Source: Chitinophaga pinensis (lineage in GTDB: Bacteria; Bacteroidota; Bacteroidia; B-17B0; Aurantibacillaceae). From it: a stretch of 64,000 bases of DNA. Numbering within the stretch: position 1 is the first letter of the stretch; each line of letters begins with the position of its first letter. The stretch covers positions 1 to 64,000 of the forward strand of contig CAMAPT010000020.1 of NCBI GenBank assembly GCA_945860225.1, in the 5' to 3' direction. A program made the position numbers and the translations under genes. The notes under the pieces were generated by a model. That model ran no database searches and was not told the DNA's origin. It saw only the letters and a list, made by a program, of their open reading frames with translations. Below are positions 1 through 64,000 of this stretch, in pieces.

Positions 1-119
1 TTAAAATCTGTTTTTTCGATAATTTTTCTTTGAATCTCTATTTCATCATCATTAAAATTGATGATATTAATTTGCTCCAATAATTCATTAAACGAAGGTT
101 TATTTTCAGATAAATCCAT
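1..119 (-). CDS. N-terminal fragment of an unrecognised protein, cut by the window edge
   Basis: An ATG at 117-119 on the minus strand opens a frame with no stop up to the window start, giving about 39 residues beginning MDLSENKPSFNELLEQ. The fragment is acidic and probably helical, and I do not recognise it. It lies downstream of the tRNA-Gly/tRNA-Leu pair on the same strand, beyond a strong terminator at 212-240, so it is probably transcribed separately. A gene next to a tRNA pair could belong to an integrated element, but nothing here proves that. Confidence 0.4.
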   Translation of the reverse strand, partial: MDLSENKPSFNELLEQINIINFNDDEIEIQRKIIEKTDF

Positions 120-172
120 AAAATGAATTTACTAAAAAATAGCACAAGAAATATCTGTTTTTTTGAAATTTG

Positions 173-191
173 TTTGACCCTGGTTTGACCC
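173..191. repeat. Short direct repeat TTTGACCC x2
   Basis: The octamer TTTGACCC occurs at 173-180 and again at 184-191, separated by three bases, in the gap between the edge gene and the tRNA terminator. It could be chance, an operator, or a remnant of an attachment site beside the tRNA genes. Only the repeat itself is seen. Confidence 0.3.
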
Positions 192-211
192 ATCAAAAAA
201 ATAAATGAAAC

Positions 212-240
212 AAAAAAGCCTTTCATTTCTGAAAGGCTTG
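212..240 (-). terminator. Rho-independent terminator after tRNA-Leu
   Basis: A perfect 10-bp stem (216-225 with 230-239) encloses a 4-nt loop. Read on the minus strand it is followed by a run of six T. It ends the tRNA-Gly/tRNA-Leu transcript. Confidence 0.85.
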
Positions 241-250
241 ATTTTGCTAG

Positions 251-334
251 TACCCCAGACGGGACTTGAACCCGTACGTCCGCGAAGACACAGGATTTTA
301 AGTCCTGCGTGTCTACCAATTCCACCACCGGGGC
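251..334 (-). tRNA. tRNA-Leu (anticodon UAA)
   Basis: 84-nt class II tRNA. The acceptor GCCCCGG pairs with CTGGGGT, allowing two G-U pairs, and the discriminator is A. The anticodon arm CAGGA-CTTAAAA-TCCTG carries TAA, and a long variable arm and a TPsiC arm with GTTCAAG are visible. CCA is not encoded. It lies 32 nt downstream of tRNA-Gly on the same strand and shares its promoter and terminator. Confidence 0.95.
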
Positions 335-366
335 ATTTGATAAATAACAGATAGAATCTGTTATCG

Positions 367-439
367 AGCGAAAGACGGGTCTCGAACCCGCGACCTTAAC
401 CTTGGCAAGGTTACGCTCTACCAACTGAGCTACTTTCGC
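367..439 (-). tRNA. tRNA-Gly (anticodon GCC)
   Basis: 73-nt cloverleaf. The acceptor GCGAAAG pairs with CTTTCGC, the discriminator is T, the D arm reads GCTCAGTTGGTAGAGC, the anticodon stem-loop is AACCT-TGCCAAG-GTT with GCC, and the TPsiC loop has GTTCGAG. CCA is not encoded. It is the first gene of a two-tRNA transcript with tRNA-Leu. Confidence 0.95.
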
Positions 440-482
440 TTATTATTTTTTTAAAGAACTACCGTTTTTTAAATTCGGTTCG

Positions 483-512
483 CAAAGGTAATTATTTTTT
501 CAGTATGACAAA
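483..512 (-). promoter_or_regulatory. Bacteroidota-type promoter for the tRNA-Gly/tRNA-Leu transcript
   Basis: On the minus strand TTTG (509-512) is followed after 18 nt by TACCTTTG (483-490). This fits the Bacteroidota sigma consensus TTTG-N19-TAnnTTTG. The expected start is near position 476, about 37 nt before tRNA-Gly. It sits just past the end of mutS. Confidence 0.75.
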
Positions 513-539
513 ATTTTTTTTCGTTTTTTTTTATTTTTT

Positions 540-3200
540 TCATCCTCCAATCAGTCGTTTAATGTCATTTAATTTCATTAAGGCTTCAATGGGAGTTAAT
601 GTATTGATATCCGTTTTAATTAATTCGTCTTTAATTTGCTCCAAAACAGGGTCATTTAACTGAAAAAAACTAAGCTGATAATCTTTTTTAAGAGAATTTG
701 TGGTTGATTGAACAACTGGAGAATACACTTCTTTATCTTGTAATTTGGCATGTACTTCCGATTCTTCTAATTCTATATCATGCTCTTTTTCTAATTTTTT
801 TAATATTTCGCCTGCCCTATCTACAACCAGTTTTGGCATACCGGCCATGCGGGCCACATGAATTCCAAAGCTATGCTCACTGCCGCCTTCCTGTAATTTT
901 CTTAAGAAAATAATTTTGTTATTCACTTCCTTTACCGACACATTGTAATTTTTGATACGAGTAAAGTAATTGGTCATTTCATTCAATTCATGATAATGGG
1001 TAGCAAAAAGGGTTTTCGCTCTGTTTTTAGGCTGAACATGTAAATATTCGGCAATGGCCCAAGCAATAGAAATACCATCGTAGGTAGAGGTACCTCTTCC
1101 TATTTCATCGAGCAAAATCAAACTGCGGTCGCTTAAATTATTCAAAATACTAGCCGTTTCGTTCATTTCTACCATAAAGGTTGATTCTCCGCTCGATATA
1201 TTATCGCTAGCACCTACCCTGGTAAATATTTTGTCTACAATTCCAATTTCTGCGCTCTTAGCAGGCACGAAACATCCTATCTGAGCCATTAATGTAATAA
1301 GGGCCACTTGGCGCAACAAGGCCGATTTACCGCTCATATTAGGCCCGGTTATCATCATAATTTGCTGCGTATGATTATCTAAATTAACGGAATTGCTGAC
1401 ATACTCTGTCCCTAATGGCAATTGTTTTTCAATAACAGGATGTCGACCATCCTCAATATAGATTGTAAACTCATTGGTTAATTTCGGGCACACATACGAA
1501 TTGTCTTTCGCTATTTTTGAAAAAGACAATAAGCAATCTAGTCTTGAAATCAGAGATGCATTTAATTGAATTGGAATAATGTAATCAATCATATCTCTGA
1601 CCAACGACTCATATAATTGTTGCTCCAGAACGGCTATCTTATCCTCTGCCCCTAAAATTTTTTCTTCATAAATTTTTAATTCAGGTGTAATATATCGCTC
1701 GGCAGTTGTCAAAGTTTGTTTTCTTATCCAATCTTGAGGCACTTTATCCTTATGAACGTTCGTTACTTCGAGGTAATAGCCAAACACATTGTTATAAGAA
1801 ACTTTTAATGAAGAAATCCCTGTGCGTTCAATTTCACGCTGCTGCACTTGCAACAAATAATCTTTACCGTGAAAAGCTATTGCCCTTAACTCATCCAACT
1901 CATGATTGACTCCGGCTTGTATTACATTTCCTTTCTGAAGCAAAACGGGGGCTTCTTCATTTAATTCTCTTTGCAAACGTTCGCGAATGATACTGCATCC
2001 ATTTAATTGCTCGGCTATTTTTTTTAAAGACGGATTTTCACAATGACCTATCAAATCTTTAATATGTTCAATTAAATAAAGTGAGCGTTTTAATTGAACC
2101 AACTCTCGAGGATTTACCTTACCGGCAGCTACTTTAGAAATCAGTCTTTCTAGGTCGCCAATCTGTTCAAAAAGGGTTCTTAATTGAGTATCTAGATCAT
2201 GATGCGTCTTAAAAAATCCAACAACCTCCAAACGCTCATTAATCAGTTCTAATTGTTTTAAAGGCAAAGCCAACCAGCGTTTCAATAACCTCGATCCCAT
2301 TGGTGTTAATGTCGCGTCCAGAATATCAACCAGGCATTTACCATTATCATGATTTGTACCATATAGTTCTAAATTCCTAACCGTAAACCTATCCAACCAA
2401 ACATATTGGTCTTCCTCAACCCTAGACACAGAGGTAATATGCTGAAGTTTGTCGTGTTTGGTCTCGCCAAGGTAATGGAGAATAGCTCCACAACTCATAA
2501 TAGCTAAGGGTAAATGTTCAATCCCAAATCCTTTTAAACTATTGGTTCCAAATTGTTTAATTAAAGCCTCATAACCAAAATCTAATGTAAAAGCCCAATC
2601 ATCCAACCCGAAAATATAAAAACGGTCGCCAATAAGATTGAGCAAAGACTGACGTTTATTTTTCTCGAATAAAATTTCGTTTGGTTTAAATCCTTGAATC
2701 AATTTTTCGATATAAGACAACTCTCCTTCGGCCACAAGAAATTCACCAGTAGAAACGTCCAAAAACGAAACTCCTGCGCGTTCCTTATCAATATGAATAC
2801 TCGCTAAAAAATTATTCGACTTATGTTCTAGCACCTTTTCATTAAAACTAACCCCAGGTGTTACCAATTCGGTAACGCCTCGCTTCACAATTCCTTTTAC
2901 TGATTTTGGGTCTTCTAACTGGTCGCAAATAGCCACCCTAAAACCTGCACGAACAAGTTTAGGCAAATACGTATCCACACTATGATGCGGAAATCCAGCT
3001 AATTCTATATAACTAGCAGCGCCATTAGCACGTTTGGTAAGGGTAATGCCCAATATTTTTGAAGACTTAATCGCATCTTCTCCAAATGTTTCATAAAAAT
3101 CGCCAACTCTAAACAATAAAATGGCATCCGGATATTTCGCCTTGATGTCGTTATATTGTTTCATTAAAGGAGTTTCTTTAACCTCTGTTGTTTTTGCCAT
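540..3200 (-). CDS. mutS: DNA mismatch repair protein MutS
   Basis: Cytoplasmic mismatch-recognition ATPase that binds mispaired DNA and recruits MutL. At 886 aa it is a normal full-length MutS1. The N-terminal mismatch-binding domain has the Phe-x-Glu wedge at F35-Y36-E37 (GDFYETF), then connector, lever and clamp regions. The ATPase domain has Walker A GPNMSGKS near residue 620 and Walker [17 protein letters not shown]. The C-terminal tail ends with the usual helical dimerisation segment. It starts at an ATG. It lies alone between the surE-lpxB-SpoIID operon upstream and the tRNA promoter downstream, with 120 bp before it. I see no clear terminator. Confidence 0.98.
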
Positions 3201-3320
3201 AATGAGTGGCTAAGATACAATTATACACTGGGGGTGTACCTATTAAATTTTTAACATAACGTATCGTATTGTTAATATTTTGAAGGAAATCCAAAAAAAC
3301 AAACCAATGAGATAACCGAA

Positions 3321-4562
3321 TCATTCATCTCTAAAAAAACTGAGTTTGTACAAATCAATCAATTGTATTTTTTGGTAATAAAAATTAATAACATCTGTGT
3401 GTTTATACCCCAATTTTGCCATGTGCATAGCTCCTTCCTGACACATTCCTACTCCATGTCCAAAACCTCTTCCTTTAAATATAACTGAATCACCATCCTG
3501 AACAATACTAAAAAAAGTCGATTTCAATTGAAAATCAGTTCTCACATTTTTTAAAGGCACCTTAATGGTATTCATTTCTAAATAAGGTATTCTAACCTCT
3601 TGCTTAAAATTAAGCGCTTTTTTTCTGGCAACAGTATCCTCTATGGGATAATTGTGTTGAGCCTTCAAATAAGTCAACCATTCATCCTTTGCAATTTTTC
3701 GTTCCCATTTAGCGTTTGGCATCTTGATGCTAAATGTATCTTTTACACTTCTCAAATAAGGTAATTTTCGTCCCCAAACATCTTCAGAATTAGCCGTTTG
3801 CCCTCCGCTATTACTATGAAATGTGGCATCTATTAAATTTAAGTCATCATCTACAACAACCTTGCCTTTTGTGTCCCTAACCGACTTTAAAATATCAGCC
3901 TCTGTAGATTTTCCAAAATACACCTGGCAGTGCGTATGATCGCATAAATTAAAATCTTCTCCGGCGTGTTTTTGTAAATTAGATAAAGCAAATGTACGAG
4001 CCATAATGGCTTGTACTTTATAAAATTCGCTATAAGACCGCTTACCGGATTCAGCCTGAACAACACCGGCAATATAGTTATCTAATACAATTTCATTCAC
4101 ACATTTCAATTCACCCAATTCGGCTGTAACCAATAAATTATCTTGATAAAAACGTGGCTTTCTGTCTGGCGACATTAATTTCAATCTAAAGGTTTTAATA
4201 CTATCCTGACTGGCAATTTTTACATGCTTATATTTTCCAATTACCGTTTCAAATGCCCTAATTTCTATTGAATCATTTACACAAGACAATTTAACGATTT
4301 TAAAAGTTTCCGTATTGGCAACCTCTATACCATTAGCCCAAATACGATATTTTCCGGTCTCAGGAGCCAAGGTAAAAGATTCGATTTTAAGCTGCGAAAA
4401 TAATTTGATATACAAAATTTCATTATTAGATATTTTTCTAACAATGGTGCAATGTTTTTTTCTCTTAATGTTCTTAATAGGTTTGGGCGAAAAATCAATG
4501 GTTTTCCATGATACGAAAAACAAGATAACCAACGATGCAATTATGAATTTTTTCTTACGCAT
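3321..4562 (-). CDS. SpoIID/LytB-domain exported protein
   Basis: 413 aa with an N-terminal membrane anchor or uncleaved signal (residues about 5-22, KFIIASLVILFFVSWKT). The second half carries the SpoIID/LytB core: YIAGVVQAESG, YKVQAIMARTFAL, a Cys/His segment DHTHCQVYFG, and the end motif GRGFGHGVGMCQEGA. SpoIID proteins cleave or help cleave peptidoglycan glycan strands stripped of stem peptides, so a periplasmic cell-wall role is likely. Its ATG overlaps the lpxB stop by 8 bp, indicating translational coupling in the surE-lpxB operon. The exact activity in Bacteroidota is not known to me. Confidence 0.85.
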   Translation of the reverse strand: MRKKKFIIASLVILFFVSWKTIDFSPKPIKNIKRKKHCTIVRKISNNEILYIKLFSQLKIESFTLAPETGKYRIWANGIEVANTETFKIVKLSCVNDSIEIRAFETVIGKYKHVKIASQDSIKTFRLKLMSPDRKPRFYQDNLLVTAELGELKCVNEIVLDNYIAGVVQAESGKRSYSEFYKVQAIMARTFALSNLQKHAGEDFNLCDHTHCQVYFGKSTEADILKSVRDTKGKVVVDDDLNLIDATFHSNSGGQTANSEDVWGRKLPYLRSVKDTFSIKMPNAKWERKIAKDEWLTYLKAQHNYPIEDTVARKKALNFKQEVRIPYLEMNTIKVPLKNVRTDFQLKSTFFSIVQDGDSVIFKGRGFGHGVGMCQEGAMHMAKLGYKHTDVINFYYQKIQLIDLYKLSFFRDE

Positions 4563-5679
4563 TGATACGATTATACATTAATTCTGCTACTTTTTTCGAA
4601 GCACCACTATTACCTAATAACATTATTAATTGGTCGTAATTTTTTAAAATATCTTCTCTAACCCCACCTTCAAGTATTTTTAGAAGTTCTTGCTTTAAAT
4701 TTTGTGGTGTTAACTGGTCTTGTATCAATTCCTTAATAACCGGCCTATCTAAAATTAAATTAGGTAAAGAGATGTATTTTAACCTTCCACCCACAACTAG
4801 TTTTGCGATTGCAAAAGACAAAGCTCCACCCTTATAACACACAACCTGAGGCAGTCTAAACAACGCACTTTCTAAAGTAGAAGTTCCTGATTTAATGACG
4901 CCGGCATGAGCATGATGCATTAAGGCATAGGTTTGATTAAATACCACTCTCAATTTTTTATCAATGGCCATTTGATAGGCTTTTTCAGGAAGATTAGTGG
5001 TGCCCGCTATCACAAACTGATAATTTTCAAATTCATCCACAACATCGAGCATAATCGAAAACATACGTTCTATTTCTTGTTTTCGACTACCCGGTAATAC
5101 GGCGATGATTGGACGTTGATCAAGACTATTTTTCTGAATAAACGTATTTCTATCCGGTAAATTCGATTTTTCTTGTTCAATCGCGTCTAACAGAGGATGA
5201 CCTACGTAATCAGCCTTATAATGATGTTTTGCATACGCTTCAACTTCAAAAGGCAATATCACAAACATTTGTTCTACGCATCGCTTAACAATTTCGACCC
5301 TATTTTCTTTCCAGGCCCAAATAGTTGGCGAGATGTAATAAAAAACTCGAATACCTTGTTTTTTTGCCCACTCGGCAATCCGCAAATTAAAGCCGGGATA
5401 ATCAACCAAAATCAATATTTCAGGTTTAAATTCCAAAATATCTTCCTTACAAAAGGTCAAATTTTTAAAAATAGTTCTGATGTTTTTTGCTACCTCCACA
5501 AAACCCATGAAAGCTAAATCTTTAATGTGCTTTATCGGTTTTTCACCTACCACACTTGCCATTAAATCTCCACCCCAAAATCGAAATTGAATCGTTTGAT
5601 CAAGAATTAATAATTCCCGCATCATATTCGATGCATGTAAATCTCCTGATTGTTCTCCTGCTATAACATAATATTTCAT
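4555..5679 (-). CDS. lpxB: Lipid-A-disaccharide synthase LpxB
   Basis: GT19 glycosyltransferase joining UDP-2,3-diacylglucosamine and lipid X to form the lipid A disaccharide at the inner membrane. At 374 aa it has normal length. It opens YYVIAGEQSGDLHASNMM, the family signature, and contains GFVEV, YYISPTIWAWKENR, FEVEAYAKH, YVGHPLLD and VLPGSRKQEI, all expected in LpxB. It is third in the operon surE - small membrane protein - lpxB - SpoIID, 14 nt after the membrane protein and overlapping SpoIID by 8 bp. Pairing with surE is common in Bacteroidota. Confidence 0.97.
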   Translation of the reverse strand: MKYYVIAGEQSGDLHASNMMRELLILDQTIQFRFWGGDLMASVVGEKPIKHIKDLAFMGFVEVAKNIRTIFKNLTFCKEDILEFKPEILILVDYPGFNLRIAEWAKKQGIRVFYYISPTIWAWKENRVEIVKRCVEQMFVILPFEVEAYAKHHYKADYVGHPLLDAIEQEKSNLPDRNTFIQKNSLDQRPIIAVLPGSRKQEIERMFSIMLDVVDEFENYQFVIAGTTNLPEKAYQMAIDKKLRVVFNQTYALMHHAHAGVIKSGTSTLESALFRLPQVVCYKGGALSFAIAKLVVGGRLKYISLPNLILDRPVIKELIQDQLTPQNLKQELLKILEGGVREDILKNYDQLIMLLGNSGASKKVAELMYNRINA

Positions 5680-5693
5680 GTCCTCTCAATAAA

Positions 5694-5987
5694 TTATAAC
5701 AATGAAATATAAAATACTAGCCCAACATATATGAATGAGGCTATAATAATACCTCTTGCAAAATCATATATTTTTTTATTCAACGAAAAATAAAAGATTA
5801 ATAAGTTAGCTACGACACACATAATAGCTACTTCCTGAAGCATGTTTCCATTTTGCAAATAAGTCATAAAACGATTTGGAAAACTAATTTGCGAATGAAA
5901 AAATAGCCAATAGCAAAAAAAACAAAATGCCGGAAAAACAATTCCTGAGACTAAACCTATCCAATTTTTATTGATTTTATCCAACAT
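5694..5987 (-). CDS. Small three-helix membrane protein of unknown function
   Basis: 97 aa with three likely membrane segments at residues about 9-31, 51-70 and 76-96, and short polar loops. I do not recognise a family. It starts 2 nt after the surE stop and ends 14 nt before lpxB, so it is clearly part of that operon. The position suggests an inner-membrane role connected with the envelope, but that is inference only. Confidence 0.8.
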   Translation of the reverse strand: MLDKINKNWIGLVSGIVFPAFCFFCYWLFFHSQISFPNRFMTYLQNGNMLQEVAIMCVVANLLIFYFSLNKKIYDFARGIIIASFIYVGLVFYISLL

Positions 5988-5989
5988 AA

Positions 5990-6760
5990 CTATAATGTAT
6001 TTTTTAAGTGATTAATATATGGATGGGCCGTAAAATCATGCATAATTGGAACAACAGATACATACCCATTTTTTAAAGCCCATTCATCAGTATCTTGTGC
6101 TTCGGGCTCAAAATTTACAAACTTACCTGTCAACCAATAATAAGATCGTCCATAGGGATCTTGTCTTTCTTCGAAATCTTCTACCCAATTGGCCTTTGCC
6201 TGTCTGCAAATTTTAAGTCCATTGATTTCATCGTCTTTTAACTTAGGAAAATTAACATTCAAACATATCCCCTTTGGTAAAGGCTCTTTAAGACAAGAAG
6301 ATATGATTTTTTCAACAAAAACTGTTGTTGCACTAAAATCTGCATTAATATCATAATCACATAAACTAAATCCAACAGAGGACGTTCCCTCTAGCGAACC
6401 CTCAATAGCAGCAGACATAGTTCCGGAATAAATAACATTAATTGAACTGTTGCTACCATGATTAATACCTGATAACACCAAGTCTGGCTTGCGTGGCAAA
6501 AGCTTATTAACTGCCATTTTAACACAGTCTACGGGTGTACCCGTGCAGCTAAATTCTGCATAAGCTGATTTGTGATGAGCTGTTTTTTGTATTCTTAATG
6601 TAGAATTAATCGTAATAGCATGTCCCATCCCACTTTGTGGTTTGTCCGGTGCAATCACAAAAACGTCTCCAAATTTTTGTGCAATAGAAGATAGATGCAA
6701 AATGCCAGGGGCACTAATTCCATCATCATTTGTTATTAATATCAAAGGTTGTTGTCGCAT
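5990..6760 (-). CDS. surE: 5'/3'-nucleotidase SurE
   Basis: Metal-dependent nucleoside-monophosphate phosphatase (survival protein E), 256 aa, normal length. The N-terminal ILITNDDGISAPGI has the Asp-Asp metal ligands. SGINHGSNSS and IYSGTMSAAIEG complete the metal and phosphate site. It starts with ATG (MRQQPLI) and is first in the operon leading to lpxB. It is divergent from ridA, with 230 bp between them. Confidence 0.96.
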   Translation of the reverse strand: MRQQPLILITNDDGISAPGILHLSSIAQKFGDVFVIAPDKPQSGMGHAITINSTLRIQKTAHHKSAYAEFSCTGTPVDCVKMAVNKLLPRKPDLVLSGINHGSNSSINVIYSGTMSAAIEGSLEGTSSVGFSLCDYDINADFSATTVFVEKIISSCLKEPLPKGICLNVNFPKLKDDEINGLKICRQAKANWVEDFEERQDPYGRSYYWLTGKFVNFEPEAQDTDEWALKNGYVSVVPIMHDFTAHPYINHLKNTL

Positions 6761-6864
6761 TGATATAAAACTATTTATTATGCAAGTAGTTTTATAAAAA
6801 AAATAAGTTATTTACTAAATTTGCGATGTTAAATTCTACAACTCCATTTTCAAGTCCTTTTTAT

Positions 6865-6872
6865 TACATTTG
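6865..6872 (+). promoter_or_regulatory. Possible -7 box upstream of ridA
   Basis: TACATTTG matches the Bacteroidota TAnnTTTG box and lies about 120 nt before the ridA ATG. No TTTG is found at the right upstream distance. A second match, TAAATTTG, lies near 6815. The support is weak. Confidence 0.25.
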
Positions 6873-6990
6873 AACTGCAATTAATATAAAAACCATATTA
6901 TTTAAATGATGATTTATTCAAGTTACCTAAATGTCAAAGCAGACATACAGCTTGGATGAACCATCAAACAATTAAAAAAAATATTTGTAT

Positions 6991-7371
6991 ATGAAGAAAA
7001 TAATCAAAACATCGAATGCTCCGGCGCCTATAGGTCCATACCATCAAGCCATTCAAGTTGGCGACTGTGTCTATGTTTCAGGAACAATTGCAATGGATTT
7101 GGATTCAAAACAACTCATCAAAACATCCATAAAAGAAGAAACTAAAATTGTAATGGATTATATTGGTGCTGTATTAAAAGAAGCTAGTTTATCTTACGAT
7201 CATATTGTGAAAGCAACCATTTATTTATCAGATATGAATAATTTTGTTCATGTAAACGAAGTTTATAGTGGTTATTTCACAAAAGAATTTCCTGCAAGAG
7301 CGACTATTCAAGCTGCTAGACTACCAAAAGATGCCAATATTGAAATTAGCGTAGACGCTAAGGTGTTTTAA
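6991..7371 (+). CDS. ridA: RidA family reactive-imine deaminase
   Basis: 126 aa from the ATG at 6991. A TTG six bases upstream is also in frame but less likely. RidA (YjgF/YER057c) trimers hydrolyse reactive 2-aminoacrylate and related imines released by PLP enzymes. Visible family motifs are NAPAPIGPYHQAIQVGD near the N-terminus, VYVSGTIAMD, and the C-terminal substrate-binding segment FPARATIQAARLPKDANIEI with the key Arg. It stands alone on plus, divergent from surE. The closest signature is RidA proper rather than a more distant paralogue. Confidence 0.93.
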   Translation: MKKIIKTSNAPAPIGPYHQAIQVGDCVYVSGTIAMDLDSKQLIKTSIKEETKIVMDYIGAVLKEASLSYDHIVKATIYLSDMNNFVHVNEVYSGYFTKEFPARATIQAARLPKDANIEISVDAKVF

Positions 7372-7470
7372 TATTGAGTACATTTATTACCATTTTGTGT
7401 TTTTAAAGTATATTTTTCTAATCTCATAGAAGGAATTCATCGTTTCACCGAAGAAATATTTGAAACAATA

Positions 7471-7501
7471 TTTGTTTTTATATTTTTTTGTCATAATTTT
7501 A
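7471..7501 (+). promoter_or_regulatory. Probable promoter of the RRM gene
   Basis: TTTG (7471-7474) followed after 19 nt by TAATTTTA (7494-7501). The -7 box matches TAnnTTTG except for its last base. It lies 22 nt before the ATG at 7523. Confidence 0.4.
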
Positions 7502-7522
7502 CCATATTCAATAAAATAAATT

Positions 7523-7780
7523 ATGAACATTTTTGTAAGCAACATCAGTTTTAAAGTTAGAGAACAAGCACTTAATGAACTTTTTTCTCAATTTGGCGAA
7601 GTAACCTCTGTAAGAATTATTAAAGATAAAGAAACAAAACGCAGTCGTGGATTTGGTTTTGTGGAAATGGCCAATGATGATGAAGGTCAAAGAGCAATTG
7701 ATTCATTAAATGGGACTGAACATTATGAACGTTCTATCGTAGTTTCTCAAGCTAAAGGAAAACCTGAAAACGCTCAATAA
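7523..7780 (+). CDS. RRM-domain RNA-binding protein (cold-inducible type)
   Basis: 85 aa consisting almost entirely of one RNA recognition motif. RNP2 is IFVSNI (residues 3-8) and RNP1 is RGFGFVEM (about 42-49), with the beta-alpha-beta pattern between and after. Small single-RRM proteins of this kind occur in Bacteroidota and cyanobacteria and are often cold- or stress-inducible RNA chaperones. The basic, Gln/Lys-rich tail is short. It is monocistronic, with its own promoter candidate and a strong terminator directly downstream. Confidence 0.93.
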   Translation: MNIFVSNISFKVREQALNELFSQFGEVTSVRIIKDKETKRSRGFGFVEMANDDEGQRAIDSLNGTEHYERSIVVSQAKGKPENAQ

Positions 7781-7796
7781 TCATATTCTGTAACAT

Positions 7797-7831
7797 AAAA
7801 AAAGTCTCTCAAAATTTGAGAGACTTTTTTT
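7797..7831. terminator. Bidirectional terminator between the RRM gene and the Rieske-like lipoprotein gene
   Basis: The stem AAAGTCTCTCAAA (7801-7813) pairs with TTTGAGAGACTTT (7815-7827). A-runs lie before it and T-runs after it, so it can work for both convergent genes. Confidence 0.85.
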
Positions 7832-7854
7832 ATGACTATATTTTATATTGCTAC

Positions 7855-8316
7855 CTAATTTTTGATGGTAAGTGTATTAATACCATCAAATACAGTGCTG
7901 TAAAGTTTTAAATTTTGGGTGGCTGGACCTGAAATTAAAACCCCATCATATATTTGCCACTTAGACCCACTAATAGAATCTTTTAAAGTTAAATTGTCTG
8001 ATTCTACTTTTACTCTAGCATAAGGATCTCCAGGATAATATGTAGATGTTCTCTCAACTGCTACAAAATCACTCGACGAGTTAGTTACTGTTTTTCTATA
8101 AAGAACAATTCCATTAACCCCTCCATCAATATACATCCAACCTCCAACGGTTCTGACTTTAAAATAAAGTGGGTCGTTAGGATATATCGTTAAATTAACC
8201 GCCTGATAGGGAATACTGTCATCTGGATCGGTTTGGTTATTTTTTTTACAAGATTTAAAGGAAGTACAAAAAACAACACTAATAAACAGAATTAATATGC
8301 GATTATTTCTAAACAT
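7855..8316 (-). CDS. Lipoprotein resembling a Rieske-fold protein but without iron-sulfur ligands
   Basis: 153 aa with a hydrophobic N-terminus and a lipobox-like Cys at about residue 23 (FKSCKKN). The body has the layout of a Bacteroidota Rieske-type lipoprotein family as I recall it: GGVNGIVLYR, then FVAVERTSTYYP, PYARVKVE, LTLKDSISGSKW, and IYDGVLISGPATQNLKLY. In cluster-bearing relatives the equivalent turns hold Cys/His pairs. Here they read TST, PYAR and DSISGS, so no 2Fe-2S cluster can be bound. The function is unknown. Assignment to the fold is by pattern only. It is convergent with the RRM gene. Confidence 0.7.
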   Translation of the reverse strand: MFRNNRILILFISVVFCTSFKSCKKNNQTDPDDSIPYQAVNLTIYPNDPLYFKVRTVGGWMYIDGGVNGIVLYRKTVTNSSSDFVAVERTSTYYPGDPYARVKVESDNLTLKDSISGSKWQIYDGVLISGPATQNLKLYSTVFDGINTLTIKN

Positions 8317-8485
8317 TGTTAGTTAGTGTAGGTTAAACAAATAAATTTGTCATACAAATATAAATGTTTATTACGGAATATCCATATTCTCATTTATTAC
8401 TATCCAAATGGAAATAAAGGTCTTCACTGATAGCCTACTAAATCATATAGCTATAAAACATCCTATCTATTAACAACATAAATAA

Positions 8486-10111
8486 ATGAATTCAAATCGA
8501 AACAACCCACTTAAAAAATCCGTCTTTTTTCCAATATGGGCGTCCTTTATATTGGTTCTTGGTATTTGGTTAGGCTATTTTTTAAGCAAAAATCATTATG
8601 GAAATACCTCAACCTCACAAAATTCAAAAACTTCTACCAACGACAAAATTAACAGTCTTTTAGATTACATTGAATATCAATATGTTGACACCATCAATAA
8701 ACATGATTTAGTAGAAAAAACGGTAACCTCCATGTTGCAAAGCTTAGATCCTCACTCTAGTTATATTGCAGCAAGTGAATTTGAAACCGTTAACGAACCC
8801 TTAGAAGGTAATTTTGATGGGATTGGTGTTGAGTTTAATATTATTAAAGATACCATCAGAATTATAACACCTGTAGAAGGTGGACCCTCTGAAAAAATTG
8901 GCATAAGAAGTGGAGATAAACTGATAAAAGTTGATGGCAAAAATGTGGCAGGTGTTAAAATAACCAACAAAGAAGTATATAGTAAACTGAGAGGCAAAAG
9001 AGGGACAATTGTTAAAGTATCTATTCTAAGAAATGAGCTTTCAAAACCCTTAGAATTTAACATTACTAGAGATGCGATTCCTCTGTATAGCTTAGATGCC
9101 TCTTATATGCTAACTAGTGATGTAGGCTATATCAAGATTAGTAAATTTGCGTCAACTACTTACGATGAATATTTAAAAGCATTCAATACCTTGAGCAAAC
9201 AAGGAATGAAAAAAATGATTTTGGACTTAAGAGGAAATCCTGGGGGATATTTAAATGCAGCCGTAGATATTTCTGATGAATTTTTAGCAAACGGATTACA
9301 AATTGTTTACACTCAGGGTAAGGCTAATCCAAAAAAAACGTATAAAGCAACTGAAAGAGGTAGTTTTGAAAACAATCCATTAGTGATATTGATAGATGAA
9401 GGTTCTGCTAGTGCCAGCGAAATAGTTGCCGGAGCCGTGCAAGATAATGATAGAGGAACCATAATTGGGAGAAGAAGTTTTGGAAAAGGATTAGTTCAAG
9501 ACCAACTACAATTACCCGATGGATCGGCCATCAGATTAACTATTGCCAGATATTATACGCCAACCGGTCGCTGTATTCAAAAACCTTATTCGGAAGATAA
9601 AGATCAGTATTACAATGAAGAATATGACCGATATGAAAATGGAGAGCTTTTAAACGCCGATAGTATAAAATTAGATAAAACCAAACAATACAAAACTCCT
9701 GAAGGCAAAACAGTATACGGAGGTGGAGGTATTATGCCGGATGTATTTGTGCCGATTGATACTTCAAAAACGAATTCATTTTTAAATAAAGTTTTTTATT
9801 CCGGAATTATTAATGTTTTCGCTTTTGAGTATGCCGATAAAAACAGGTCTAAATTACAAGTTTATTCTTCGCCAAAAGAATTCATCGACCGTTTTGAAAT
9901 AAGTTCTAATATACTTGAAGAATTTTATAGTTATTGCAAAAAACAAAATCTATCTAATAGTAATGGTTCAAAAGCTAAAAACAATGAAGCTTTGAAACCT
10001 TATCTTAAAGCGCTAATAGGGAGAAATATACTTGATAAAAACGCCTATTATCCTATTATTAATGAAACAGATAAATGCATTTTAAAAGCAAAAGAATTAT
10101 TATCTAAATAA
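8486..10111 (+). CDS. S41 family C-terminal processing peptidase (CtpA/Prc type)
   Basis: 541 aa periplasmic serine protease. It has an N-terminal membrane anchor or signal (residues about 12-30), a helical region, and a PDZ domain at about 95-185 (GIGVEFNII, VEGGPSEKIGIRSGDKLIKVDG). The tail-protease core contains LDLRGNPGGYL, then GSASASE with the likely nucleophile S309, and GRRSFGKG with the likely general base K334. The 25-residue spacing equals that of the Ser/Lys dyad in E. coli Prc. It heads a same-strand series with two exported proteins downstream. The substrate is unknown. Confidence 0.93.
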   Translation: MNSNRNNPLKKSVFFPIWASFILVLGIWLGYFLSKNHYGNTSTSQNSKTSTNDKINSLLDYIEYQYVDTINKHDLVEKTVTSMLQSLDPHSSYIAASEFETVNEPLEGNFDGIGVEFNIIKDTIRIITPVEGGPSEKIGIRSGDKLIKVDGKNVAGVKITNKEVYSKLRGKRGTIVKVSILRNELSKPLEFNITRDAIPLYSLDASYMLTSDVGYIKISKFASTTYDEYLKAFNTLSKQGMKKMILDLRGNPGGYLNAAVDISDEFLANGLQIVYTQGKANPKKTYKATERGSFENNPLVILIDEGSASASEIVAGAVQDNDRGTIIGRRSFGKGLVQDQLQLPDGSAIRLTIARYYTPTGRCIQKPYSEDKDQYYNEEYDRYENGELLNADSIKLDKTKQYKTPEGKTVYGGGGIMPDVFVPIDTSKTNSFLNKVFYSGIINVFAFEYADKNRSKLQVYSSPKEFIDRFEISSNILEEFYSYCKKQNLSNSNGSKAKNNEALKPYLKALIGRNILDKNAYYPIINETDKCILKAKELLSK

Positions 10112-10144
10112 AAAACTTGTATTTTTGAAATAATCAATCGCATC

Positions 10145-11032
10145 ATGAATTATAAAAAAATAATTATTTTTTCGTGTCTTATTATAGGCACATTGGTTTC
10201 TTGTAATAACAATTCGGAACATCAAAATGAGCATAGTTCAGATTCTAATCAAGCGTCAGACAGTATTGTTCCTGTAATCGACAGTCTTCTAGATACGGAC
10301 GAACTATCTTACACTTTACCATCCCCCTTACAAATCGCCTATGTATTTAAAAAATCAGGGGCTCCTTTTATACCATCCCTTTTAAATGATAATCAGCGAA
10401 TTATTCAGTATAATACAAGTAACTACAAACGAGCTGTTAATTTTGGAATTTATAGTGCAGACTTAGCCTATTGTATTTTCAATAAAAAAAATCAAGAATC
10501 AAAAAAATATTTAAAAGCATGCCAAGATATGGGAACCTATTTAGGACTCAATCAAGCTTTCGAAAAGGATGATATCGCTAAACGATTTGATAAATATATT
10601 TCAAATGAAGACTCTTTAGTTAAACTAGTCTCAAATGTGCAGTTAAAAACTGATATCTTACTGGAACAAAACAAGCAAAAACACATTACTGCCATTGCAT
10701 TTTCTGGTGCTTGGATTGAAAGCATGTACCTTGCCATCGAAATATATAAAAAAGAAAAAAACAATAAAGTATTAGCTAGTTTATTGGAGCAATTATCTTT
10801 ATCGGAAGTTATCGTAAAAGCATTAAAAAAACACGAAGCTTCGGAACATGAAATATCTGAATTAATCAAAGCAATAGAAAAAATCAATGGTCAATTTAAT
10901 TCTATAGCTTCAGTAAAAAACATCGTTGAAAAAGAGCAAGAAATGGACATCGATAAAATGCCGTTAACAGACACTGAATTCAAAGTAATAGACGAAACTA
11001 TTCTTTCAATAAGGCGAAATATGACAAATTAA
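10145..11032 (+). CDS. Conserved Bacteroidota-type lipoprotein, function unknown
   Basis: 295 aa with the lipobox LVSC (Cys at about residue 20), followed by a short Asn/Ser/Glu-rich tether. The rest is helical and includes YTLPSPLQIAYVFKKSGAPF, FGIYSADLAYCIF and ITAIAFSGAWIESMYLA. I believe these segments recur in a family of Bacteroidota lipoproteins, but I cannot name a function. It starts 33 nt after the S41 protease stop, so co-transcription is likely. No metal or catalytic motif is evident. Confidence 0.8.
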   Translation: MNYKKIIIFSCLIIGTLVSCNNNSEHQNEHSSDSNQASDSIVPVIDSLLDTDELSYTLPSPLQIAYVFKKSGAPFIPSLLNDNQRIIQYNTSNYKRAVNFGIYSADLAYCIFNKKNQESKKYLKACQDMGTYLGLNQAFEKDDIAKRFDKYISNEDSLVKLVSNVQLKTDILLEQNKQKHITAIAFSGAWIESMYLAIEIYKKEKNNKVLASLLEQLSLSEVIVKALKKHEASEHEISELIKAIEKINGQFNSIASVKNIVEKEQEMDIDKMPLTDTEFKVIDETILSIRRNMTN

Positions 11033-11086
11033 AACTTAGCTAATTTCTATTTTTAATTCAATGTAACCCATAACGATTTAATTAAA

Positions 11087-11545
11087 ATGAAAACATCCTT
11101 AAAAATAATCTTCAGTCTGTCGCTTCTTTTTATACTTGTGGCTTTTCAGACCAGTAACGTTTTATGTAATTCAAAAGAGCTAAAAGAAAAAGCTAAAAGT
11201 AAATTAGAGGCATATAAATATGACAACTCAGAATTAACTAAAATTATATACAAGAACAAAGAAACTATTAAAGAAATAGAAGTATCACTATTTGTAGGTG
11301 AAAAATACCGTTTTATTTTTGAACTGGAAGCTTTACCTAAACAAGTAGAAGTTCAGATATATAATAAGAGTAAAGATGCTAAAAACAGAAAATTATTATT
11401 TTCATCAAAAGAAATAGGATTAGATAAAAAAGAATTTGATTTTGAAATTTCAAAATCACGACGTGTTTATGTAGACTATGTGATACCTCCTCAAGAAACA
11501 GGCTCATACAGTGGATGCGCAGTATTAATGGTAGGATATAAATAA
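11087..11545 (+). CDS. Exported protein of unknown function
   Basis: 152 aa with a clear N-terminal signal peptide (residues about 1-27, hydrophobic LKIIFSLSLLFILVAF). The mature part is Lys-rich, first helical and then beta-rich (VSLFVGEKYRFIFELEAL, KRRVYVDYVIPPQ). It may bind a partner in the periplasm, but no family is recognised. It is 54 nt downstream of the lipoprotein and probably in the same transcript. It is convergent with gpsA. Confidence 0.7.
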   Translation: MKTSLKIIFSLSLLFILVAFQTSNVLCNSKELKEKAKSKLEAYKYDNSELTKIIYKNKETIKEIEVSLFVGEKYRFIFELEALPKQVEVQIYNKSKDAKNRKLLFSSKEIGLDKKEFDFEISKSRRVYVDYVIPPQETGSYSGCAVLMVGYK

Positions 11546-11577
11546 TAAATTCTTTATTAAATGAACGCTTCCTTAAC

Positions 11578-12576
11578 CTAAGTCAGTTGTTCGGCTAATA
11601 ATTCCATTTCATGCCTAGCATCTTGATGATGATAGATGATATTATTAACAGCATTGGTAATAGGCATATAAGTATTGTATTTTTTATTGATTTCTACCAC
11701 ACATTTTACAGCATAATATCCCTCAGCCACCATATTCATCTCTAACTGAGCGTTTTTCACACTATACCCTTTTCCCAACATCGTTCCGAACATTCTGTTT
11801 CTACTAAATTGAGAATAGGCTGTCACCAATAAATCTCCTAAATAAGCGGAGGCTTTAGTATCTCTATTAATAGGATGAACTGCTGCAACAAATCGGTCAA
11901 TCTCTTGTATAGCATTACTTACGAGTACAGATAAGAAATTATCTCCATAGCCCAACCCATGACAAATACCTCCTGCTACAGCAACTACATTTTTCAGAAC
12001 AGCCGATAACTCCGTACCATATATATCATCACTACTTGAACATTTAATGTAACGACAGCGCATAAACTCACACAATTCTTCTGCTTTTGTAATATCGTGT
12101 GAAGCTAATGTTAAATAAGAAAGTTTTTCTAATGCAACTTCTTCTGCATGACACGGACCTGTGATTACCCCTATTTGTTCCAAAGGGACATCATAAACAG
12201 CGTTCAGATATTCTCCAACGATTAAATTATATTCCGGAACTATGCCTTTAATCGCAGAAAAAACAGTTTTATTCTTAAATAACTCTTTTGGCACATGTTT
12301 AAGTGTCTCATTAATAAAAGCCGAAGGAACCGCGAGAATAATAATATCTGAATTGTTTATTGTATTAAATAAATCAGATGATAAGTCTAATTTATTCACA
12401 TCAAAATTTACCGAACTTAAATAACGTGGGTTGTGATAATATGTTTTTAAATACTCCACATCCTTTTGATTTCTGAAAAACCAACTTATTGTATCGGTAT
12501 TATTACAAAGTATTTTAACAATAGCGGTTGCCCAACTACCGCTTCCTACGACTCCGATTCTTTTTTTATCTTTCAT
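11578..12576 (-). CDS. gpsA: Glycerol-3-phosphate dehydrogenase [NAD(P)+] GpsA
   Basis: 332 aa soluble enzyme reducing dihydroxyacetone phosphate to sn-glycerol-3-phosphate for phospholipid synthesis. The N-terminal Rossmann motif is GVVGSGSWATAIVKIL. IILAVPSAF, ITGPCHAEEVA and LKNVVAVAGGICHGLGYGDN (catalytic Lys region) are typical. The family usually has GAGSWGTA; the Gly-to-Ala change at the fourth position is mild. It starts at ATG and ends 32 nt from the convergent exported-protein gene. It is separated by 49 nt from the exonuclease gene upstream on the same strand. Confidence 0.95.
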   Translation of the reverse strand: MKDKKRIGVVGSGSWATAIVKILCNNTDTISWFFRNQKDVEYLKTYYHNPRYLSSVNFDVNKLDLSSDLFNTINNSDIIILAVPSAFINETLKHVPKELFKNKTVFSAIKGIVPEYNLIVGEYLNAVYDVPLEQIGVITGPCHAEEVALEKLSYLTLASHDITKAEELCEFMRCRYIKCSSSDDIYGTELSAVLKNVVAVAGGICHGLGYGDNFLSVLVSNAIQEIDRFVAAVHPINRDTKASAYLGDLLVTAYSQFSRNRMFGTMLGKGYSVKNAQLEMNMVAEGYYAVKCVVEINKKYNTYMPITNAVNNIIYHHQDARHEMELLAEQLT

Positions 12577-12625
12577 AATTTGATGTGCAGTTATAAGGTA
12601 CTGTTTATTTGAAAATAAGATTTTA

Positions 12626-13321
12626 TTAATTATAAATAATGTCTTCGTCTTTTAAAGGTTCAAGTCCTTTCAAGGATTGATAAATTCGTACTAATGTAAT
12701 CACATCTTTAAGACAATAAGTTTTAATTCGCTCTATATTTTGTTCTTGGTAATACACTTTAGCGATTTGACTTCCATCAATATCATCCTTTGGTGAAGGA
12801 ATATTAAAAATATGTGCCAATAAATTTAAAGACGTGAAATTCTTAACATCTCCAAATCGCCATAGTTCCATTGTATCCAAATGCCTTACATTCCAGGGCT
12901 TAAATCCTTGAATTTGTAATAATTTAGGCAATGCCATTCGGTTAACTAACAAGCGTCTGCATAAAAAAGGAAAATCAAATTCTTTTCCATTATGAGCACA
13001 TAAGTAGTGTTCTTCCTTATAAAAATGAGATTGTAAAATCTGTGAAAAATTCAATAATATATCTTTTTCATCATCTCCGGCAATAGCTTTAGTTCGAAAT
13101 TTGCCATCTCTAATATACCCCAAACCTATACAAACTATTTTTGCAAATTCAGCAAAAATACCAGCCTTATCATACTGAGACTCCGATGACGTTTCAGTTG
13201 CATAAAACATCTTTTTATCCCATAACTCTCTTGCAACATCTGATAATTCAGAATATTGATATTGAATTGGCACGGTTTCGATATCAATAAACAAAATGTT
13301 TTCTAATTTAATGGAACTCAT
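12626..13321 (-). CDS. Predicted 3'-5' exonuclease, PolB-exonuclease-like
   Basis: 231 aa RNase H-fold protein of the family annotated as predicted PolB-like 3'-5' exonuclease. The DEDDy motifs are visible: ExoI LFIDIETVP, ExoII LCAHNGKEFDFPFL, and ExoIII TYCLKDVITL (Tyr-x3-Asp). No polymerase domain is attached. It overlaps the folA stop by 4 bp (ATGA), so the two are translationally coupled. The biological substrate is unknown; repair or RNA processing are both possible. Confidence 0.88.
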   Translation of the reverse strand: MSSIKLENILFIDIETVPIQYQYSELSDVARELWDKKMFYATETSSESQYDKAGIFAEFAKIVCIGLGYIRDGKFRTKAIAGDDEKDILLNFSQILQSHFYKEEHYLCAHNGKEFDFPFLCRRLLVNRMALPKLLQIQGFKPWNVRHLDTMELWRFGDVKNFTSLNLLAHIFNIPSPKDDIDGSQIAKVYYQEQNIERIKTYCLKDVITLVRIYQSLKGLEPLKDEDIIYN

Positions 13322-13812
13322 TTTCTTTCGAACTTTTGAAAAGTATAATCAAATTTATTTTTATCGTCAGCTAAATGCTTTTCTTCCCAAACCAAATCAA
13401 ATTTTGAATAATCTATTTCAGGAAAATAAACATCACCATCAATGACAGTATTAACCAAAGTGTTATAAATTATATCAACTGAATCAATCGATTGCTTGTA
13501 AATTTCTCCACCACCAATAATAAAAATTTCTTTCTCAGCATTTAACTTTACTAAAGCCTCATCAATACTCCCAACAACCGTTAAATCAAATTGATTGTCA
13601 CTATTAAAATTTTCATCTCTCGTAATGACGACGTTTTGTCTACCTGGTAGGGTTCTCCCAATCGACTGAAATGTTTTGCGTCCCATAACTACAGGGCAAC
13701 CCATTGTAGTGGTTTTAAAAAATTTCAAATCAGCGGGCAAGTGCCAAAGTAATTGATTGTCTTTACCAATAGCATGATTTAAAGAGGTGGCCGCAATAAT
13801 TGATACCTTCAT
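13318..13812 (-). CDS. folA: Dihydrofolate reductase
   Basis: 164 aa, normal length, reducing dihydrofolate with NADPH. It shows MKVSIIAATSLNHAIGKDNQLLWHLPADLKFFK with the active-site Asp in PAD, then VVMGRKTFQSIGRTLPGRQNVVITR and IFIIGGGEIYKQ, the NADPH-binding glycine motif. thyA is not in the window. Its end overlaps the start of the exonuclease gene by 4 bp. The 138 bp upstream hold no clear signal. Confidence 0.97.
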   Translation of the reverse strand: MKVSIIAATSLNHAIGKDNQLLWHLPADLKFFKTTTMGCPVVMGRKTFQSIGRTLPGRQNVVITRDENFNSDNQFDLTVVGSIDEALVKLNAEKEIFIIGGGEIYKQSIDSVDIIYNTLVNTVIDGDVYFPEIDYSKFDLVWEEKHLADDKNKFDYTFQKFERK

Positions 13813-13950
13813 AACTAAATTGTTCCCGATTTAACTAGAACCGACATTATTTTTTATCATAAATATTTATAAAAGAAGAATGATAAATGATTCCCAATTT
13901 TATACCTTTTATGACCATTCATAAAATTCTTTTATTTCTGCAAAAAATGG

Positions 13951-14781
13951 TTATCTATATTTTACTTCCACATTATGTAAATCAATAATTGGTTTCAAAA
14001 ATTCTTCCAAATCATAAATACATAATTGAGATGCAGCATCACACAAAGCGTTTTCAGGGTCTGGATGAGTTTCAATAAACATTCCATCAATTCCACTTGC
14101 TACACCAGCTCTTGCTAATACCGGTAAAAACTCACGAGCTCCACCTTTTTTATCAGAACTTGGAATACCATATTTACGAACACAGTGAGTAACATCAAAT
14201 ACAACTGGATAGCCTATATTATTCATGTGATAAAATGCACGAGGGTCAACGATTAAATCATTATAGCCAAATACATATCCTCGCTCTGTTAATATAATTT
14301 GATCGTTACCTGCATCAACACATTTTTGAACAGGATGTTTCATATTATCGGGAGCTAAAAATTGGCCATGTTTTATATTAATGACACGTCCGGTTTTTGC
14401 AGAAGCTACTAATAATGACGATTGCATACATAAATACGCCGGAATTTGCAGTACATCACATACCTCACCAGCTGCCGCGGCTTGATCATGGGAGTGGATG
14501 TCTGTTAATACAGGAAACCCGAATTGTTGTTTAATCTTTCCTAATAATTCAACTCCTTTTATCAATCCAGGACCTTGGTAGTAACCTAAATTACTGCGGT
14601 TATCTTTAGTGAAAGATGATTTATAGATTATCTTTATGTTCAAACGCTCAGAAACTTCTTTTAATTTCTCGGCTGTTTTCATCATAATAGATTCTTCTTC
14701 TATTACACATGGCCCAGAAATTAAGAATAACTCTTTACTTCCACATTCGATATCGCCTACTTTTACTATTTTTTTTGTCAT
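13951..14781 (-). CDS. kdsA: 3-deoxy-8-phosphooctulonate synthase KdsA
   Basis: 276 aa enzyme condensing phosphoenolpyruvate with arabinose 5-phosphate to Kdo-8-phosphate. It shows LFLISGPCVIEEE, KSSFTKDNRSN, PGLIKGVELLGKIK, VLTDIHSH, DVLQIPAYLCMQSSLL, NIKHGQFLAP and FIETHPDPENALCDA. Asn occurs in the GPCVIEEE/N-type region as in the family. It lies downstream of kdnA and kdnB on the same strand, separated by 102 bp that hold a repeat pair. The context ties it to Kdo8N synthesis. Confidence 0.97.
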   Translation of the reverse strand: MTKKIVKVGDIECGSKELFLISGPCVIEEESIMMKTAEKLKEVSERLNIKIIYKSSFTKDNRSNLGYYQGPGLIKGVELLGKIKQQFGFPVLTDIHSHDQAAAAGEVCDVLQIPAYLCMQSSLLVASAKTGRVINIKHGQFLAPDNMKHPVQKCVDAGNDQIILTERGYVFGYNDLIVDPRAFYHMNNIGYPVVFDVTHCVRKYGIPSSDKKGGAREFLPVLARAGVASGIDGMFIETHPDPENALCDAASQLCIYDLEEFLKPIIDLHNVEVKYR

Positions 14782-14797
14782 TGTATTTTTATTTTAC

Positions 14798-14871
14798 TCC
14801 TGCTGATTTCGCAGATTGAGATAATTTTGTTTAATGATTATTTTTTCATCCTACGGGATTTGCGAGATCAG
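14798..14871. repeat. Imperfect direct repeat pair between kdnB and kdsA
   Basis: Two related segments of about 22 nt lie at 14799-14820 and 14850-14871. They share the pattern CCT-C-G-GATTT-GC-AGAT-AG and are separated by an AT-rich spacer of about 29 nt. On the minus strand they read like ATCTGCGAAATCAGCAGG. The sequence is more GC-rich than its surroundings and looks like a dispersed intergenic repeat unit rather than a gene. Other copies in the genome cannot be checked here. Confidence 0.5.
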
Positions 14872-14883
14872 ATGGAAACTATT

Positions 14884-15966
14884 TTATAATCTTCTAAATA
14901 AATCTTTGATATAATCCATCGTGGCAATTTCTTTATAATTATCACCAAAGGCATGATTCCACATAAAAGGTAAATTATACGACACTTGCGCCATGGCAGT
15001 AATTTGTTCTTCTGTCCAATCTTTACTTAAGTTTTGAGGTAAAATAATGTTATGCTTTTCAATCATTTGCATAAACTCACTATGTCCTTTTAAGTAAATA
15101 TCTCCTAAGTGTTGAAATATTAAACAATTAGCATAACAGTGACGAGTTCCTAAAACCATCGATAAACCATAGCTTAACGCGTGACATACACCTACTTCGC
15201 TATAGGTTAAACTTAAGCCTCCCATTAAAGAAGCTACCATTAATTTGTCGTCATTTTCGGGAGTACGACCAGCATTCTCTCCTAAATACACTTCTCTGCA
15301 AAGCTTCAACGATTGTTCGCCATAAGCTAAACTAAATGCATTGTTACGAATACCTGTTTCTGATTCAATACAATGAATGTAAGTATCCATGCCAGTATAA
15401 AACCACCAATCAGTGGGCACAGATGCAATTAATTCGGGATCTAAAATTACTTGATTAAAAACTGTCCAATCGCATTTTAATCCTAATTTTTTTTCAGGCC
15501 CAGTTAGTACTGCTGTCATCGATACTTCAGCACCTGTACCAGAAATAGTGGGGACACCTAAGTGATAAATACCTGGTTTCTTCACTAGATTTACTCCCTG
15601 ATATAAAGTTGACGAACCTTCGTTAGTTAACATTAATGATAAAGCTTTAGCGATATCCATAATGCTACCTCCTCCAATTCCAATCACCCCACTTGGTAAA
15701 CCTTGCTTTGCTAATATTTCATCTCTTAATGAATCTATTTGCTCCGTCTTTGGTTCATGTGGATCAACATCTATGTAATAGATTAAATCCTCTGGTTTGT
15801 TTTGTAATTTGTTTGATAAAGGTTTTCCTTTAAAGTAATTATCCACTACATAAACAAAGTAGTTTTTATTTTCTTTACGGATGGGTTCAACTGTTTCTGC
15901 TAATTGAGCAAATGAACCACGACCGTAAGTTACCTTATCAATATTTTTAAAATTTTTGTGTAACAT
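14884..15966 (-). CDS. kdnB: 3-deoxy-alpha-D-manno-octulosonate 8-oxidase KdnB
   Basis: 360 aa iron-containing alcohol dehydrogenase fold. KdnB, characterised in Shewanella oneidensis, oxidises the C8 hydroxyl of Kdo to an aldehyde with NAD+. The sequence tracks my recollection of that enzyme closely: YGRGSF, GIGGGSIMDIAKALSLMLTN, YQGVNLVKKPGIYHLGVPT, SGTGAEVSMTAVLTGPEKKLG and WFYTGMDTYIHCIES. Likely metal ligands are D194, H198 and later His residues (GVCHALSYGLS). It starts 8 nt after kdnA, an operon arrangement. The main alternative is another Fe-ADH, but the partner gene makes KdnB the best call. Confidence 0.92.
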   Translation of the reverse strand: MLHKNFKNIDKVTYGRGSFAQLAETVEPIRKENKNYFVYVVDNYFKGKPLSNKLQNKPEDLIYYIDVDPHEPKTEQIDSLRDEILAKQGLPSGVIGIGGGSIMDIAKALSLMLTNEGSSTLYQGVNLVKKPGIYHLGVPTISGTGAEVSMTAVLTGPEKKLGLKCDWTVFNQVILDPELIASVPTDWWFYTGMDTYIHCIESETGIRNNAFSLAYGEQSLKLCREVYLGENAGRTPENDDKLMVASLMGGLSLTYSEVGVCHALSYGLSMVLGTRHCYANCLIFQHLGDIYLKGHSEFMQMIEKHNIILPQNLSKDWTEEQITAMAQVSYNLPFMWNHAFGDNYKEIATMDYIKDLFRRL

Positions 15967-15974
15967 GTTTATTA

Positions 15975-17183
15975 TTAAGCATTAACAGGCTTTAAAGCCT
16001 TAGTAGCACATTCAGAAATTTTAGCCGCTAACGTTTTCAATTCTTCCTCAGTCCAAGTACAACGGATACCGAAAGAAATTAAACGCCCGACAACATCCTG
16101 AGTCTTAGGTAAATGTAAGTTATTATAATCTTGAGGGGCACCCAATAATTGAATTGGCAATTTAGAGGCTGTTTTCAAGCCTTTAATATGTTCCCATTGA
16201 TTAATGAAGTGATACATATTTGTGAACCAATAGTTAAATCCAGCAACTCCAACTTTATTAAATTCATCAACTGTTCGTTTTGCAGTTTCTGTATCAGGCA
16301 TTAATATGTTTAAGAATGTTCCTGAGTCGCCATTATCATCTCCTAATTTAGAGAAACTTATTCCTTCTACTTTAGATAATTCTTTTTGTAAGAAAGCTTT
16401 ATTTTTTAAGTTAGCTTCTCTGATAGCCGGTACTTTGCGAGTTTGTGCGGCACCTACGGCTGCATGTAATTCGGAAATTCGGTAGTTAAAACCAATAACT
16501 GGATGATTTTCCATACCGCGATTGTTGCCAACATGATCGTGACCATGATCACAGTAACTATCGGCTAATTTGTATACGTTCTCATCATTCGTTACAAAAA
16601 TACCACCTTCACCTGCGGTAGCAATTTTAAAGAAATCGAACGAATAAGCACCAGCGCTACCAAATAAACCTGTAGCTGTTCCTTTATAAGAAGCTGCAAA
16701 TGCTTGACCTGCATCTTCCACTAATTTTAAATTATGATCTTTTACAACAGCCAAAATCTCGTCCATGTTAGCATTGCCGCCACACATATGAACCAAACAT
16801 ACAGCCTTCGTTTTAGGAGTGATTACTTTTTTAATTCCTTCTGCACTTAAACATAAAGTTTCATCAATTTCAGCAAATACAGGCAAAGCACCCAACATTA
16901 ATACGGCTTCAATCGTTGCGATGTAAGTAAAAGGAGGGCAAATCACTTCGTCTCCTGTTCCAATTCCACTGGCTGCTAATGCGGCTAAAATAGCAGCTGA
17001 GCCATTTGAAACAGCAAGCGCATACTTAGCTCCTGTAATTTTTTTAGCTTCTGCTTCAAAATCTTTTGCTTTCCAAATATTATTACGTTGAGCATCATGA
17101 TTAAACCGAAACATGATTCCTGTAGATAAAACATCTTCAATCTCTTTGCGCTCTTCTGCGCCAAATAATTCAGTTCCTGGCAT
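15975..17183 (-). CDS. kdnA: 8-amino-3,8-dideoxy-alpha-D-manno-octulosonate transaminase KdnA
   Basis: 402 aa PLP aminotransferase of the DegT/DnrJ/EryC1 class. KdnA converts the 8-aldehyde of Kdo to 8-amino-Kdo using glutamate. It begins MPGTELFGAEERKEIEDVL and has FRFNHDAQRNNIWKAKD, GTGDEVICPPFTYIA, AEIDETLCLSAEGI, VHMCGG, VEDAGQAFAASYKG (D157) and YSFDFFKIATAGEGG with likely PLP lysine K186. These match the Shewanella KdnA as I remember it, beyond the general family. It is first of kdnA-kdnB, with kdsA next. Confidence 0.93.
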   Translation of the reverse strand: MPGTELFGAEERKEIEDVLSTGIMFRFNHDAQRNNIWKAKDFEAEAKKITGAKYALAVSNGSAAILAALAASGIGTGDEVICPPFTYIATIEAVLMLGALPVFAEIDETLCLSAEGIKKVITPKTKAVCLVHMCGGNANMDEILAVVKDHNLKLVEDAGQAFAASYKGTATGLFGSAGAYSFDFFKIATAGEGGIFVTNDENVYKLADSYCDHGHDHVGNNRGMENHPVIGFNYRISELHAAVGAAQTRKVPAIREANLKNKAFLQKELSKVEGISFSKLGDDNGDSGTFLNILMPDTETAKRTVDEFNKVGVAGFNYWFTNMYHFINQWEHIKGLKTASKLPIQLLGAPQDYNNLHLPKTQDVVGRLISFGIRCTWTEEELKTLAAKISECATKALKPVNA

Positions 17184-17249
17184 TGTTGTAAGTTTAGTGG
17201 TTTATAGAATATATATTATATTTAAAAAAAATGAGTCCGAAAATTGTAT

Positions 17250-17711
17250 TTAATTTGGAAGAAATTCAAAATCTGAAGGTTCTTCAATGACACCAAAATT
17301 AATAGACACTAATTTCCCATTTTCAAAATAACAATCCAAGCCCGCGTCGTCAAAACTAAGTCGTTTCTCCCCCCAATCCTGAATTTCAGTATCCGTTAAC
17401 AAATAATTATGAGCTTTCATTAAATCTATTATTTGATGTTCCTTCAAAGAAAAAATTCTTTCTGAGAACAATAAAGTATCCTCATGATCCACTTCCACAC
17501 TTCCAAATTTGATAGCATTCTTGTTATCAAAAAATAAAGAAAAACCAGATTGCCAATAATGATAAACTGTACAAGAAGTTTCTAATACGTCATCATCTAA
17601 AACTTGAATTTCTTCTGGCTTACCAAAAACTAATTCGGCATCAACAGTAGAAACGCCAAAATTTAAAGTACAGAATCCTTTTAATAAATGTATGTGTGGT
17701 GTAAAATCCAT
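17250..17711 (-). CDS. Small acidic protein of unknown function
   Basis: 153 aa from the ATG at 17711; an in-frame TTG 39 nt upstream is unlikely. The protein is acidic and beta-rich, with segments such as LNFGVSTVDAELVFGKPEEIQ and YYWQSGFSLFFDNKNAIKF-like turns and a C-terminus rich in Asp/Glu/Phe. It resembles small SUKH/immunity-like or regulatory proteins only in general character. No toxin gene is next to it. It is 66 nt upstream of kdnA on the same strand but has no visible link to it. Confidence 0.65.
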   Translation of the reverse strand: MDFTPHIHLLKGFCTLNFGVSTVDAELVFGKPEEIQVLDDDVLETSCTVYHYWQSGFSLFFDNKNAIKFGSVEVDHEDTLLFSERIFSLKEHQIIDLMKAHNYLLTDTEIQDWGEKRLSFDDAGLDCYFENGKLVSINFGVIEEPSDFEFLPN

Positions 17712-17784
17712 AATTGCTATAAATTTAAGGCTAATAGGGAGTAAAAACAAATTGAAGAAAAAATTAAAAAAAAGTAAAATAAAT

Positions 17785-17815
17785 TTTGTCAGTTAAAAAA
17801 ACGTTTATATATTTG
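17785..17815 (+). promoter_or_regulatory. Bacteroidota-type promoter for tRNA-Lys
   Basis: TTTG (17785-17788), 19 nt, then TATATTTG (17808-17815), a full match to TTTG-N19-TAnnTTTG. The tRNA begins 31 nt further on. Confidence 0.8.
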
Positions 17816-17846
17816 CACGCCGAAAGCGGTAAACGTTCTTAAAAAT

Positions 17847-17919
17847 GATTCTGTAGCTCAGTTGGTAGAGCAATACACTTTTAATGTATGGGCCCTGGGT
17901 TCGAGTCCCAGCAGGATCA
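17847..17919 (+). tRNA. tRNA-Lys (anticodon UUU)
   Basis: 73-nt cloverleaf. The acceptor GATTCTG pairs with CAGGATC, the discriminator is A, the D arm is GCTCAGTTGGTAGAGC, the anticodon stem-loop is ATACA-CTTTTAA-TGTAT with TTT, and the TPsiC arm is CTGGG-TTCGAGT-CCCAG. CCA is not encoded. It has its own promoter and terminator. Confidence 0.96.
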
Positions 17920-17940
17920 CAAGAAATAAAACTTATCGAT

Positions 17941-17976
17941 AAAACCCTCAAATCAATGATTTTGAGGGTTTTTTTT
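17941..17976 (+). terminator. Terminator after tRNA-Lys
   Basis: AACCCTCAAA (17943-17952) pairs with TTTGAGGGTT (17961-17970), extended by inner A-T pairs, and is followed by a long T run. Confidence 0.85.
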
Positions 17977-18016
17977 ATTTATAGCTATATAATTGGACGG
18001 CAATAATATCTATTTT

Positions 18017-18244
18017 ATGACTTTTCCTGCTTACAGAAAATATTCGAACAACAAAAATTTTTTTAAAATTATCAATGAGACTGAATTTGAAGAAATAAGT
18101 TTTATTGGTCATAGAACCATCGTTCTCAATCATATTGCAAAAATATTTCCTGATAAAATTTTCATTTCCGATTTATTACATGATCGCAAAGTGACTGAAC
18201 TTTCATCAAAAGAAGAATATGAATCGTATTTAATGTGTATATAA
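18017..18244 (+). CDS. Small conserved-looking protein of unknown function
   Basis: 75 aa from the ATG at 18017. An in-frame TTG at 17993 directly follows a stop and is less likely. The sequence FPAYRKYSNNKNFFKIINE, then FEEISFIGHR and KIFPDKIFISDLL, resembles a family of small Bacteroidota proteins seen beside unrelated genes. It has no signal peptide and no known motif. It lies downstream of the tRNA-Lys terminator and so needs its own promoter, which I cannot identify. It could be a decayed copy. Confidence 0.5.
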   Translation: MTFPAYRKYSNNKNFFKIINETEFEEISFIGHRTIVLNHIAKIFPDKIFISDLLHDRKVTELSSKEEYESYLMCI

Positions 18245-18407
18245 CAAAATATTACATCAAAGCATCCTCTTTACAAGAATAATAAACACCTGTTCCAAAT
18301 CATATCATAATTTTCCCAAATGATTAATTTTACAATACGTATAATTAAAACTATAAGTTAGATTTACAGGTATTTAATAGCCTAAACTATTTTCCGATAC
18401 AACAAAC

Positions 18408-19460
18408 ATGAAATTTTCTAAATCAATATTTTATCTTTTATCAGTCTTTTTTGTTATTTCTACAAAGGCCCAAATCAACGTATCTGACTCTACGAAATTT
18501 GAAAAACAATTTGTGATTACTAAAAATGACGGATCAGAATATATAGGAGAAATATTAAATGATGATGGCCGAGAAGTTTTAATACAAACTAGTTTACTCG
18601 GCAAAATTTATATCCCTAAGTCGGACATTAAAAGTATAGTGATTGTAAAAAATGAAAAAGATCTCATATTCGGTGAATATAATGCATCTGGTCCTTTTAC
18701 TACTAGATATGCTTTTACTACAAACTCTCTGCCGATAGTGAAAGGTGAAAATTATTCGATGGCTAATTTATATGGTCCTGAAGTCCATTTTGCCATATCC
18801 AATAATTTAAACATTGGTGTAATGTCAACTTGGATAGCAAGTCCACTCGTATTAGCCGTCAAGTACTCCTTTAAAAATAAAGAGTCCAAAATTAATTTTT
18901 CAGCCGGCACACTAATCGGAACGACAGGATATTTAAATAGTTTTAAAGGATATGGTGGTCTTCATTGGCTAGGAATGACACTGGGCGACAGAAAAAACAA
19001 CATCTCTTTTTCAGGTGGTTATGCCTATTTTCAGTCTGGAAATACCATTGATATAAACGAACCCGGAATATACTATAATAAGCAACCTAATTATACCTCA
19101 AAACAAAAGCCATTAACAAATGGTCCTATCTTTTCGGTTGCGGGAATATGTAAAGTGGGCGCCAAGGTTAGCTTTATATTTGATTCAATGCTCGGATTAT
19201 TCAATCAAGAATCTGTTGAAACAGAATATAGAGAAATTACACCAAGTGCATTTAATGGTTCTATATACATTAATCAAACGTTTGAATATAAAGTTACAAA
19301 ATCAAATTATTTGGCAACCGCACTTTTTATTATGCCTGGAATGAGGTTTCAGAGCAATGACAAAAAAGCATTTCAAGTGTGTTTAGCAGGAGTAAGTGTT
19401 TTTGGCAAATCAAATACATCATTTCCTTTTCCGATGTGTTCTTGGTTTCGTAAATTTTAA
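18408..19460 (+). CDS. Exported protein, possible outer-membrane beta-barrel
   Basis: 350 aa with a signal peptide ending near residue 22 (FFVISTKAQ). Residues about 35-75 form a small beta domain (VITKNDGSEYIGEILNDDGREVLIQT, IYIPKSDIKSI) that precedes barrels in several Bacteroidota proteins. The remaining 270 residues alternate short beta strands and Gly/Asn/Ser turns, with aromatic residues near strand ends, compatible with an outer-membrane barrel. No exact family is known to me. It is convergent with gldD, with 44 bp between. Confidence 0.7.
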   Translation: MKFSKSIFYLLSVFFVISTKAQINVSDSTKFEKQFVITKNDGSEYIGEILNDDGREVLIQTSLLGKIYIPKSDIKSIVIVKNEKDLIFGEYNASGPFTTRYAFTTNSLPIVKGENYSMANLYGPEVHFAISNNLNIGVMSTWIASPLVLAVKYSFKNKESKINFSAGTLIGTTGYLNSFKGYGGLHWLGMTLGDRKNNISFSGGYAYFQSGNTIDINEPGIYYNKQPNYTSKQKPLTNGPIFSVAGICKVGAKVSFIFDSMLGLFNQESVETEYREITPSAFNGSIYINQTFEYKVTKSNYLATALFIMPGMRFQSNDKKAFQVCLAGVSVFGKSNTSFPFPMCSWFRKF

Positions 19461-19504
19461 TAAGATGCCAAGGTAATTATTTGACTTATCAGTAATTCAT
19501 CTAA

Positions 19505-20134
19505 TTATTTCTGTTTTTGAATGGCATTTCCCTTCCATTTGAACGTTTGTATGAGGTGTAATATATCTTTTCTTAGATAATCTACCACAATTTTCAATGA
19601 ATCAATATTAGGAACAGTATTAAAATAAAGCGCACCACGCATAAAATGACGGGTGCTATCTGTTAAATAAAATTGAACATTAGAAGCTGTATTTCCACTT
19701 ATATCATAAACTAATCCATAAACTTTAGCGCTATCTCTCACAATAATCGTTTCATCCAGTCCTGTTGCTTTTATTTGATGTTTGATTGCAAAATCTCTAC
19801 TGTCATTTAAAAAAGTGTCAAGATTATTCGTCACAGATTTATAACTAATGTGTATTTGAGCATTAAATCTAGGGAAATTAACATTTATCCAACAAGGCTC
19901 TGCACTTGGATGCTTATCCTTGCCAATATTCGCATAAACAGGAATTTCAAAGCTATACGGACAAACACTATCGTAAAGTTTATAGGATTTTATAGGAAAA
20001 TCAATTCTTGGATAGGCTTTAGGTTTTGGAAAAAAAACCTCATCATCTTCATCATCGGAACAAGATAAAACAAAAATACAAAAGCTACTTAATAGAATTA
20101 CTAAAAAAATAGTTTTCAATATATAGTTTATCAT
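19505..20134 (-). CDS. gldD: Gliding motility / T9SS-associated lipoprotein GldD
   Basis: 209 aa lipoprotein with lipobox VLSC (Cys at about residue 25) and an acidic tether. The body matches GldD: PKPKAYPRIDFP, CPYSFEIPVYANI, PCWINVNFPRFNAQIHISYK, DFAIKHQIKATG, VYDISGNTASNVQFYLTDS, and HFMRGALYFNTVPNIDSL. GldD is needed for gliding in Flavobacterium and is tied to the GldKLMN/T9SS machinery, acting in the periplasm or on the membrane. Here it stands alone without gldE beside it. Presence of T9SS cargo in the window fits. Confidence 0.92.
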   Translation of the reverse strand: MINYILKTIFLVILLSSFCIFVLSCSDDEDDEVFFPKPKAYPRIDFPIKSYKLYDSVCPYSFEIPVYANIGKDKHPSAEPCWINVNFPRFNAQIHISYKSVTNNLDTFLNDSRDFAIKHQIKATGLDETIIVRDSAKVYGLVYDISGNTASNVQFYLTDSTRHFMRGALYFNTVPNIDSLKIVVDYLRKDILHLIQTFKWKGNAIQKQK

Positions 20135-20272
20135 AGGGGCTAATTTAATGAATAAAAAACAAAAGATTATTAAAAAAAGATTTTACTAGGAATAATACCA
20201 CAAAATGAGAAAAAAGTAAAATAGCTAATCACTCCTTGAACAATAATACTATTTTACTGATTTTAATAAAAC

Positions 20273-20302
20273 AAAAAAACCTCCAAATAAAATTGGAGGT
20301 TT
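20273..20302 (-). terminator. Terminator of the atpD-atpC transcript
   Basis: On the minus strand AACCTCCAA pairs with TTGGAGGTT (20278-20286 with 20293-20301) around a 6-nt loop, followed by seven T. Confidence 0.85.
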
Positions 20303-20325
20303 AATTAGTATTAAATTTTATATGA

Positions 20326-20562
20326 TTAACTGGCTAGAACTATCACCTTGTTCTTAAGAACTTCAATAACCCCTCCTTTTACTTCAAATGAACGCGTAAC
20401 ATTGTTCTCTTCTACTAATTGAATGTTACCTGCCTTTAGAGTTGCTATCATTGGAGCATGATTATTCAATATTCCAAAAGAACCTTCTGAACCTGGAAAT
20501 ACAGCTGATTTCACTTGTCCTTCAAATAATTTTTTATCTGGTGTTATAATCTCTACAGTCAT
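20326..20562 (-). CDS. atpC: ATP synthase epsilon subunit
   Basis: 78 aa, containing only the N-terminal beta-sandwich domain: MTVEIITPDKKLFEGQV, VFPGSEGSFGILNNHAPMIATLKAGNI, and GGVIEVLKNKVIVLAS. The C-terminal helical pair found in E. coli epsilon is absent, as is usual in Bacteroidota, so the helix-mediated inhibition cannot operate. It lies 11 nt after atpD and before a strong terminator. Confidence 0.95.
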   Translation of the reverse strand: MTVEIITPDKKLFEGQVKSAVFPGSEGSFGILNNHAPMIATLKAGNIQLVEENNVTRSFEVKGGVIEVLKNKVIVLAS

Positions 20563-20573
20563 GTTTTTAAGTA

Positions 20574-22137
<1,564 letters not shown>

Positions 22138-22185
22138 CCCGAAAAACTGTTTTTATATATTATTAAAAAAGGATTTATTCACAAT

Positions 22186-22545
22186 TTAAGATTTTCTATT
22201 AACTAATTCGATTGCTAATTCGGGTGGCCTAGCTATCACAGCCTTATAACCATCTATGACAATTGGACGTTCGATTAAAATAGGATTATCTATCAAAATT
22301 TGTATCCACTCAATGTCAGTAAAGGCTTTATTCTTAAATTTCTCAATAAACACAGATTCCTTTTTACGGATAATATCTAATGGTTTTAATCCTAATTTAT
22401 CTAAAATGATTTGTAACTCTTTTTTTGTGGGCACATTCTTCAAATACTCAATAATTTCGATTTCGTATCCTTCGGACTGTAATAATTGTAAAGCGTTTCG
22501 ACTCTTTCCACAACGGGTGTTGTGTAATATTTGAACTTTTTTCAT
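22186..22545 (-). CDS. arsC: ArsC/Spx-family thioredoxin-fold protein (arsenate reductase-like)
   Basis: 119 aa with thioredoxin-like fold. The N-terminal catalytic site is HNTRCGKSRNAL with C12, and IERPIVIDGYKAVIARPPE carries the Arg residues that bind oxyanion in ArsC. Length and motifs fit glutaredoxin-type ArsC. There is no arsR, arsB or acr3 nearby, so true arsenate resistance is not shown, and the role may be general redox. It is 76 nt upstream of the atpD promoter on the same strand. Confidence 0.85.
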   Translation of the reverse strand: MKKVQILHNTRCGKSRNALQLLQSEGYEIEIIEYLKNVPTKKELQIILDKLGLKPLDIIRKKESVFIEKFKNKAFTDIEWIQILIDNPILIERPIVIDGYKAVIARPPELAIELVNRKS

Positions 22546-22570
22546 GAATTTAACTAAAATATGTAGAAAA

Positions 22571-24664
22571 TCAATAATTCAATATATCCTGAATTGCTTT
22601 TTCTACTTTGTTAGCATTTGGCAGCATCGTTTTTTCTAAAATAGCATTTAAAGGTATAGCTGGCATATTTTCAGCCCCTAATACCCTGACAGGAGCATCT
22701 AATTTCTTAAAACAAGCTTGAGAAATACGAGAAGCTATACTTTGAGCAAAACCATTATACTCAGGCTCTTCCGTTAAAACGATACATTTTCCATGTTTAT
22801 TCACACTTGTAAATATCATTTCTTCATCTATTGGAGCGATGGTTCTCAAATCAATAATTTCAATCTGACCGTTAAAATTTTTAGCTGCTGTTTTGGCCCA
22901 ATAAACCCCCATACCATAGGTTACTATCGTTAATGATTTACCAATTTGTATGTTATCTTCAGAAGCTTCTTGCACAATGCGACCTTTACCAAATGGAATA
23001 ACATAATCTTCGTCAGGTTCAATTGTTTTAGCATCTTCAGTTCCTTTTATTTTACTCCAATACAATCCTTTATGTTCTAACATAACGACGGGATTTGGGT
23101 CATAAAAAGCTGATTTCATTAATCCCTTTAAATCAGCGCCTGTGCTTGGATAAGCAATTTTAATCCCCTTGATATTTGCTAAAACACTTTCAACAGAACT
23201 TGAATGATAAGGACCTCCGCTACCGTAAGCACCTATAGGAACACGAATAACACAACTTACAGGCCACTTACCATTACTTAGATAACACGACCGACTAACT
23301 TCTGTAAACAACTGATTTAGACCCGGCCAAATATAATCAGCAAATTGAACTTCAACTATGGGTTTTAAACCAACGGCACTCATACCTACCGTACTACCAA
23401 TGATAAATGCTTCCTGAATGGGAGTATTGAATACCCTGTTATCTCCAAAAGTTTGTGCCAAAGTTGCTGCCTCTCTAAACACACCTCCCAAACGCTTCCC
23501 TACGTCTTGTCCATAAAGCAATGCCTCAGGATGTTTGTCCATTATTTCTCTGATGGCAAACAAGGCACTATCCACCATTACTGTTTTTTCTTTACCAATT
23601 GGTTCTCTATTTCCTTTTTCTTCGGTAATTGGCGTCGGAGCAAAATCATGTAAAAACAAATCCTCCGGGCGAGGATCTTCTTCAGCTAAAGCTTTTTGAT
23701 ATTCAGTATCCACTAATAAAACAGAAGCTTCTTCTATTTTCTTTATTTCTTGATTATCTACTCCTGCAACCAATAATTGATTTCGCAAGCGAGGTAATGG
23801 GTCTTTTTTAGCACATTCATCTAAATCATCCCTATACCATTCTTTACGAACTCCTGAGGTATGATGATTTAATAATGGAACTTTAGCATGTATCAGCATT
23901 GGTCGGCGTTCCTTACGAATGATCTCTAGGCATTGACGAATTAATTTGTAAGAAGCAACAAAATCTGTTCCATCTACAGAACGGGTTTCCAAACCTTTAA
24001 ATCCTTTCGCATATTCTGTTATATCTTGTGAACGTATTTCCTTGGCGTGTGCTGAAATATCCCATTCATTGTCTTGTACCAAATATAAGATGGGTAATTT
24101 TTTTAAAGTTGCCATTTGAAAAGCCTCAGCAACCTCACCTTCGGTACAACTAGCATCTCCCAGTGAACAAACCGCTACGGGATTAATACCTTCATAATCT
24201 TTTTGCAAATTATTTAATTCTAAATATTGTAAACCCATAGCCACACCAGTTGTTGGAATAGCTTGCATACCTGTTGCACTGCTTTGGTGAGGTATTTTAG
24301 GCATATCATCTCTTAGTAAACTTGGGTGAGCATAATACGTTCTACCACCTGAAAAAGGATCGTTGCGCTTTGCTAATAACTGAAGCATTAATTCGAAAGG
24401 AGACATGCCTATTCCCAACAACATACTATCATCTCTGTAATAAGGACTGACAAAATCCTGTGGCAGTAATTGTAAACCAAGGGCTAACTGAATTGCTTCA
24501 TGTCCCCTTGATGTAGCATGCACATACTTAGCCGTAATTTCCTTATTAGCTTCATATAATTCTGCCATGCTTTTAGCAGTAAACATAAGTGAATATGCCT
24601 TTTTTAATACATCGACTGATATTTTTTCTTTCACTGAATTAGTTTCTAAAATTTTAACTTGCAT
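22571..24664 (-). CDS. Fused 2-oxoacid dehydrogenase E1 (alpha+beta), branched-chain type
   Basis: 697 aa with both E1 subunits in one chain. The alpha part, residues about 1-340, has RGHEAIQLALGLQL, the thiamine diphosphate motif GDASCTEGEVAEAFQMAT ending with a QDN turn, and ISAHAKEIRSQD. The beta part, about 365-697, has LLYGQDVGKRLGGVFREA, FNTPIQEAFIIGSTVGMSAVG and ADYIWPGLNQLFTEVS. Fused E1 of this kind is usual in Bacteroidota for branched-chain 2-oxoacids. The neighbouring methionine-lyase-like gene would supply 2-oxobutyrate. E2 and E3 are not in the window. Confidence 0.9.
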   Translation of the reverse strand: MQVKILETNSVKEKISVDVLKKAYSLMFTAKSMAELYEANKEITAKYVHATSRGHEAIQLALGLQLLPQDFVSPYYRDDSMLLGIGMSPFELMLQLLAKRNDPFSGGRTYYAHPSLLRDDMPKIPHQSSATGMQAIPTTGVAMGLQYLELNNLQKDYEGINPVAVCSLGDASCTEGEVAEAFQMATLKKLPILYLVQDNEWDISAHAKEIRSQDITEYAKGFKGLETRSVDGTDFVASYKLIRQCLEIIRKERRPMLIHAKVPLLNHHTSGVRKEWYRDDLDECAKKDPLPRLRNQLLVAGVDNQEIKKIEEASVLLVDTEYQKALAEEDPRPEDLFLHDFAPTPITEEKGNREPIGKEKTVMVDSALFAIREIMDKHPEALLYGQDVGKRLGGVFREAATLAQTFGDNRVFNTPIQEAFIIGSTVGMSAVGLKPIVEVQFADYIWPGLNQLFTEVSRSCYLSNGKWPVSCVIRVPIGAYGSGGPYHSSSVESVLANIKGIKIAYPSTGADLKGLMKSAFYDPNPVVMLEHKGLYWSKIKGTEDAKTIEPDEDYVIPFGKGRIVQEASEDNIQIGKSLTIVTYGMGVYWAKTAAKNFNGQIEIIDLRTIAPIDEEMIFTSVNKHGKCIVLTEEPEYNGFAQSIASRISQACFKKLDAPVRVLGAENMPAIPLNAILEKTMLPNANKVEKAIQDILNY

Positions 24665-24755
24665 TTAAAAAGAGATTAGACTAAAAATAATCTACATTAT
24701 CTGAAAAATAGTTGTAAAATAAAAGAGTGCTTTTATGGATTAAATTTAATAACAA

Positions 24756-26054
24756 TTAAAGTTCAAGCCCTGTATTTAAAGCATCTCTCAAAATAGTAAA
24801 TCCTTCAACTCCAATAGATAATCGTACTAATGAATTTGTAATACCCCTCATACATCTATCTTCTTCCGGAATTACGGAGTGTGTCATACTTGCCGGATGT
24901 TCAATGTAACTAATAACTGAACCTAAACTAACTGCTAATTCCATAGGTGTATCAGGGCGAGCAAAATAATTCATTAATTTCACACCAGCTTCAAAACCAC
25001 CTTTTACTTCAAAGGAAATCATTGCTCCTCCGTTACGCATTTGCTTATTACAAATTTCATAATGTGGATGACTTGGTAATCCAGGGTACCAAACCTTAGC
25101 AATTTTGGGATGTTGTTCTAAAAATTCAGCAATTCTTATAGCTGTATTACATTGATGCTCCATTCTTACCCCCATTTCCTGAATGGTTAAACTATTCAGC
25201 CAACTATCAAATGGGGATGGCGTTGGTCCAAAATCTTTATAGACAGGATAAACTTCTTTACTAAAAAATTCAAATGGGCCAATAGCCGCTCCAGCAATAG
25301 AAGTAGAGTGGCCACTGACATATTTAGTAAGTGAGTGGATAACTATATCTGCACCCAAACGAAACGGTTGCTGTAAATAAGGCGAACAAAAGGTGTTATC
25401 TACAATTAATAAAGCTTCGTGAGCTTCGGTATATTTAGATATTGCTTCAATATCGCACAATTTAAGGGTTGGATTATCAGGTGTTTCAATTAACACAGCA
25501 CAAACATGAGGATGAGCCTCTAGCGTATTTTTAATATTTTGAGGATCAGTTGCATCGACAAAATAAATATCAATACCAAACCGTTTTTGTAAAAATCTCA
25601 TTAAAGAATCAGTACAGCCATACACATTACCAACAATAATCCCATCGCCTGGTTGAACAAAACCCATAATAATGGTAGAAATAGCCGCCATACCTGACGC
25701 AAAAACTAACGAAGCTATCGTTGGTTTTTTTTCATCATGCTTAAGTGCATTTTCAACAATGTGCTGACACTCCAATTGAAATAAAATTTTTTCTAAATAT
25801 TCTGTATTAGGATTACCAAGTCTGGTATATATGCGTGCAAAAGGCTTTTCTCCGGAAGGAGAATTACCTACAAAACGGGAAGCTCCATCGGCTACATCTT
25901 TAAATTTAAATGTAGATTTTTGATGAATATTAGGCAGCCCTGTTCCTGCACAAATGGCATTAAATTTATCTGAATCGAGTTGTTTTTCACTGACACTAGC
26001 ATACTTATGCTTGCTATTAATCCATTCTTTCCACCAATAAAAACGATTTACCAT
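24756..26054 (-). CDS. Cys/Met metabolism PLP enzyme, probably methionine gamma-lyase
   Basis: 432 aa trans-sulfuration PLP enzyme. Visible are YTRLGNPNTEYLE (76-88), FASGMAAIST, VYGCTDSLMRFL with Y145 and C147, ETPDNPTLKLCDI, and the PLP lysine K244 in SLTKYVSGHS. The Cys two residues after the conserved Tyr (YGC) is typical of methionine gamma-lyases and absent from most cystathionine synthases. Methionine cleavage gives methanethiol, ammonia and 2-oxobutyrate. O-acetylhomoserine sulfhydrylase or cystathionine gamma-synthase are alternatives. It lies 91 nt before the E1 gene on the same strand. Confidence 0.82.
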   Translation of the reverse strand: MVNRFYWWKEWINSKHKYASVSEKQLDSDKFNAICAGTGLPNIHQKSTFKFKDVADGASRFVGNSPSGEKPFARIYTRLGNPNTEYLEKILFQLECQHIVENALKHDEKKPTIASLVFASGMAAISTIIMGFVQPGDGIIVGNVYGCTDSLMRFLQKRFGIDIYFVDATDPQNIKNTLEAHPHVCAVLIETPDNPTLKLCDIEAISKYTEAHEALLIVDNTFCSPYLQQPFRLGADIVIHSLTKYVSGHSTSIAGAAIGPFEFFSKEVYPVYKDFGPTPSPFDSWLNSLTIQEMGVRMEHQCNTAIRIAEFLEQHPKIAKVWYPGLPSHPHYEICNKQMRNGGAMISFEVKGGFEAGVKLMNYFARPDTPMELAVSLGSVISYIEHPASMTHSVIPEEDRCMRGITNSLVRLSIGVEGFTILRDALNTGLEL

Positions 26055-26074
26055 ATAATTATTTGATATTTTTA

Positions 26075-26473
26075 TTATTTAATAAGAACTCCTTTTTTGT
26101 TTATAATAGGAACCGTAACGAAATTAGATTCAACAATTGTTTCTGCTAAAAAAACAAATTTTTTATCAAACAACTGATTATTTAAGGTAAAACTTACCCA
26201 ATATTCATTACTCAATCCAAAAACATCTTTTGTGATGGGTTCTATAGTCATAAAATCATGTTCCTTAATTTCTTCAAAAAAATGACGTAAAGTACTTGTT
26301 TTTTTATGTTCCTCATTAATCAGCCCATAACCGGTAGATGTAATCAAGACGTTTTTAATATTCACATTTTTCAAATTAATCAAATAAACATTGTACTCAT
26401 CTAGACCATCATGCTCATGCACTATAGCAACTGCTATGTCTTCTACTTCAGGAAAAACAATATCTTTTATCAT
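26075..26473 (-). CDS. Small conserved Bacteroidota protein linked to amino-acid catabolism genes, unknown function
   Basis: 132 aa, soluble, with no signal peptide. Segments VEDIAVAIVHEHDGLDEYNV, VLITSTGYGLIN, KTSTLRHFFEEI, FGLSNEYWVSFTLN and KFVFLAETI look like a small conserved family I associate with Bacteroidota genomes and have seen named only by transferred, doubtful labels. It starts 20 nt upstream of the methionine-lyase-like gene, so it is co-transcribed with it, and is divergent from hmgA. No catalytic motif is evident. The context suggests an accessory role in amino-acid catabolism. Confidence 0.75.
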   Translation of the reverse strand: MIKDIVFPEVEDIAVAIVHEHDGLDEYNVYLINLKNVNIKNVLITSTGYGLINEEHKKTSTLRHFFEEIKEHDFMTIEPITKDVFGLSNEYWVSFTLNNQLFDKKFVFLAETIVESNFVTVPIINKKGVLIK

Positions 26474-26507
26474 TTGATTTTTATTTTAAACAATTAAATC
26501 TATGTTA

Positions 26508-26524
26508 CAAACTAATCTAGTTTG
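26508..26524. promoter_or_regulatory. Candidate operator, perfect inverted repeat
   Basis: CAAACTA-ATC-TAGTTTG is a perfect 7-bp inverted repeat with a 3-nt spacer. It lies 35 nt before the start of the small protein gene at 26473, where a repressor or activator of the divergent catabolic genes could bind. No experimental support is available. Confidence 0.4.
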
Positions 26525-26694
26525 AAAAAAAATACCCATAAAGAAAGTCAAACTAACCCTAACCTTATGAATCGAAATTGATAACCGCAAGTTAATTTTT
26601 TTAGTTGAGCTATCAAAAGAAATCAAAAAAATGAAGAAAAATTTTAAATAAGTCAAAATAGTTATAACCCAAAAAAGCTAGAAAATACAATTCA

Positions 26695-26726
26695 TTTGTA
26701 TGATAAGGAGTTTTTTCATAATTTTA
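26695..26726 (+). promoter_or_regulatory. Weak promoter candidate for hmgA
   Basis: TTTG (26695-26698), 20 nt, then TAATTTTA (26719-26726), one base off TAnnTTTG. It implies a leader of about 115 nt before the ATG at 26846. Confidence 0.3.
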
Positions 26727-26845
26727 ACAATGGAAATCAATTAAATGATTATTTTCGAAAATCAAAATGATTCATGAAATGATTCAAAATATTAACAATC
26801 AATTTGTTATTTTGTTTAATTAGAACTTTTTTTATTAATTATTGT

Positions 26846-28003
26846 ATGCCAATTTATCATCATTTAGGTAATATTCCTCAAAAACGTCACACCGTGTTTA
26901 AATCACCAAAAGGCGATTTTTATTACGAACAATTATTTGGCACCGAAGGATTCAGTGGCCACTCATCTTTATTATATCATGCTCATAGGCCAACTCAAGT
27001 TAAAGAAATCATTAAGAGTTATTCTGTTGAGCCAAAAATAGCCATTGATAAAAACATTAAATCCTTGTTGTTAAAAGGTTTTGAAATTAAACCTACTGCT
27101 GATTTTTTGGAAAGTAGAAAAACTGTTTTGTTAAACAGTGATTGCCAAATTGGATTGGCTGCACCTACAGAAAGTTTAACAACCTATTTCTATAAAAATG
27201 CCGATGCCGATGAATTAATTTTTATTCATAAAGGAAAAGGAAAATTAAGAACCTTTATGGGTAATATTCATTTTGAATATGGTGATTATTTGATAATTCC
27301 TAGAGGAATGATTTATCAAATTGAATTCGAATCTTCTGATAATCGTTTGTTTTATGTAGAATCCTATGCTCCCTACTATACCCCTAAGCGTTACAAAAGC
27401 TCATCTGGACAATTATTAGAGCATTCTCCATTTTGCGAACGTGATTTTAAATTACCTACTGAACTAGAAACTCACGATGAAAAAGGAGATTTTATAGTAA
27501 AAATAAAAAAAGAAGGAATGATTCATGAGGTAGTTTATGCTACCCATCCATTTGATGTTATAGGATGGGACGGTTATAATTTCCCATACGGCTTCAGTAT
27601 TCATAATTTTGAACCTATCACAGGAAGAGTGCATCAACCACCACCTGTTCACCAAACTTTCGAAACCTCAACATTTGTTGTATGCTCATTTGTTCCGCGA
27701 TTATATGATTATCACCCAGAGTCTATTCCAGCTCCATATAATCATAGTAATATAGATAGTGATGAAGTATTGTATTATGTTGACGGTGATTTTATGAGCC
27801 GAAATAATATTGAACAAGGACACATCACTTTGCATCCAAAAGGCATTCCTCACGGACCAGCTCCTGGGGCAATGGAACGTAGTATAGGTCAAACCGTTAC
27901 TCAGGAATTAGCAGTGATGGTGGATACTTTCAGACCATTAAAAGTAACTGAAGATGCTATGGGAATTGATGATGGTAAATATTATAAAAGTTGGGTAGAG
28001 TAA
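26846..28003 (+). CDS. hmgA: Homogentisate 1,2-dioxygenase
   Basis: 385 aa from the ATG at 26846; an in-frame TTG 42 nt earlier is less likely. This ring-cleaving iron(II) enzyme opens homogentisate to maleylacetoacetate in tyrosine breakdown. The family core is clear: PFDVIGWDGYNFPYGFSIHNFEP, GRVHQPPPVHQTFE, then H300 and E307 as likely iron ligands and H336 in GIPHGP. The His-to-Glu spacing is one residue longer than in the human enzyme. It is first of two plus-strand genes, followed 96 nt later by hppD. Confidence 0.95.
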   Translation: MPIYHHLGNIPQKRHTVFKSPKGDFYYEQLFGTEGFSGHSSLLYHAHRPTQVKEIIKSYSVEPKIAIDKNIKSLLLKGFEIKPTADFLESRKTVLLNSDCQIGLAAPTESLTTYFYKNADADELIFIHKGKGKLRTFMGNIHFEYGDYLIIPRGMIYQIEFESSDNRLFYVESYAPYYTPKRYKSSSGQLLEHSPFCERDFKLPTELETHDEKGDFIVKIKKEGMIHEVVYATHPFDVIGWDGYNFPYGFSIHNFEPITGRVHQPPPVHQTFETSTFVVCSFVPRLYDYHPESIPAPYNHSNIDSDEVLYYVDGDFMSRNNIEQGHITLHPKGIPHGPAPGAMERSIGQTVTQELAVMVDTFRPLKVTEDAMGIDDGKYYKSWVE

Positions 28004-28099
28004 TAATTTAACAACTGATATATCAATAAATAGATAAAAAACAAAACATATAAACATAAGTCAATAATCGAATTGACTATTTAACAAATCAATATAATT

Positions 28100-29260
28100 A
28101 TGGCAAAAGAAGTTAAAAACGTAGAATACGGATTAGAAAAAATATTTGAAGGAGCTCAAGATTTTCTACCATTATTAGGAACTGACTATGTAGAATTTTA
28201 TGTTGGGAACGCAAAACAATCTGCGCACTTTTATAAAACCGCCTTTGGTTTTCAATCTTTCGCATACGCTGGATTAGAAACAGGTTTAAAAGACAGAGTA
28301 TCGTATGTGCTTAAGCAAGGTAAAATTCGTTTAGTTCTAACTACAGCTTTAAAAAGTGACTCTCCTATTGGCGAACATGTAAAAAAACATGGTGATGGGG
28401 TAAAAGTAATTGCATTGTGGGTAGAAGACGCTCGTAAATCGTTTGAAGAAACAGTTAAACGTGGTGCCAAACCTTATATGGAGCCTACTATAGAAAAAGA
28501 TGAACATGGAGAGGTTGTTCGTGCTGGAATTTATACTTATGGCGAAACCGTTCATATGTTTGTTGAACGCAAAAATTATAAAGGTGATTTTTTGCCAGGA
28601 TTTAAGGAATGGAAAAGCGACTATAATCCAACACCAGTTGGACTAAAATTTATTGATCACATGGTAGGAAATGTTGGTTGGAATCAAATGAATACTTGGG
28701 TTAAATGGTACGAAGATGTAATGGGATTTGTTAATTTCTTGTCTTTTGATGACAAACAAATTCATACAGAATACTCAGCCTTAATGAGTAAAGTCATGAG
28801 TAATGGTAATGGACGAATCAAATTTCCTATTAATGAGCCTGCAGAAGGAAAGAAAAGATCTCAAATTGAAGAATACTTAGATTTTTATGAAGATGCTGGA
28901 GTGCAACATTTGGCGGTAGCTACTGATGATATTATTAAATCTGTATCTGAACTAAAAGCTCGTGGTGTTGAATTTTTACCTCCTCCTCCACAAGCATATT
29001 ATGATGAAATACCTGCCCGTTTAGGTGTTCATAGAGACATGATGAAAGAAGATATTAAAGAGCTTCAAAAATTATCGATATTAGTAGATGCTGATGAAGA
29101 GGGATATTTATTGCAAATTTTCACAAAACCTGTAGAAGATCGTCCTACTTTGTTTTTCGAGATTATTCAGCGTATGGGAGCTAAAGGATTTGGAGCAGGA
29201 AATTTCAAGGCGTTATTCGAATCTATTGAAAGAGAACAAGCTTTAAGAGGTACATTATAG
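28100..29260 (+). CDS. hppD: 4-hydroxyphenylpyruvate dioxygenase
   Basis: 386 aa iron(II) enzyme converting 4-hydroxyphenylpyruvate to homogentisate, the step before HmgA. The C-terminal half has the three iron ligands: H187 (FIDHMVGNV), H270 (VQHLAVATDDI) and E354 (LFFEIIQRMG). Typical are FLPPPPQAYYDEIP, the closing LLQIFTKPVEDRPT and the C-terminal GFGAGNFKALFESIE helix that covers the active site. The gene ends just before a strong terminator. fah and maiA are not in the window. Confidence 0.97.
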   Translation: MAKEVKNVEYGLEKIFEGAQDFLPLLGTDYVEFYVGNAKQSAHFYKTAFGFQSFAYAGLETGLKDRVSYVLKQGKIRLVLTTALKSDSPIGEHVKKHGDGVKVIALWVEDARKSFEETVKRGAKPYMEPTIEKDEHGEVVRAGIYTYGETVHMFVERKNYKGDFLPGFKEWKSDYNPTPVGLKFIDHMVGNVGWNQMNTWVKWYEDVMGFVNFLSFDDKQIHTEYSALMSKVMSNGNGRIKFPINEPAEGKKRSQIEEYLDFYEDAGVQHLAVATDDIIKSVSELKARGVEFLPPPPQAYYDEIPARLGVHRDMMKEDIKELQKLSILVDADEEGYLLQIFTKPVEDRPTLFFEIIQRMGAKGFGAGNFKALFESIEREQALRGTL

Positions 29261-29283
29261 TTCTGTTCGTTAATTTTTTAACA

Positions 29284-29319
29284 AAAAAAATCCCGGAAAT
29301 TTTATCCGGGATTTTTTTT
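29284..29319. terminator. Bidirectional terminator after hppD
   Basis: AATCCCGGA pairs with TCCGGGATT around a 6-7-nt AT loop, flanked by A- and T-runs. It serves hppD and the convergent hydrolase gene. Confidence 0.88.
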
Positions 29320-29329
29320 GTATGAAACG

Positions 29330-30097
29330 TTAAGAAATAAAACTCATGACACTATTAAAAAAAGCCTCGGGTTGTTCTGCATGAACCCAATGACCACTAT
29401 TAGAAATAGTCAAAATTTGTACATTAGTGAAACGTAATTCGATGTCTTTTATATCTTGCTGATTGATGTAATCTGATTTTTCTCCTCTAATGAATAAAGT
29501 ATTTGAATTACTTTTAAATTCAGGCACACTTACACTGACATTATTGTAATTTTCGGTAATCGTTTTTAAATTAAAACGCCAATCCATTTGTTTAGTATCA
29601 TCTTCTTTCCAATAAATATTTTTTAATAAAAATTGTTTTGTGCCAAAATCGGAAATATATTGATTTAAAATATGTTCTGCTTCTTTTCGTGTATTAATTT
29701 CAGAAAAATCTACCGCATTTAAAGCTTTTAAAACAGCATCATGATGGGGTTCATAAGCTCGAGGAGCTATATCAGCAATCACTAACTTATCTGCAATACT
29801 AGGATACAGCTCTTCGAAAAAAAGAACCGTTTTACCTCCCATACTATGCCCTAATAAAATAACATTCTCTAATTGATGGGTATCTAAAAACTCTTTTAAA
29901 TCTTGGGCCATAGATTGATAATCCCAAATATTACTATGTGGAGATAATCCATGGTTTCGCTGATCGATTGCAAAAACCTTAAATCCATGTTCGCCAAATC
30001 TTTTTGCCAAACTATTCCAATTATCACTTTGTCCAAATAATCCATGTAAGATTAACAAAGGTTGTCCATTTCCGTACTCTCTGTATGCTAGTTCCAT
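29330..30097 (-). CDS. Alpha/beta-fold hydrolase (YbfF-like esterase)
   Basis: 255 aa with the canonical fold. The oxyanion segment LLILHGLFGQSDNWNSLA, FAIDQRNHGLSPH, nucleophile elbow GHSMGGKTVLFFE with the catalytic Ser, a late Asp and the C-terminal His in SNSGHWVHAEQPEAF. The LFGQSDNW signature resembles E. coli YbfF. The substrate is unknown. It lies 62 nt downstream of cinA on the same strand. Confidence 0.85.
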   Translation of the reverse strand: MELAYREYGNGQPLLILHGLFGQSDNWNSLAKRFGEHGFKVFAIDQRNHGLSPHSNIWDYQSMAQDLKEFLDTHQLENVILLGHSMGGKTVLFFEELYPSIADKLVIADIAPRAYEPHHDAVLKALNAVDFSEINTRKEAEHILNQYISDFGTKQFLLKNIYWKEDDTKQMDWRFNLKTITENYNNVSVSVPEFKSNSNTLFIRGEKSDYINQQDIKDIELRFTNVQILTISNSGHWVHAEQPEAFFNSVMSFIS

Positions 30098-30159
30098 TCT
30101 AATTTTTACACTTAATTTTCTATAAAAATAACATCATAAATAATCCGTTTAACAATTTT

Positions 30160-31425
30160 CTAATCTTCAATGTTTAAAATCAATTTTCTTAACATATTCA
30201 AAGCAGTCGTAGCCGTCATGTGAATATTTCTAAGCCTATTATCCCCAAAAATAAATTTTTTAGAAATAGTTTTTTTACCGTCAGAAACCGCAATCCAAGT
30301 TGTACCTACCGGTTTTTCAGAAGTAGCACCTCCTGGTCCCGCAATACCAGAAACAGCAATTGCCACATTCGCATTTAAGACTACTAATGTTTCCTTAACC
30401 ATGGCTTCTACACACTCCTTGCTAACCGCACCTTGTTCAAGGAATATTGAATTATCAACTTTTAATAACGCATTTTTAAATTCATTTTGATAGGGTACAA
30501 TACATCCATTATAATAAGCGGAACTTCCAGAAATGCTGGTAACTAAATGAGAAATATAACCTCCTGTACAACTCTCAGATAATCCTAATTTTAAACCTTT
30601 TTCAAGTAATAATTTACCCAAAATTTCTTCTATTTTTGGTTGCTCTTTCCCGTATTCCTCATATCCATAAATATATTTATCAATCTGAGGCTTCAATTTT
30701 TCAATTTCCTCATCAATTTTCCGAATCAATTCTAATTCATCTCTCCCGTTTGCCGATAATCTTAGCCTCACCATACCGGGAGATGGTAAATAGGCTAACC
30801 CTATCCCCTTTTCATGTAAAGCATCTTCCCAATCAGAAATTAATTCAGCCAAAAAACTTTCTCCAATTCCTTGGGTTAAAATAGTTTTATGATGAATAAA
30901 TGGCAACTCAAATCTTTTTTTTATTTCCGGTATAACATCGTTCAGCAGCATGGCCTGCATTTCGTAAGGTACACCTGGCATCGACACATAAATCGTATTA
31001 TTTTTTTCCATCCACATACCCGGAGCGGTTCCATTTTTATTTCTAATAACCAAACTACCTTGTGGCACCTCCGCTTGTCTTCGATTTAAGTCCGTTAAAT
31101 CTCTATTTTTTTTCGCAAAAATTGCAGTAACATCCTGCAACACGTCTTCATCAATTACCAGATGTGTTTCAAAATATTCGCAAAACGTTTTTTTAGTAAT
31201 ATCATCCTTAGTTGGACCAAGTCCACCTGTAATTAAAACTATATTTGCTCTGTTTGAAGCATCCTCAAATGCTTTTATAATATCATTCCGATTATCAGCC
31301 ACAGAACTCATGTGAACGACACTAACCCCTATCATATTCAGTTGCTGAGCCATCCAAACCGAATTGGTGTTTATAATTTGGCCGATTAATATTTCATTAC
31401 CAATGGTTAAAATTTCTGCGTTCAT
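30160..31425 (-). CDS. cinA: CinA family protein (N-terminal MoCF-like domain plus nicotinamide-nucleotide amidase)
   Basis: 421 aa, full length. The N-terminal domain (about 1-170) shows AEILTIGNEILIGQIINTNS and ITGGLGPTKDDITKK. A middle segment follows. The C-terminal PncC domain (about 265-421) has LSESCTGGYISHLVTSISGSS and VAIAVSGIAGPGGATSEKPVGTTWIAV. CinA proteins hydrolyse NMN and related pyrophosphates in pyridine nucleotide salvage; in some bacteria the gene is competence- or damage-linked. It starts with ATG and is divergent from the DUF4197 gene. Confidence 0.95.
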   Translation of the reverse strand: MNAEILTIGNEILIGQIINTNSVWMAQQLNMIGVSVVHMSSVADNRNDIIKAFEDASNRANIVLITGGLGPTKDDITKKTFCEYFETHLVIDEDVLQDVTAIFAKKNRDLTDLNRRQAEVPQGSLVIRNKNGTAPGMWMEKNNTIYVSMPGVPYEMQAMLLNDVIPEIKKRFELPFIHHKTILTQGIGESFLAELISDWEDALHEKGIGLAYLPSPGMVRLRLSANGRDELELIRKIDEEIEKLKPQIDKYIYGYEEYGKEQPKIEEILGKLLLEKGLKLGLSESCTGGYISHLVTSISGSSAYYNGCIVPYQNEFKNALLKVDNSIFLEQGAVSKECVEAMVKETLVVLNANVAIAVSGIAGPGGATSEKPVGTTWIAVSDGKKTISKKFIFGDNRLRNIHMTATTALNMLRKLILNIED

Positions 31426-31529
31426 TGTATATTTGACTGATTTTTTGATGAAAGTATAAAATTATAAAAATAATAACTCAACATTCGCTAATACTCACTT
31501 AATAACCTAATATCTAAATTTAAAATACA

Positions 31530-32348
31530 ATGACTTTAAAACCATTATTACTTTCCCTAGTCGCATGTACAGGGTTAACATTAAACGCTCAAAATCTGAA
31601 TGGCTTACTCAATAAAGCCAAAGAAGCCGCCATTACAAATTCTACTTCTATTATTGATGCCGCGAAAACTAATACAACAGCGGCCAAAGTAATTAATAAG
31701 GCCGAAAACATTTTAGGAACTACACCTACTGCACCAGCCTTAACTAACGATGAAGTTATTAACGGGTTAAAAGAAGCATTAACCGTAGGAACAAATAATT
31801 CATCTAATACGGCGGCAAAACTAGATGGATACTTAAAAAACGAAAAACTTTTTATTCCTTGGCCAGATGAAGCAAAAGATATGAAAGCCAAATTAATTAA
31901 AATGGGGATGCAGAAAAAAGTCACTGAATTTGAAACATCTTTAAATAGAGCAGCCGAAGAAGCTGCCAAAAAAGCAGCACCTGTATTTATTGATGCTATT
32001 ACCAACATGACTATCAGCGATGGGTTTTCGATTCTAAATGGTAGCGACTCATCAGCCACCCATTATTTACGTGAAAAAACATTTTCACCATTAAAAGAAA
32101 AATTTGTGCCGGTTGTAAAAGAGGCAATCACTAAAGTAAAAGTAACCAGCTATTGGACCCCTTTGGCTACGGCCTATAACAAGTTACCGGGTGTAAAAAA
32201 ACAAAATCCAAATTTAGATGAATACGTTTGTATTAAGGCGATTAACGGATTAATGACTTTGATATTAGAAGAAGAATCTAAAATCAGAAAAGACCCAATG
32301 GCTCGTGTAACAGATACATTAAAAAAAGTGTTTGGTTATAAAAAATAA
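31530..32348 (+). CDS. DUF4197 family exported protein
   Basis: 272 aa with a signal peptide (residues about 1-20, LLLSLVACTGLTLNAQ). The mature part is helical. Family features are EVINGLKEALTVGT, KLDGYLKNEKLFIPWPDEAKDM, LNRAAEEAAKKAAPVFIDAI, MTISDGFSILNGSDSSATHYL and SYWTPLATAYNKLP. DUF4197 proteins are periplasmic and of unknown function. It is monocistronic, with a strong terminator downstream. Confidence 0.88.
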   Translation: MTLKPLLLSLVACTGLTLNAQNLNGLLNKAKEAAITNSTSIIDAAKTNTTAAKVINKAENILGTTPTAPALTNDEVINGLKEALTVGTNNSSNTAAKLDGYLKNEKLFIPWPDEAKDMKAKLIKMGMQKKVTEFETSLNRAAEEAAKKAAPVFIDAITNMTISDGFSILNGSDSSATHYLREKTFSPLKEKFVPVVKEAITKVKVTSYWTPLATAYNKLPGVKKQNPNLDEYVCIKAINGLMTLILEEESKIRKDPMARVTDTLKKVFGYKK

Positions 32349-32366
32349 TATTCTTTTCGTTTTATT

Positions 32367-32400
32367 AAAGCCATTTGTGACAATACAAATGGCTTTTTTA
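32367..32400 (+). terminator. Terminator after the DUF4197 gene
   Basis: AAAGCCATTTGT (32367-32378) pairs with ACAAATGGCTTT (32385-32396) and ends in a T run. The A-rich left side may also let it act on the minus strand. Confidence 0.88.
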
Positions 32401-32440
32401 TTTCACTAATTCTACCTTTGAACAAATACAACAAAGAAAT

Positions 32441-33733
32441 ATGACCTTAAAAGAACGATACTCTAGTATAATAAATTACTTCCGAACAAATGTTCCTATA
32501 GCTGAAACAGAACTTCATTATACAAATCCATTTGAATTATTAGTAGCTGTTATTTTATCGGCTCAATGCACAGACAAACGCATTAACCAAGTAACCCCAA
32601 AATTATTTAAAGACTTTCCTACTGCAGAGTCTTTAGCGGCCTCTGATTCTGATACTATTTTCAACTATATACGAAGTGTAAGTTATCCTAATAATAAAGC
32701 CAAACATTTGGTTAATATGGCCAATATGCTATTAAAGGATTATCATAGTAACATACCAAGTGAAATTAACGAATTGGTTAAATTACCTGGCGTAGGAAGA
32801 AAAACAGCTAATGTAGTAGCTTCTGTAATCTACCATAAACCTGCTATGGCCGTTGACACACATGTTTTCAGAGTTTCTAACAGATTAGGTTTAACCAAAG
32901 CAAAAACACCGTTGCAAAGTGAGCAACAATTGATTAAGCATATTCCAAAACAATATGTAGCTACAGCCCACCATTGGTTAATTCTGCATGGTAGATATAC
33001 TTGTTTAGCTAGACAACCAAAGTGCGAAACTTGTGCATTAACTTCTTGGTGTCAGTATTTTCAAACTAAAATCATAAACAAAAATGCACCTCATTCGTTA
33101 TCGTCTAAAAAATTAATCATGGATAAATCAACTACAATTAACAAAAAAGAAACCATAAAAAAAGTTTCAAATACAAAAGAAACAAAGGCTAAAACTGAAG
33201 CTTCTGTTAAAAAAACAACTATTCAAAAAGAACCAAAAAAAATAGCGCAAAAAGCAGAAAACAAATTTGTAGCTCATAGCACTTCTATTAAAATTGGTAA
33301 TAAAGCACCAGATTTTTCTGCTAAAAATCAAAATGGAGAAACAATTTCTTTAAATGATTTTAAAGGTAAAAATATTGTATTGTACTTCTATCCAAAAGAT
33401 AACACTCCTGGATGTACCTTGGAAGCCTGCAGTTTAAAAGATGAATACCAATATTTAACCAAACAAAATTACATCGTATTAGGCGTAAGTGCAGACGATG
33501 AAAAAATGCATAAAAAATTTGCCGAAAAATACGAATTACCATTTTCTTTATTAGCCGACACAAATTTAACGATCATAAAGGCTTACGATGTTTGGGGTAA
33601 AAAACAATTTATGGGTAAAATTTTTGATGGCATCATTCGAACAACTTTTATAATCGATGAAAAAGGGACAATTTCTCATATTATAACAGATGTGAAAACA
33701 AAAGAGCATGGAAAACAAATCCTAGGCTTATAA
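32441..33733 (+). CDS. Fusion of endonuclease III (Nth) and thiol peroxidase (Bcp)
   Basis: 430 aa in one uninterrupted frame. Residues 1-210 are endonuclease III: HhH motif LPGVGRKTANV with K121, VDTHVFRVSNRL with D139, and the 4Fe-4S cluster C188-x6-C195-x2-C198-x5-C204. A Lys/Thr-rich linker, about 211-282, follows. Residues 283-430 are Bcp/PrxQ: KAPDFSAKNQNGETISL and YPKDNTPGCTLEACSLKDEY with C325 and C330 (Cx4C). Base-excision repair of oxidised pyrimidines and peroxide removal would sit in one chain. An internal in-frame ATG at 33119 could also release the Bcp part separately. Confidence 0.9.
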   Translation: MTLKERYSSIINYFRTNVPIAETELHYTNPFELLVAVILSAQCTDKRINQVTPKLFKDFPTAESLAASDSDTIFNYIRSVSYPNNKAKHLVNMANMLLKDYHSNIPSEINELVKLPGVGRKTANVVASVIYHKPAMAVDTHVFRVSNRLGLTKAKTPLQSEQQLIKHIPKQYVATAHHWLILHGRYTCLARQPKCETCALTSWCQYFQTKIINKNAPHSLSSKKLIMDKSTTINKKETIKKVSNTKETKAKTEASVKKTTIQKEPKKIAQKAENKFVAHSTSIKIGNKAPDFSAKNQNGETISLNDFKGKNIVLYFYPKDNTPGCTLEACSLKDEYQYLTKQNYIVLGVSADDEKMHKKFAEKYELPFSLLADTNLTIIKAYDVWGKKQFMGKIFDGIIRTTFIIDEKGTISHIITDVKTKEHGKQILGL

Positions 33734-33965
33734 TTACTTAAAAACACATATAATTCTGACATTTAACCAAAAATCATTATCAAATGATGTAAATTGATCC
33801 AAAAATAAATGAATACACAATCATTCAAATGACATTAATACACATCGGTAAACCCTTTATTTTTATCAACATTTGTTAGTAAAATCATATACTCTAATCT
33901 ATTAAAACACCAATAAAATCGGTATATTTAAAGATTATTAAACAAAACTGATACTAACAACATTT

Positions 33966-35921
33966 ATGGAAGAAACAACAGCCACTGAAAAAGCAAATTA
34001 TGGCGCCGATAATATACAGGTCTTAGAAGGTTTAGAAGCCGTAAGAAAGAGACCTGCCATGTATATTGGAGATATTGGAGTAAAAGGATTACATCACTTG
34101 GTATATGAAGTGGTTGATAATTCCATTGATGAAGCTTTAGCTGGGCATTGTAACGAAATTACAGTTACTATTCTAGAAAATAATTCCATCAGAGTAAAAG
34201 ATAATGGTCGTGGTATTCCTACAGGTATTCACCCAAAATTAGGTGTTAGTGCCTTGGAAGTTGTAATGACGGTTTTACATGCTGGTGGAAAATTTGACAA
34301 AGATACCTACAAGGTTTCTGGTGGATTACATGGCGTTGGTGTAAGTTGTGTAAATGCCCTATCCGATCTTCTAGTGGCCGAGGTTCATAGAGATGGAAAA
34401 ATCACCAAACAAGAATTCTCTAAAGGCAAGCCTTTATATGCGGCTAAGGAGATTGGAACTACAGAAGACAGAGGTACTATTGTGACTTTTACACCTGACT
34501 TAAGCATATTTACAATTGGAGAATACAACTATGCTACTTTGGGAAATAGGATGAGAGAATTGGCCTTTCTTAATAAAGGTATTTCTATTTTACTAGTTGA
34601 TGATCGGAATAAAAATGAACAAGGAATTTCATATAACGAAACCTTTCACAGTGATGGTGGGCTAAAAGAATTTGTTCAATACATTGACGGTGGAAAAGAA
34701 AAATTAATGGATGATGTCATTCATATTGAAGGTGAAAAAGGAGGTATTCCGGTTGAAGTGGCCATGTTATACAATAATTCTTACAGCGAAAGCATTCAGA
34801 GTTACGTAAACAACATTAATACACATGAGGGCGGAACTCATTTATCTGGTTTTAGAAGAGGTTTAACCCGTACTTTAAAAAATTACGCGGAAAAAAACGG
34901 TCTTTTCAAAAATATAAAATTCGAAATTAGTGGGGATGATTTTAGAGAAGGATTAACAGCTGTTGTATCTGTAAAAGTTCAGGAACCTCAATTTGAAGGA
35001 CAAACAAAAACTAAACTAGGGAACAATGAAGTTATAGGAGCCGTTGATCAAGCAATCAGCGAGGCACTCAGCAATTATTTGGAAGAACATCCTAAGCAAG
35101 CTCGAATGATTGTGGACAAAGTAGTACTAGCAGCCACAGCTCGTCATGCCGCTCGTAAAGCTCGCGAAATGGTTCAGCGTAAATCGGTTATGTCTGGTTC
35201 TGGTTTACCAGGTAAATTGGCCGATTGTGCCAATAATGATCCTTTAGCTTGTGAATTGTTTTTAGTTGAAGGGGATTCTGCTGGTGGAACTGCTAAACAA
35301 GGGCGTAACCGTGATTTTCAGGCCATCCTTCCTTTACGAGGAAAAATTTTAAATGTTGAAAAAGCATTAGAATATAAAATATACGAAAACGAAGAAATCA
35401 AAAATATCTTCACTGCACTTGGTGTATTTAGAGGAACAAAAGAAGATGACCGAGCATTGAATATGGATAAGCTCCGTTATCATAAAGTCGTTATTATGTG
35501 TGATGCTGATGTTGACGGTTCTCATATTACCACTTTAATTTTAACTTTTTTCTTTCGTCATATGCGTGAATTAGTAGAAAAAGGTCATGTGTACATTGCT
35601 ACTCCACCCTTATATTTAGTAAAAAAAGGGAAAGACCAAGTATATTGTTGGAATGAAACAGACCGAGCTGAACAAGTTAAAATTTTAGGTGGAGACAAAC
35701 CAGAAAGTGTGAATATTCAACGTTACAAAGGTTTAGGTGAAATGAATGCCGTTCAATTATGGGAAACTACGCTTAATCCTGAAACCCGCACTTTAAGGCA
35801 AGTTTCTATTGATAGTGCCGCAGAAGCCGACCGTGTTTTTGCCATGTTAATGGGAGATGAAGTTCCTCCTCGTAGAGAGTTCATTGAACAAAATGCAAAA
35901 TATGCAAAAATTGATGCTTAA
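33966..35921 (+). CDS. gyrB: DNA gyrase subunit B
   Basis: 651 aa. The GHKL ATPase domain has VLEGLEAVRKRPAMYIG, VDNSIDEALAGHC, DNGRGIPTGIH and GGLHGVGVSCVNALS. The transducer and TOPRIM parts have LVEGDSAGGTAKQGRNR and DADVDGSHI. The C-terminus has QRYKGLGEMNAVQLWETTLNPETRTLRQV, favouring GyrB over ParE. It starts with ATG and has 232 bp of AT-rich upstream sequence in which I find no clear promoter. Confidence 0.97.
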   Translation: MEETTATEKANYGADNIQVLEGLEAVRKRPAMYIGDIGVKGLHHLVYEVVDNSIDEALAGHCNEITVTILENNSIRVKDNGRGIPTGIHPKLGVSALEVVMTVLHAGGKFDKDTYKVSGGLHGVGVSCVNALSDLLVAEVHRDGKITKQEFSKGKPLYAAKEIGTTEDRGTIVTFTPDLSIFTIGEYNYATLGNRMRELAFLNKGISILLVDDRNKNEQGISYNETFHSDGGLKEFVQYIDGGKEKLMDDVIHIEGEKGGIPVEVAMLYNNSYSESIQSYVNNINTHEGGTHLSGFRRGLTRTLKNYAEKNGLFKNIKFEISGDDFREGLTAVVSVKVQEPQFEGQTKTKLGNNEVIGAVDQAISEALSNYLEEHPKQARMIVDKVVLAATARHAARKAREMVQRKSVMSGSGLPGKLADCANNDPLACELFLVEGDSAGGTAKQGRNRDFQAILPLRGKILNVEKALEYKIYENEEIKNIFTALGVFRGTKEDDRALNMDKLRYHKVVIMCDADVDGSHITTLILTFFFRHMRELVEKGHVYIATPPLYLVKKGKDQVYCWNETDRAEQVKILGGDKPESVNIQRYKGLGEMNAVQLWETTLNPETRTLRQVSIDSAAEADRVFAMLMGDEVPPRREFIEQNAKYAKIDA

Positions 35922-36022
35922 TTAAAGCATATTACAATGGTAATTTATTTATCATATAGCTTTATAAAATCATTTTAAAAGAATAGAATAAAAATAATTA
36001 TAAAACACAAAACAGACAGAAA

Positions 36023-36961
36023 ATGACAAAAGTATCAGTTATCGGCGCTGGGAATGTAGGCGCAACTTGTGCAGAATATATTGCACAAAGAAGAATTGCA
36101 AGCGAAGTTGTAATTTTAGACATCAAAGAAAATTTCGCTGAAGGTAAGGCATTAGATTTAATGCAAACAGCATCATTAAATGGTTTTAATACACGCATTT
36201 CAGGAAGCACAAATGATTATGCAAAAACTGCCGGAAGCGATGTTGTAGTAGTTACTTCAGGTATTCCACGTAAACCAGGAATGACTCGCGAAGAATTAAT
36301 CGGTATCAATGCAGGAATTGTGAAAACTGTAACTGAAAATGTTTTAAAACATTCTCCAAATGCAGTTATCATTATTGTATCTAATCCAATGGATACAATG
36401 ACTTATTTAGCATTGAAAGGAAGTAAATTACCAAAAAACCGTATCATTGGTATGGGTGGTGCCTTGGATAGCGCTCGTTTCAACTGCTACTTATCTCAAG
36501 CATTAAACGCACCTTCAAGTGATGTTCAAGGTGTTGTTATTGGTGGACATGGCGATACAACTATGATTCCATTAACTCGTTTGGCAACCTACAATGGGGT
36601 TCCAGTTTCTCAAACTTTAAATGCTGAAACTTTGAAAAAAGTTGCAGCAGACACTATGGTTGGTGGCGCAACATTAACTGGTATGTTAGGCACATCTGCA
36701 TGGTATGCTCCAGGAGCCGCTGTTGCAACTATTGTTGACAGCATTTTAAATGATCAGAAAAAATTAATTCCTTGCAGTGTATTATTAGAGGGAGAATATG
36801 GTCAATCTGATATTTGTCTTGGGGTTCCAGTAATTATTGGAAAAAATGGTTGGGAAAAAATCGTTGATTTTAATTTAAATGATGAGGAAAAAGCTTTATT
36901 TGCTAAAAGTGCAGATGCTGTTAGAAATATGAACAGCGTATTGAGTGCGGCAACTGCTTAA
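36023..36961 (+). CDS. mdh: Malate dehydrogenase
   Basis: 312 aa of the LDH-like MDH type, oxidising malate to oxaloacetate with NAD+. It shows VSVIGAGNVGATCAEYIAQ, VVTSGIPRKPGMTREELIGINAGIV with the substrate Arg, VSNPMDTMTYLA, RIIGMGGALDSARF, and VIGGHGDTTMIPL with the catalytic His. It begins with ATG, 101 bp after gyrB, and ends before a strong terminator. Confidence 0.97.
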   Translation: MTKVSVIGAGNVGATCAEYIAQRRIASEVVILDIKENFAEGKALDLMQTASLNGFNTRISGSTNDYAKTAGSDVVVVTSGIPRKPGMTREELIGINAGIVKTVTENVLKHSPNAVIIIVSNPMDTMTYLALKGSKLPKNRIIGMGGALDSARFNCYLSQALNAPSSDVQGVVIGGHGDTTMIPLTRLATYNGVPVSQTLNAETLKKVAADTMVGGATLTGMLGTSAWYAPGAAVATIVDSILNDQKKLIPCSVLLEGEYGQSDICLGVPVIIGKNGWEKIVDFNLNDEEKALFAKSADAVRNMNSVLSAATA

Positions 36962-36979
36962 TTCAATTGTTATGATATT

Positions 36980-37017
36980 AACCCCCGAATACAAAGATAT
37001 TCGGGGGTTTTATTTTT
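36980..37017 (+). terminator. Terminator after mdh
   Basis: ACCCCCGAATA (36981-36991) pairs with TATTCGGGGGT (36998-37008), a 6-nt loop, then a T-rich tail. Confidence 0.88.
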
Positions 37018-37201
37018 ATTGAGAATTTTGCTTTTAGGAATACTTTCGTGATATATCACCAATCACTTAGATTAAATAATAACATTATTATAATCTTCAA
37101 AACAACCTTAAGTTAATTAAATTGAAATAATTCTAATCATGTCAGAATTAACAATTTTACATTTTAATTCCTCTATATTTTAAGCTATATTCACAAAAAC
37201 C

Positions 37202-37801
37202 ATGTCAATATTTAAAACCATCCTTTCAATTATAACTATTATCATAATTATTTCAATTTTTATGTCATTCAGTATACGAAAAAAAACAGAGCGTCAATTA
37301 TATCGTCTAGTGAAGCAATTTGATGACTTTGAAATTAGATATTATCCCAAATCAATTATGGCTACTGTTACATCTAACACCGAAACATATATGGATAATA
37401 GTAATTCAAACTTCAGACGATTGGCCGGTTACATTTTCGGGAACAATAATCGCGAAGATAAAATATCAATGACAGCCCCTGTACATATGCAAAAAAAGGG
37501 CAATAAAAATGAGATGAGTTTTGTTATGCCATCACAATATAAAATGGAACAATTACCTACTCCAAGGGACTCATCCATTAAGCTGCATTATTCTGAAGAG
37601 GGTTATTATGCTGCTATAAAATTCGGAGGTTATGCGAATAATCGTATAATCGAAAATAAAGAAGAACAGTTAAAAAAACTTATAGAACAAAAAGGATATG
37701 AAATAATAGGATTATTCCATTTTTTAGGCTACAATGCTCCTTGGGATTTTTTAAATCGCGAAAACGAAATATTAGTAAAAATTACATTTCAAGAAGAATA
37801 A
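37202..37801 (+). CDS. SOUL family heme-binding protein
   Basis: 199 aa with one N-terminal membrane segment (about 7-27). The SOUL domain fills the rest: FEIRYYPKSIMATV, FRRLAGYIFGNNN, KISMTAPVHMQ, MSFVMPSQYKMEQLPTP and a C-terminal GYNAPWDFLNRENEILVKI. SOUL proteins bind heme or tetrapyrroles; the cellular role in bacteria is unclear. It is convergent with the S46 peptidase, 21 bp apart, and has 240 bp before it that contain only the mdh terminator. Confidence 0.88.
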   Translation: MSIFKTILSIITIIIIISIFMSFSIRKKTERQLYRLVKQFDDFEIRYYPKSIMATVTSNTETYMDNSNSNFRRLAGYIFGNNNREDKISMTAPVHMQKKGNKNEMSFVMPSQYKMEQLPTPRDSSIKLHYSEEGYYAAIKFGGYANNRIIENKEEQLKKLIEQKGYEIIGLFHFLGYNAPWDFLNRENEILVKITFQEE

Positions 37802-37822
37802 ATGTATCCCCCTAAATAATAT

Positions 37823-39973
37823 TTATTTAATCAACTTCATTTCATTCAATAAATATCCTGCTCCTGCAAATTTATCTATAATAAAAAGCGTGTAGCGAAC
37901 ATCCAAAACAATATTTCTACACTGATTAGGATTATACATAATATCACTCATCGTGCCTTCCCAATTTCTATCGAAATTAGTTCCGATTAGTTGCCCTTTA
38001 GCATTGAATACCGGACTTCCGCTATTACCGCCTGTTGTATGATTACTAGCCGTAAAAGCAACAGGCATTTTACCATTCTTGTCAGTATAACGACCAAAAT
38101 CTTTTTTAAGATATAGCTCTTTCAATCTGGCAGGTACTGTAAATTCTTCATGCCCTTCAACTTCTTTTTCCATAGTTCCATCTAAGGTAGTGGCATAATG
38201 ATATTCTACCCCATCTTTTGGCTTGTAATTATTTACTTTCCCGTAAGCAATTCGTAAAGTTGAATTAGCGTCCGGGTAAAATTTCTTATTCTTAAATACT
38301 TCTTTTTGACCTTGCACATACAACTTCTGTAATTCGTTAATTTCTCGTTCGTCGTATTGAAACTGAGGAAAAACAGAAGTATTGTAATATTTCAATATAG
38401 CATTCGTAATGTACAAAACGGGATCTTTTTCATATAATGAGGCATTTTTTTCAAAATCATTCAACATAGATTCAGTTTTATCTCTATCAACAAAATTTGT
38501 ATTGGCATATAAAAATTCTGTCATTTTTTTAACATCATTATTGTGTGACACAATGAAAGAATCCAATACATAAGGCCTATTATTTGCTTGTACCCCTTTA
38601 ACATACTCATTAAGCATAGCTTCACATATCTTAATATCTGTTGATTTATTATAATTCTTATAATATCCCATTTTTTTATATTCAGCTATGGTTTTATCGA
38701 ATGTATTTGACAATCCTTTTTGCTTTTTGTACAATTCATTAAACAAGGTGTTATAATTACGAGCATAAGCGAATGCATCAATTGCCATTAGACACTCATT
38801 ATAATAATCAACTTGTTTATTTAGTATCTTATATTCACCATATACTTTTTGTAATTCAGAAAACAAATGACCATACTTCTCTTTTTTTATAGGATTACCA
38901 TTAATGGATTCGCTGAATTGCTGTTCAAAGAATTGTTTTTTAGTTAGAGCGTCATATTTTTTCAATCCATTCATTTCACCCATCCATTTTTTATAATAAT
39001 TGGCTATACTGGCATATTTACTAGCATAAGCAATCCTTACGGCGTCATTCTGCAACATATCTTGGTTCATTATCTTTAATCTTTTTTCTCGTAACGATAC
39101 CTTTAAAGGATCGCTTTCATTCATAATCATATCCACCGCATAACTAGACAGGTATTCCTGAGTGCGGCCCGGAAATCCATAAACCATAGTAAAATCATCT
39201 TTTTTGTACCCTTTTAGAGAAATAGGAATCACATGTTTAGGTTTGTATGGAACATTTTCGGAACTATATTCTGCCGGTTTGTTATCCTTATTGGCATAAA
39301 TTCGGAATACTGAAAAATCAGCATTGTGTCTTGGCCACATCCAATTGTCTGTTTCTCCTCCAAAACGCCCAATTGATGACGGAGGTGCTCCTACCATGCG
39401 AACATCTTTAAATGTTTCAACAACAAATAAATAATACTCATTTCCATAAAAAAATGGGCGGATAAAAGATTCGTAATGGGTGCCTGCTATTGACTCTTTT
39501 TCAATTTGTTTGATGTTTGCTTTAGTAATTGAATCCCTTTTCGATTCTGTAATTGTCATCGAAACTCCTTTTAATACTCTATCAGTTACATCCTCAATAC
39601 GTTGAATAATGGTTGCATTTAAATTAGGAGTGTAAACTTCTTCATTTTTATTCATTGCCCAAAAACCTTTGGTCAAATAATCTTTCTCAACGGTACTATG
39701 ATAAGCAATAGCAGAGTAACCACAATGGTGGTTCGTTAAAATTAAACCTTGATCAGAAATAATTTCTGCAGTACAGCCACCTGCAAACTGCACAATAGCG
39801 TCTTTAAGACTAGATTTGTTAACACTATATATTTGCTCTGCTGACAATTTTAAGCCATTTTTTTTCATGTCATTAATATTCAGTGCATTTAAAAGTTGTG
39901 GCAACCACATACCTTCATCAGCTTTAACTATTAAAGTGATTAATAATGTAAAGGCTAAAAAGATGTTTTTCAT
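37823..39973 (-). CDS. S46 family dipeptidyl-peptidase, DPP11-like by its specificity residue
   Basis: 716 aa with signal peptide (about 1-18), acting in the periplasm on peptides from their N-terminus. The chymotrypsin-like triad is visible: His in LTNHHCGY (82/83), Asp in ETDNWMWPRHNADFSVF, and S651 in TGGNSGSPV. Eighteen residues after the Ser lies R669 (NFDRNWEG). In Porphyromonas enzymes that position, 673 after S655, is Arg in DPP11 (Asp/Glu at P1) and Gly in DPP7. The call as DPP11 rests on this residue only. Confidence 0.92.
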   Translation of the reverse strand: MKNIFLAFTLLITLIVKADEGMWLPQLLNALNINDMKKNGLKLSAEQIYSVNKSSLKDAIVQFAGGCTAEIISDQGLILTNHHCGYSAIAYHSTVEKDYLTKGFWAMNKNEEVYTPNLNATIIQRIEDVTDRVLKGVSMTITESKRDSITKANIKQIEKESIAGTHYESFIRPFFYGNEYYLFVVETFKDVRMVGAPPSSIGRFGGETDNWMWPRHNADFSVFRIYANKDNKPAEYSSENVPYKPKHVIPISLKGYKKDDFTMVYGFPGRTQEYLSSYAVDMIMNESDPLKVSLREKRLKIMNQDMLQNDAVRIAYASKYASIANYYKKWMGEMNGLKKYDALTKKQFFEQQFSESINGNPIKKEKYGHLFSELQKVYGEYKILNKQVDYYNECLMAIDAFAYARNYNTLFNELYKKQKGLSNTFDKTIAEYKKMGYYKNYNKSTDIKICEAMLNEYVKGVQANNRPYVLDSFIVSHNNDVKKMTEFLYANTNFVDRDKTESMLNDFEKNASLYEKDPVLYITNAILKYYNTSVFPQFQYDEREINELQKLYVQGQKEVFKNKKFYPDANSTLRIAYGKVNNYKPKDGVEYHYATTLDGTMEKEVEGHEEFTVPARLKELYLKKDFGRYTDKNGKMPVAFTASNHTTGGNSGSPVFNAKGQLIGTNFDRNWEGTMSDIMYNPNQCRNIVLDVRYTLFIIDKFAGAGYLLNEMKLIK

Positions 39974-40145
39974 TAGAAGTAGATATTTATTATTATTTAT
40001 TTTTTGATATAATTCTCAATTTTTAAGACTAAATTTAAGAAAACCCAAGTCACGAATATAGCAATCTTTAAACAGGGAATTATTTGATTTACAATTAGAA
40101 TTTAAACTTATCGTGTTAATACCTAAAAGGCAGTAAAGTTAAATA

Positions 40146-40961
40146 CTACATTGTTTGGATCACTTCCTTCATAATTAAACTCATTTTAGGTTCAGCTAAT
40201 GAAGCAACATATTGAACCTCTTCATGCGTTATTTCAACTATTTTTCCTTCAGCACCCAAATCAGTAATTATACTTATTCCAAAAACCTTCATACCCGAAT
40301 GTTTAGCTACTATTACTTCAGGGACTGTGCTCATGCCAACAGCATCGGCTCCGATTCGCGATAAATACCTATACTCTGCCGGCGTTTCAAAACAAGGCCC
40401 TGTTAATCCTGCATAGCATCCTTGACTAACCTTAATTCCATTTTTATTAGCAATTTGTATTGCACTAGCAATCATTTTTTTATCATAAACCTCGCTCATA
40501 TCAGGAAAACGAGGTCCTAATTCTGGTATATTTCTACCTATTAATGGATTAGTTGGAAATAAATTAATATGATCGTTGATAATCATAATTTCCCCTATTT
40601 CGAAACTAGGATTCATCCCGCCACTAGCATTTGAAACACATAAAGAATGAACACCGAGTGCTTTCATAACTCTCACTGGGAATGCAATTTGCAACATGGT
40701 ATATCCTTCATAAAAATGAAATCTACCCTGCATAGCTACCACCTTTTTACCGCCAAGTTCCCCAAAAATTAATTTGCCAGAATGCCCCTCAACGGTACTT
40801 ACTGCGAAGTTGGGAATATCTTCATAGGGAATCACAAACTCAGCATTAATTTCCTTTACCAATCCTCCTAAACCTGTACCTAAAATAATGCCTATCTCAG
40901 GCTTAAAATGATTCGTTTTATTAAGAATACTTTTGGTGGTGAAATTTATTTGTTCTAACAT
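40146..40961 (-). CDS. punA: Purine nucleoside phosphorylase, trimeric type
   Basis: 271 aa from the ATG at 40961; a frame extension to 41015 would overlap lpxK by 95 bp. It phosphorolyses purine nucleosides to base and ribose 1-phosphate. Visible: IILGTGLGGL, VEGHSGKLIFGEL, MQGRFHFYEGY, NASGGMNPSFEIGEIMII, GPCFETPAEYR with E192, and GMSTVPEVIVAKHSGMKVFGISIITDLG. D234 stands where human PNP has Asn243, a change that in the human enzyme favours adenosine. It overlaps the end of lpxK by 41 bp. Confidence 0.93.
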   Translation of the reverse strand: MLEQINFTTKSILNKTNHFKPEIGIILGTGLGGLVKEINAEFVIPYEDIPNFAVSTVEGHSGKLIFGELGGKKVVAMQGRFHFYEGYTMLQIAFPVRVMKALGVHSLCVSNASGGMNPSFEIGEIMIINDHINLFPTNPLIGRNIPELGPRFPDMSEVYDKKMIASAIQIANKNGIKVSQGCYAGLTGPCFETPAEYRYLSRIGADAVGMSTVPEVIVAKHSGMKVFGISIITDLGAEGKIVEITHEEVQYVASLAEPKMSLIMKEVIQTM

Positions 40962-42003
40962 AATCCGTAATTGTTTCATTAAATTCTTGCGACTTATCTC
41001 TGAAATCGACCTCAATAGGAAGGATATAAAGAGGCATATTTATAGTTATAGACTCCAAATCCGGCATCTTTAAACGCATGGCATCTTTTTCAGTAGTCAC
41101 AATAATTTTATTTTCTTCCTTAATGGCATCAAATTCTGCTTTGATACGAATTAAATCATTGGTAGTAAATTGGTAATGATCTGGATATTGTACATGTTTA
41201 ACCTCTGATGCATATTCCTTAAGGTACGTTACCATAGGTTGAGGATTTCCAATGCCAGTAAAAACAAGAATATGATAACGATATAAATCATTAAGTGTAT
41301 CAATTATTTCTTGATGATTTTGAAAACCGATTAATTCACCATACTTAAGCCAAGAAAAAAATATTTTTTGGTGAGCCAATGGCTTTAAATCTTTGGTTAT
41401 ATGTTTAATATCTATTGAGGTTGCACTGTAAGGCATTTTACTTATAATAATTATATCAGCCCTATTGATGCCCACATTAGATTCTCTTAGTGTGCCCGCA
41501 GGCAACAAACTATCATATATATATAGATTAGAATAATCACTAATTACTATTTTCAGTTCGCTATTGAGCGCGCGATGCTGAAAGGCATCATCTAAAATGA
41601 TAACTTGAGGAGGTTGAGGAAATTTCAATATTTGTTGAACTCCGTTTACTCTATTGGCATCAACGCAAACATCTAATTCAGGATTTTTGGTTATATATTG
41701 TAATGGTTCATCACCTATGTCAAATACGGTACTATTTTTCACTGCGCGAATGAATCCTGAAGTTTTTCGTTTGTATCCTCTACTTAAAAGGGCTAATTTA
41801 AATTGTGGAGATAAAAGCTTCACTAAATACTCTACATGTGGAGTTTTTCCTGTTCCACCAACAGCTAAATTTCCTACGCAAATCGTATGAATATCAAAAG
41901 ACTTTGATTTCAAAATATTCCAATCGTATAAGGCATTACGAATTGAAGTAACAACTCCATAAATGGCAGCAAAAGGTGAAAAAACTATTTTTTTTAAAGT
42001 CAC
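40921..42003 (-). CDS. lpxK: Tetraacyldisaccharide 4'-kinase LpxK
   Basis: 360 aa membrane-associated kinase phosphorylating the 4' position of the lipid A disaccharide. N-terminal region LKKIVFSPFAAIYGVVTSIRNALYDW is followed by VGNLAVGGTGKTPHVEYLVKLL, the Walker A-like P-loop. Typical are ALLSRGYKRKT, GDEPLQYI, VIILDDAFQHRAL and LPAGTLRE. The start is a GTG. It overlaps the downstream punA start by 41 bp. With lpxB, kdsA and kdnAB it places several lipid A/inner-core steps in this window. Confidence 0.95.
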   Translation of the reverse strand: MTLKKIVFSPFAAIYGVVTSIRNALYDWNILKSKSFDIHTICVGNLAVGGTGKTPHVEYLVKLLSPQFKLALLSRGYKRKTSGFIRAVKNSTVFDIGDEPLQYITKNPELDVCVDANRVNGVQQILKFPQPPQVIILDDAFQHRALNSELKIVISDYSNLYIYDSLLPAGTLRESNVGINRADIIIISKMPYSATSIDIKHITKDLKPLAHQKIFFSWLKYGELIGFQNHQEIIDTLNDLYRYHILVFTGIGNPQPMVTYLKEYASEVKHVQYPDHYQFTTNDLIRIKAEFDAIKEENKIIVTTEKDAMRLKMPDLESITINMPLYILPIEVDFRDKSQEFNETITDYVRTNKFHHQKYS

Positions 42004-42083
42004 TTCGTTGGTTTATTAGTGGTGAAATTACTCGGTTTTTATTAAAAAAGAAAATCTTTTACTGAATCCTACCAATAAACTAA

Positions 42084-43088
42084 CTACCTAAATAGAGAAA
42101 TATGACCTTGACGGGTAATTTTTTTCTCTGTATTTTTTTGAATAGCATCTAAACGGTACACGTAAACATCATCCGGGCATGGATTTCCTTTATATTTCCC
42201 ATCCCATTTTCCACCAACGGTATTAGAGACGTATACAATATTGCCCCAACGATCAAAAACGGTGAGTGAAAAATACGAGTACTCGCATTGAAATAATGGA
42301 CAAAACAAATCGTTCTTTTCATCATCATTGGGCGAAAAACTATTTGGTATATATAGGTCGCATTCACAATTTTTAAACTTAACCCAAACACTATCGGTAT
42401 TTGCCCCACATTCAGGAGATATACTTTTAACCCAATAAGGACCTTCTTTTGATATGTGAATACTTGAAGAAAAAGCCCCGGTATTCCAATATAACTTTAC
42501 ATTATCCGGAACTATTTTCATAGATATGATTTTATTTGTCTCATTTTCACAAAACTGTAATTCTGAACCAAAATTAGGCAGAGCATGATTAGCCTGTTTT
42601 ATACGAAAAGTATCTATAAAATAACAGCCTTTATTACTGGCTTTAACCCAATATAATCCAGGTTTGTCAAACTTACATTGATTTAATGTTTCTCCTGTCA
42701 TCCACAAATACTGATAATTGAAATTTTTCATTTTTATCGCTACAGAACCTTTGCAGATGAAGGTATCTCTCACCGATATTTTTGGTTTATCATTTATCAC
42801 TAAATAAGTACTATCTACAAGTTTATCTTTACCATCAGAAATTGTCACTATATGCAATCCATCATGTTTAATATATATTTGTTTGGCATGCACTACTATT
42901 GCCTTTGGAGTTAACCAACTATATGTTGCTGAAATTGGAATTTTGTTTTCAGAAAATTTTAATAAAAATGAATCTCCACTACATATAAAGGTTGTATCAG
43001 GTAACTGATTTAATGCTTTTATTTGAGCTGTTCCTTCAAAAACAAACATTATGAACAAGATAAAAAATATGTGTGTTTTATTTTTCAA
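42084..43088 (-). CDS. T9SS type-B sorting domain surface protein
   Basis: 334 aa secreted protein. It begins with a signal peptide (ILFIMFVFEGTAQ), with a TTG start, since the first ATG would cut it. Several Ig-like/PKD-like segments follow, with paired Cys, for example TFICSGDSFLLKF and TFICKGSVAIKM. The C-terminal about 90 residues are the gliding-motility-associated CHU_C/type-B sorting domain: CDLYIPNSFSPNDDEKNDLF, SLTVFDRWGNIVY and GKWDGKYKGNPCPDDVYVYRL. It is exported by T9SS to the cell surface. The binding target is unknown. It follows the propeller kinase by 54 bp. Confidence 0.85.
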   Translation of the reverse strand: MKNKTHIFFILFIMFVFEGTAQIKALNQLPDTTFICSGDSFLLKFSENKIPISATYSWLTPKAIVVHAKQIYIKHDGLHIVTISDGKDKLVDSTYLVINDKPKISVRDTFICKGSVAIKMKNFNYQYLWMTGETLNQCKFDKPGLYWVKASNKGCYFIDTFRIKQANHALPNFGSELQFCENETNKIISMKIVPDNVKLYWNTGAFSSSIHISKEGPYWVKSISPECGANTDSVWVKFKNCECDLYIPNSFSPNDDEKNDLFCPLFQCEYSYFSLTVFDRWGNIVYVSNTVGGKWDGKYKGNPCPDDVYVYRLDAIQKNTEKKITRQGHISLFR

Positions 43089-43142
43089 TGGTTACTTATA
43101 AATCTACTCTTCCTAAATTAGGTTACTAATTTTTCCAGTTAT

Positions 43143-46070
43143 TTAAATTTGTAAAGAAATTGTTATTATAGTTCCGCGTCCTGTTTCAGATACATCTGAC
43201 TTGTCTTTTATTTCAACTTTTTGTTGTTTACCTGTTAGTTTTGTATTAAGCTCCAAAATATTTTCAATTGTTTTAGTGCCTAGCGATTTATGTCCTGCCT
43301 TAGCATTTTGCTTTGCCTTATTAAATCCTATTCCATCGTCTTCAATTATTATCAATAAACTTTTACTGGTGTCTTTTTTAAAATGAATATGTAGTGTACC
43401 GTGTTCGTGTTTTGGTAAAATGCCATGTAAAATAGAATTTTCGACATAAGGCTGAATAATCATATTCGGAATTTTAATTTCCAATGTATTTATATCGGAA
43501 TCTACCTCTATTTTGAAATCAAATTTGCCTTTAAATCGTTCTTTTTCTAAATCTAAATAATAATTTAATCGAGTCAATTCTTCGTGCAGGGTAATTTCAC
43601 TTTGTGAGGCTTTTTCAATTATCATTCGGATTAATCTAGAAAACTTCGCTAAATATTCACTTGCTTTTAATGAATCATTCGAATGAATATAATTTTGAAT
43701 AGATGTTAATGAATTAAATATAAAATGTGGGCTCATCAACGAATTCATGGCCTGATGTTTTAATAAATTAACTTGTCTATCTTCTTGAGCTCTCTGCATG
43801 ACTTTTAAACGAACTCTTTTAACCCAAATAAAAACAATGGTTATCATTAAAATAATTCCAATTAGAATGATAGTTAAAATAAACCAAATAGTTTGCGTGA
43901 AAGGAATTTCTTTTTGTATGAAAATAGTTGTTGGTACGGACCAATTTATACCATCGTAGGAACAAATAATATCTAATTGATGATTTCCTCCATCTATAGC
44001 CGTCAGATGAATTTGTCTGTTATCTAAATTGAACCAACGAGTATTATATCTATATCGATAAAATTGCTTGTTGGGTTTTGCATATAATGGACTAGAAAAA
44101 TTAATCGTTACATCAGATTGATTTGGGGACAATCTCAACTGATTATTTTCAAAATCTATCGCTTTGCCATTTGACTCAATTGTTGTTATATATGCTCTGT
44201 TTGGCATTTTAATATTCATTAACAAATCCTCCAAACTACAAATGGTAATACCTTTATCTGTACAAATGGCACAATGACTCCCTTGAAACACTATATCGTT
44301 AATAGTATTTGACAATAAGCCATTTGATTTATTGTATATGAAAATCGGATTAAATTTCAAGTCACAAATAAATAAACCATCTAATGTGGCTAACCAAATT
44401 TTATTTTGATATGTTTTTATTTTCTTCACCGTTGTTAACGGATAATTACCAACCTGTTGAATTAAAGTTGAATCTTCCAAAACAGTAATCCCATTTTCAT
44501 GAGCTAAATAGATTTTATTATTAAAACTGCTTATGTGATTTACATAAAAATTAAATGCTGGATGATTGTAACTAGTATAAGTTTTTGTTGAAAATGAATA
44601 ACGACTTAGTCCGTCTGAAGTTCCAATTAGCAATCCATTGGAAGACTCATACAAAGCATTAATTTTTGTTCGATAATCTGGAAATGAAATAAGCGTGTCG
44701 CTAATGTTATATTTATCTAAAGATTGTTTAATCGTTTGATATAAATTACCTTGCCGGTCGGCGAGGTAAGCAGCCGACGGATTTTTAGAATAACTAAACA
44801 AACGTGAATCGAGTGGTTTAAAATGAAAAAATGATTTACCTATTAAAAACTCTTTTTCTTGACTATTTATTGAACCCGTCTTAGCATAAAGAACAGAATT
44901 ACCATAAGGGTAAATACCATAAATGGTTTCATTAAATAAATCGTCAGGAGAAACTACAACCTGGGCTTGGTGGTTCATTCTATCATAAATAAACAGCCCA
45001 TTATTAGTACCTACGAGTAGATGATTATTTACAAAAGCGGCATTTAAAACTGTTAAGATTTTTCTGTTAGATGCGAACGAAATATTTTGAAATTTAGGAT
45101 TTTGTATAAAGTAAACCCCATCATTAAAAGTCCCTATCCATATATGGTCATCCGCATCCTTATATAAACAATTAATCAGAACTTTATCAATCCCCAATAA
45201 ATCAAACGCATCATAAAGAACATTGTTCTCAATAAGATACAAATTATCATCAGGCGTATTGGTAAACCAAATTCTGTTGAATTTATCGACAACTAATTTA
45301 TTTATTTCGGTAACTCCGCTCGTATTAAAAAAGTTGCTTGTTTTTTGTGTTTGAATCGAAATAGTTTGAACACTAACACTATCCTTCATGCATAGTATCT
45401 TATTATTACTACCCATGTAAATATTTCCCGATTCATCTTCAGTAATCACATATATGGGTTCATTGCCTATCAAATCAATTTTTATTTGTTTTCCATCCTT
45501 GAATTCATACAATCCATTGCTTCTTCCAACTAAAATTTGTTGTTGAGAAGTTTTATAAATGGCAAAAGCCCGATTCTCTTTTTCTTTTTTCTTAACTTCA
45601 TCATCAGACTGATGACCATTTTTAAGATTAATAACCGAAACTGAATTTTGAAAATTAAGGGAATAGGCATACTGATCTTTTAAAATAAGCTCATCTGTAG
45701 CCTGATTAAATTTTAATTGCTTAATAATAGTAGCTTCAGTCTTTTTTTTGAAATACTCGTAAATACCTTCCCGTTGAGTTACAATAAGTAAATTATTTTC
45801 TTGATTAAACCCTATATTCCTAATACTATTAGACTTAAGAGTTTTAGGTTTTATTTTTTCAAATTTATACCCATCAAATTCATACACCCCATTCTCAGTG
45901 GCTAAATGAATGACGTGCTGAGCATTTTGTTTGATTGAAAAAACATTAGTGTTGCTTAATCCGTCTTCAGGACCATAATGTTGGAAAGAAAAGCTTCTAT
46001 TTTGACCCTTTGCAAAAAAAGACAAAATAAGAGCCATAAAAGCTAATCGGTATGCGGTTTTTATAAGCAT
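43143..46070 (-). CDS. Propeller-domain sensor histidine kinase, LytS type
   Basis: 975 aa from the ATG at 46070. After a signal peptide come two-component regulator propeller repeats (about 25-640; QHYGPEDGLSNTNVFSIKQ, VWIGTFNDGVYF-like blades) and a Y_Y_Y-type beta domain (about 640-725). A transmembrane helix (about 730-755) leads to a LytS/PF06580 kinase. Its phosphorylation site lies in MSPHFIFNSLTSIQNY, where most relatives have QMNPHF. IQPYVENSILHG and IEDDGIGF are the ATP-binding boxes. No LytTR regulator gene is adjacent. Confidence 0.92.
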   Translation of the reverse strand: MLIKTAYRLAFMALILSFFAKGQNRSFSFQHYGPEDGLSNTNVFSIKQNAQHVIHLATENGVYEFDGYKFEKIKPKTLKSNSIRNIGFNQENNLLIVTQREGIYEYFKKKTEATIIKQLKFNQATDELILKDQYAYSLNFQNSVSVINLKNGHQSDDEVKKKEKENRAFAIYKTSQQQILVGRSNGLYEFKDGKQIKIDLIGNEPIYVITEDESGNIYMGSNNKILCMKDSVSVQTISIQTQKTSNFFNTSGVTEINKLVVDKFNRIWFTNTPDDNLYLIENNVLYDAFDLLGIDKVLINCLYKDADDHIWIGTFNDGVYFIQNPKFQNISFASNRKILTVLNAAFVNNHLLVGTNNGLFIYDRMNHQAQVVVSPDDLFNETIYGIYPYGNSVLYAKTGSINSQEKEFLIGKSFFHFKPLDSRLFSYSKNPSAAYLADRQGNLYQTIKQSLDKYNISDTLISFPDYRTKINALYESSNGLLIGTSDGLSRYSFSTKTYTSYNHPAFNFYVNHISSFNNKIYLAHENGITVLEDSTLIQQVGNYPLTTVKKIKTYQNKIWLATLDGLFICDLKFNPIFIYNKSNGLLSNTINDIVFQGSHCAICTDKGITICSLEDLLMNIKMPNRAYITTIESNGKAIDFENNQLRLSPNQSDVTINFSSPLYAKPNKQFYRYRYNTRWFNLDNRQIHLTAIDGGNHQLDIICSYDGINWSVPTTIFIQKEIPFTQTIWFILTIILIGIILMITIVFIWVKRVRLKVMQRAQEDRQVNLLKHQAMNSLMSPHFIFNSLTSIQNYIHSNDSLKASEYLAKFSRLIRMIIEKASQSEITLHEELTRLNYYLDLEKERFKGKFDFKIEVDSDINTLEIKIPNMIIQPYVENSILHGILPKHEHGTLHIHFKKDTSKSLLIIIEDDGIGFNKAKQNAKAGHKSLGTKTIENILELNTKLTGKQQKVEIKDKSDVSETGRGTIITISLQI

Positions 46071-46142
46071 AGAAGACAAGCTAAAGTTAACAAAATAAGT
46101 TAAAATACTTTAGTAATAGCCTTGTTCCGATATTTTTTCAGT

Positions 46143-46946
46143 TTACTTTCCTGAAACAAAATATTTTTTGGCTTCAGGCATAAAAGCTTTCAGATTCGCA
46201 ATTCTGGTTTCATCACTTGGATGTGTGCTTAAAAGTTCAGGTGGTTTAGTTCCTGAAGATGCTTGAGACATACGCTCCCAAAATCCAATCGCTACTTCTG
46301 GATTATACCCTCCCATTGCCGCAAAAACAAGTCCCATTTTATCAGCCTCAGTTTCATGAGTTCGACTATATTTAAGTATGCCTAAATTGGTACTTAAACC
46401 ATAAGCCTGCTGAAATATGGATTGGGTTAATGCCGGTTTTTGTTGCATAGCTGTTGATAACACAGCAGCGCCAAATTGAACAATAAGCCCCTGACTCATT
46501 CGTTCATTTCCGTGACGTGCAATTGCGTGAGCAATCTCGTGTCCCATTACCACTGCTAAACTAGCTTCATCTTGCGTTACAGGAAGTAACCCTGTATAAA
46601 CTACTACTTTCCCTCCTGGCATACACCAAGCGTTTACTATATTTTCATCAACCACATTAAATTCCCATTTAAAACCATTTAACTGTGAGCTTAATCCTTT
46701 ATCAGTATAATATTTTTCTACTGCTTGTTGTATTTTAGTCCCCACTTGTTTTACCATAATGGTTCTATTATCTGAAGCGGGTAATGGTTTGTTTTGAGTC
46801 AAAAATTTATCATACTCGGTCAAACCCATAGCTATCATGTCTGTTTCAGGAATTAAACTAATAGACCGACGCCCAGTAATGGCATTTTTTTGACAGGATA
46901 AAACGAATATTATAAAAACAGAGAATAATATGATGTTTTTTTTCAT
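46143..46946 (-). CDS. M48 family metalloprotease lipoprotein
   Basis: 267 aa lipoprotein with lipobox VLSC (Cys about 18). The zinc site HEIAH is at residues 136-140 (VMGHEIAHAIARHGNER), with the third ligand in THETEADKMG near 203. It contains NAWCMPGGKVVVYTGLL, as in LoiP/YcaL/BepA-type periplasmic proteases that act in outer-membrane quality control. It is 14 nt after clpS. Start and length are normal. Confidence 0.93.
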   Translation of the reverse strand: MKKNIILFSVFIIFVLSCQKNAITGRRSISLIPETDMIAMGLTEYDKFLTQNKPLPASDNRTIMVKQVGTKIQQAVEKYYTDKGLSSQLNGFKWEFNVVDENIVNAWCMPGGKVVVYTGLLPVTQDEASLAVVMGHEIAHAIARHGNERMSQGLIVQFGAAVLSTAMQQKPALTQSIFQQAYGLSTNLGILKYSRTHETEADKMGLVFAAMGGYNPEVAIGFWERMSQASSGTKPPELLSTHPSDETRIANLKAFMPEAKKYFVSGK

Positions 46947-46960
46947 GATTAATTTAATAT

Positions 46961-47242
46961 TTATTGAATTTCGGCCGTTAATCCTTTTTCTTGAAGCGTT
47001 TCACAAATAGGTTTCATTTTATCAAAAGGACCTATTTTCACAATGCATTTTCCTGTATAGTGAATTATAGTGGCGCATTGTTCTGCCTGCAAACTATCGT
47101 GTTGACAATAGGCTACCAAACATTCAATTACCCATTCAAAAGTATTAACATCATCATTAAATAATACTATTGTCCTTAAATCGTCTTCTTGAGATAATAC
47201 CTCTAACTCAAGTAATTTTTCAGTTTCTGTATAATTTTTCAT
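46961..47242 (-). CDS. clpS: ATP-dependent Clp protease adaptor ClpS
   Basis: 93 aa cytoplasmic adaptor that delivers N-degron substrates to ClpA/ClpC-type unfoldases. The core motif TIVLFNDDVNTFEWVIECL with the Asn-Asp pair that contacts N-terminal residues is intact. YCQHDSLQAEQCATIIHYTGKCIVKIG follows, and the N-terminal extension of 25 residues is short and acidic. It is 15 nt after the giant gene and 14 nt before the M48 gene, all on the same strand. Confidence 0.95.
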   Translation of the reverse strand: MKNYTETEKLLELEVLSQEDDLRTIVLFNDDVNTFEWVIECLVAYCQHDSLQAEQCATIIHYTGKCIVKIGPFDKMKPICETLQEKGLTAEIQ

Positions 47243-47257
47243 ACACTTTAATGATAT

Positions 47258-50200
47258 TTATTTTATCAAATATTGAGAAGCTTCAGATCCATATAATTTT
47301 TTGCCATCCTTATAAACGGTTATAAACGCATCTGTTATGCCTAATGAAATAGCTTCATCTTTTAATGATTTAGCAAACGATAACCCATTAAAATTACCAA
47401 TCGTGTAAATATACAATCCATTAATAGCTAGACTTTGAATAGGCCAAGTTTTGATATTTAAAAATTTGGATGCAACAGCATTAGGCACTTGATTTTTATA
47501 AGCTCCAATTTGAACAACATAAGATATCCCAACAAAATCGGTTTTAACGCCATTTTCTGATGTAGGAGCGGGCCCTTCTTTTATACCATTAGAAAAAGGT
47601 GCCTGGGTAGGAATATTATTTGGTTGATTCGAATTGAGTGTTCTTCCGGATGAATTATTAATATTGGACGCCACGGGAACTTTAGCTACTGCATTTACAT
47701 TATTATTGGCAATAGCTGTCGTATTTTCTGCAATATTATTAGAACCTGACTGAGGAAAAACAATTGGATTTTCGACTTCAAGTTTCAAGTTTTGATTTTC
47801 TTTCTGTAATTTTTGTCCTTCGCCAAATGGAATTCGCTTAGCGTTATAATATGCTGATATAAATGCATCTTTTACCCCTAACTCAATAACCCGTCTTTTG
47901 TCTTCAATTAATCTTTCTCTTTGAATATAAATACCAGCCGTATATCTGTAAAGACCGTTTGGTAATTTTTCAGTATAAATAGGTTTTAAATTAAATAATT
48001 GTGTTCGGGTTACTTGCTTTGAAAACACACCTATCTGAACAGTATATAACAGTCCATTCATTTTCTCTAATTCGCCGTTTACAATTTCAGAATCTATATT
48101 ATTGCGATTGGTTTCATCTATGGTTGCAGATGGCAGTTTCGTATCGTTGGTCATTGTTGCCATATCATTAGTTGATTCTGCATTAAATGGTACATTTGTT
48201 TTTGTAGTTAAACCAGCACTGGTATTTTCAGTCATTTCTATTTTTTGACCAGCAGCCTTAGCCTGATTCGTTGCTTCATTGAGATTGATACGTTTTCCGT
48301 TATAATAAGCCACGACAAACGCATCCTTAAATCCTAAATTTCTTAAATCATTCTTCACCGCATTGGCACCTGCATATTGTTCAAAATTACCTGCCATATA
48401 GCGAATGTAACCGCTTGGTGCTGTTTGAGCAATGATAGGACTCAATCCCTTAAATGTATTGTTTGGCAATTGAGTTTTAAAAGCACCTATCTGAACCTTA
48501 AAAATCAATCCATCTTCAATTTTTTCATCAAGAGGTATTGGTTTTTCATCTGAATAAACATTCGTATTCTTTACGTCAATTCCTTCTTCATTTATCTTAA
48601 CCAAATTAGTTTGTTTAATAACTTTCGATGTTGCATTGATAGTTGAAGTAGAACTTACTGAATTGGCATTTGTATTATTTTGAACAGAACTTCTATTTAA
48701 TTCGGATAGCTCATTTGATGTTTCGGATTTGTTAGGTGAAGCCTTATTATTAGAAGAAACCGTTGAATTTTGAACACCTACATTTTCATTTAACGCTATA
48801 CCTAAAGAATTACTCAACTCATTAAGCAATTGTATAGCCTCTTGTGCCTGTGTGTTGGCATCAATTAAATATTTTTTCTTCAATTCAAATTCTGTAGATT
48901 GATTTGCTTGAGTAATTAAATCTTGATTTTTCTTAAATATATTTTGAGCTTTTTCTTTTAAAACGATTTGATTTGAATTAAGATTTTTAGGTAATTTCCC
49001 TAAAAGCATCTTGTATTCACTTTCATTAGCCTTAGCCAATAAAATTAATCCTTCAATATGCGCATTGTTATTATTGATAGCATTTGCTTTGGTTGTTTTG
49101 AATTTAGAAACGAGTTCTTTCTCATCTAATTGATTATTTACTTCATGCAACTTATAATCAGGGAATTGTTTTTTATACTTTTCTAACAAAGCATTTTGCT
49201 TTAATAATGCTTCTGCTTCTTTTTCTTCAGCATTACTGTATGCTCCCAACATGGCCACATCATTTTTATATCCTTGGGCTTCATTTCTTATTTGTTCAGC
49301 TTGTCTAAATAATGTATTTACTTCATTTACAGTTGTATTTGAGCCACCTAATTCTGATATATTTTTCGCTTCAGCCATTTTTGACAATTCCGTCAAACTT
49401 TTTTGATTTGCTTCAAAACTTACTTTATTTAATTGTTGTTGCAGTTTGGCCAACTTAAGTTTTTTAGCTAAAGCATTAGCTTCAATATTTTTAGCTTCTT
49501 TCAAATCTGCCTCTTGCCCCTCATCCGATTTTGATTCGGCATTTTTCCTTAATTCTAGAGCATCATTATTGAGTGACTGAATCTCTACTGTTAAAGCTAA
49601 AATAGCGTCGTTAATGTTACCTGACTTTTCAGTATTATTACTTTTTTCAGAACCTAAATCTAAACTTTCTAGTTCTATATTCAATTGTTTATCAATCTCT
49701 AAAGCTTTGTTTATTTTCGCTAAAGCTTTTTCTTTTAAAGCAATAGCTTCATTGTTTTTATAATTACTGAAATTTTTAATAGTTATCTCTTCAGGATTAT
49801 TAAGTGTTTTTTTCAATTTTGGCACTTCCACGGCTAAATTGATTTTTTCTTCTGAATCAGCGCTTACAAATTTATTATTCTCTTCTGCTATTTTCCCTTC
49901 AGACTGATTGCGAGTTCGTTCAGCTAATGTATCATTCTTAGCGACAGTATTATTCGATAATCGAACCTCCTGATTGTTTTGTTGTGAATCGACCAACTTT
50001 GTTTTTTCAGATGTTTTAGCTCCATTTCCTGTTTCAACTACATTATTGTCTTTATTATTAGGCGCATCATTGTTTGTTGGACTTTGAGTATTTTGTCCAT
50101 CCTTTAAATTAGTAGATTGTATAACTTGTTTTTTTGACGATTGTGATACATCTAAATTTTCAGAAGTTGAAGTGTTTTTTATATTTAGATTTTCCTCCTC

Positions 50201-53200
50201 CTTAGCTGTTTTCTTTTCATTTTTTTGATTTGATGACATAGAAGATGAAGCGATAGAGTCAGTTGACACATTCACAACATTTGTAGTTGTTTTCGTGTCT
50301 TTTTTAATTACTTCAGTTTGCTTATTTTCAACTTTCGAAGCACTCTCATTTTTATTGTATTTATCTGCAACACTATTTGAATCATTAGTGGTTTCTATCG
50401 ATTTATTAGAATTTTCTGAAGAATTAGTTATAGCATTATTACTGACATTGTTTTTTGCATCATTACTTATATTATTATTTACATTATTACTTACATTAAC
50501 AGATTTTGAAGGAACGGATGAGGTGCTTTCAAGCACATTTTCTTTATTATTATTTTGCACTTTCTTATTGTTTGAAGCTAAAACACCTGTTGGTTTGGTA
50601 ATTTCACGAAGTAATATAATTGCCTCTTGTGCATATTTATTAGCCTCTATCAACATTTTTTTCTTCTCATCCAATTCAACTGCTTGCTTCGCTCTTTGTT
50701 TTAATTCTTCATATTTTTGATATGACTCACGTGCATTTCCTTTCAAATTTTGTTGTTCTGGAGATAAAGATTGAGGTAATTTATTCAAAATGGAAGTATA
50801 TTCCTTACCATTTGCCTCAGATAATAACATCAATCCCTCTATGTGCATTTGGTCATTGTTATTCGATTTTGATTTTGCGTTATCAAATTGATTTTTTGCC
50901 TCTGGATTAACTGATGACTCTTGTGGTTTCGGAAATGAATAATCTGGAAAATGTTTCCTGTATTTTTCAAATAATGCCAACTGTTTCTCGAGTGCCAAAT
51001 TCTCTTTTTCTTCAGCATTACTATAGCCACCCAGCATAGCAGCGTCATTTTTATATTGACTGGCTTCTCGTCGCAATTTTTCAGCTTGCTGAAATAAAGC
51101 ATCTGGTTCTTCACTCGATGTATTTTTAGGATTTAATTCGGCAATTTGTTTTTCTTTTGCCATTTGTGATAATATGCTCAAATGTTTGCTATTTTCTTCG
51201 TAGGTATTTTTACTAACTTGAAGATGAAGAGTTGCCAATTTAACTTTCTTTGATAATAGACTAGCTTCTAAAACTTTAGCTTTATTTAATTCATTTTCTT
51301 TTTCAACTCCAGCTTTTGAGTTTGCAGTTTTTCTCAAAAGACTAGCTTCATCAGTCATTGCTTGTATTTCTTTGGTTAAATCATGAATACTATCCAGCTT
51401 TGTTGATTGATTGTTTTCTGCTAATTGTAGTACTTTATCAAGTGAAGTAATAATTTTTCGATCATTATTGAGGGCTGCATTAATTTTCAAGGAAGCTCTT
51501 TCTTGCAGAGTGACAGCCTCTTGATCTGTATAAGGATTAAATACCAATAATTGAATTTCTTCTTCTGTGTACAAAGCCACTTTTAACTGTTTCGTTTCTT
51601 CAACAATTTGAGGTTCTGAAGATTTCTTTGGCTCTAAAACTGAAACTTTAGGATTAAGATTTTCAACAAGTTCTTGTTTTTCCTTCAATTCACTTGTAGA
51701 CTGTTTATTTGCTGTGATTTGTGGCTCAGTCTCTGAGTTAATAGAATTATTATTTTTATCCTTTGAAACCTCATTCAATGTTTTTTGAGCCTCAGTATTC
51801 TCAACATTACTTACATATTTAACCGTATCTAATTGAGACTTAACAATTACGTTATTCCCTTTTGTTGTATTCAATGATTTGTTTGCTACAACAGTATCTT
51901 GAGATACATTAGTTTGTTTACTTACATCGTTAGTATTTTGAATATTACCAGACTGTGTATCCTTATTTTTATTTAAAACAGTTGCTTCTTGTGATGAAAC
52001 ATTGTTCTGATCATTCTGAGTTTTTACTTTTTCATTTTCTGAAACAGAATTTGTATGAGTTGGTTCTTTAGTATCGCTAGCAATTTGTGATGGAGATAAA
52101 ACAGCTTCTTTAGCATTATTTAAAACTTTAATTGCTTCAAGCTGATATTCATTAGCTTTTAATAACAAATTGGCTTTTTCTGCTTGAGAATTGGCGACGG
52201 ATGATTGACGTATAAACTCATTAGCATCTGCCTTAAGTTTGTCAGATGCTGTTTTCAAATCCTTTGCTAGCTGATTATTTTTGAAATCAGGGTTCTGAAT
52301 TAAGTTATCATTTTCGTTTTTCAGCTCTTTTTCATTCAATCTATTTAATGCAGAATAAGCATCAATTTGTAAAACAGAAGTTTTATTGATTTCTTCATTC
52401 AATTTTTTAACCTCTAAGCTAGTATTTGCGGCATTAGAAGTGGCGGAAATTTTATAGTTGGGATTAATTTTAGCCAACATATCGAGCGCTTTTTGTTGTT
52501 TTGCCAATGCCTCAGTTTCCTTTTCTTCAGCATTACTCAATCCTCCCAATTTTGCAGCCTTTGATGCATATGCTTCTGTTTCTGAACGAATTTTTGCTGC
52601 TTGATTAAAATTGACAAATGCTTCATTGATTAATGTATTAGCCTGAGCTACTTCTGGGTCTGTTTTTTCGATACTTAAAGCTTGTAATTCAGTTAAATGA
52701 TTCAGATTATTTTCAAAATCAATTCCATTTTTAGTTTTTGCTATAACAGCCGCTTCTGTTTTTTTGTATATGGCAGATTTTTCAATTTCCTGCGCTTGTT
52801 TCAATAAAATTTCTTTTTCTGCGTCAGTTTTGCCATTAGCATCTTTCCTCACGGTATAAGCTTGGTTTATTAATTTTTCGGCTTCCTTAAGCAAATCATC
52901 ATGTTGTTGTTCCGAATTATTACTGAGTGCCTTGGTGGTTGATGCAATTAAATTTTGAAGCTTTACTTCATTTTGTCTTGCTAATTCTAATTTTTTAGCG
53001 ACTTCCTCTTTTTCATTCTTATACACATCATCTTCGCGTTTATAGTTTTTAAGTTGATTTATCGATTCAGTATGAGCATCCAAACCTGTTTTTAAATCGC
53101 CCAATTCATTAACCAAAACTGCTGGATTAGAGGTTAAACTAATATCAATTGTCTTAAACTCATTTGCTGTTGCAAGCCGCTCATCAATTAATTTTTTATC

Positions 53201-56173
53201 TCTGCTTAATGAATTGGATAATTTTTCAGCTATGGCAGAATCTTTATTCAGATTTGATTTTTTCTCATCATTTAATAGAGAAGTGGAAGTTTGATTTTCT
53301 ACTTTATTTTTTTCTGATAATGCAGTTTGATCGCCAATTGATGACGAATTATTATTTGAAGGTATTGATTGAACAGATTTATTTTCTTGTTTATCTGTAT
53401 TATTAGTTTGTTGAGTTGTTGAATTTTCTGTAGCATTTGATTGTTGAGTAATGGCAACGCTTGTTTCATTTTCTTTTATCTTCCGATCTGTAACAACCAA
53501 CCTTTCTTCAACTTCTGTTTTTAATTTTTGTAATTCGACTAATTCTTTTTCAAAACGCTGTTTTTCATTCACATCATTAATTTTTGATGTTTTATTTTTG
53601 ACAGCAACAATCGCATCCGATAAATCTTTTTTATAGGCATTCAATATCTCATTTTGCTTTATCAGCTCATTTTTGTCTGAAGATTGTATCGAAGAGGTAT
53701 TTAAATCTTGTTTATATTTATTACTAATTGTTTCGTAAGATAATTTTTCTGTCTGATTTGTGACTCCAGTAATTTGTTTTTGGGTTTGATTGGGACTATT
53801 AGCAGTTTCCGAAACAGCAACTTCATTTCCTCTATCCGTTATAAATTGATTAGCAACTTGTAACTCCTGATTAGTACCTTCCAATGCGCTTCTTATTCCG
53901 TCAATTTTTTGTTGATTGGTTGCCAATTCTTTGTTTTTCTCATCTAAATCATTGTTCAATTCCTGAATTTGAGCCTTAATATTTTCTTTAATCGATTTAT
54001 CTTTTTCACTCGCTAAATCATTTTCTAGATTTTGTTTTTCATCATTAATTGATTTAATTTCATTAAAAATAGTACTATGTTGTTTCTCTATTTTGGTTAA
54101 TTCTTGTTTTTTTAGCTCAGTTTCAGCTTTAATAGAGGCATAAAGTTCATCAGACTGATTTCTTTGTTTAGATAATTGATCTAATTCTTTTTGTATTTCT
54201 TGAAGCTTATTTAATGCTTCAATGTTATTTTTATTTTTTGTAACCGTTTCTAACTGAGCTATGTATTGATTAGATATTTCAACTTCTTTTTGTTGCCTTT
54301 CAGCATCTACTTCTAATTTTTTAGCAATATTGGTAGCTATGTTTGCCATATTTGTGGCAATTTTTGCTTCTTCTTTTAATTTGATTGCCTTAGCTAATTC
54401 TTCATTTTTTACAATTTCATCGGTAATATTTTTTGAATTCTCAATAATTTGGTCTGCTTCCTTTTCTTTTTCTATAGCCTCAGCCGTTTTTTGTGTTGCT
54501 AATCCAAAAGCGTCAATCGCTTCTTGCTTTAATTCTTTAGCTTGATTGGCGGCATCAATGGCATCTTCTTTTGCCATAGTAAGCAACTGCTCATTTGTGA
54601 CATTCGTGTTGGTATTGTTATTTTTATTAGAATTTTGATTTGTAGCAATTTCATCGCTTTGCACAGTTGGATTATTGGTTGCTACTGAAGTAAGGGTTTG
54701 ATTTTCACTTTTCACTTCATCATTTTTAACCACATTTTTACTATCATCATTATTTACAAACTCACTTTCATTGACATCCAATCGTGCTTTTTTCTCAATC
54801 AAATCAATCATCACTGCATAATTTTCTTCCACTACATTTCCATCGAAATAATTGATGATTTTCAATTTTTTATTTTCATACGAAATAATTTGTTTATAGG
54901 GCTTTAAGTTATAAGCAACAGGTATCTGAACTCCTTCAGATTGGGTTGTAAAACCAGGAGTCTCTACAGTAAAAATAAATTTACCGCCATTCGGCAACTC
55001 CATATTATAATCTCCATTATCCTGAGCTTGAAAAGTGCCAACAATTTCTCCATCAGACATGTTCTTAACCGTAATTTTTGATTTCAAACTTTGCGACACT
55101 TCCTCTTTAACAACTGTTCCTTTAAGGAAAGCATAATTAATAGGTTTTCTCTCCGTATTAATTTTCAGAACATCTAATTTTCCATAAGGACTATATCTAC
55201 CCGTACTAAAGTAAGCCGTTTTTTCAAGCGAATCCGTAACAAATAAAATATCATCATCCGGTGAATTAATCGGAAATTCTAAATTTTCAGGTTTACTCCA
55301 CAATTGAGTCTCTTGATTAAACGTGGTTTTAAACACATCATATCCACCCATGCTATTATGCCCCTTCGAACTGAAGTATAATGTTTTTCCGTTAGGATGT
55401 AAAAATGGATAATCTTCATCAAATTCAGTATTAATAACTGATGGTAAAGACTGAGGCTTACTCCAACCGCCATTTGGTAAGCGATTCACATAGTATAAAT
55501 CTTTTCCTTTATTCCCCCCCTCTCCGTAACTCGAATAATAAAGTCTTTCGCCTGATCTTGGGAGATAAACCACTGATTTTTCCTTTTTCTTTTTATCATA
55601 GCTAGATTTATATTCATCTGGCTTTACTAATAATTTACCTCCTATATCTTTGACATCATAAGCTTTAAAATAATCAACTTCATTTAGCTGTTTTTTATTT
55701 ATAATTACCAAGTCTGTTAAATTTGACAATAATTGTTTACCGTTTTTACAAGCCTGTATTTCACGGTCAACTTCTAATTTTTTAATAGTAGATGAGCTTC
55801 CTATTTTTTTATACTCATTATAATACTTAATCGCTTCATCAAATCGATAATTAATATGATAAGTTTTTGCTAAATAAAACATGGCTTCGGTAGAAGCCTC
55901 TACTGGATTTTTGACAGAAATTTGTAAGTAGGAATAAGGTTTTTTTTTATCTGGCTCTATGTATAACATGCATACTGCCAGTTTATAGTTGTAAAAAGGA
56001 TCCTTTGGATACAACGAAACCAATTGAGCATACGATTTATATGCAGAGTGGTAATCATTTTCTTCAAATTGTTTTTCTGCCATTTTTTTTAAATCACCCT
56101 CATTTTTTACTTGAGAATAAAAATTTAGGCAATTAAAAATTGCAAAAAACAAGAAAAAGTAGCATAAACGCAT
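47258..56173 (-). CDS. Giant periplasmic coiled-coil protein with TPR, PD40 and three SPOR-like domains
   Basis: 2971 aa from the ATG at 56173 (an in-frame TTG 48 nt earlier would spoil the signal peptide). Order by residue: signal peptide 1-22; TPR-like helices 25-125; PD40 beta-propeller repeats about 210-345; carboxypeptidase-regulatory-like beta domain about 348-410; Asn/Ser-rich linker; coiled coil about 530-910; three helical modules of about 340 residues (1006-1364, 1528-1868, 2124-2461) with Asn/Ser/Lys/Gln-rich linkers; three SPOR-like domains (about 2551-2630, 2703-2786, 2879-2968). Each SPOR-like unit opens VQIGAF/VQIGVF/VQIGAY and ends with DAF(V/I). The N-terminal layout resembles T9SS-associated PorE. 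SPOR domains bind glycan strands stripped of peptides. The function is unknown. It is followed by clpS 15 nt on. Confidence 0.9.
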   Translation of the reverse strand: MRLCYFFLFFAIFNCLNFYSQVKNEGDLKKMAEKQFEENDYHSAYKSYAQLVSLYPKDPFYNYKLAVCMLYIEPDKKKPYSYLQISVKNPVEASTEAMFYLAKTYHINYRFDEAIKYYNEYKKIGSSSTIKKLEVDREIQACKNGKQLLSNLTDLVIINKKQLNEVDYFKAYDVKDIGGKLLVKPDEYKSSYDKKKKEKSVVYLPRSGERLYYSSYGEGGNKGKDLYYVNRLPNGGWSKPQSLPSVINTEFDEDYPFLHPNGKTLYFSSKGHNSMGGYDVFKTTFNQETQLWSKPENLEFPINSPDDDILFVTDSLEKTAYFSTGRYSPYGKLDVLKINTERKPINYAFLKGTVVKEEVSQSLKSKITVKNMSDGEIVGTFQAQDNGDYNMELPNGGKFIFTVETPGFTTQSEGVQIPVAYNLKPYKQIISYENKKLKIINYFDGNVVEENYAVMIDLIEKKARLDVNESEFVNNDDSKNVVKNDEVKSENQTLTSVATNNPTVQSDEIATNQNSNKNNNTNTNVTNEQLLTMAKEDAIDAANQAKELKQEAIDAFGLATQKTAEAIEKEKEADQIIENSKNITDEIVKNEELAKAIKLKEEAKIATNMANIATNIAKKLEVDAERQQKEVEISNQYIAQLETVTKNKNNIEALNKLQEIQKELDQLSKQRNQSDELYASIKAETELKKQELTKIEKQHSTIFNEIKSINDEKQNLENDLASEKDKSIKENIKAQIQELNNDLDEKNKELATNQQKIDGIRSALEGTNQELQVANQFITDRGNEVAVSETANSPNQTQKQITGVTNQTEKLSYETISNKYKQDLNTSSIQSSDKNELIKQNEILNAYKKDLSDAIVAVKNKTSKINDVNEKQRFEKELVELQKLKTEVEERLVVTDRKIKENETSVAITQQSNATENSTTQQTNNTDKQENKSVQSIPSNNNSSSIGDQTALSEKNKVENQTSTSLLNDEKKSNLNKDSAIAEKLSNSLSRDKKLIDERLATANEFKTIDISLTSNPAVLVNELGDLKTGLDAHTESINQLKNYKREDDVYKNEKEEVAKKLELARQNEVKLQNLIASTTKALSNNSEQQHDDLLKEAEKLINQAYTVRKDANGKTDAEKEILLKQAQEIEKSAIYKKTEAAVIAKTKNGIDFENNLNHLTELQALSIEKTDPEVAQANTLINEAFVNFNQAAKIRSETEAYASKAAKLGGLSNAEEKETEALAKQQKALDMLAKINPNYKISATSNAANTSLEVKKLNEEINKTSVLQIDAYSALNRLNEKELKNENDNLIQNPDFKNNQLAKDLKTASDKLKADANEFIRQSSVANSQAEKANLLLKANEYQLEAIKVLNNAKEAVLSPSQIASDTKEPTHTNSVSENEKVKTQNDQNNVSSQEATVLNKNKDTQSGNIQNTNDVSKQTNVSQDTVVANKSLNTTKGNNVIVKSQLDTVKYVSNVENTEAQKTLNEVSKDKNNNSINSETEPQITANKQSTSELKEKQELVENLNPKVSVLEPKKSSEPQIVEETKQLKVALYTEEEIQLLVFNPYTDQEAVTLQERASLKINAALNNDRKIITSLDKVLQLAENNQSTKLDSIHDLTKEIQAMTDEASLLRKTANSKAGVEKENELNKAKVLEASLLSKKVKLATLHLQVSKNTYEENSKHLSILSQMAKEKQIAELNPKNTSSEEPDALFQQAEKLRREASQYKNDAAMLGGYSNAEEKENLALEKQLALFEKYRKHFPDYSFPKPQESSVNPEAKNQFDNAKSKSNNNDQMHIEGLMLLSEANGKEYTSILNKLPQSLSPEQQNLKGNARESYQKYEELKQRAKQAVELDEKKKMLIEANKYAQEAIILLREITKPTGVLASNNKKVQNNNKENVLESTSSVPSKSVNVSNNVNNNISNDAKNNVSNNAITNSSENSNKSIETTNDSNSVADKYNKNESASKVENKQTEVIKKDTKTTTNVVNVSTDSIASSSMSSNQKNEKKTAKEEENLNIKNTSTSENLDVSQSSKKQVIQSTNLKDGQNTQSPTNNDAPNNKDNNVVETGNGAKTSEKTKLVDSQQNNQEVRLSNNTVAKNDTLAERTRNQSEGKIAEENNKFVSADSEEKINLAVEVPKLKKTLNNPEEITIKNFSNYKNNEAIALKEKALAKINKALEIDKQLNIELESLDLGSEKSNNTEKSGNINDAILALTVEIQSLNNDALELRKNAESKSDEGQEADLKEAKNIEANALAKKLKLAKLQQQLNKVSFEANQKSLTELSKMAEAKNISELGGSNTTVNEVNTLFRQAEQIRNEAQGYKNDVAMLGAYSNAEEKEAEALLKQNALLEKYKKQFPDYKLHEVNNQLDEKELVSKFKTTKANAINNNNAHIEGLILLAKANESEYKMLLGKLPKNLNSNQIVLKEKAQNIFKKNQDLITQANQSTEFELKKKYLIDANTQAQEAIQLLNELSNSLGIALNENVGVQNSTVSSNNKASPNKSETSNELSELNRSSVQNNTNANSVSSTSTINATSKVIKQTNLVKINEEGIDVKNTNVYSDEKPIPLDEKIEDGLIFKVQIGAFKTQLPNNTFKGLSPIIAQTAPSGYIRYMAGNFEQYAGANAVKNDLRNLGFKDAFVVAYYNGKRINLNEATNQAKAAGQKIEMTENTSAGLTTKTNVPFNAESTNDMATMTNDTKLPSATIDETNRNNIDSEIVNGELEKMNGLLYTVQIGVFSKQVTRTQLFNLKPIYTEKLPNGLYRYTAGIYIQRERLIEDKRRVIELGVKDAFISAYYNAKRIPFGEGQKLQKENQNLKLEVENPIVFPQSGSNNIAENTTAIANNNVNAVAKVPVASNINNSSGRTLNSNQPNNIPTQAPFSNGIKEGPAPTSENGVKTDFVGISYVVQIGAYKNQVPNAVASKFLNIKTWPIQSLAINGLYIYTIGNFNGLSFAKSLKDEAISLGITDAFITVYKDGKKLYGSEASQYLIK
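48790..49800 (-). repeat. Giant-protein helical module, copy 3
   Basis: About 337 codons starting near KNFSNYKNNEAIALKEKA and ending near LLNELSNSLGIAL. It contains LGAYSNAEEKEAEAL, shared with copies 1 and 2. Confidence 0.7.
50433..50498 (-). repeat. Asn-rich low-complexity linker
   Basis: A run of near-repeated codons giving patterns such as SNNVNNNISNDAKNN, in the linker after module 2 of the giant protein. The DNA is a degenerate repeat of ACATTATTA-like units, a likely slippage site. Confidence 0.6.
50570..51590 (-). repeat. Giant-protein helical module, copy 2
   Basis: About 340 codons from near NPYTDQEAVTLQERASLKIN to near LLREITKPTGVLAS, with LGGYSNAEEKENLAL at the centre. It is the closest match to copy 3. 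Confidence 0.7.
52080..53155 (-). repeat. Giant-protein helical module, copy 1
   Basis: About 358 codons, more divergent than copies 2 and 3, with LGGLSNAEEKETEAL at the same relative place and the motif LLLKANEYQLEAIKVL near its end. Confidence 0.65.
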
Positions 56174-56322
56174 ACCGCTTGTACGAAATCTATGTTTAAT
56201 TTGATTCAGATTTAAATTCAAATATAACGTTTTATAGCCAAATTATAAAGGATAAGACTTTTTGGAAAATACATCTATTAAACGATTATCATACATTAAT
56301 AGCGCCTATCATCCTATAAAAT

Positions 56323-56353
56323 AAAAAAGACTACAAAAAATGTAGTCTTTTTT
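56323..56353 (-). terminator. Terminator of the T9SS type-A protein gene
   Basis: AAAAAAGACTACA (56323-56335) pairs with TGTAGTCTTTTTT (56341-56353) around a 5-nt loop. On the minus strand the stem is followed by a T run. Confidence 0.85.
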
Positions 56354-56375
56354 AATTGTTAAATAAAGAATGTAA

Positions 56376-58103
56376 CTATTTACTTAAAACAACTTTTTTA
56401 GTCACTGTTTTATTAGTTGTATTAATTTTTACAAAATAAGCTCCTTTTGATAAATGAGATAAATCTATATAATTATTTCCTTTTGCTAATTTATTGGACA
56501 ATACTTTTTCTCCTACTAAATTAAATAATTCAAATGAGGACATATTTTCAGTCATAGAGATAATCAATGTACCTGTAGTGGGATTTGGATACACTTTAAA
56601 AAAATCGGCATTTGCTGATTCAATACCTGTACAATTATCTACTTGTACATTATCAGAAGCTGAATTAGAACAATTATTAGCATCTGTATAGATATATGTA
56701 ATTGTATGTGTTCCTACACCTGCAGAAGATGGATTAAAAACACCAGCAGTTACTGCATTACCACTGTAAATACCACCTAATGGAGCACCTCCTGTTAGAG
56801 TCAAATTAGTAACATCATCACATTGAACACCTAAAGAAGTTGTACTTAAAGATACTACCGGTAAACTATTCACTGTGACAGAAGCTACTGAAGTATTTTG
56901 ACAATTATTCCCATCGGTTCCCGTAACCGTGTATTGATTAACAGATGCTGAAGGTGTTACAATGATGTCAGATGTTGTTTCGCTTGAACTCCAAATATAT
57001 GAAGTCGCTCCCGATGCACTTAAAGTAGCTGTTTGCCCAACACAAATTTTTTCAGAATTAACATTTACATTTGGTAAAGCATTTACTGAAACAGAACTTA
57101 TAACTTTGTTTTGGCAACTATTCAATGCTGTACCTGTAACCGTATATTGATTGACCGATGCAGTTGGCGTCACAATAATACTCGAAGTCGTTTCTCCTGA
57201 ACTCCAAACATAAGTATCTGCTCCTGAAACCGTTAAAGTAGCTGTTTTTCCATAACAAATACTTTCTGAATTAACAGTCAAAGTTGGGGTTAATTCCACC
57301 AAAGCTGAAACTGAAGCGCTAGCTGTTCCACAAGCGTTAGTAACATTTAACACATAATTTCCCGTTTCCGATCCCGTTACAGTTGTACTTGCACTATTGG
57401 CCGCACTAAAAGAACCTGTACCTGACCAAGTGTAAGTAAAAGGTGATGTTCCGGATAAACTAGAACCTAATTTTAAAGATTGATTTGAACAAATAGGTGA
57501 ATTATTGCTTACAGAAGATATTGAAGGAACGACACACTGTTCTAATTTAAAATCACCATTAAAATCAGTATCAAAAGAGGAACTGGAAACATAAAAAGGG
57601 AATGTTTGCTTTCCACTCACACTTGCATCAATCGTCACATTTAATACAATTTCCATTGGTTTATTTGCACGCGATTCAGTCGGTAAACCACCAACACAGT
57701 CGTCATTATTCCCCCAAGTTACAACCTGACCACCACCTGGTATGTATGGTTCTTTGGTTCCTCCATCAGCATCCGGACAACCAGAACCAGGCGTATCTTG
57801 TCCCAAAAAATCAGGAGCTGCTGTATTTAAGGTAAATCCCGCAGGTAATGTAATTTCTAATAAATCTCCAAAATCATTATCGTTATTTGTAAGTGTCAAT
57901 ATCAGGTGTAAATCCTGTGTGGAGCCCGGAGCATAGCTATCGGTACAAGTAATAACAGCTGAAATAGCATTTGGTGAAGTCAATCTTGATATAGGCTTAT
58001 TAACACTAGAATGAGATATTTTTTTATTGACTTTGAAACTCGTTTGAGCATTCATTGCGGTAAAAAGAAAAGCAAAAATGCTAGCTAAATATATTTTTTT
58101 CAT
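56376..58103 (-). CDS. T9SS type-A sorting domain surface protein with Ig-like repeats
   Basis: 575 aa from the ATG at 58103, with a TTG further upstream rejected. Signal peptide ends near residue 20 (FLFTAMNAQ). An N-terminal beta domain with a Cys pair is followed by Ig-like repeats. Two consecutive ones are nearly identical (VNSESICYGKTATL and VNSEKICVGQTATL, about 71 residues apart). The last about 75 residues are the type-A sorting domain: VYPNPTTGTLIIS, FNLVGEKVL, LSKGAYFVKI. It is exported and anchored by T9SS. The ligand is unknown. It is monocistronic, with the terminator 23 nt beyond its end. Confidence 0.92.
   Translation of the reverse strand: MKKIYLASIFAFLFTAMNAQTSFKVNKKISHSSVNKPISRLTSPNAISAVITCTDSYAPGSTQDLHLILTLTNNDNDFGDLLEITLPAGFTLNTAAPDFLGQDTPGSGCPDADGGTKEPYIPGGGQVVTWGNNDDCVGGLPTESRANKPMEIVLNVTIDASVSGKQTFPFYVSSSSFDTDFNGDFKLEQCVVPSISSVSNNSPICSNQSLKLGSSLSGTSPFTYTWSGTGSFSAANSASTTVTGSETGNYVLNVTNACGTASASVSALVELTPTLTVNSESICYGKTATLTVSGADTYVWSSGETTSSIIVTPTASVNQYTVTGTALNSCQNKVISSVSVNALPNVNVNSEKICVGQTATLSASGATSYIWSSSETTSDIIVTPSASVNQYTVTGTDGNNCQNTSVASVTVNSLPVVSLSTTSLGVQCDDVTNLTLTGGAPLGGIYSGNAVTAGVFNPSSAGVGTHTITYIYTDANNCSNSASDNVQVDNCTGIESANADFFKVYPNPTTGTLIISMTENMSSFELFNLVGEKVLSNKLAKGNNYIDLSHLSKGAYFVKINTTNKTVTKKVVLSK
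56860..57290 (-). repeat. Tandem Ig-like unit pair inside the T9SS type-A gene
   Basis: Two copies of about 213 nt follow each other, clearly related at DNA level (shared ACCGT-TATTGATT and AAAGTAGCTGTTT blocks). They encode sister Ig-like domains and indicate a recent internal duplication. Confidence 0.65.
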
Positions 58104-58255
58104 ATTTTCCAATTTTTATGGGTTAACACAAATTTATTAAATTTTCACTAAAAAACCATTTTTAAAAGATATTTTGAAACTAAGTCAAAGTTAACCTGTT
58201 AATCTTAACAAAAACTTATCAATTACCCATAACGTAATAATTGTATTTTTACATC

Positions 58256-59398
58256 ATGATTTCAGAAAGTCCGGAAAAACTAATACTGCAACACGCTAAC
58301 CTTAACCAAGAATTGAAAACAATTGCCGAAAAAGTAATTGAAGGAGAACGTGTTAACTTTGAAGAAGGAGTTTATTTATTCGAATACGCTAATTTATCGT
58401 ATTTAGGAACATTAGCGAATTTTGTGAGAGAGAAGAAAAACAAAAACTTTGTTTTCTTCAATCGTAATTTTCATATGGAACCCACCAATATATGCGTATA
58501 TACTTGTTCTTTTTGTGCTTATTCTCGTTTAATAAAACAACGTGAAGAGGGTTGGGAATTATCCATCGATCAGATGATGGAACTTGTAAAAAAATACGAT
58601 GGAAAACATGTTACTGAAGTGCATATAACTGGTGGAGTTATACCTAAACAAGATTTACTTTTTTACACCAATTTATTTAAAACAATAAAAGCGCATCGCC
58701 CCGAATTACATATTAAAGCCCTAACCCCTGTGGAATGCCATTATATTTTCAAAAAAGCCAAAGTTACATATGAGGAAGGCATGAGACTGCTCAAAGACTC
58801 AGGCTTAGATTCAATGCCAGGTGGTGGTGCTGAAATATTTGACAAAACTATTAGAGACCAAATTGCCGGTGGCAAATGCAGTGCTGAAGAATGGCTAAGT
58901 ATTCATGAAATTTGGCACCAAATGGGTATGCAATCTAATGCGACTATGCTATATGGGCATATCGAAACCTTTGCTCACCGAATTGACCATATGGAAAGAT
59001 TACGTTCGCTTCAAGATAAAACAAAAGGATTCAATGCTTTTATCCCTCTGAAATTTAGGAATGGCAACAACGAAATGTCTCATGTTCCTGAAGTTAGTGT
59101 TATTGAAGATTTACGAAATTATGCCATCAGTCGCATTTATTTAGATAATTTTGATCATATTAAAGCCTATTGGGCCATGATAGGCAGAAGCACGGCTCAA
59201 TTATCATTAAATTTTGGCGTTGATGACATGGATGGTACTATTGACGATACAACCAAAATATACAGTATGGCGGGTGCTGAAGAACAAAGTCCGAAATTAA
59301 CGACTCAAGAACTGGTTAATTTAATCACCCAAGTTAAAAGAACACCTGTGGAACGTGACACTTTATATCATATTGTTAAAGATTATTCTATAAGTTAA
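58256..59398 (+). CDS. mqnE: Aminofutalosine synthase MqnE
   Basis: 380 aa from the ATG at 58256; an in-frame TTG 15 nt earlier is less likely. Radical-SAM enzyme of the futalosine menaquinone route, joining 3-(1-carboxyvinyl)oxybenzoate with SAM-derived adenosyl radical. The cluster motif is C80-x3-C84-x2-C87 (CVYTCSFCAYSR). Typical are THVTGG-like EVHITGGVIPKQD, LHIKALTPVECHYI, LDSMPGGGAEIFD and SNATMLYGHIET. It is divergent from the T9SS type-A gene and begins a plus-strand series. Other mqn genes are not in the window. Confidence 0.94.
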   Translation: MISESPEKLILQHANLNQELKTIAEKVIEGERVNFEEGVYLFEYANLSYLGTLANFVREKKNKNFVFFNRNFHMEPTNICVYTCSFCAYSRLIKQREEGWELSIDQMMELVKKYDGKHVTEVHITGGVIPKQDLLFYTNLFKTIKAHRPELHIKALTPVECHYIFKKAKVTYEEGMRLLKDSGLDSMPGGGAEIFDKTIRDQIAGGKCSAEEWLSIHEIWHQMGMQSNATMLYGHIETFAHRIDHMERLRSLQDKTKGFNAFIPLKFRNGNNEMSHVPEVSVIEDLRNYAISRIYLDNFDHIKAYWAMIGRSTAQLSLNFGVDDMDGTIDDTTKIYSMAGAEEQSPKLTTQELVNLITQVKRTPVERDTLYHIVKDYSIS

Positions 59399-59441
59399 TT
59401 AAAGCTTCTGTTTATATTTGAGTGGGTCATATTCCTAACCT

Positions 59442-60617
59442 ATGGCATATTTATTTTTGATATTATTTTTGTTATGCTTATCCATACCTATTTATAGCTA
59501 TTTGGTATTTCCATGGTATATGAGGTTCTCTGCATTAAACATTCCGAGACACCAAAACAATTATGAGGCTATATCTGAATGGCCATCTGTTACTATTGTT
59601 TTTTCTGTATTTAATGAAGAAAAAGTTATCGAAAGAAAATTACAATCCATTTTAAATTCGGATTATCCAAAAGACAAATTACATATACTGATTGGTTCTG
59701 ATAATTCGACCGACCAAACTCATGCAATAATAAATTCATTCATTATTAATCATTCATGTATCAAATTAATAAAAAAAGAAAGCCGGCAGGGGAAATTAAA
59801 AATCATTAACGAATTATTGGATTTAACTTCTACTGAGCACCTCATCTTTACAGATGCGAATGTCTTCTTCGAGCCTATGACAATTAAGGCACTGATATAT
59901 AACTTGTTAATTAAAGATGCCAAAATGGTATGCGGCAACATCTCCAAATTTTCCCCAAAAAACCAAGGCATATCCAGTCAGGAAATTTTTTACATGAACT
60001 TTGAAAATCAACTGAAATACCATGAAAGCCTTAAATATGGATTTTGTGTCGGAGTTGAAGGCGGATGTTATGCTATTTTAAAGCATTATTTTGTTAAGGT
60101 TCCAGATGGTTTTTTGATGGATGATTTTTTTATTACATTAAACGTTATCGAAAAAAATGGCAAAGTTTTATTTGAGCCTGATGCATTATGTTATGAAGAT
60201 GTAAACGACGCTCCGATGATTGAATTTAAACGCAAAATCAGAATATCCTTAGGTAATTTCAGAAATCTAAGTTTTTATAAACATTTGTTATTTCCTATTC
60301 ATAAAGGATTTGGGTTTGCCTTTTTTTCTCATAAAGTGCTCCGCTGGTTCACGCCATTTGCTCTAGTATTATCCTTTTTTTTATCATTTATTATCAGTTA
60401 CTATTTCCCTCTATTTATTATCATCAGTTTAGGTTATAGTTTACTAATTATTTTGCCCGCATTGGCCATTTATTTCGAAAAAATAAGTTTAAAACTCCCT
60501 TTGGTGAACTCATTAGGCCATTTTATTTTAATGAATTTTGCCTTATTGTTAGGTTATTTTAAATACATCTCGGCAACCAACGAGAGTTCATGGGAACCTC
60601 CCAAACGTAATGTTTAA
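59442..60617 (+). CDS. Membrane glycosyltransferase, GT2 family
   Basis: 391 aa with an N-terminal membrane segment (about 2-24). A GT2 catalytic domain follows: VTIVFSVFNEEKVIERKLQSIL, LIGSDNSTDQTHAII, FTDANVFFEPM with the metal-binding Asp-x-Asn, and later VEGGCYAILKHYF and MDDFFITLNV. Two or three C-terminal membrane helices (about 300-375) close it. Substrate unknown; polysaccharide or lipid-linked sugar synthesis are options. It is 43 nt after mqnE. Confidence 0.87.
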   Translation: MAYLFLILFLLCLSIPIYSYLVFPWYMRFSALNIPRHQNNYEAISEWPSVTIVFSVFNEEKVIERKLQSILNSDYPKDKLHILIGSDNSTDQTHAIINSFIINHSCIKLIKKESRQGKLKIINELLDLTSTEHLIFTDANVFFEPMTIKALIYNLLIKDAKMVCGNISKFSPKNQGISSQEIFYMNFENQLKYHESLKYGFCVGVEGGCYAILKHYFVKVPDGFLMDDFFITLNVIEKNGKVLFEPDALCYEDVNDAPMIEFKRKIRISLGNFRNLSFYKHLLFPIHKGFGFAFFSHKVLRWFTPFALVLSFFLSFIISYYFPLFIIISLGYSLLIILPALAIYFEKISLKLPLVNSLGHFILMNFALLLGYFKYISATNESSWEPPKRNV

Positions 60618-60735
60618 AATAAATGCCTTCTTACAACTAGAAATCTAAAAAAAACGATAACCGTTTTTGGGGATTAATCGTAACTAATCGCTAATTTTCT
60701 TATCTTAGTCGACTTAAAATTTATATTATATTACG

Positions 60736-62667
60736 ATGGTTTCTATTAATGGTGTTACGGTTTCGTTTGGAGGATACAATTTATTTGATAATGTCTCTTT
60801 CTTAATCAATCCGAAAGATAGAATTGGTTTAGCTGGTAAAAATGGGGCAGGAAAAAGTACCATGCTCAAATTGTTGGCAGGAATTCAGGCTCCATCAAAA
60901 GGTGAAGTAAGTATTCCTAAAGAATGTAAAATAGGCTATCTTCCTCAAGATATGACCCATCAACATGGAAGAACAGTATTCGAAGAAACGGAAACTGCTT
61001 TTGCAGAAATCAAATCAATGCAAGCCCGCCTCGAAGACATCAATCATCAACTGGAAACAAGAACTGATTATGAAAGCGATGGGTATATGCACCTCATCGA
61101 AGAGTTAACTGAAATAAATGCTCGACTAGATATTGTAGGCGCAGGTAACACCGATGAGGAAATTGAAAAAGTATTATTAGGTTTAGGATTTGAACGTCGC
61201 GAATTTACTCGCCAAACGTCAGAATTCAGTGGCGGATGGAGAATGAGAATTGAATTAGCAAAATTACTTTTGCAAAAACCAGATGTTTTGATGCTTGATG
61301 AGCCAACCAATCACTTAGATATTGAGGCTATTCAATGGTTAGAAGAGTTTATGGAAACGTTTCCAGGAGCCGTAGTATTAATTAGTCACGATAAAACCTT
61401 TTTAGATACAGTAACTAAACGTACCATTGAAATCGTCAATCAAAAAATATACGATTACCGTACAAATTATTCACATTATTTAGAATTAAGAGCCGAACGA
61501 AAAGAACAACAAGAAAACGCAGCCAAAAATCAGCAACGTATTATCAACCAATACGAAACTTTGATTGATAAAAATAGAGCAAAAGCCAGTAAAGCCGCAT
61601 TTGCTCAATCATTAATCAAAAAACTCGATAAGATGGAGCGTGTAGAAATTGACGATATGGATACCTCTGCCGTGCGTTTCAGATTTCCTGCACCAGCTCA
61701 TAGCGGTAAAATTGTTATTACGGCTGATCATGCCGGAAAAAAATATGGAGAAAAACAAATTTTTTCGGACGCCAATTTTATTATTACCAAAGGAGAAAAA
61801 ATTGGTTTAGTTGGGCGTAATGGTGAAGGGAAATCAACCATGATGAAAATGATTGCGAAGAAAATTCAATTTGATGGAAATGTGCAATTGGGTCATAGTG
61901 TATTGATGGGATATTTTGAGCAAGATCAAGAAGAAAAATTAAACTTGGATAAAACGGTTTTTGAAACTATTGATGAATTAGCAGTTGGAGATGTTCGTCG
62001 TCAGGTTCGTAGTTTATTGGGTTCGTTTTTATTTGGTGGAGACGATATTGATAAAAAAGTGAAGGTGTTGAGTGGAGGAGAACGTGGACGTTTAGCCTTA
62101 TGTAAATTATTATTAGAGCCATATAACTTATTGTTATTAGATGAGCCTACTAATCACTTGGACATTAAATCGAAAGAAGTATTGAAAAATGCTTTAATCG
62201 ATTATGAAGGAACTATTGTGATGGTAAGTCATGATAGGGATTTTATGACCGGTATGTGTGACCGTTTATTTGAATTTAGAGATGGACATGTAAAAGAATA
62301 CTTATGTGATATCAAGGAGTTCATGGAAATTCGCAAAGTAGAACGCTTAAATCAATTAGACCTAGATAAATCTGGTGTAAAAGCGGTTCAAACTGCTGAA
62401 AAAAAAACGACTTCTACAAATCCTGTGAGTAATTCCAATTCGGTTGAAAATGACCATAAAAAAATCCAATCTCAAATTAAAAAAGTAGAAGAGCAAATAG
62501 AACAATTAGAATCTGACATTAAAGCATTAGATACTAAATTGGCTATTCCATCAAGTTACGAAGAACTAACCAAAGACCCTGATTTTTTCAACTCTTACAA
62601 TAAACTAAAAAAAGCATTAGAAACTGAAATGCAAAAATGGGAAGATTTGAATGCGAAATTAGGTTAA
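60736..62667 (+). CDS. ABC-F family ATPase
   Basis: 643 aa with two ATP-binding cassettes and no membrane part, as in ribosome-associated ABC-F proteins. Walker A motifs are GKNGAGKSTMLK and GRNGEGKSTMMK, signatures FSGGWRMRIELAK and LSGGERGRLALCK, and Walker B VLMLDEPTNHLD and LLLLDEPTNHLD. A linker about 240-320 joins them, and a C-terminal coiled coil about 570-640 resembles Uup-type proteins. Likely a translation or ribosome factor; drug resistance is not implied by the sequence. Confidence 0.94.
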   Translation: MVSINGVTVSFGGYNLFDNVSFLINPKDRIGLAGKNGAGKSTMLKLLAGIQAPSKGEVSIPKECKIGYLPQDMTHQHGRTVFEETETAFAEIKSMQARLEDINHQLETRTDYESDGYMHLIEELTEINARLDIVGAGNTDEEIEKVLLGLGFERREFTRQTSEFSGGWRMRIELAKLLLQKPDVLMLDEPTNHLDIEAIQWLEEFMETFPGAVVLISHDKTFLDTVTKRTIEIVNQKIYDYRTNYSHYLELRAERKEQQENAAKNQQRIINQYETLIDKNRAKASKAAFAQSLIKKLDKMERVEIDDMDTSAVRFRFPAPAHSGKIVITADHAGKKYGEKQIFSDANFIITKGEKIGLVGRNGEGKSTMMKMIAKKIQFDGNVQLGHSVLMGYFEQDQEEKLNLDKTVFETIDELAVGDVRRQVRSLLGSFLFGGDDIDKKVKVLSGGERGRLALCKLLLEPYNLLLLDEPTNHLDIKSKEVLKNALIDYEGTIVMVSHDRDFMTGMCDRLFEFRDGHVKEYLCDIKEFMEIRKVERLNQLDLDKSGVKAVQTAEKKTTSTNPVSNSNSVENDHKKIQSQIKKVEEQIEQLESDIKALDTKLAIPSSYEELTKDPDFFNSYNKLKKALETEMQKWEDLNAKLG

Positions 62668-62806
62668 TGGCTGTTAATAGGCCGTTTTATCGTGTTTGAT
62701 TGATTAACCAAAACAAAAACTATTTTTTGTAAGTCTTAAAACAAATTCGGTGATTTTAAATGAATCATACATGTCATTTAAACTGGCCAAAGATATTTGA
62801 AGGATT

Positions 62807-63826
62807 GTGGAAACATACATTACAAAACTGAAACACATTATCCCCACCTTCTTAATTGTTTCATTTGGAACAGTAATCGTTTTTGGATTTTTGAGATGGT
62901 TTTGTTGCTTAAAATCCTCAATTATTGATATCAATGAGGAAGTTTGGCTTTTATGGATTCCATTTATTTTACCAGGCTTACCAGTTACCATTTGGCTCCG
63001 CCCTCGGTTTAAAGTTTTAACATTTACTCGCGATACTGAAAAACAACGCTTGTTCTTTCAAATACTTTGCTGGGGCATTATAACCGTGATGCTCATATTA
63101 TCTCAAAGCTATTTAACCACTGCTAGCGGCAATCTCCAACAGTTATCTACTGTTGAAGAAATCAATCAAGTTCCACCATCTCGCTATTACACAATAACCA
63201 ATTTCTCAAGTGCCAAAGATTGCGAGGGTGTTTATACAGATATAAGAACTACCGGAAAACATAATCAGAATCTAAACTTAGACATTTATTTTGTACTACC
63301 TATTTTAAAGGATTCATCTGAAAACTTTTACTGGTCTCAAGAAATCCTGCCTGCCCCTAAAGACTCTGATTTTGTCAATGTTACAGAAAAAACTCACGAT
63401 ATTGCAAAATATTGGTTTGGAATTCATTTCAAAAAACAAATCAGTAACAACATTACTGAGGAAGAAAAGGAAGATTTATATGATGACTTTTACGATGAAT
63501 GCTCTGAAGAAATAGAACAATATAATTTTCATACTTGTCACTATTTTGAGAGAAAACCAACATCCTCCGATCGAACAAATTACCTAAAAGCTATTGAAAC
63601 TATCAATAAAGAAACTGAAAACGCTGATTTTATTATTTTAGAACCTATTCAAGAAAAATTTGAACAAAGAAATGGAAGTAAATTAGAATGGTTTTTTGGC
63701 TCCTTCGGAATTGGCCTTGGTGTTTTGCTTTGTCTTTTAATATGGCCCGGATACAATAAATCCAAAAGCAAATCATTTTTTTTCAATAAAAAATCCAAAC
63801 ATAATAATACCAAAGTGAATAAATAA
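62807..63826 (+). CDS. Membrane protein of unknown function, GTG start
   Basis: 339 aa from a GTG at 62807. A stop nine bases upstream excludes an earlier start, and the first ATG lies near residue 93. Membrane segments at about 9-30, 43-62, 80-103 and 298-321. Between them lies a soluble domain of about 190 residues with acidic stretches (EEEKEDLYDDFYDE) and Cys residues. No family is recognised. A small antisense frame over the start is a shadow. It is 140 nt after the ABC-F gene. Confidence 0.75.
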   Translation: METYITKLKHIIPTFLIVSFGTVIVFGFLRWFCCLKSSIIDINEEVWLLWIPFILPGLPVTIWLRPRFKVLTFTRDTEKQRLFFQILCWGIITVMLILSQSYLTTASGNLQQLSTVEEINQVPPSRYYTITNFSSAKDCEGVYTDIRTTGKHNQNLNLDIYFVLPILKDSSENFYWSQEILPAPKDSDFVNVTEKTHDIAKYWFGIHFKKQISNNITEEEKEDLYDDFYDECSEEIEQYNFHTCHYFERKPTSSDRTNYLKAIETINKETENADFIILEPIQEKFEQRNGSKLEWFFGSFGIGLGVLLCLLIWPGYNKSKSKSFFFNKKSKHNNTKVNK

Positions 63827-63831
63827 TTAGC

Positions 63832-63849
63832 CCAATATTTGTATATTGG
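63832..63849. other. Short inverted repeat between the membrane protein and the edge gene
   Basis: CCAATA (63832-63837) and TATTGG (63844-63849) form a short hairpin. It could be the end of an insertion sequence or a weak terminator. The other end lies outside the window. Confidence 0.35.
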
Positions 63850-63888
63850 ATTTATTTTTATTATTTTTGGACTAAAAATTAAATCATT

Positions 63889-64000
63889 ATGTCTGCGCCA
63901 AAATCAATACAGGTAAAAGAGTCAGTTAATGAACTAAAAAAACTACTAAAAAGTACGCCTAGACTTATTTTTCCAAGAATAAAAATGCTTCTTGAAATAA
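63889..64000 (+). CDS. N-terminal fragment, possibly an IS630-like transposase
   Basis: About 37 residues from ATG 63889 to the window edge, starting MSAPKSIQVKESVNELKKLL and continuing PRIKMLLEI. The pattern resembles the first helices of IS630-type transposases and related helix-turn-helix proteins in Bacteroidota, recalled rather than searched. The gene is cut by the edge and no catalytic part can be seen. Confidence 0.4.
   Translation, partial: MSAPKSIQVKESVNELKKLLKSTPRLIFPRIKMLLEI

Follow-up and report, generated by a model that had tools for sequence, protein, structure and literature searches.

A giant, apparently exported protein of Bacteroidota with a PorE-like head, an extended helical body and three SPOR domains at its C-terminus

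The locus and its gene neighbourhood

The window, a stretch of 64,000 nucleotides from contig CAMAPT010000020.1 (assembly GCA_945860225.1, Chitinophaga pinensis), carries on its reverse strand a gene for a giant protein of 2,987 residues. The features of this gene and of its immediate surroundings are listed here in the direction of transcription.

56322..56354 (-), terminator-like hairpin of 14 pairs with a T run (consensus match), between the upstream gene for a T9SS substrate and the giant gene
47258..56221 (-), whole giant gene, a single uninterrupted reading frame of 2,987 aa with a TTG start
56111..56221 (-), predicted signal peptide without lipobox, aa 1-37 (sequence: a hydrophobic stretch, then FYSQ)
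55718..56104 (-), TPR domain, aa 40-168 (weak Pfam match; profile match to TPR structures; fold Z 14.8)
55142..55639 (-), PD40/TolB-like propeller strands, aa 195-360, about three full blades (Pfam PD40 E=1.1e-7; strands in the model; TolB)
54842..55141 (-), CarboxypepD_reg/transthyretin-like domain, aa 361-460 (Pfam E=6.5e-4, below the cut-off; fold match)
53837..54598 (-), first long-helix region, aa 542-795 (50-60-residue helices in the AlphaFold model, with pLDDT mostly 85-94)
52106..52909 (-), body repeat 1, aa 1105-1372 (repeat profile)
50579..51391 (-), body repeat 2, aa 1611-1881 (repeat profile; groups with repeat 3, support 0.993)
48791..49606 (-), body repeat 3, aa 2206-2477 (repeat profile and grouping with repeat 2; a long-helix bundle in the model)
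48269..48514 (-), SPOR domain 1, aa 2570-2651 (profile, Pfam, model; conserved Gln, Phe and Arg kept)
47813..48058 (-), SPOR domain 2, aa 2722-2803 (profile, model; conserved Gln, Phe/Tyr and Arg kept)
47273..47530 (-), SPOR domain 3, aa 2898-2983 (profile, model, alignment to CwlC; without the conserved Arg)
46961..47242 (-), clpS, 15 bases downstream of the giant gene (Pfam ClpS E=5e-18)
46143..46946 (-), M48 peptidase with a lipobox-like VLSC, 14 bases after clpS (Pfam E=1.2e-35)

The initial annotation rightly took the giant to be a single reading frame, but its start at 56173, giving about 2970 residues, is an internal ATG at codon 17. Given that the TTG codon and the N-terminal sequence following it are kept in same-genus orthologues, several of which have no ATG at codon 17, the 2,987-residue form is more likely than the shorter one. 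The hydrophobic leader and the FYSQ after it suggest cleavage by signal peptidase I. A loose lipobox pattern was absent from the leader region of the giant gene in the window and was matched there in no more than a few of 82 homologues; the giant is apparently an exported, non-lipidated periplasmic protein. A frameshift or misassembly was considered as the cause of its size and rejected: lengths of 1,700-2,500 aa are usual among the relatives, and the extra repeat described below, at only 44-47% identity, is too diverged for an assembly duplication.

The short gaps of 15 and 14 bases and the terminator-like hairpin upstream make it likely that the giant, clpS and the M48 peptidase are transcribed as one operon. 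Across 84 loci (a few of which represent the same genome counted twice), clpS follows the giant directly in 51 and is itself followed by the M48 peptidase in 34, with short gaps in many distant relatives; the upstream neighbours that recur are plsY, prmA and tpiA, as read from their sequences. ClpS is a cytoplasmic protein, so the order of giant and clpS may be historical rather than functional.

Two genes near the giant (56376-58112 and 42084-43088) carry T9SS sorting signals, of the Por_Secre_tail and CHU_C types, and would thus encode T9SS cargo. Just after the M48 gene and in the same direction lies a 978-residue sensor (43143-46079), which combines Reg_prop propeller repeats with a His_kinase/HATPase end.

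A head related to PorE

The initial annotation described a PorE-like front end of TPR, PD40 and regulatory-like domains, and this domain order is borne out by Pfam, profile comparison and structural alignment. By Pfam only PD40 scores above its cut-off; the CarboxypepD_reg and TPR domains are weak by sequence and clear by fold. In the AlphaFold model of the head, calculated from 39 aligned homologues (mean pLDDT 79), a TPR array is followed by about three blades of PD40 strands within residues 195-360 and by the transthyretin-like domain. Structural alignment placed the PD40 strands on the propeller of TolB (Z 11.6, 127 residues), and the transthyretin-like domain on the folds of transthyretin and 5-hydroxyisourate hydrolase (Z about 9.5-10).

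It had further been supposed that the OmpA end of a PorE was replaced in this protein, and this part of the annotation did not hold. The genome has 20 OmpA matches, several of them in PD40 proteins, and one 716-residue TPR-PD40-OmpA protein (locus L002, 766-2916, on contig 11 of genome G000) adjoins sprA in convergent orientation. The best solved match of this protein is 6TOP, the C-terminal domain of PorE; the protein is a promising candidate for the organism's true PorE. Since the genome keeps a PorE-type OmpA protein beside sprA, and since the head of the giant is 34% identical to that protein over 267 residues, the giant is, by sequence, a PorE-related paralogue and not a PorE with a replaced end.

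A helical body with a gained repeat

Residues 460-2565 consist mostly of acidic helices. The long helical body of the initial annotation is largely confirmed, but it is interrupted by N/S/T/Q-rich linkers, for which model confidence is low (pLDDT below 50). The helices predicted for the first helical part (542-795) and for the last repeat (2131-2485) are 20-60 residues long, their pLDDT lying mostly at 85-97. Matches of the body to pore-forming toxins, ABC transporters and designed bundles, returned by Foldseek and VIA-align, had TM under 0.2 or Z under 9 and were rejected because long-helix arrangements are common.

A repeat of about 270 residues occurs in three copies in the protein of the window, and in two copies in almost every relative of the same genus and in many of the same family. 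The grouping of repeats 2 and 3 (support 0.993) indicates that one repeat was gained in the lineage of the window; the repeat period of about 595 residues explains most of the excess in size over same-genus relatives, which measure 2,103-2,409 aa.

A tail of three SPOR domains

The three C-terminal SPOR-like domains of the initial annotation proved to be genuine SPOR domains by profile, Pfam and fold. A profile built from 39 units matched the CwlC SPOR domain 1x60 at E=3.4e-7 and FtsN (1uta) at E=0.15, and 31 of the 39 units matched Pfam SPOR (PF05036) at E<=1, the best at 1.3e-7. Unit 1 of the window scores 20.8 bits, slightly below the Pfam cut-off of 21 bits. Whole-protein Pfam and NCBIfam scans gave no SPOR match, detection needing single units and the profile, and a genome search with the Pfam SPOR model missed all three units of the giant.

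The RNP-like beta-alpha-beta fold expected of SPOR is present in the predicted tail units, which match CwlC with probability 1.00 (TM 0.74 of target) and RlpA 6i05 with probability 0.95; for units 1 and 2 the model shows a loop at the place of the first SPOR helix. Domain 3 aligns to the CwlC SPOR domain with Z 7.0 (rmsd 2.1 over 72 residues, 31% identity), and the tail aligns to the RlpA-glycan complex 6i09 with Z 6.4.

In RlpA and FtsN the glycan is contacted by a Gln on the first strand, an aromatic residue four positions later and basic residues on the sheet (PMC6895207). Among 70 homologues of the giant the contacting Gln is kept in 100%, 100% and 86% of units 1, 2 and 3, respectively, an aromatic residue is found at Gln+4 in nearly all units, and the Arg aligned with FtsN R285 is present in 97% of unit 1 and 99% of unit 2; unit 3 mostly has Ile or Val at that site. 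The domains are basic, with net charges of +3 to +7. With Gln, aromatic residue and Arg all kept, units 1 and 2 look fit for binding denuded glycan; unit 3, with Ile or Val for the Arg, is less certain and may not bind glycan.

Distribution of the family

The scan of named genomes gave 80 loci, which together with loci from a further genome search represent 79 distinct complete proteins. These range from 1,183 to 2,987 aa (median 2,122), and 75 of them have two to four SPOR units (three in 65, two in 8, four in 2), the remaining 4 having one or none. Dozens of orthologues share this tail, which excludes a chance architecture. The body is about 900-2,100 residues long in all lineages and its sequence changes freely. 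Carriers include Bacteroidetes MAGs, Crocinitomicaceae, Vicingaceae, Cryomorphaceae and other Flavobacteriales, Bacteroidales MAGs and the isolate Salibacter halophilus. In the order to which the window belongs, nearly all of 87 genomes have the gene. Its seeming absence from four genomes (G010, G451, G494 and G475) looks like the result of assembly breaks, as C-terminal fragments with three SPOR units were found there in shorter frames. A literature search for the combination of TPR-PD40 head, giant body and SPOR domains returned nothing relevant, and the giants are apparently a family without earlier description in Bacteroidota.

Several related proteins were seen in passing. A 981-residue frame of a same-genus genome (L060, 5592-8537) contains two tandem copies matching the head of the giant, and many genomes of the order have comparable frames of close to 985 residues. 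Contig 28 of G030 and contig 1 of G028 encode shorter proteins (about 500-830 residues), often in adjacent pairs, that contain between one and three units of this SPOR type. Two loci (L059 and L147) have homologous heads and bodies, and ends without detectable SPOR that share YKLEF/YRLEF...GVSQT...PFVD; this end is perhaps a diverged or a different wall domain. A record labelled Candidatus Dependentiae (L133) has a typical Bacteroidota head of the giant family, and its label is probably a binning or naming error.

A proposed role in the cell envelope

We propose, with a probability of roughly 0.5, that the giant is a periplasmic scaffold which docks on denuded glycan through its SPOR domains and presents its PorE/TolB-like head to a partner. 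The SPOR domains would attach to glycan strands from which the peptides have been removed, such as occur at the division septum, and the presence of three of them would give avidity; the long body would serve as a flexible tether or spacer; and the head would hold a partner protein near the outer membrane, as suggested for the PorE head. The notion of a link to the wall within the periplasm, put forward at the outset, is kept here; the architecture is well supported, and docking and tethering are inferred. The conserved gene order with clpS and the M48 lipoprotein peptidase suggests a general role in the envelope or in division, not one dedicated to secretion. By analogy the docking place is probably the division site: the known SPOR proteins function without exception in division or morphogenesis (PMC6895207). 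A more specific version, in which a lineage-specific giant of Bacteroidota links the outer membrane to denuded glycan at the septum, one long flexible protein doing the work of Tol-Pal or FtsN-like proteins elsewhere and its body length being tuned by the gain of repeats, is tentative and in our judgement rather improbable.

The head could instead bind an outer-membrane or ring component of the T9SS or of gliding, which the SPOR tail would fix to the wall, as has been proposed for PorE and its OmpA domain. The PorE domain order of the head and its identity to the PorE-type protein of the genome speak for such a tether, as does the presence of sprA, the gene for the T9SS translocon, in every good-quality giant-bearing genome tested; the only giant-bearing genomes without it were a few incomplete ones. 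The distribution of sprA is far wider, however: it was found in 304 of 395 sampled Bacteroidota genomes, against at least 2 with the giant (a lower bound, with the best 8 candidates scored per genome), in all 62 good genomes of the order of the window, and in all 17 genomes tested from other families, with or without the giant. The giant thus occurs in T9SS genomes as far as tested, and the T9SS does not need the giant. No T9SS machinery gene lies near the giant, whose neighbourhood includes clpS, the M48 peptidase, plsY, prmA and tpiA; the giant has no lipobox; and a PorE-type OmpA protein already stands beside sprA in the same genome. The specific tie to the T9SS first suggested for this protein is not sustained by these observations. 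The C-terminal units are SPOR and further T9SS genomes do have homologues, which leaves the initial annotation unrefuted on both counts, but the gene is missing from most genomes with a T9SS. A PorE-like head alone does not imply a T9SS function, and we consider the tether to the T9SS unlikely.

It is similarly doubtful that the giant is a spacer or ruler whose mainly mechanical task would be to set or limit how far the outer membrane lies from the wall all along the cell, its head being bound to an outer-membrane protein. Such a function would fit the retention of a long body in all lineages despite free sequence change, the three predicted wall-binding units at its end, and the gain of a repeat in the genome of the window without loss of either end. 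Yet the roughly twofold variation in body length and the flexible linkers suit a tether better than a ruler, and SPOR domains are septal wall-targeting modules, known for their association with septal glycan. Least probable is that the giant regulates wall remodelling or the quality control of the envelope together with the co-located M48 lipoprotein peptidase. The order giant-clpS-M48 and its short gaps, here and in many distant relatives, would argue for this, but clpS stands between the two genes and many loci are without one or both neighbours.

For the favoured scaffold, localisation of the SPOR tail would show whether Bacteroidota place very large envelope scaffolds by means of denuded glycan. 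The question concerns a giant exported protein that is kept in almost every genome of its order and in many other Bacteroidota families, and for which the literature searched holds no description.

Comparison with known systems

The closest comparison is with PorE (PG1058) of the Porphyromonas gingivalis T9SS, with which the giant shares the succession of TPR, PD40 propeller and carboxypeptidase-regulatory-like domains, a wall-binding end (predicted in the case of the giant) and export to the periplasm. PorE has a five-bladed propeller and an OmpA domain at its C-terminal end (PMC7192894). In the model of the giant about three blades are seen, and the protein has no Pfam OmpA match and ends in three SPOR domains. 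PorE is an outer-membrane lipoprotein, whereas the giant lacks a lipobox, so that two defining features of PorE, the OmpA domain and the lipobox, are missing from it. The giant also adds a helical body of 2,000 residues, is not near T9SS machinery and does not occur in most genomes with a T9SS.

TolB of the Tol-Pal system is likewise periplasmic, and the PD40 strands of the giant align to its propeller (Z 11.6); the giant has a partial propeller only, set between different flanking domains.

With the SPOR proteins FtsN, DamX, DedD and RlpA of E. coli and CwlC of B. subtilis the giant has in common a C-terminal SPOR domain after long low-complexity or helical linkers, and the conserved Gln and aromatic residue of the glycan site. 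Unlike these proteins, it is without a transmembrane anchor or lipid, its units 1 and 2 are modelled with a loop for the first SPOR helix, and three SPOR domains are combined with a TPR-propeller head in a protein of giant size.
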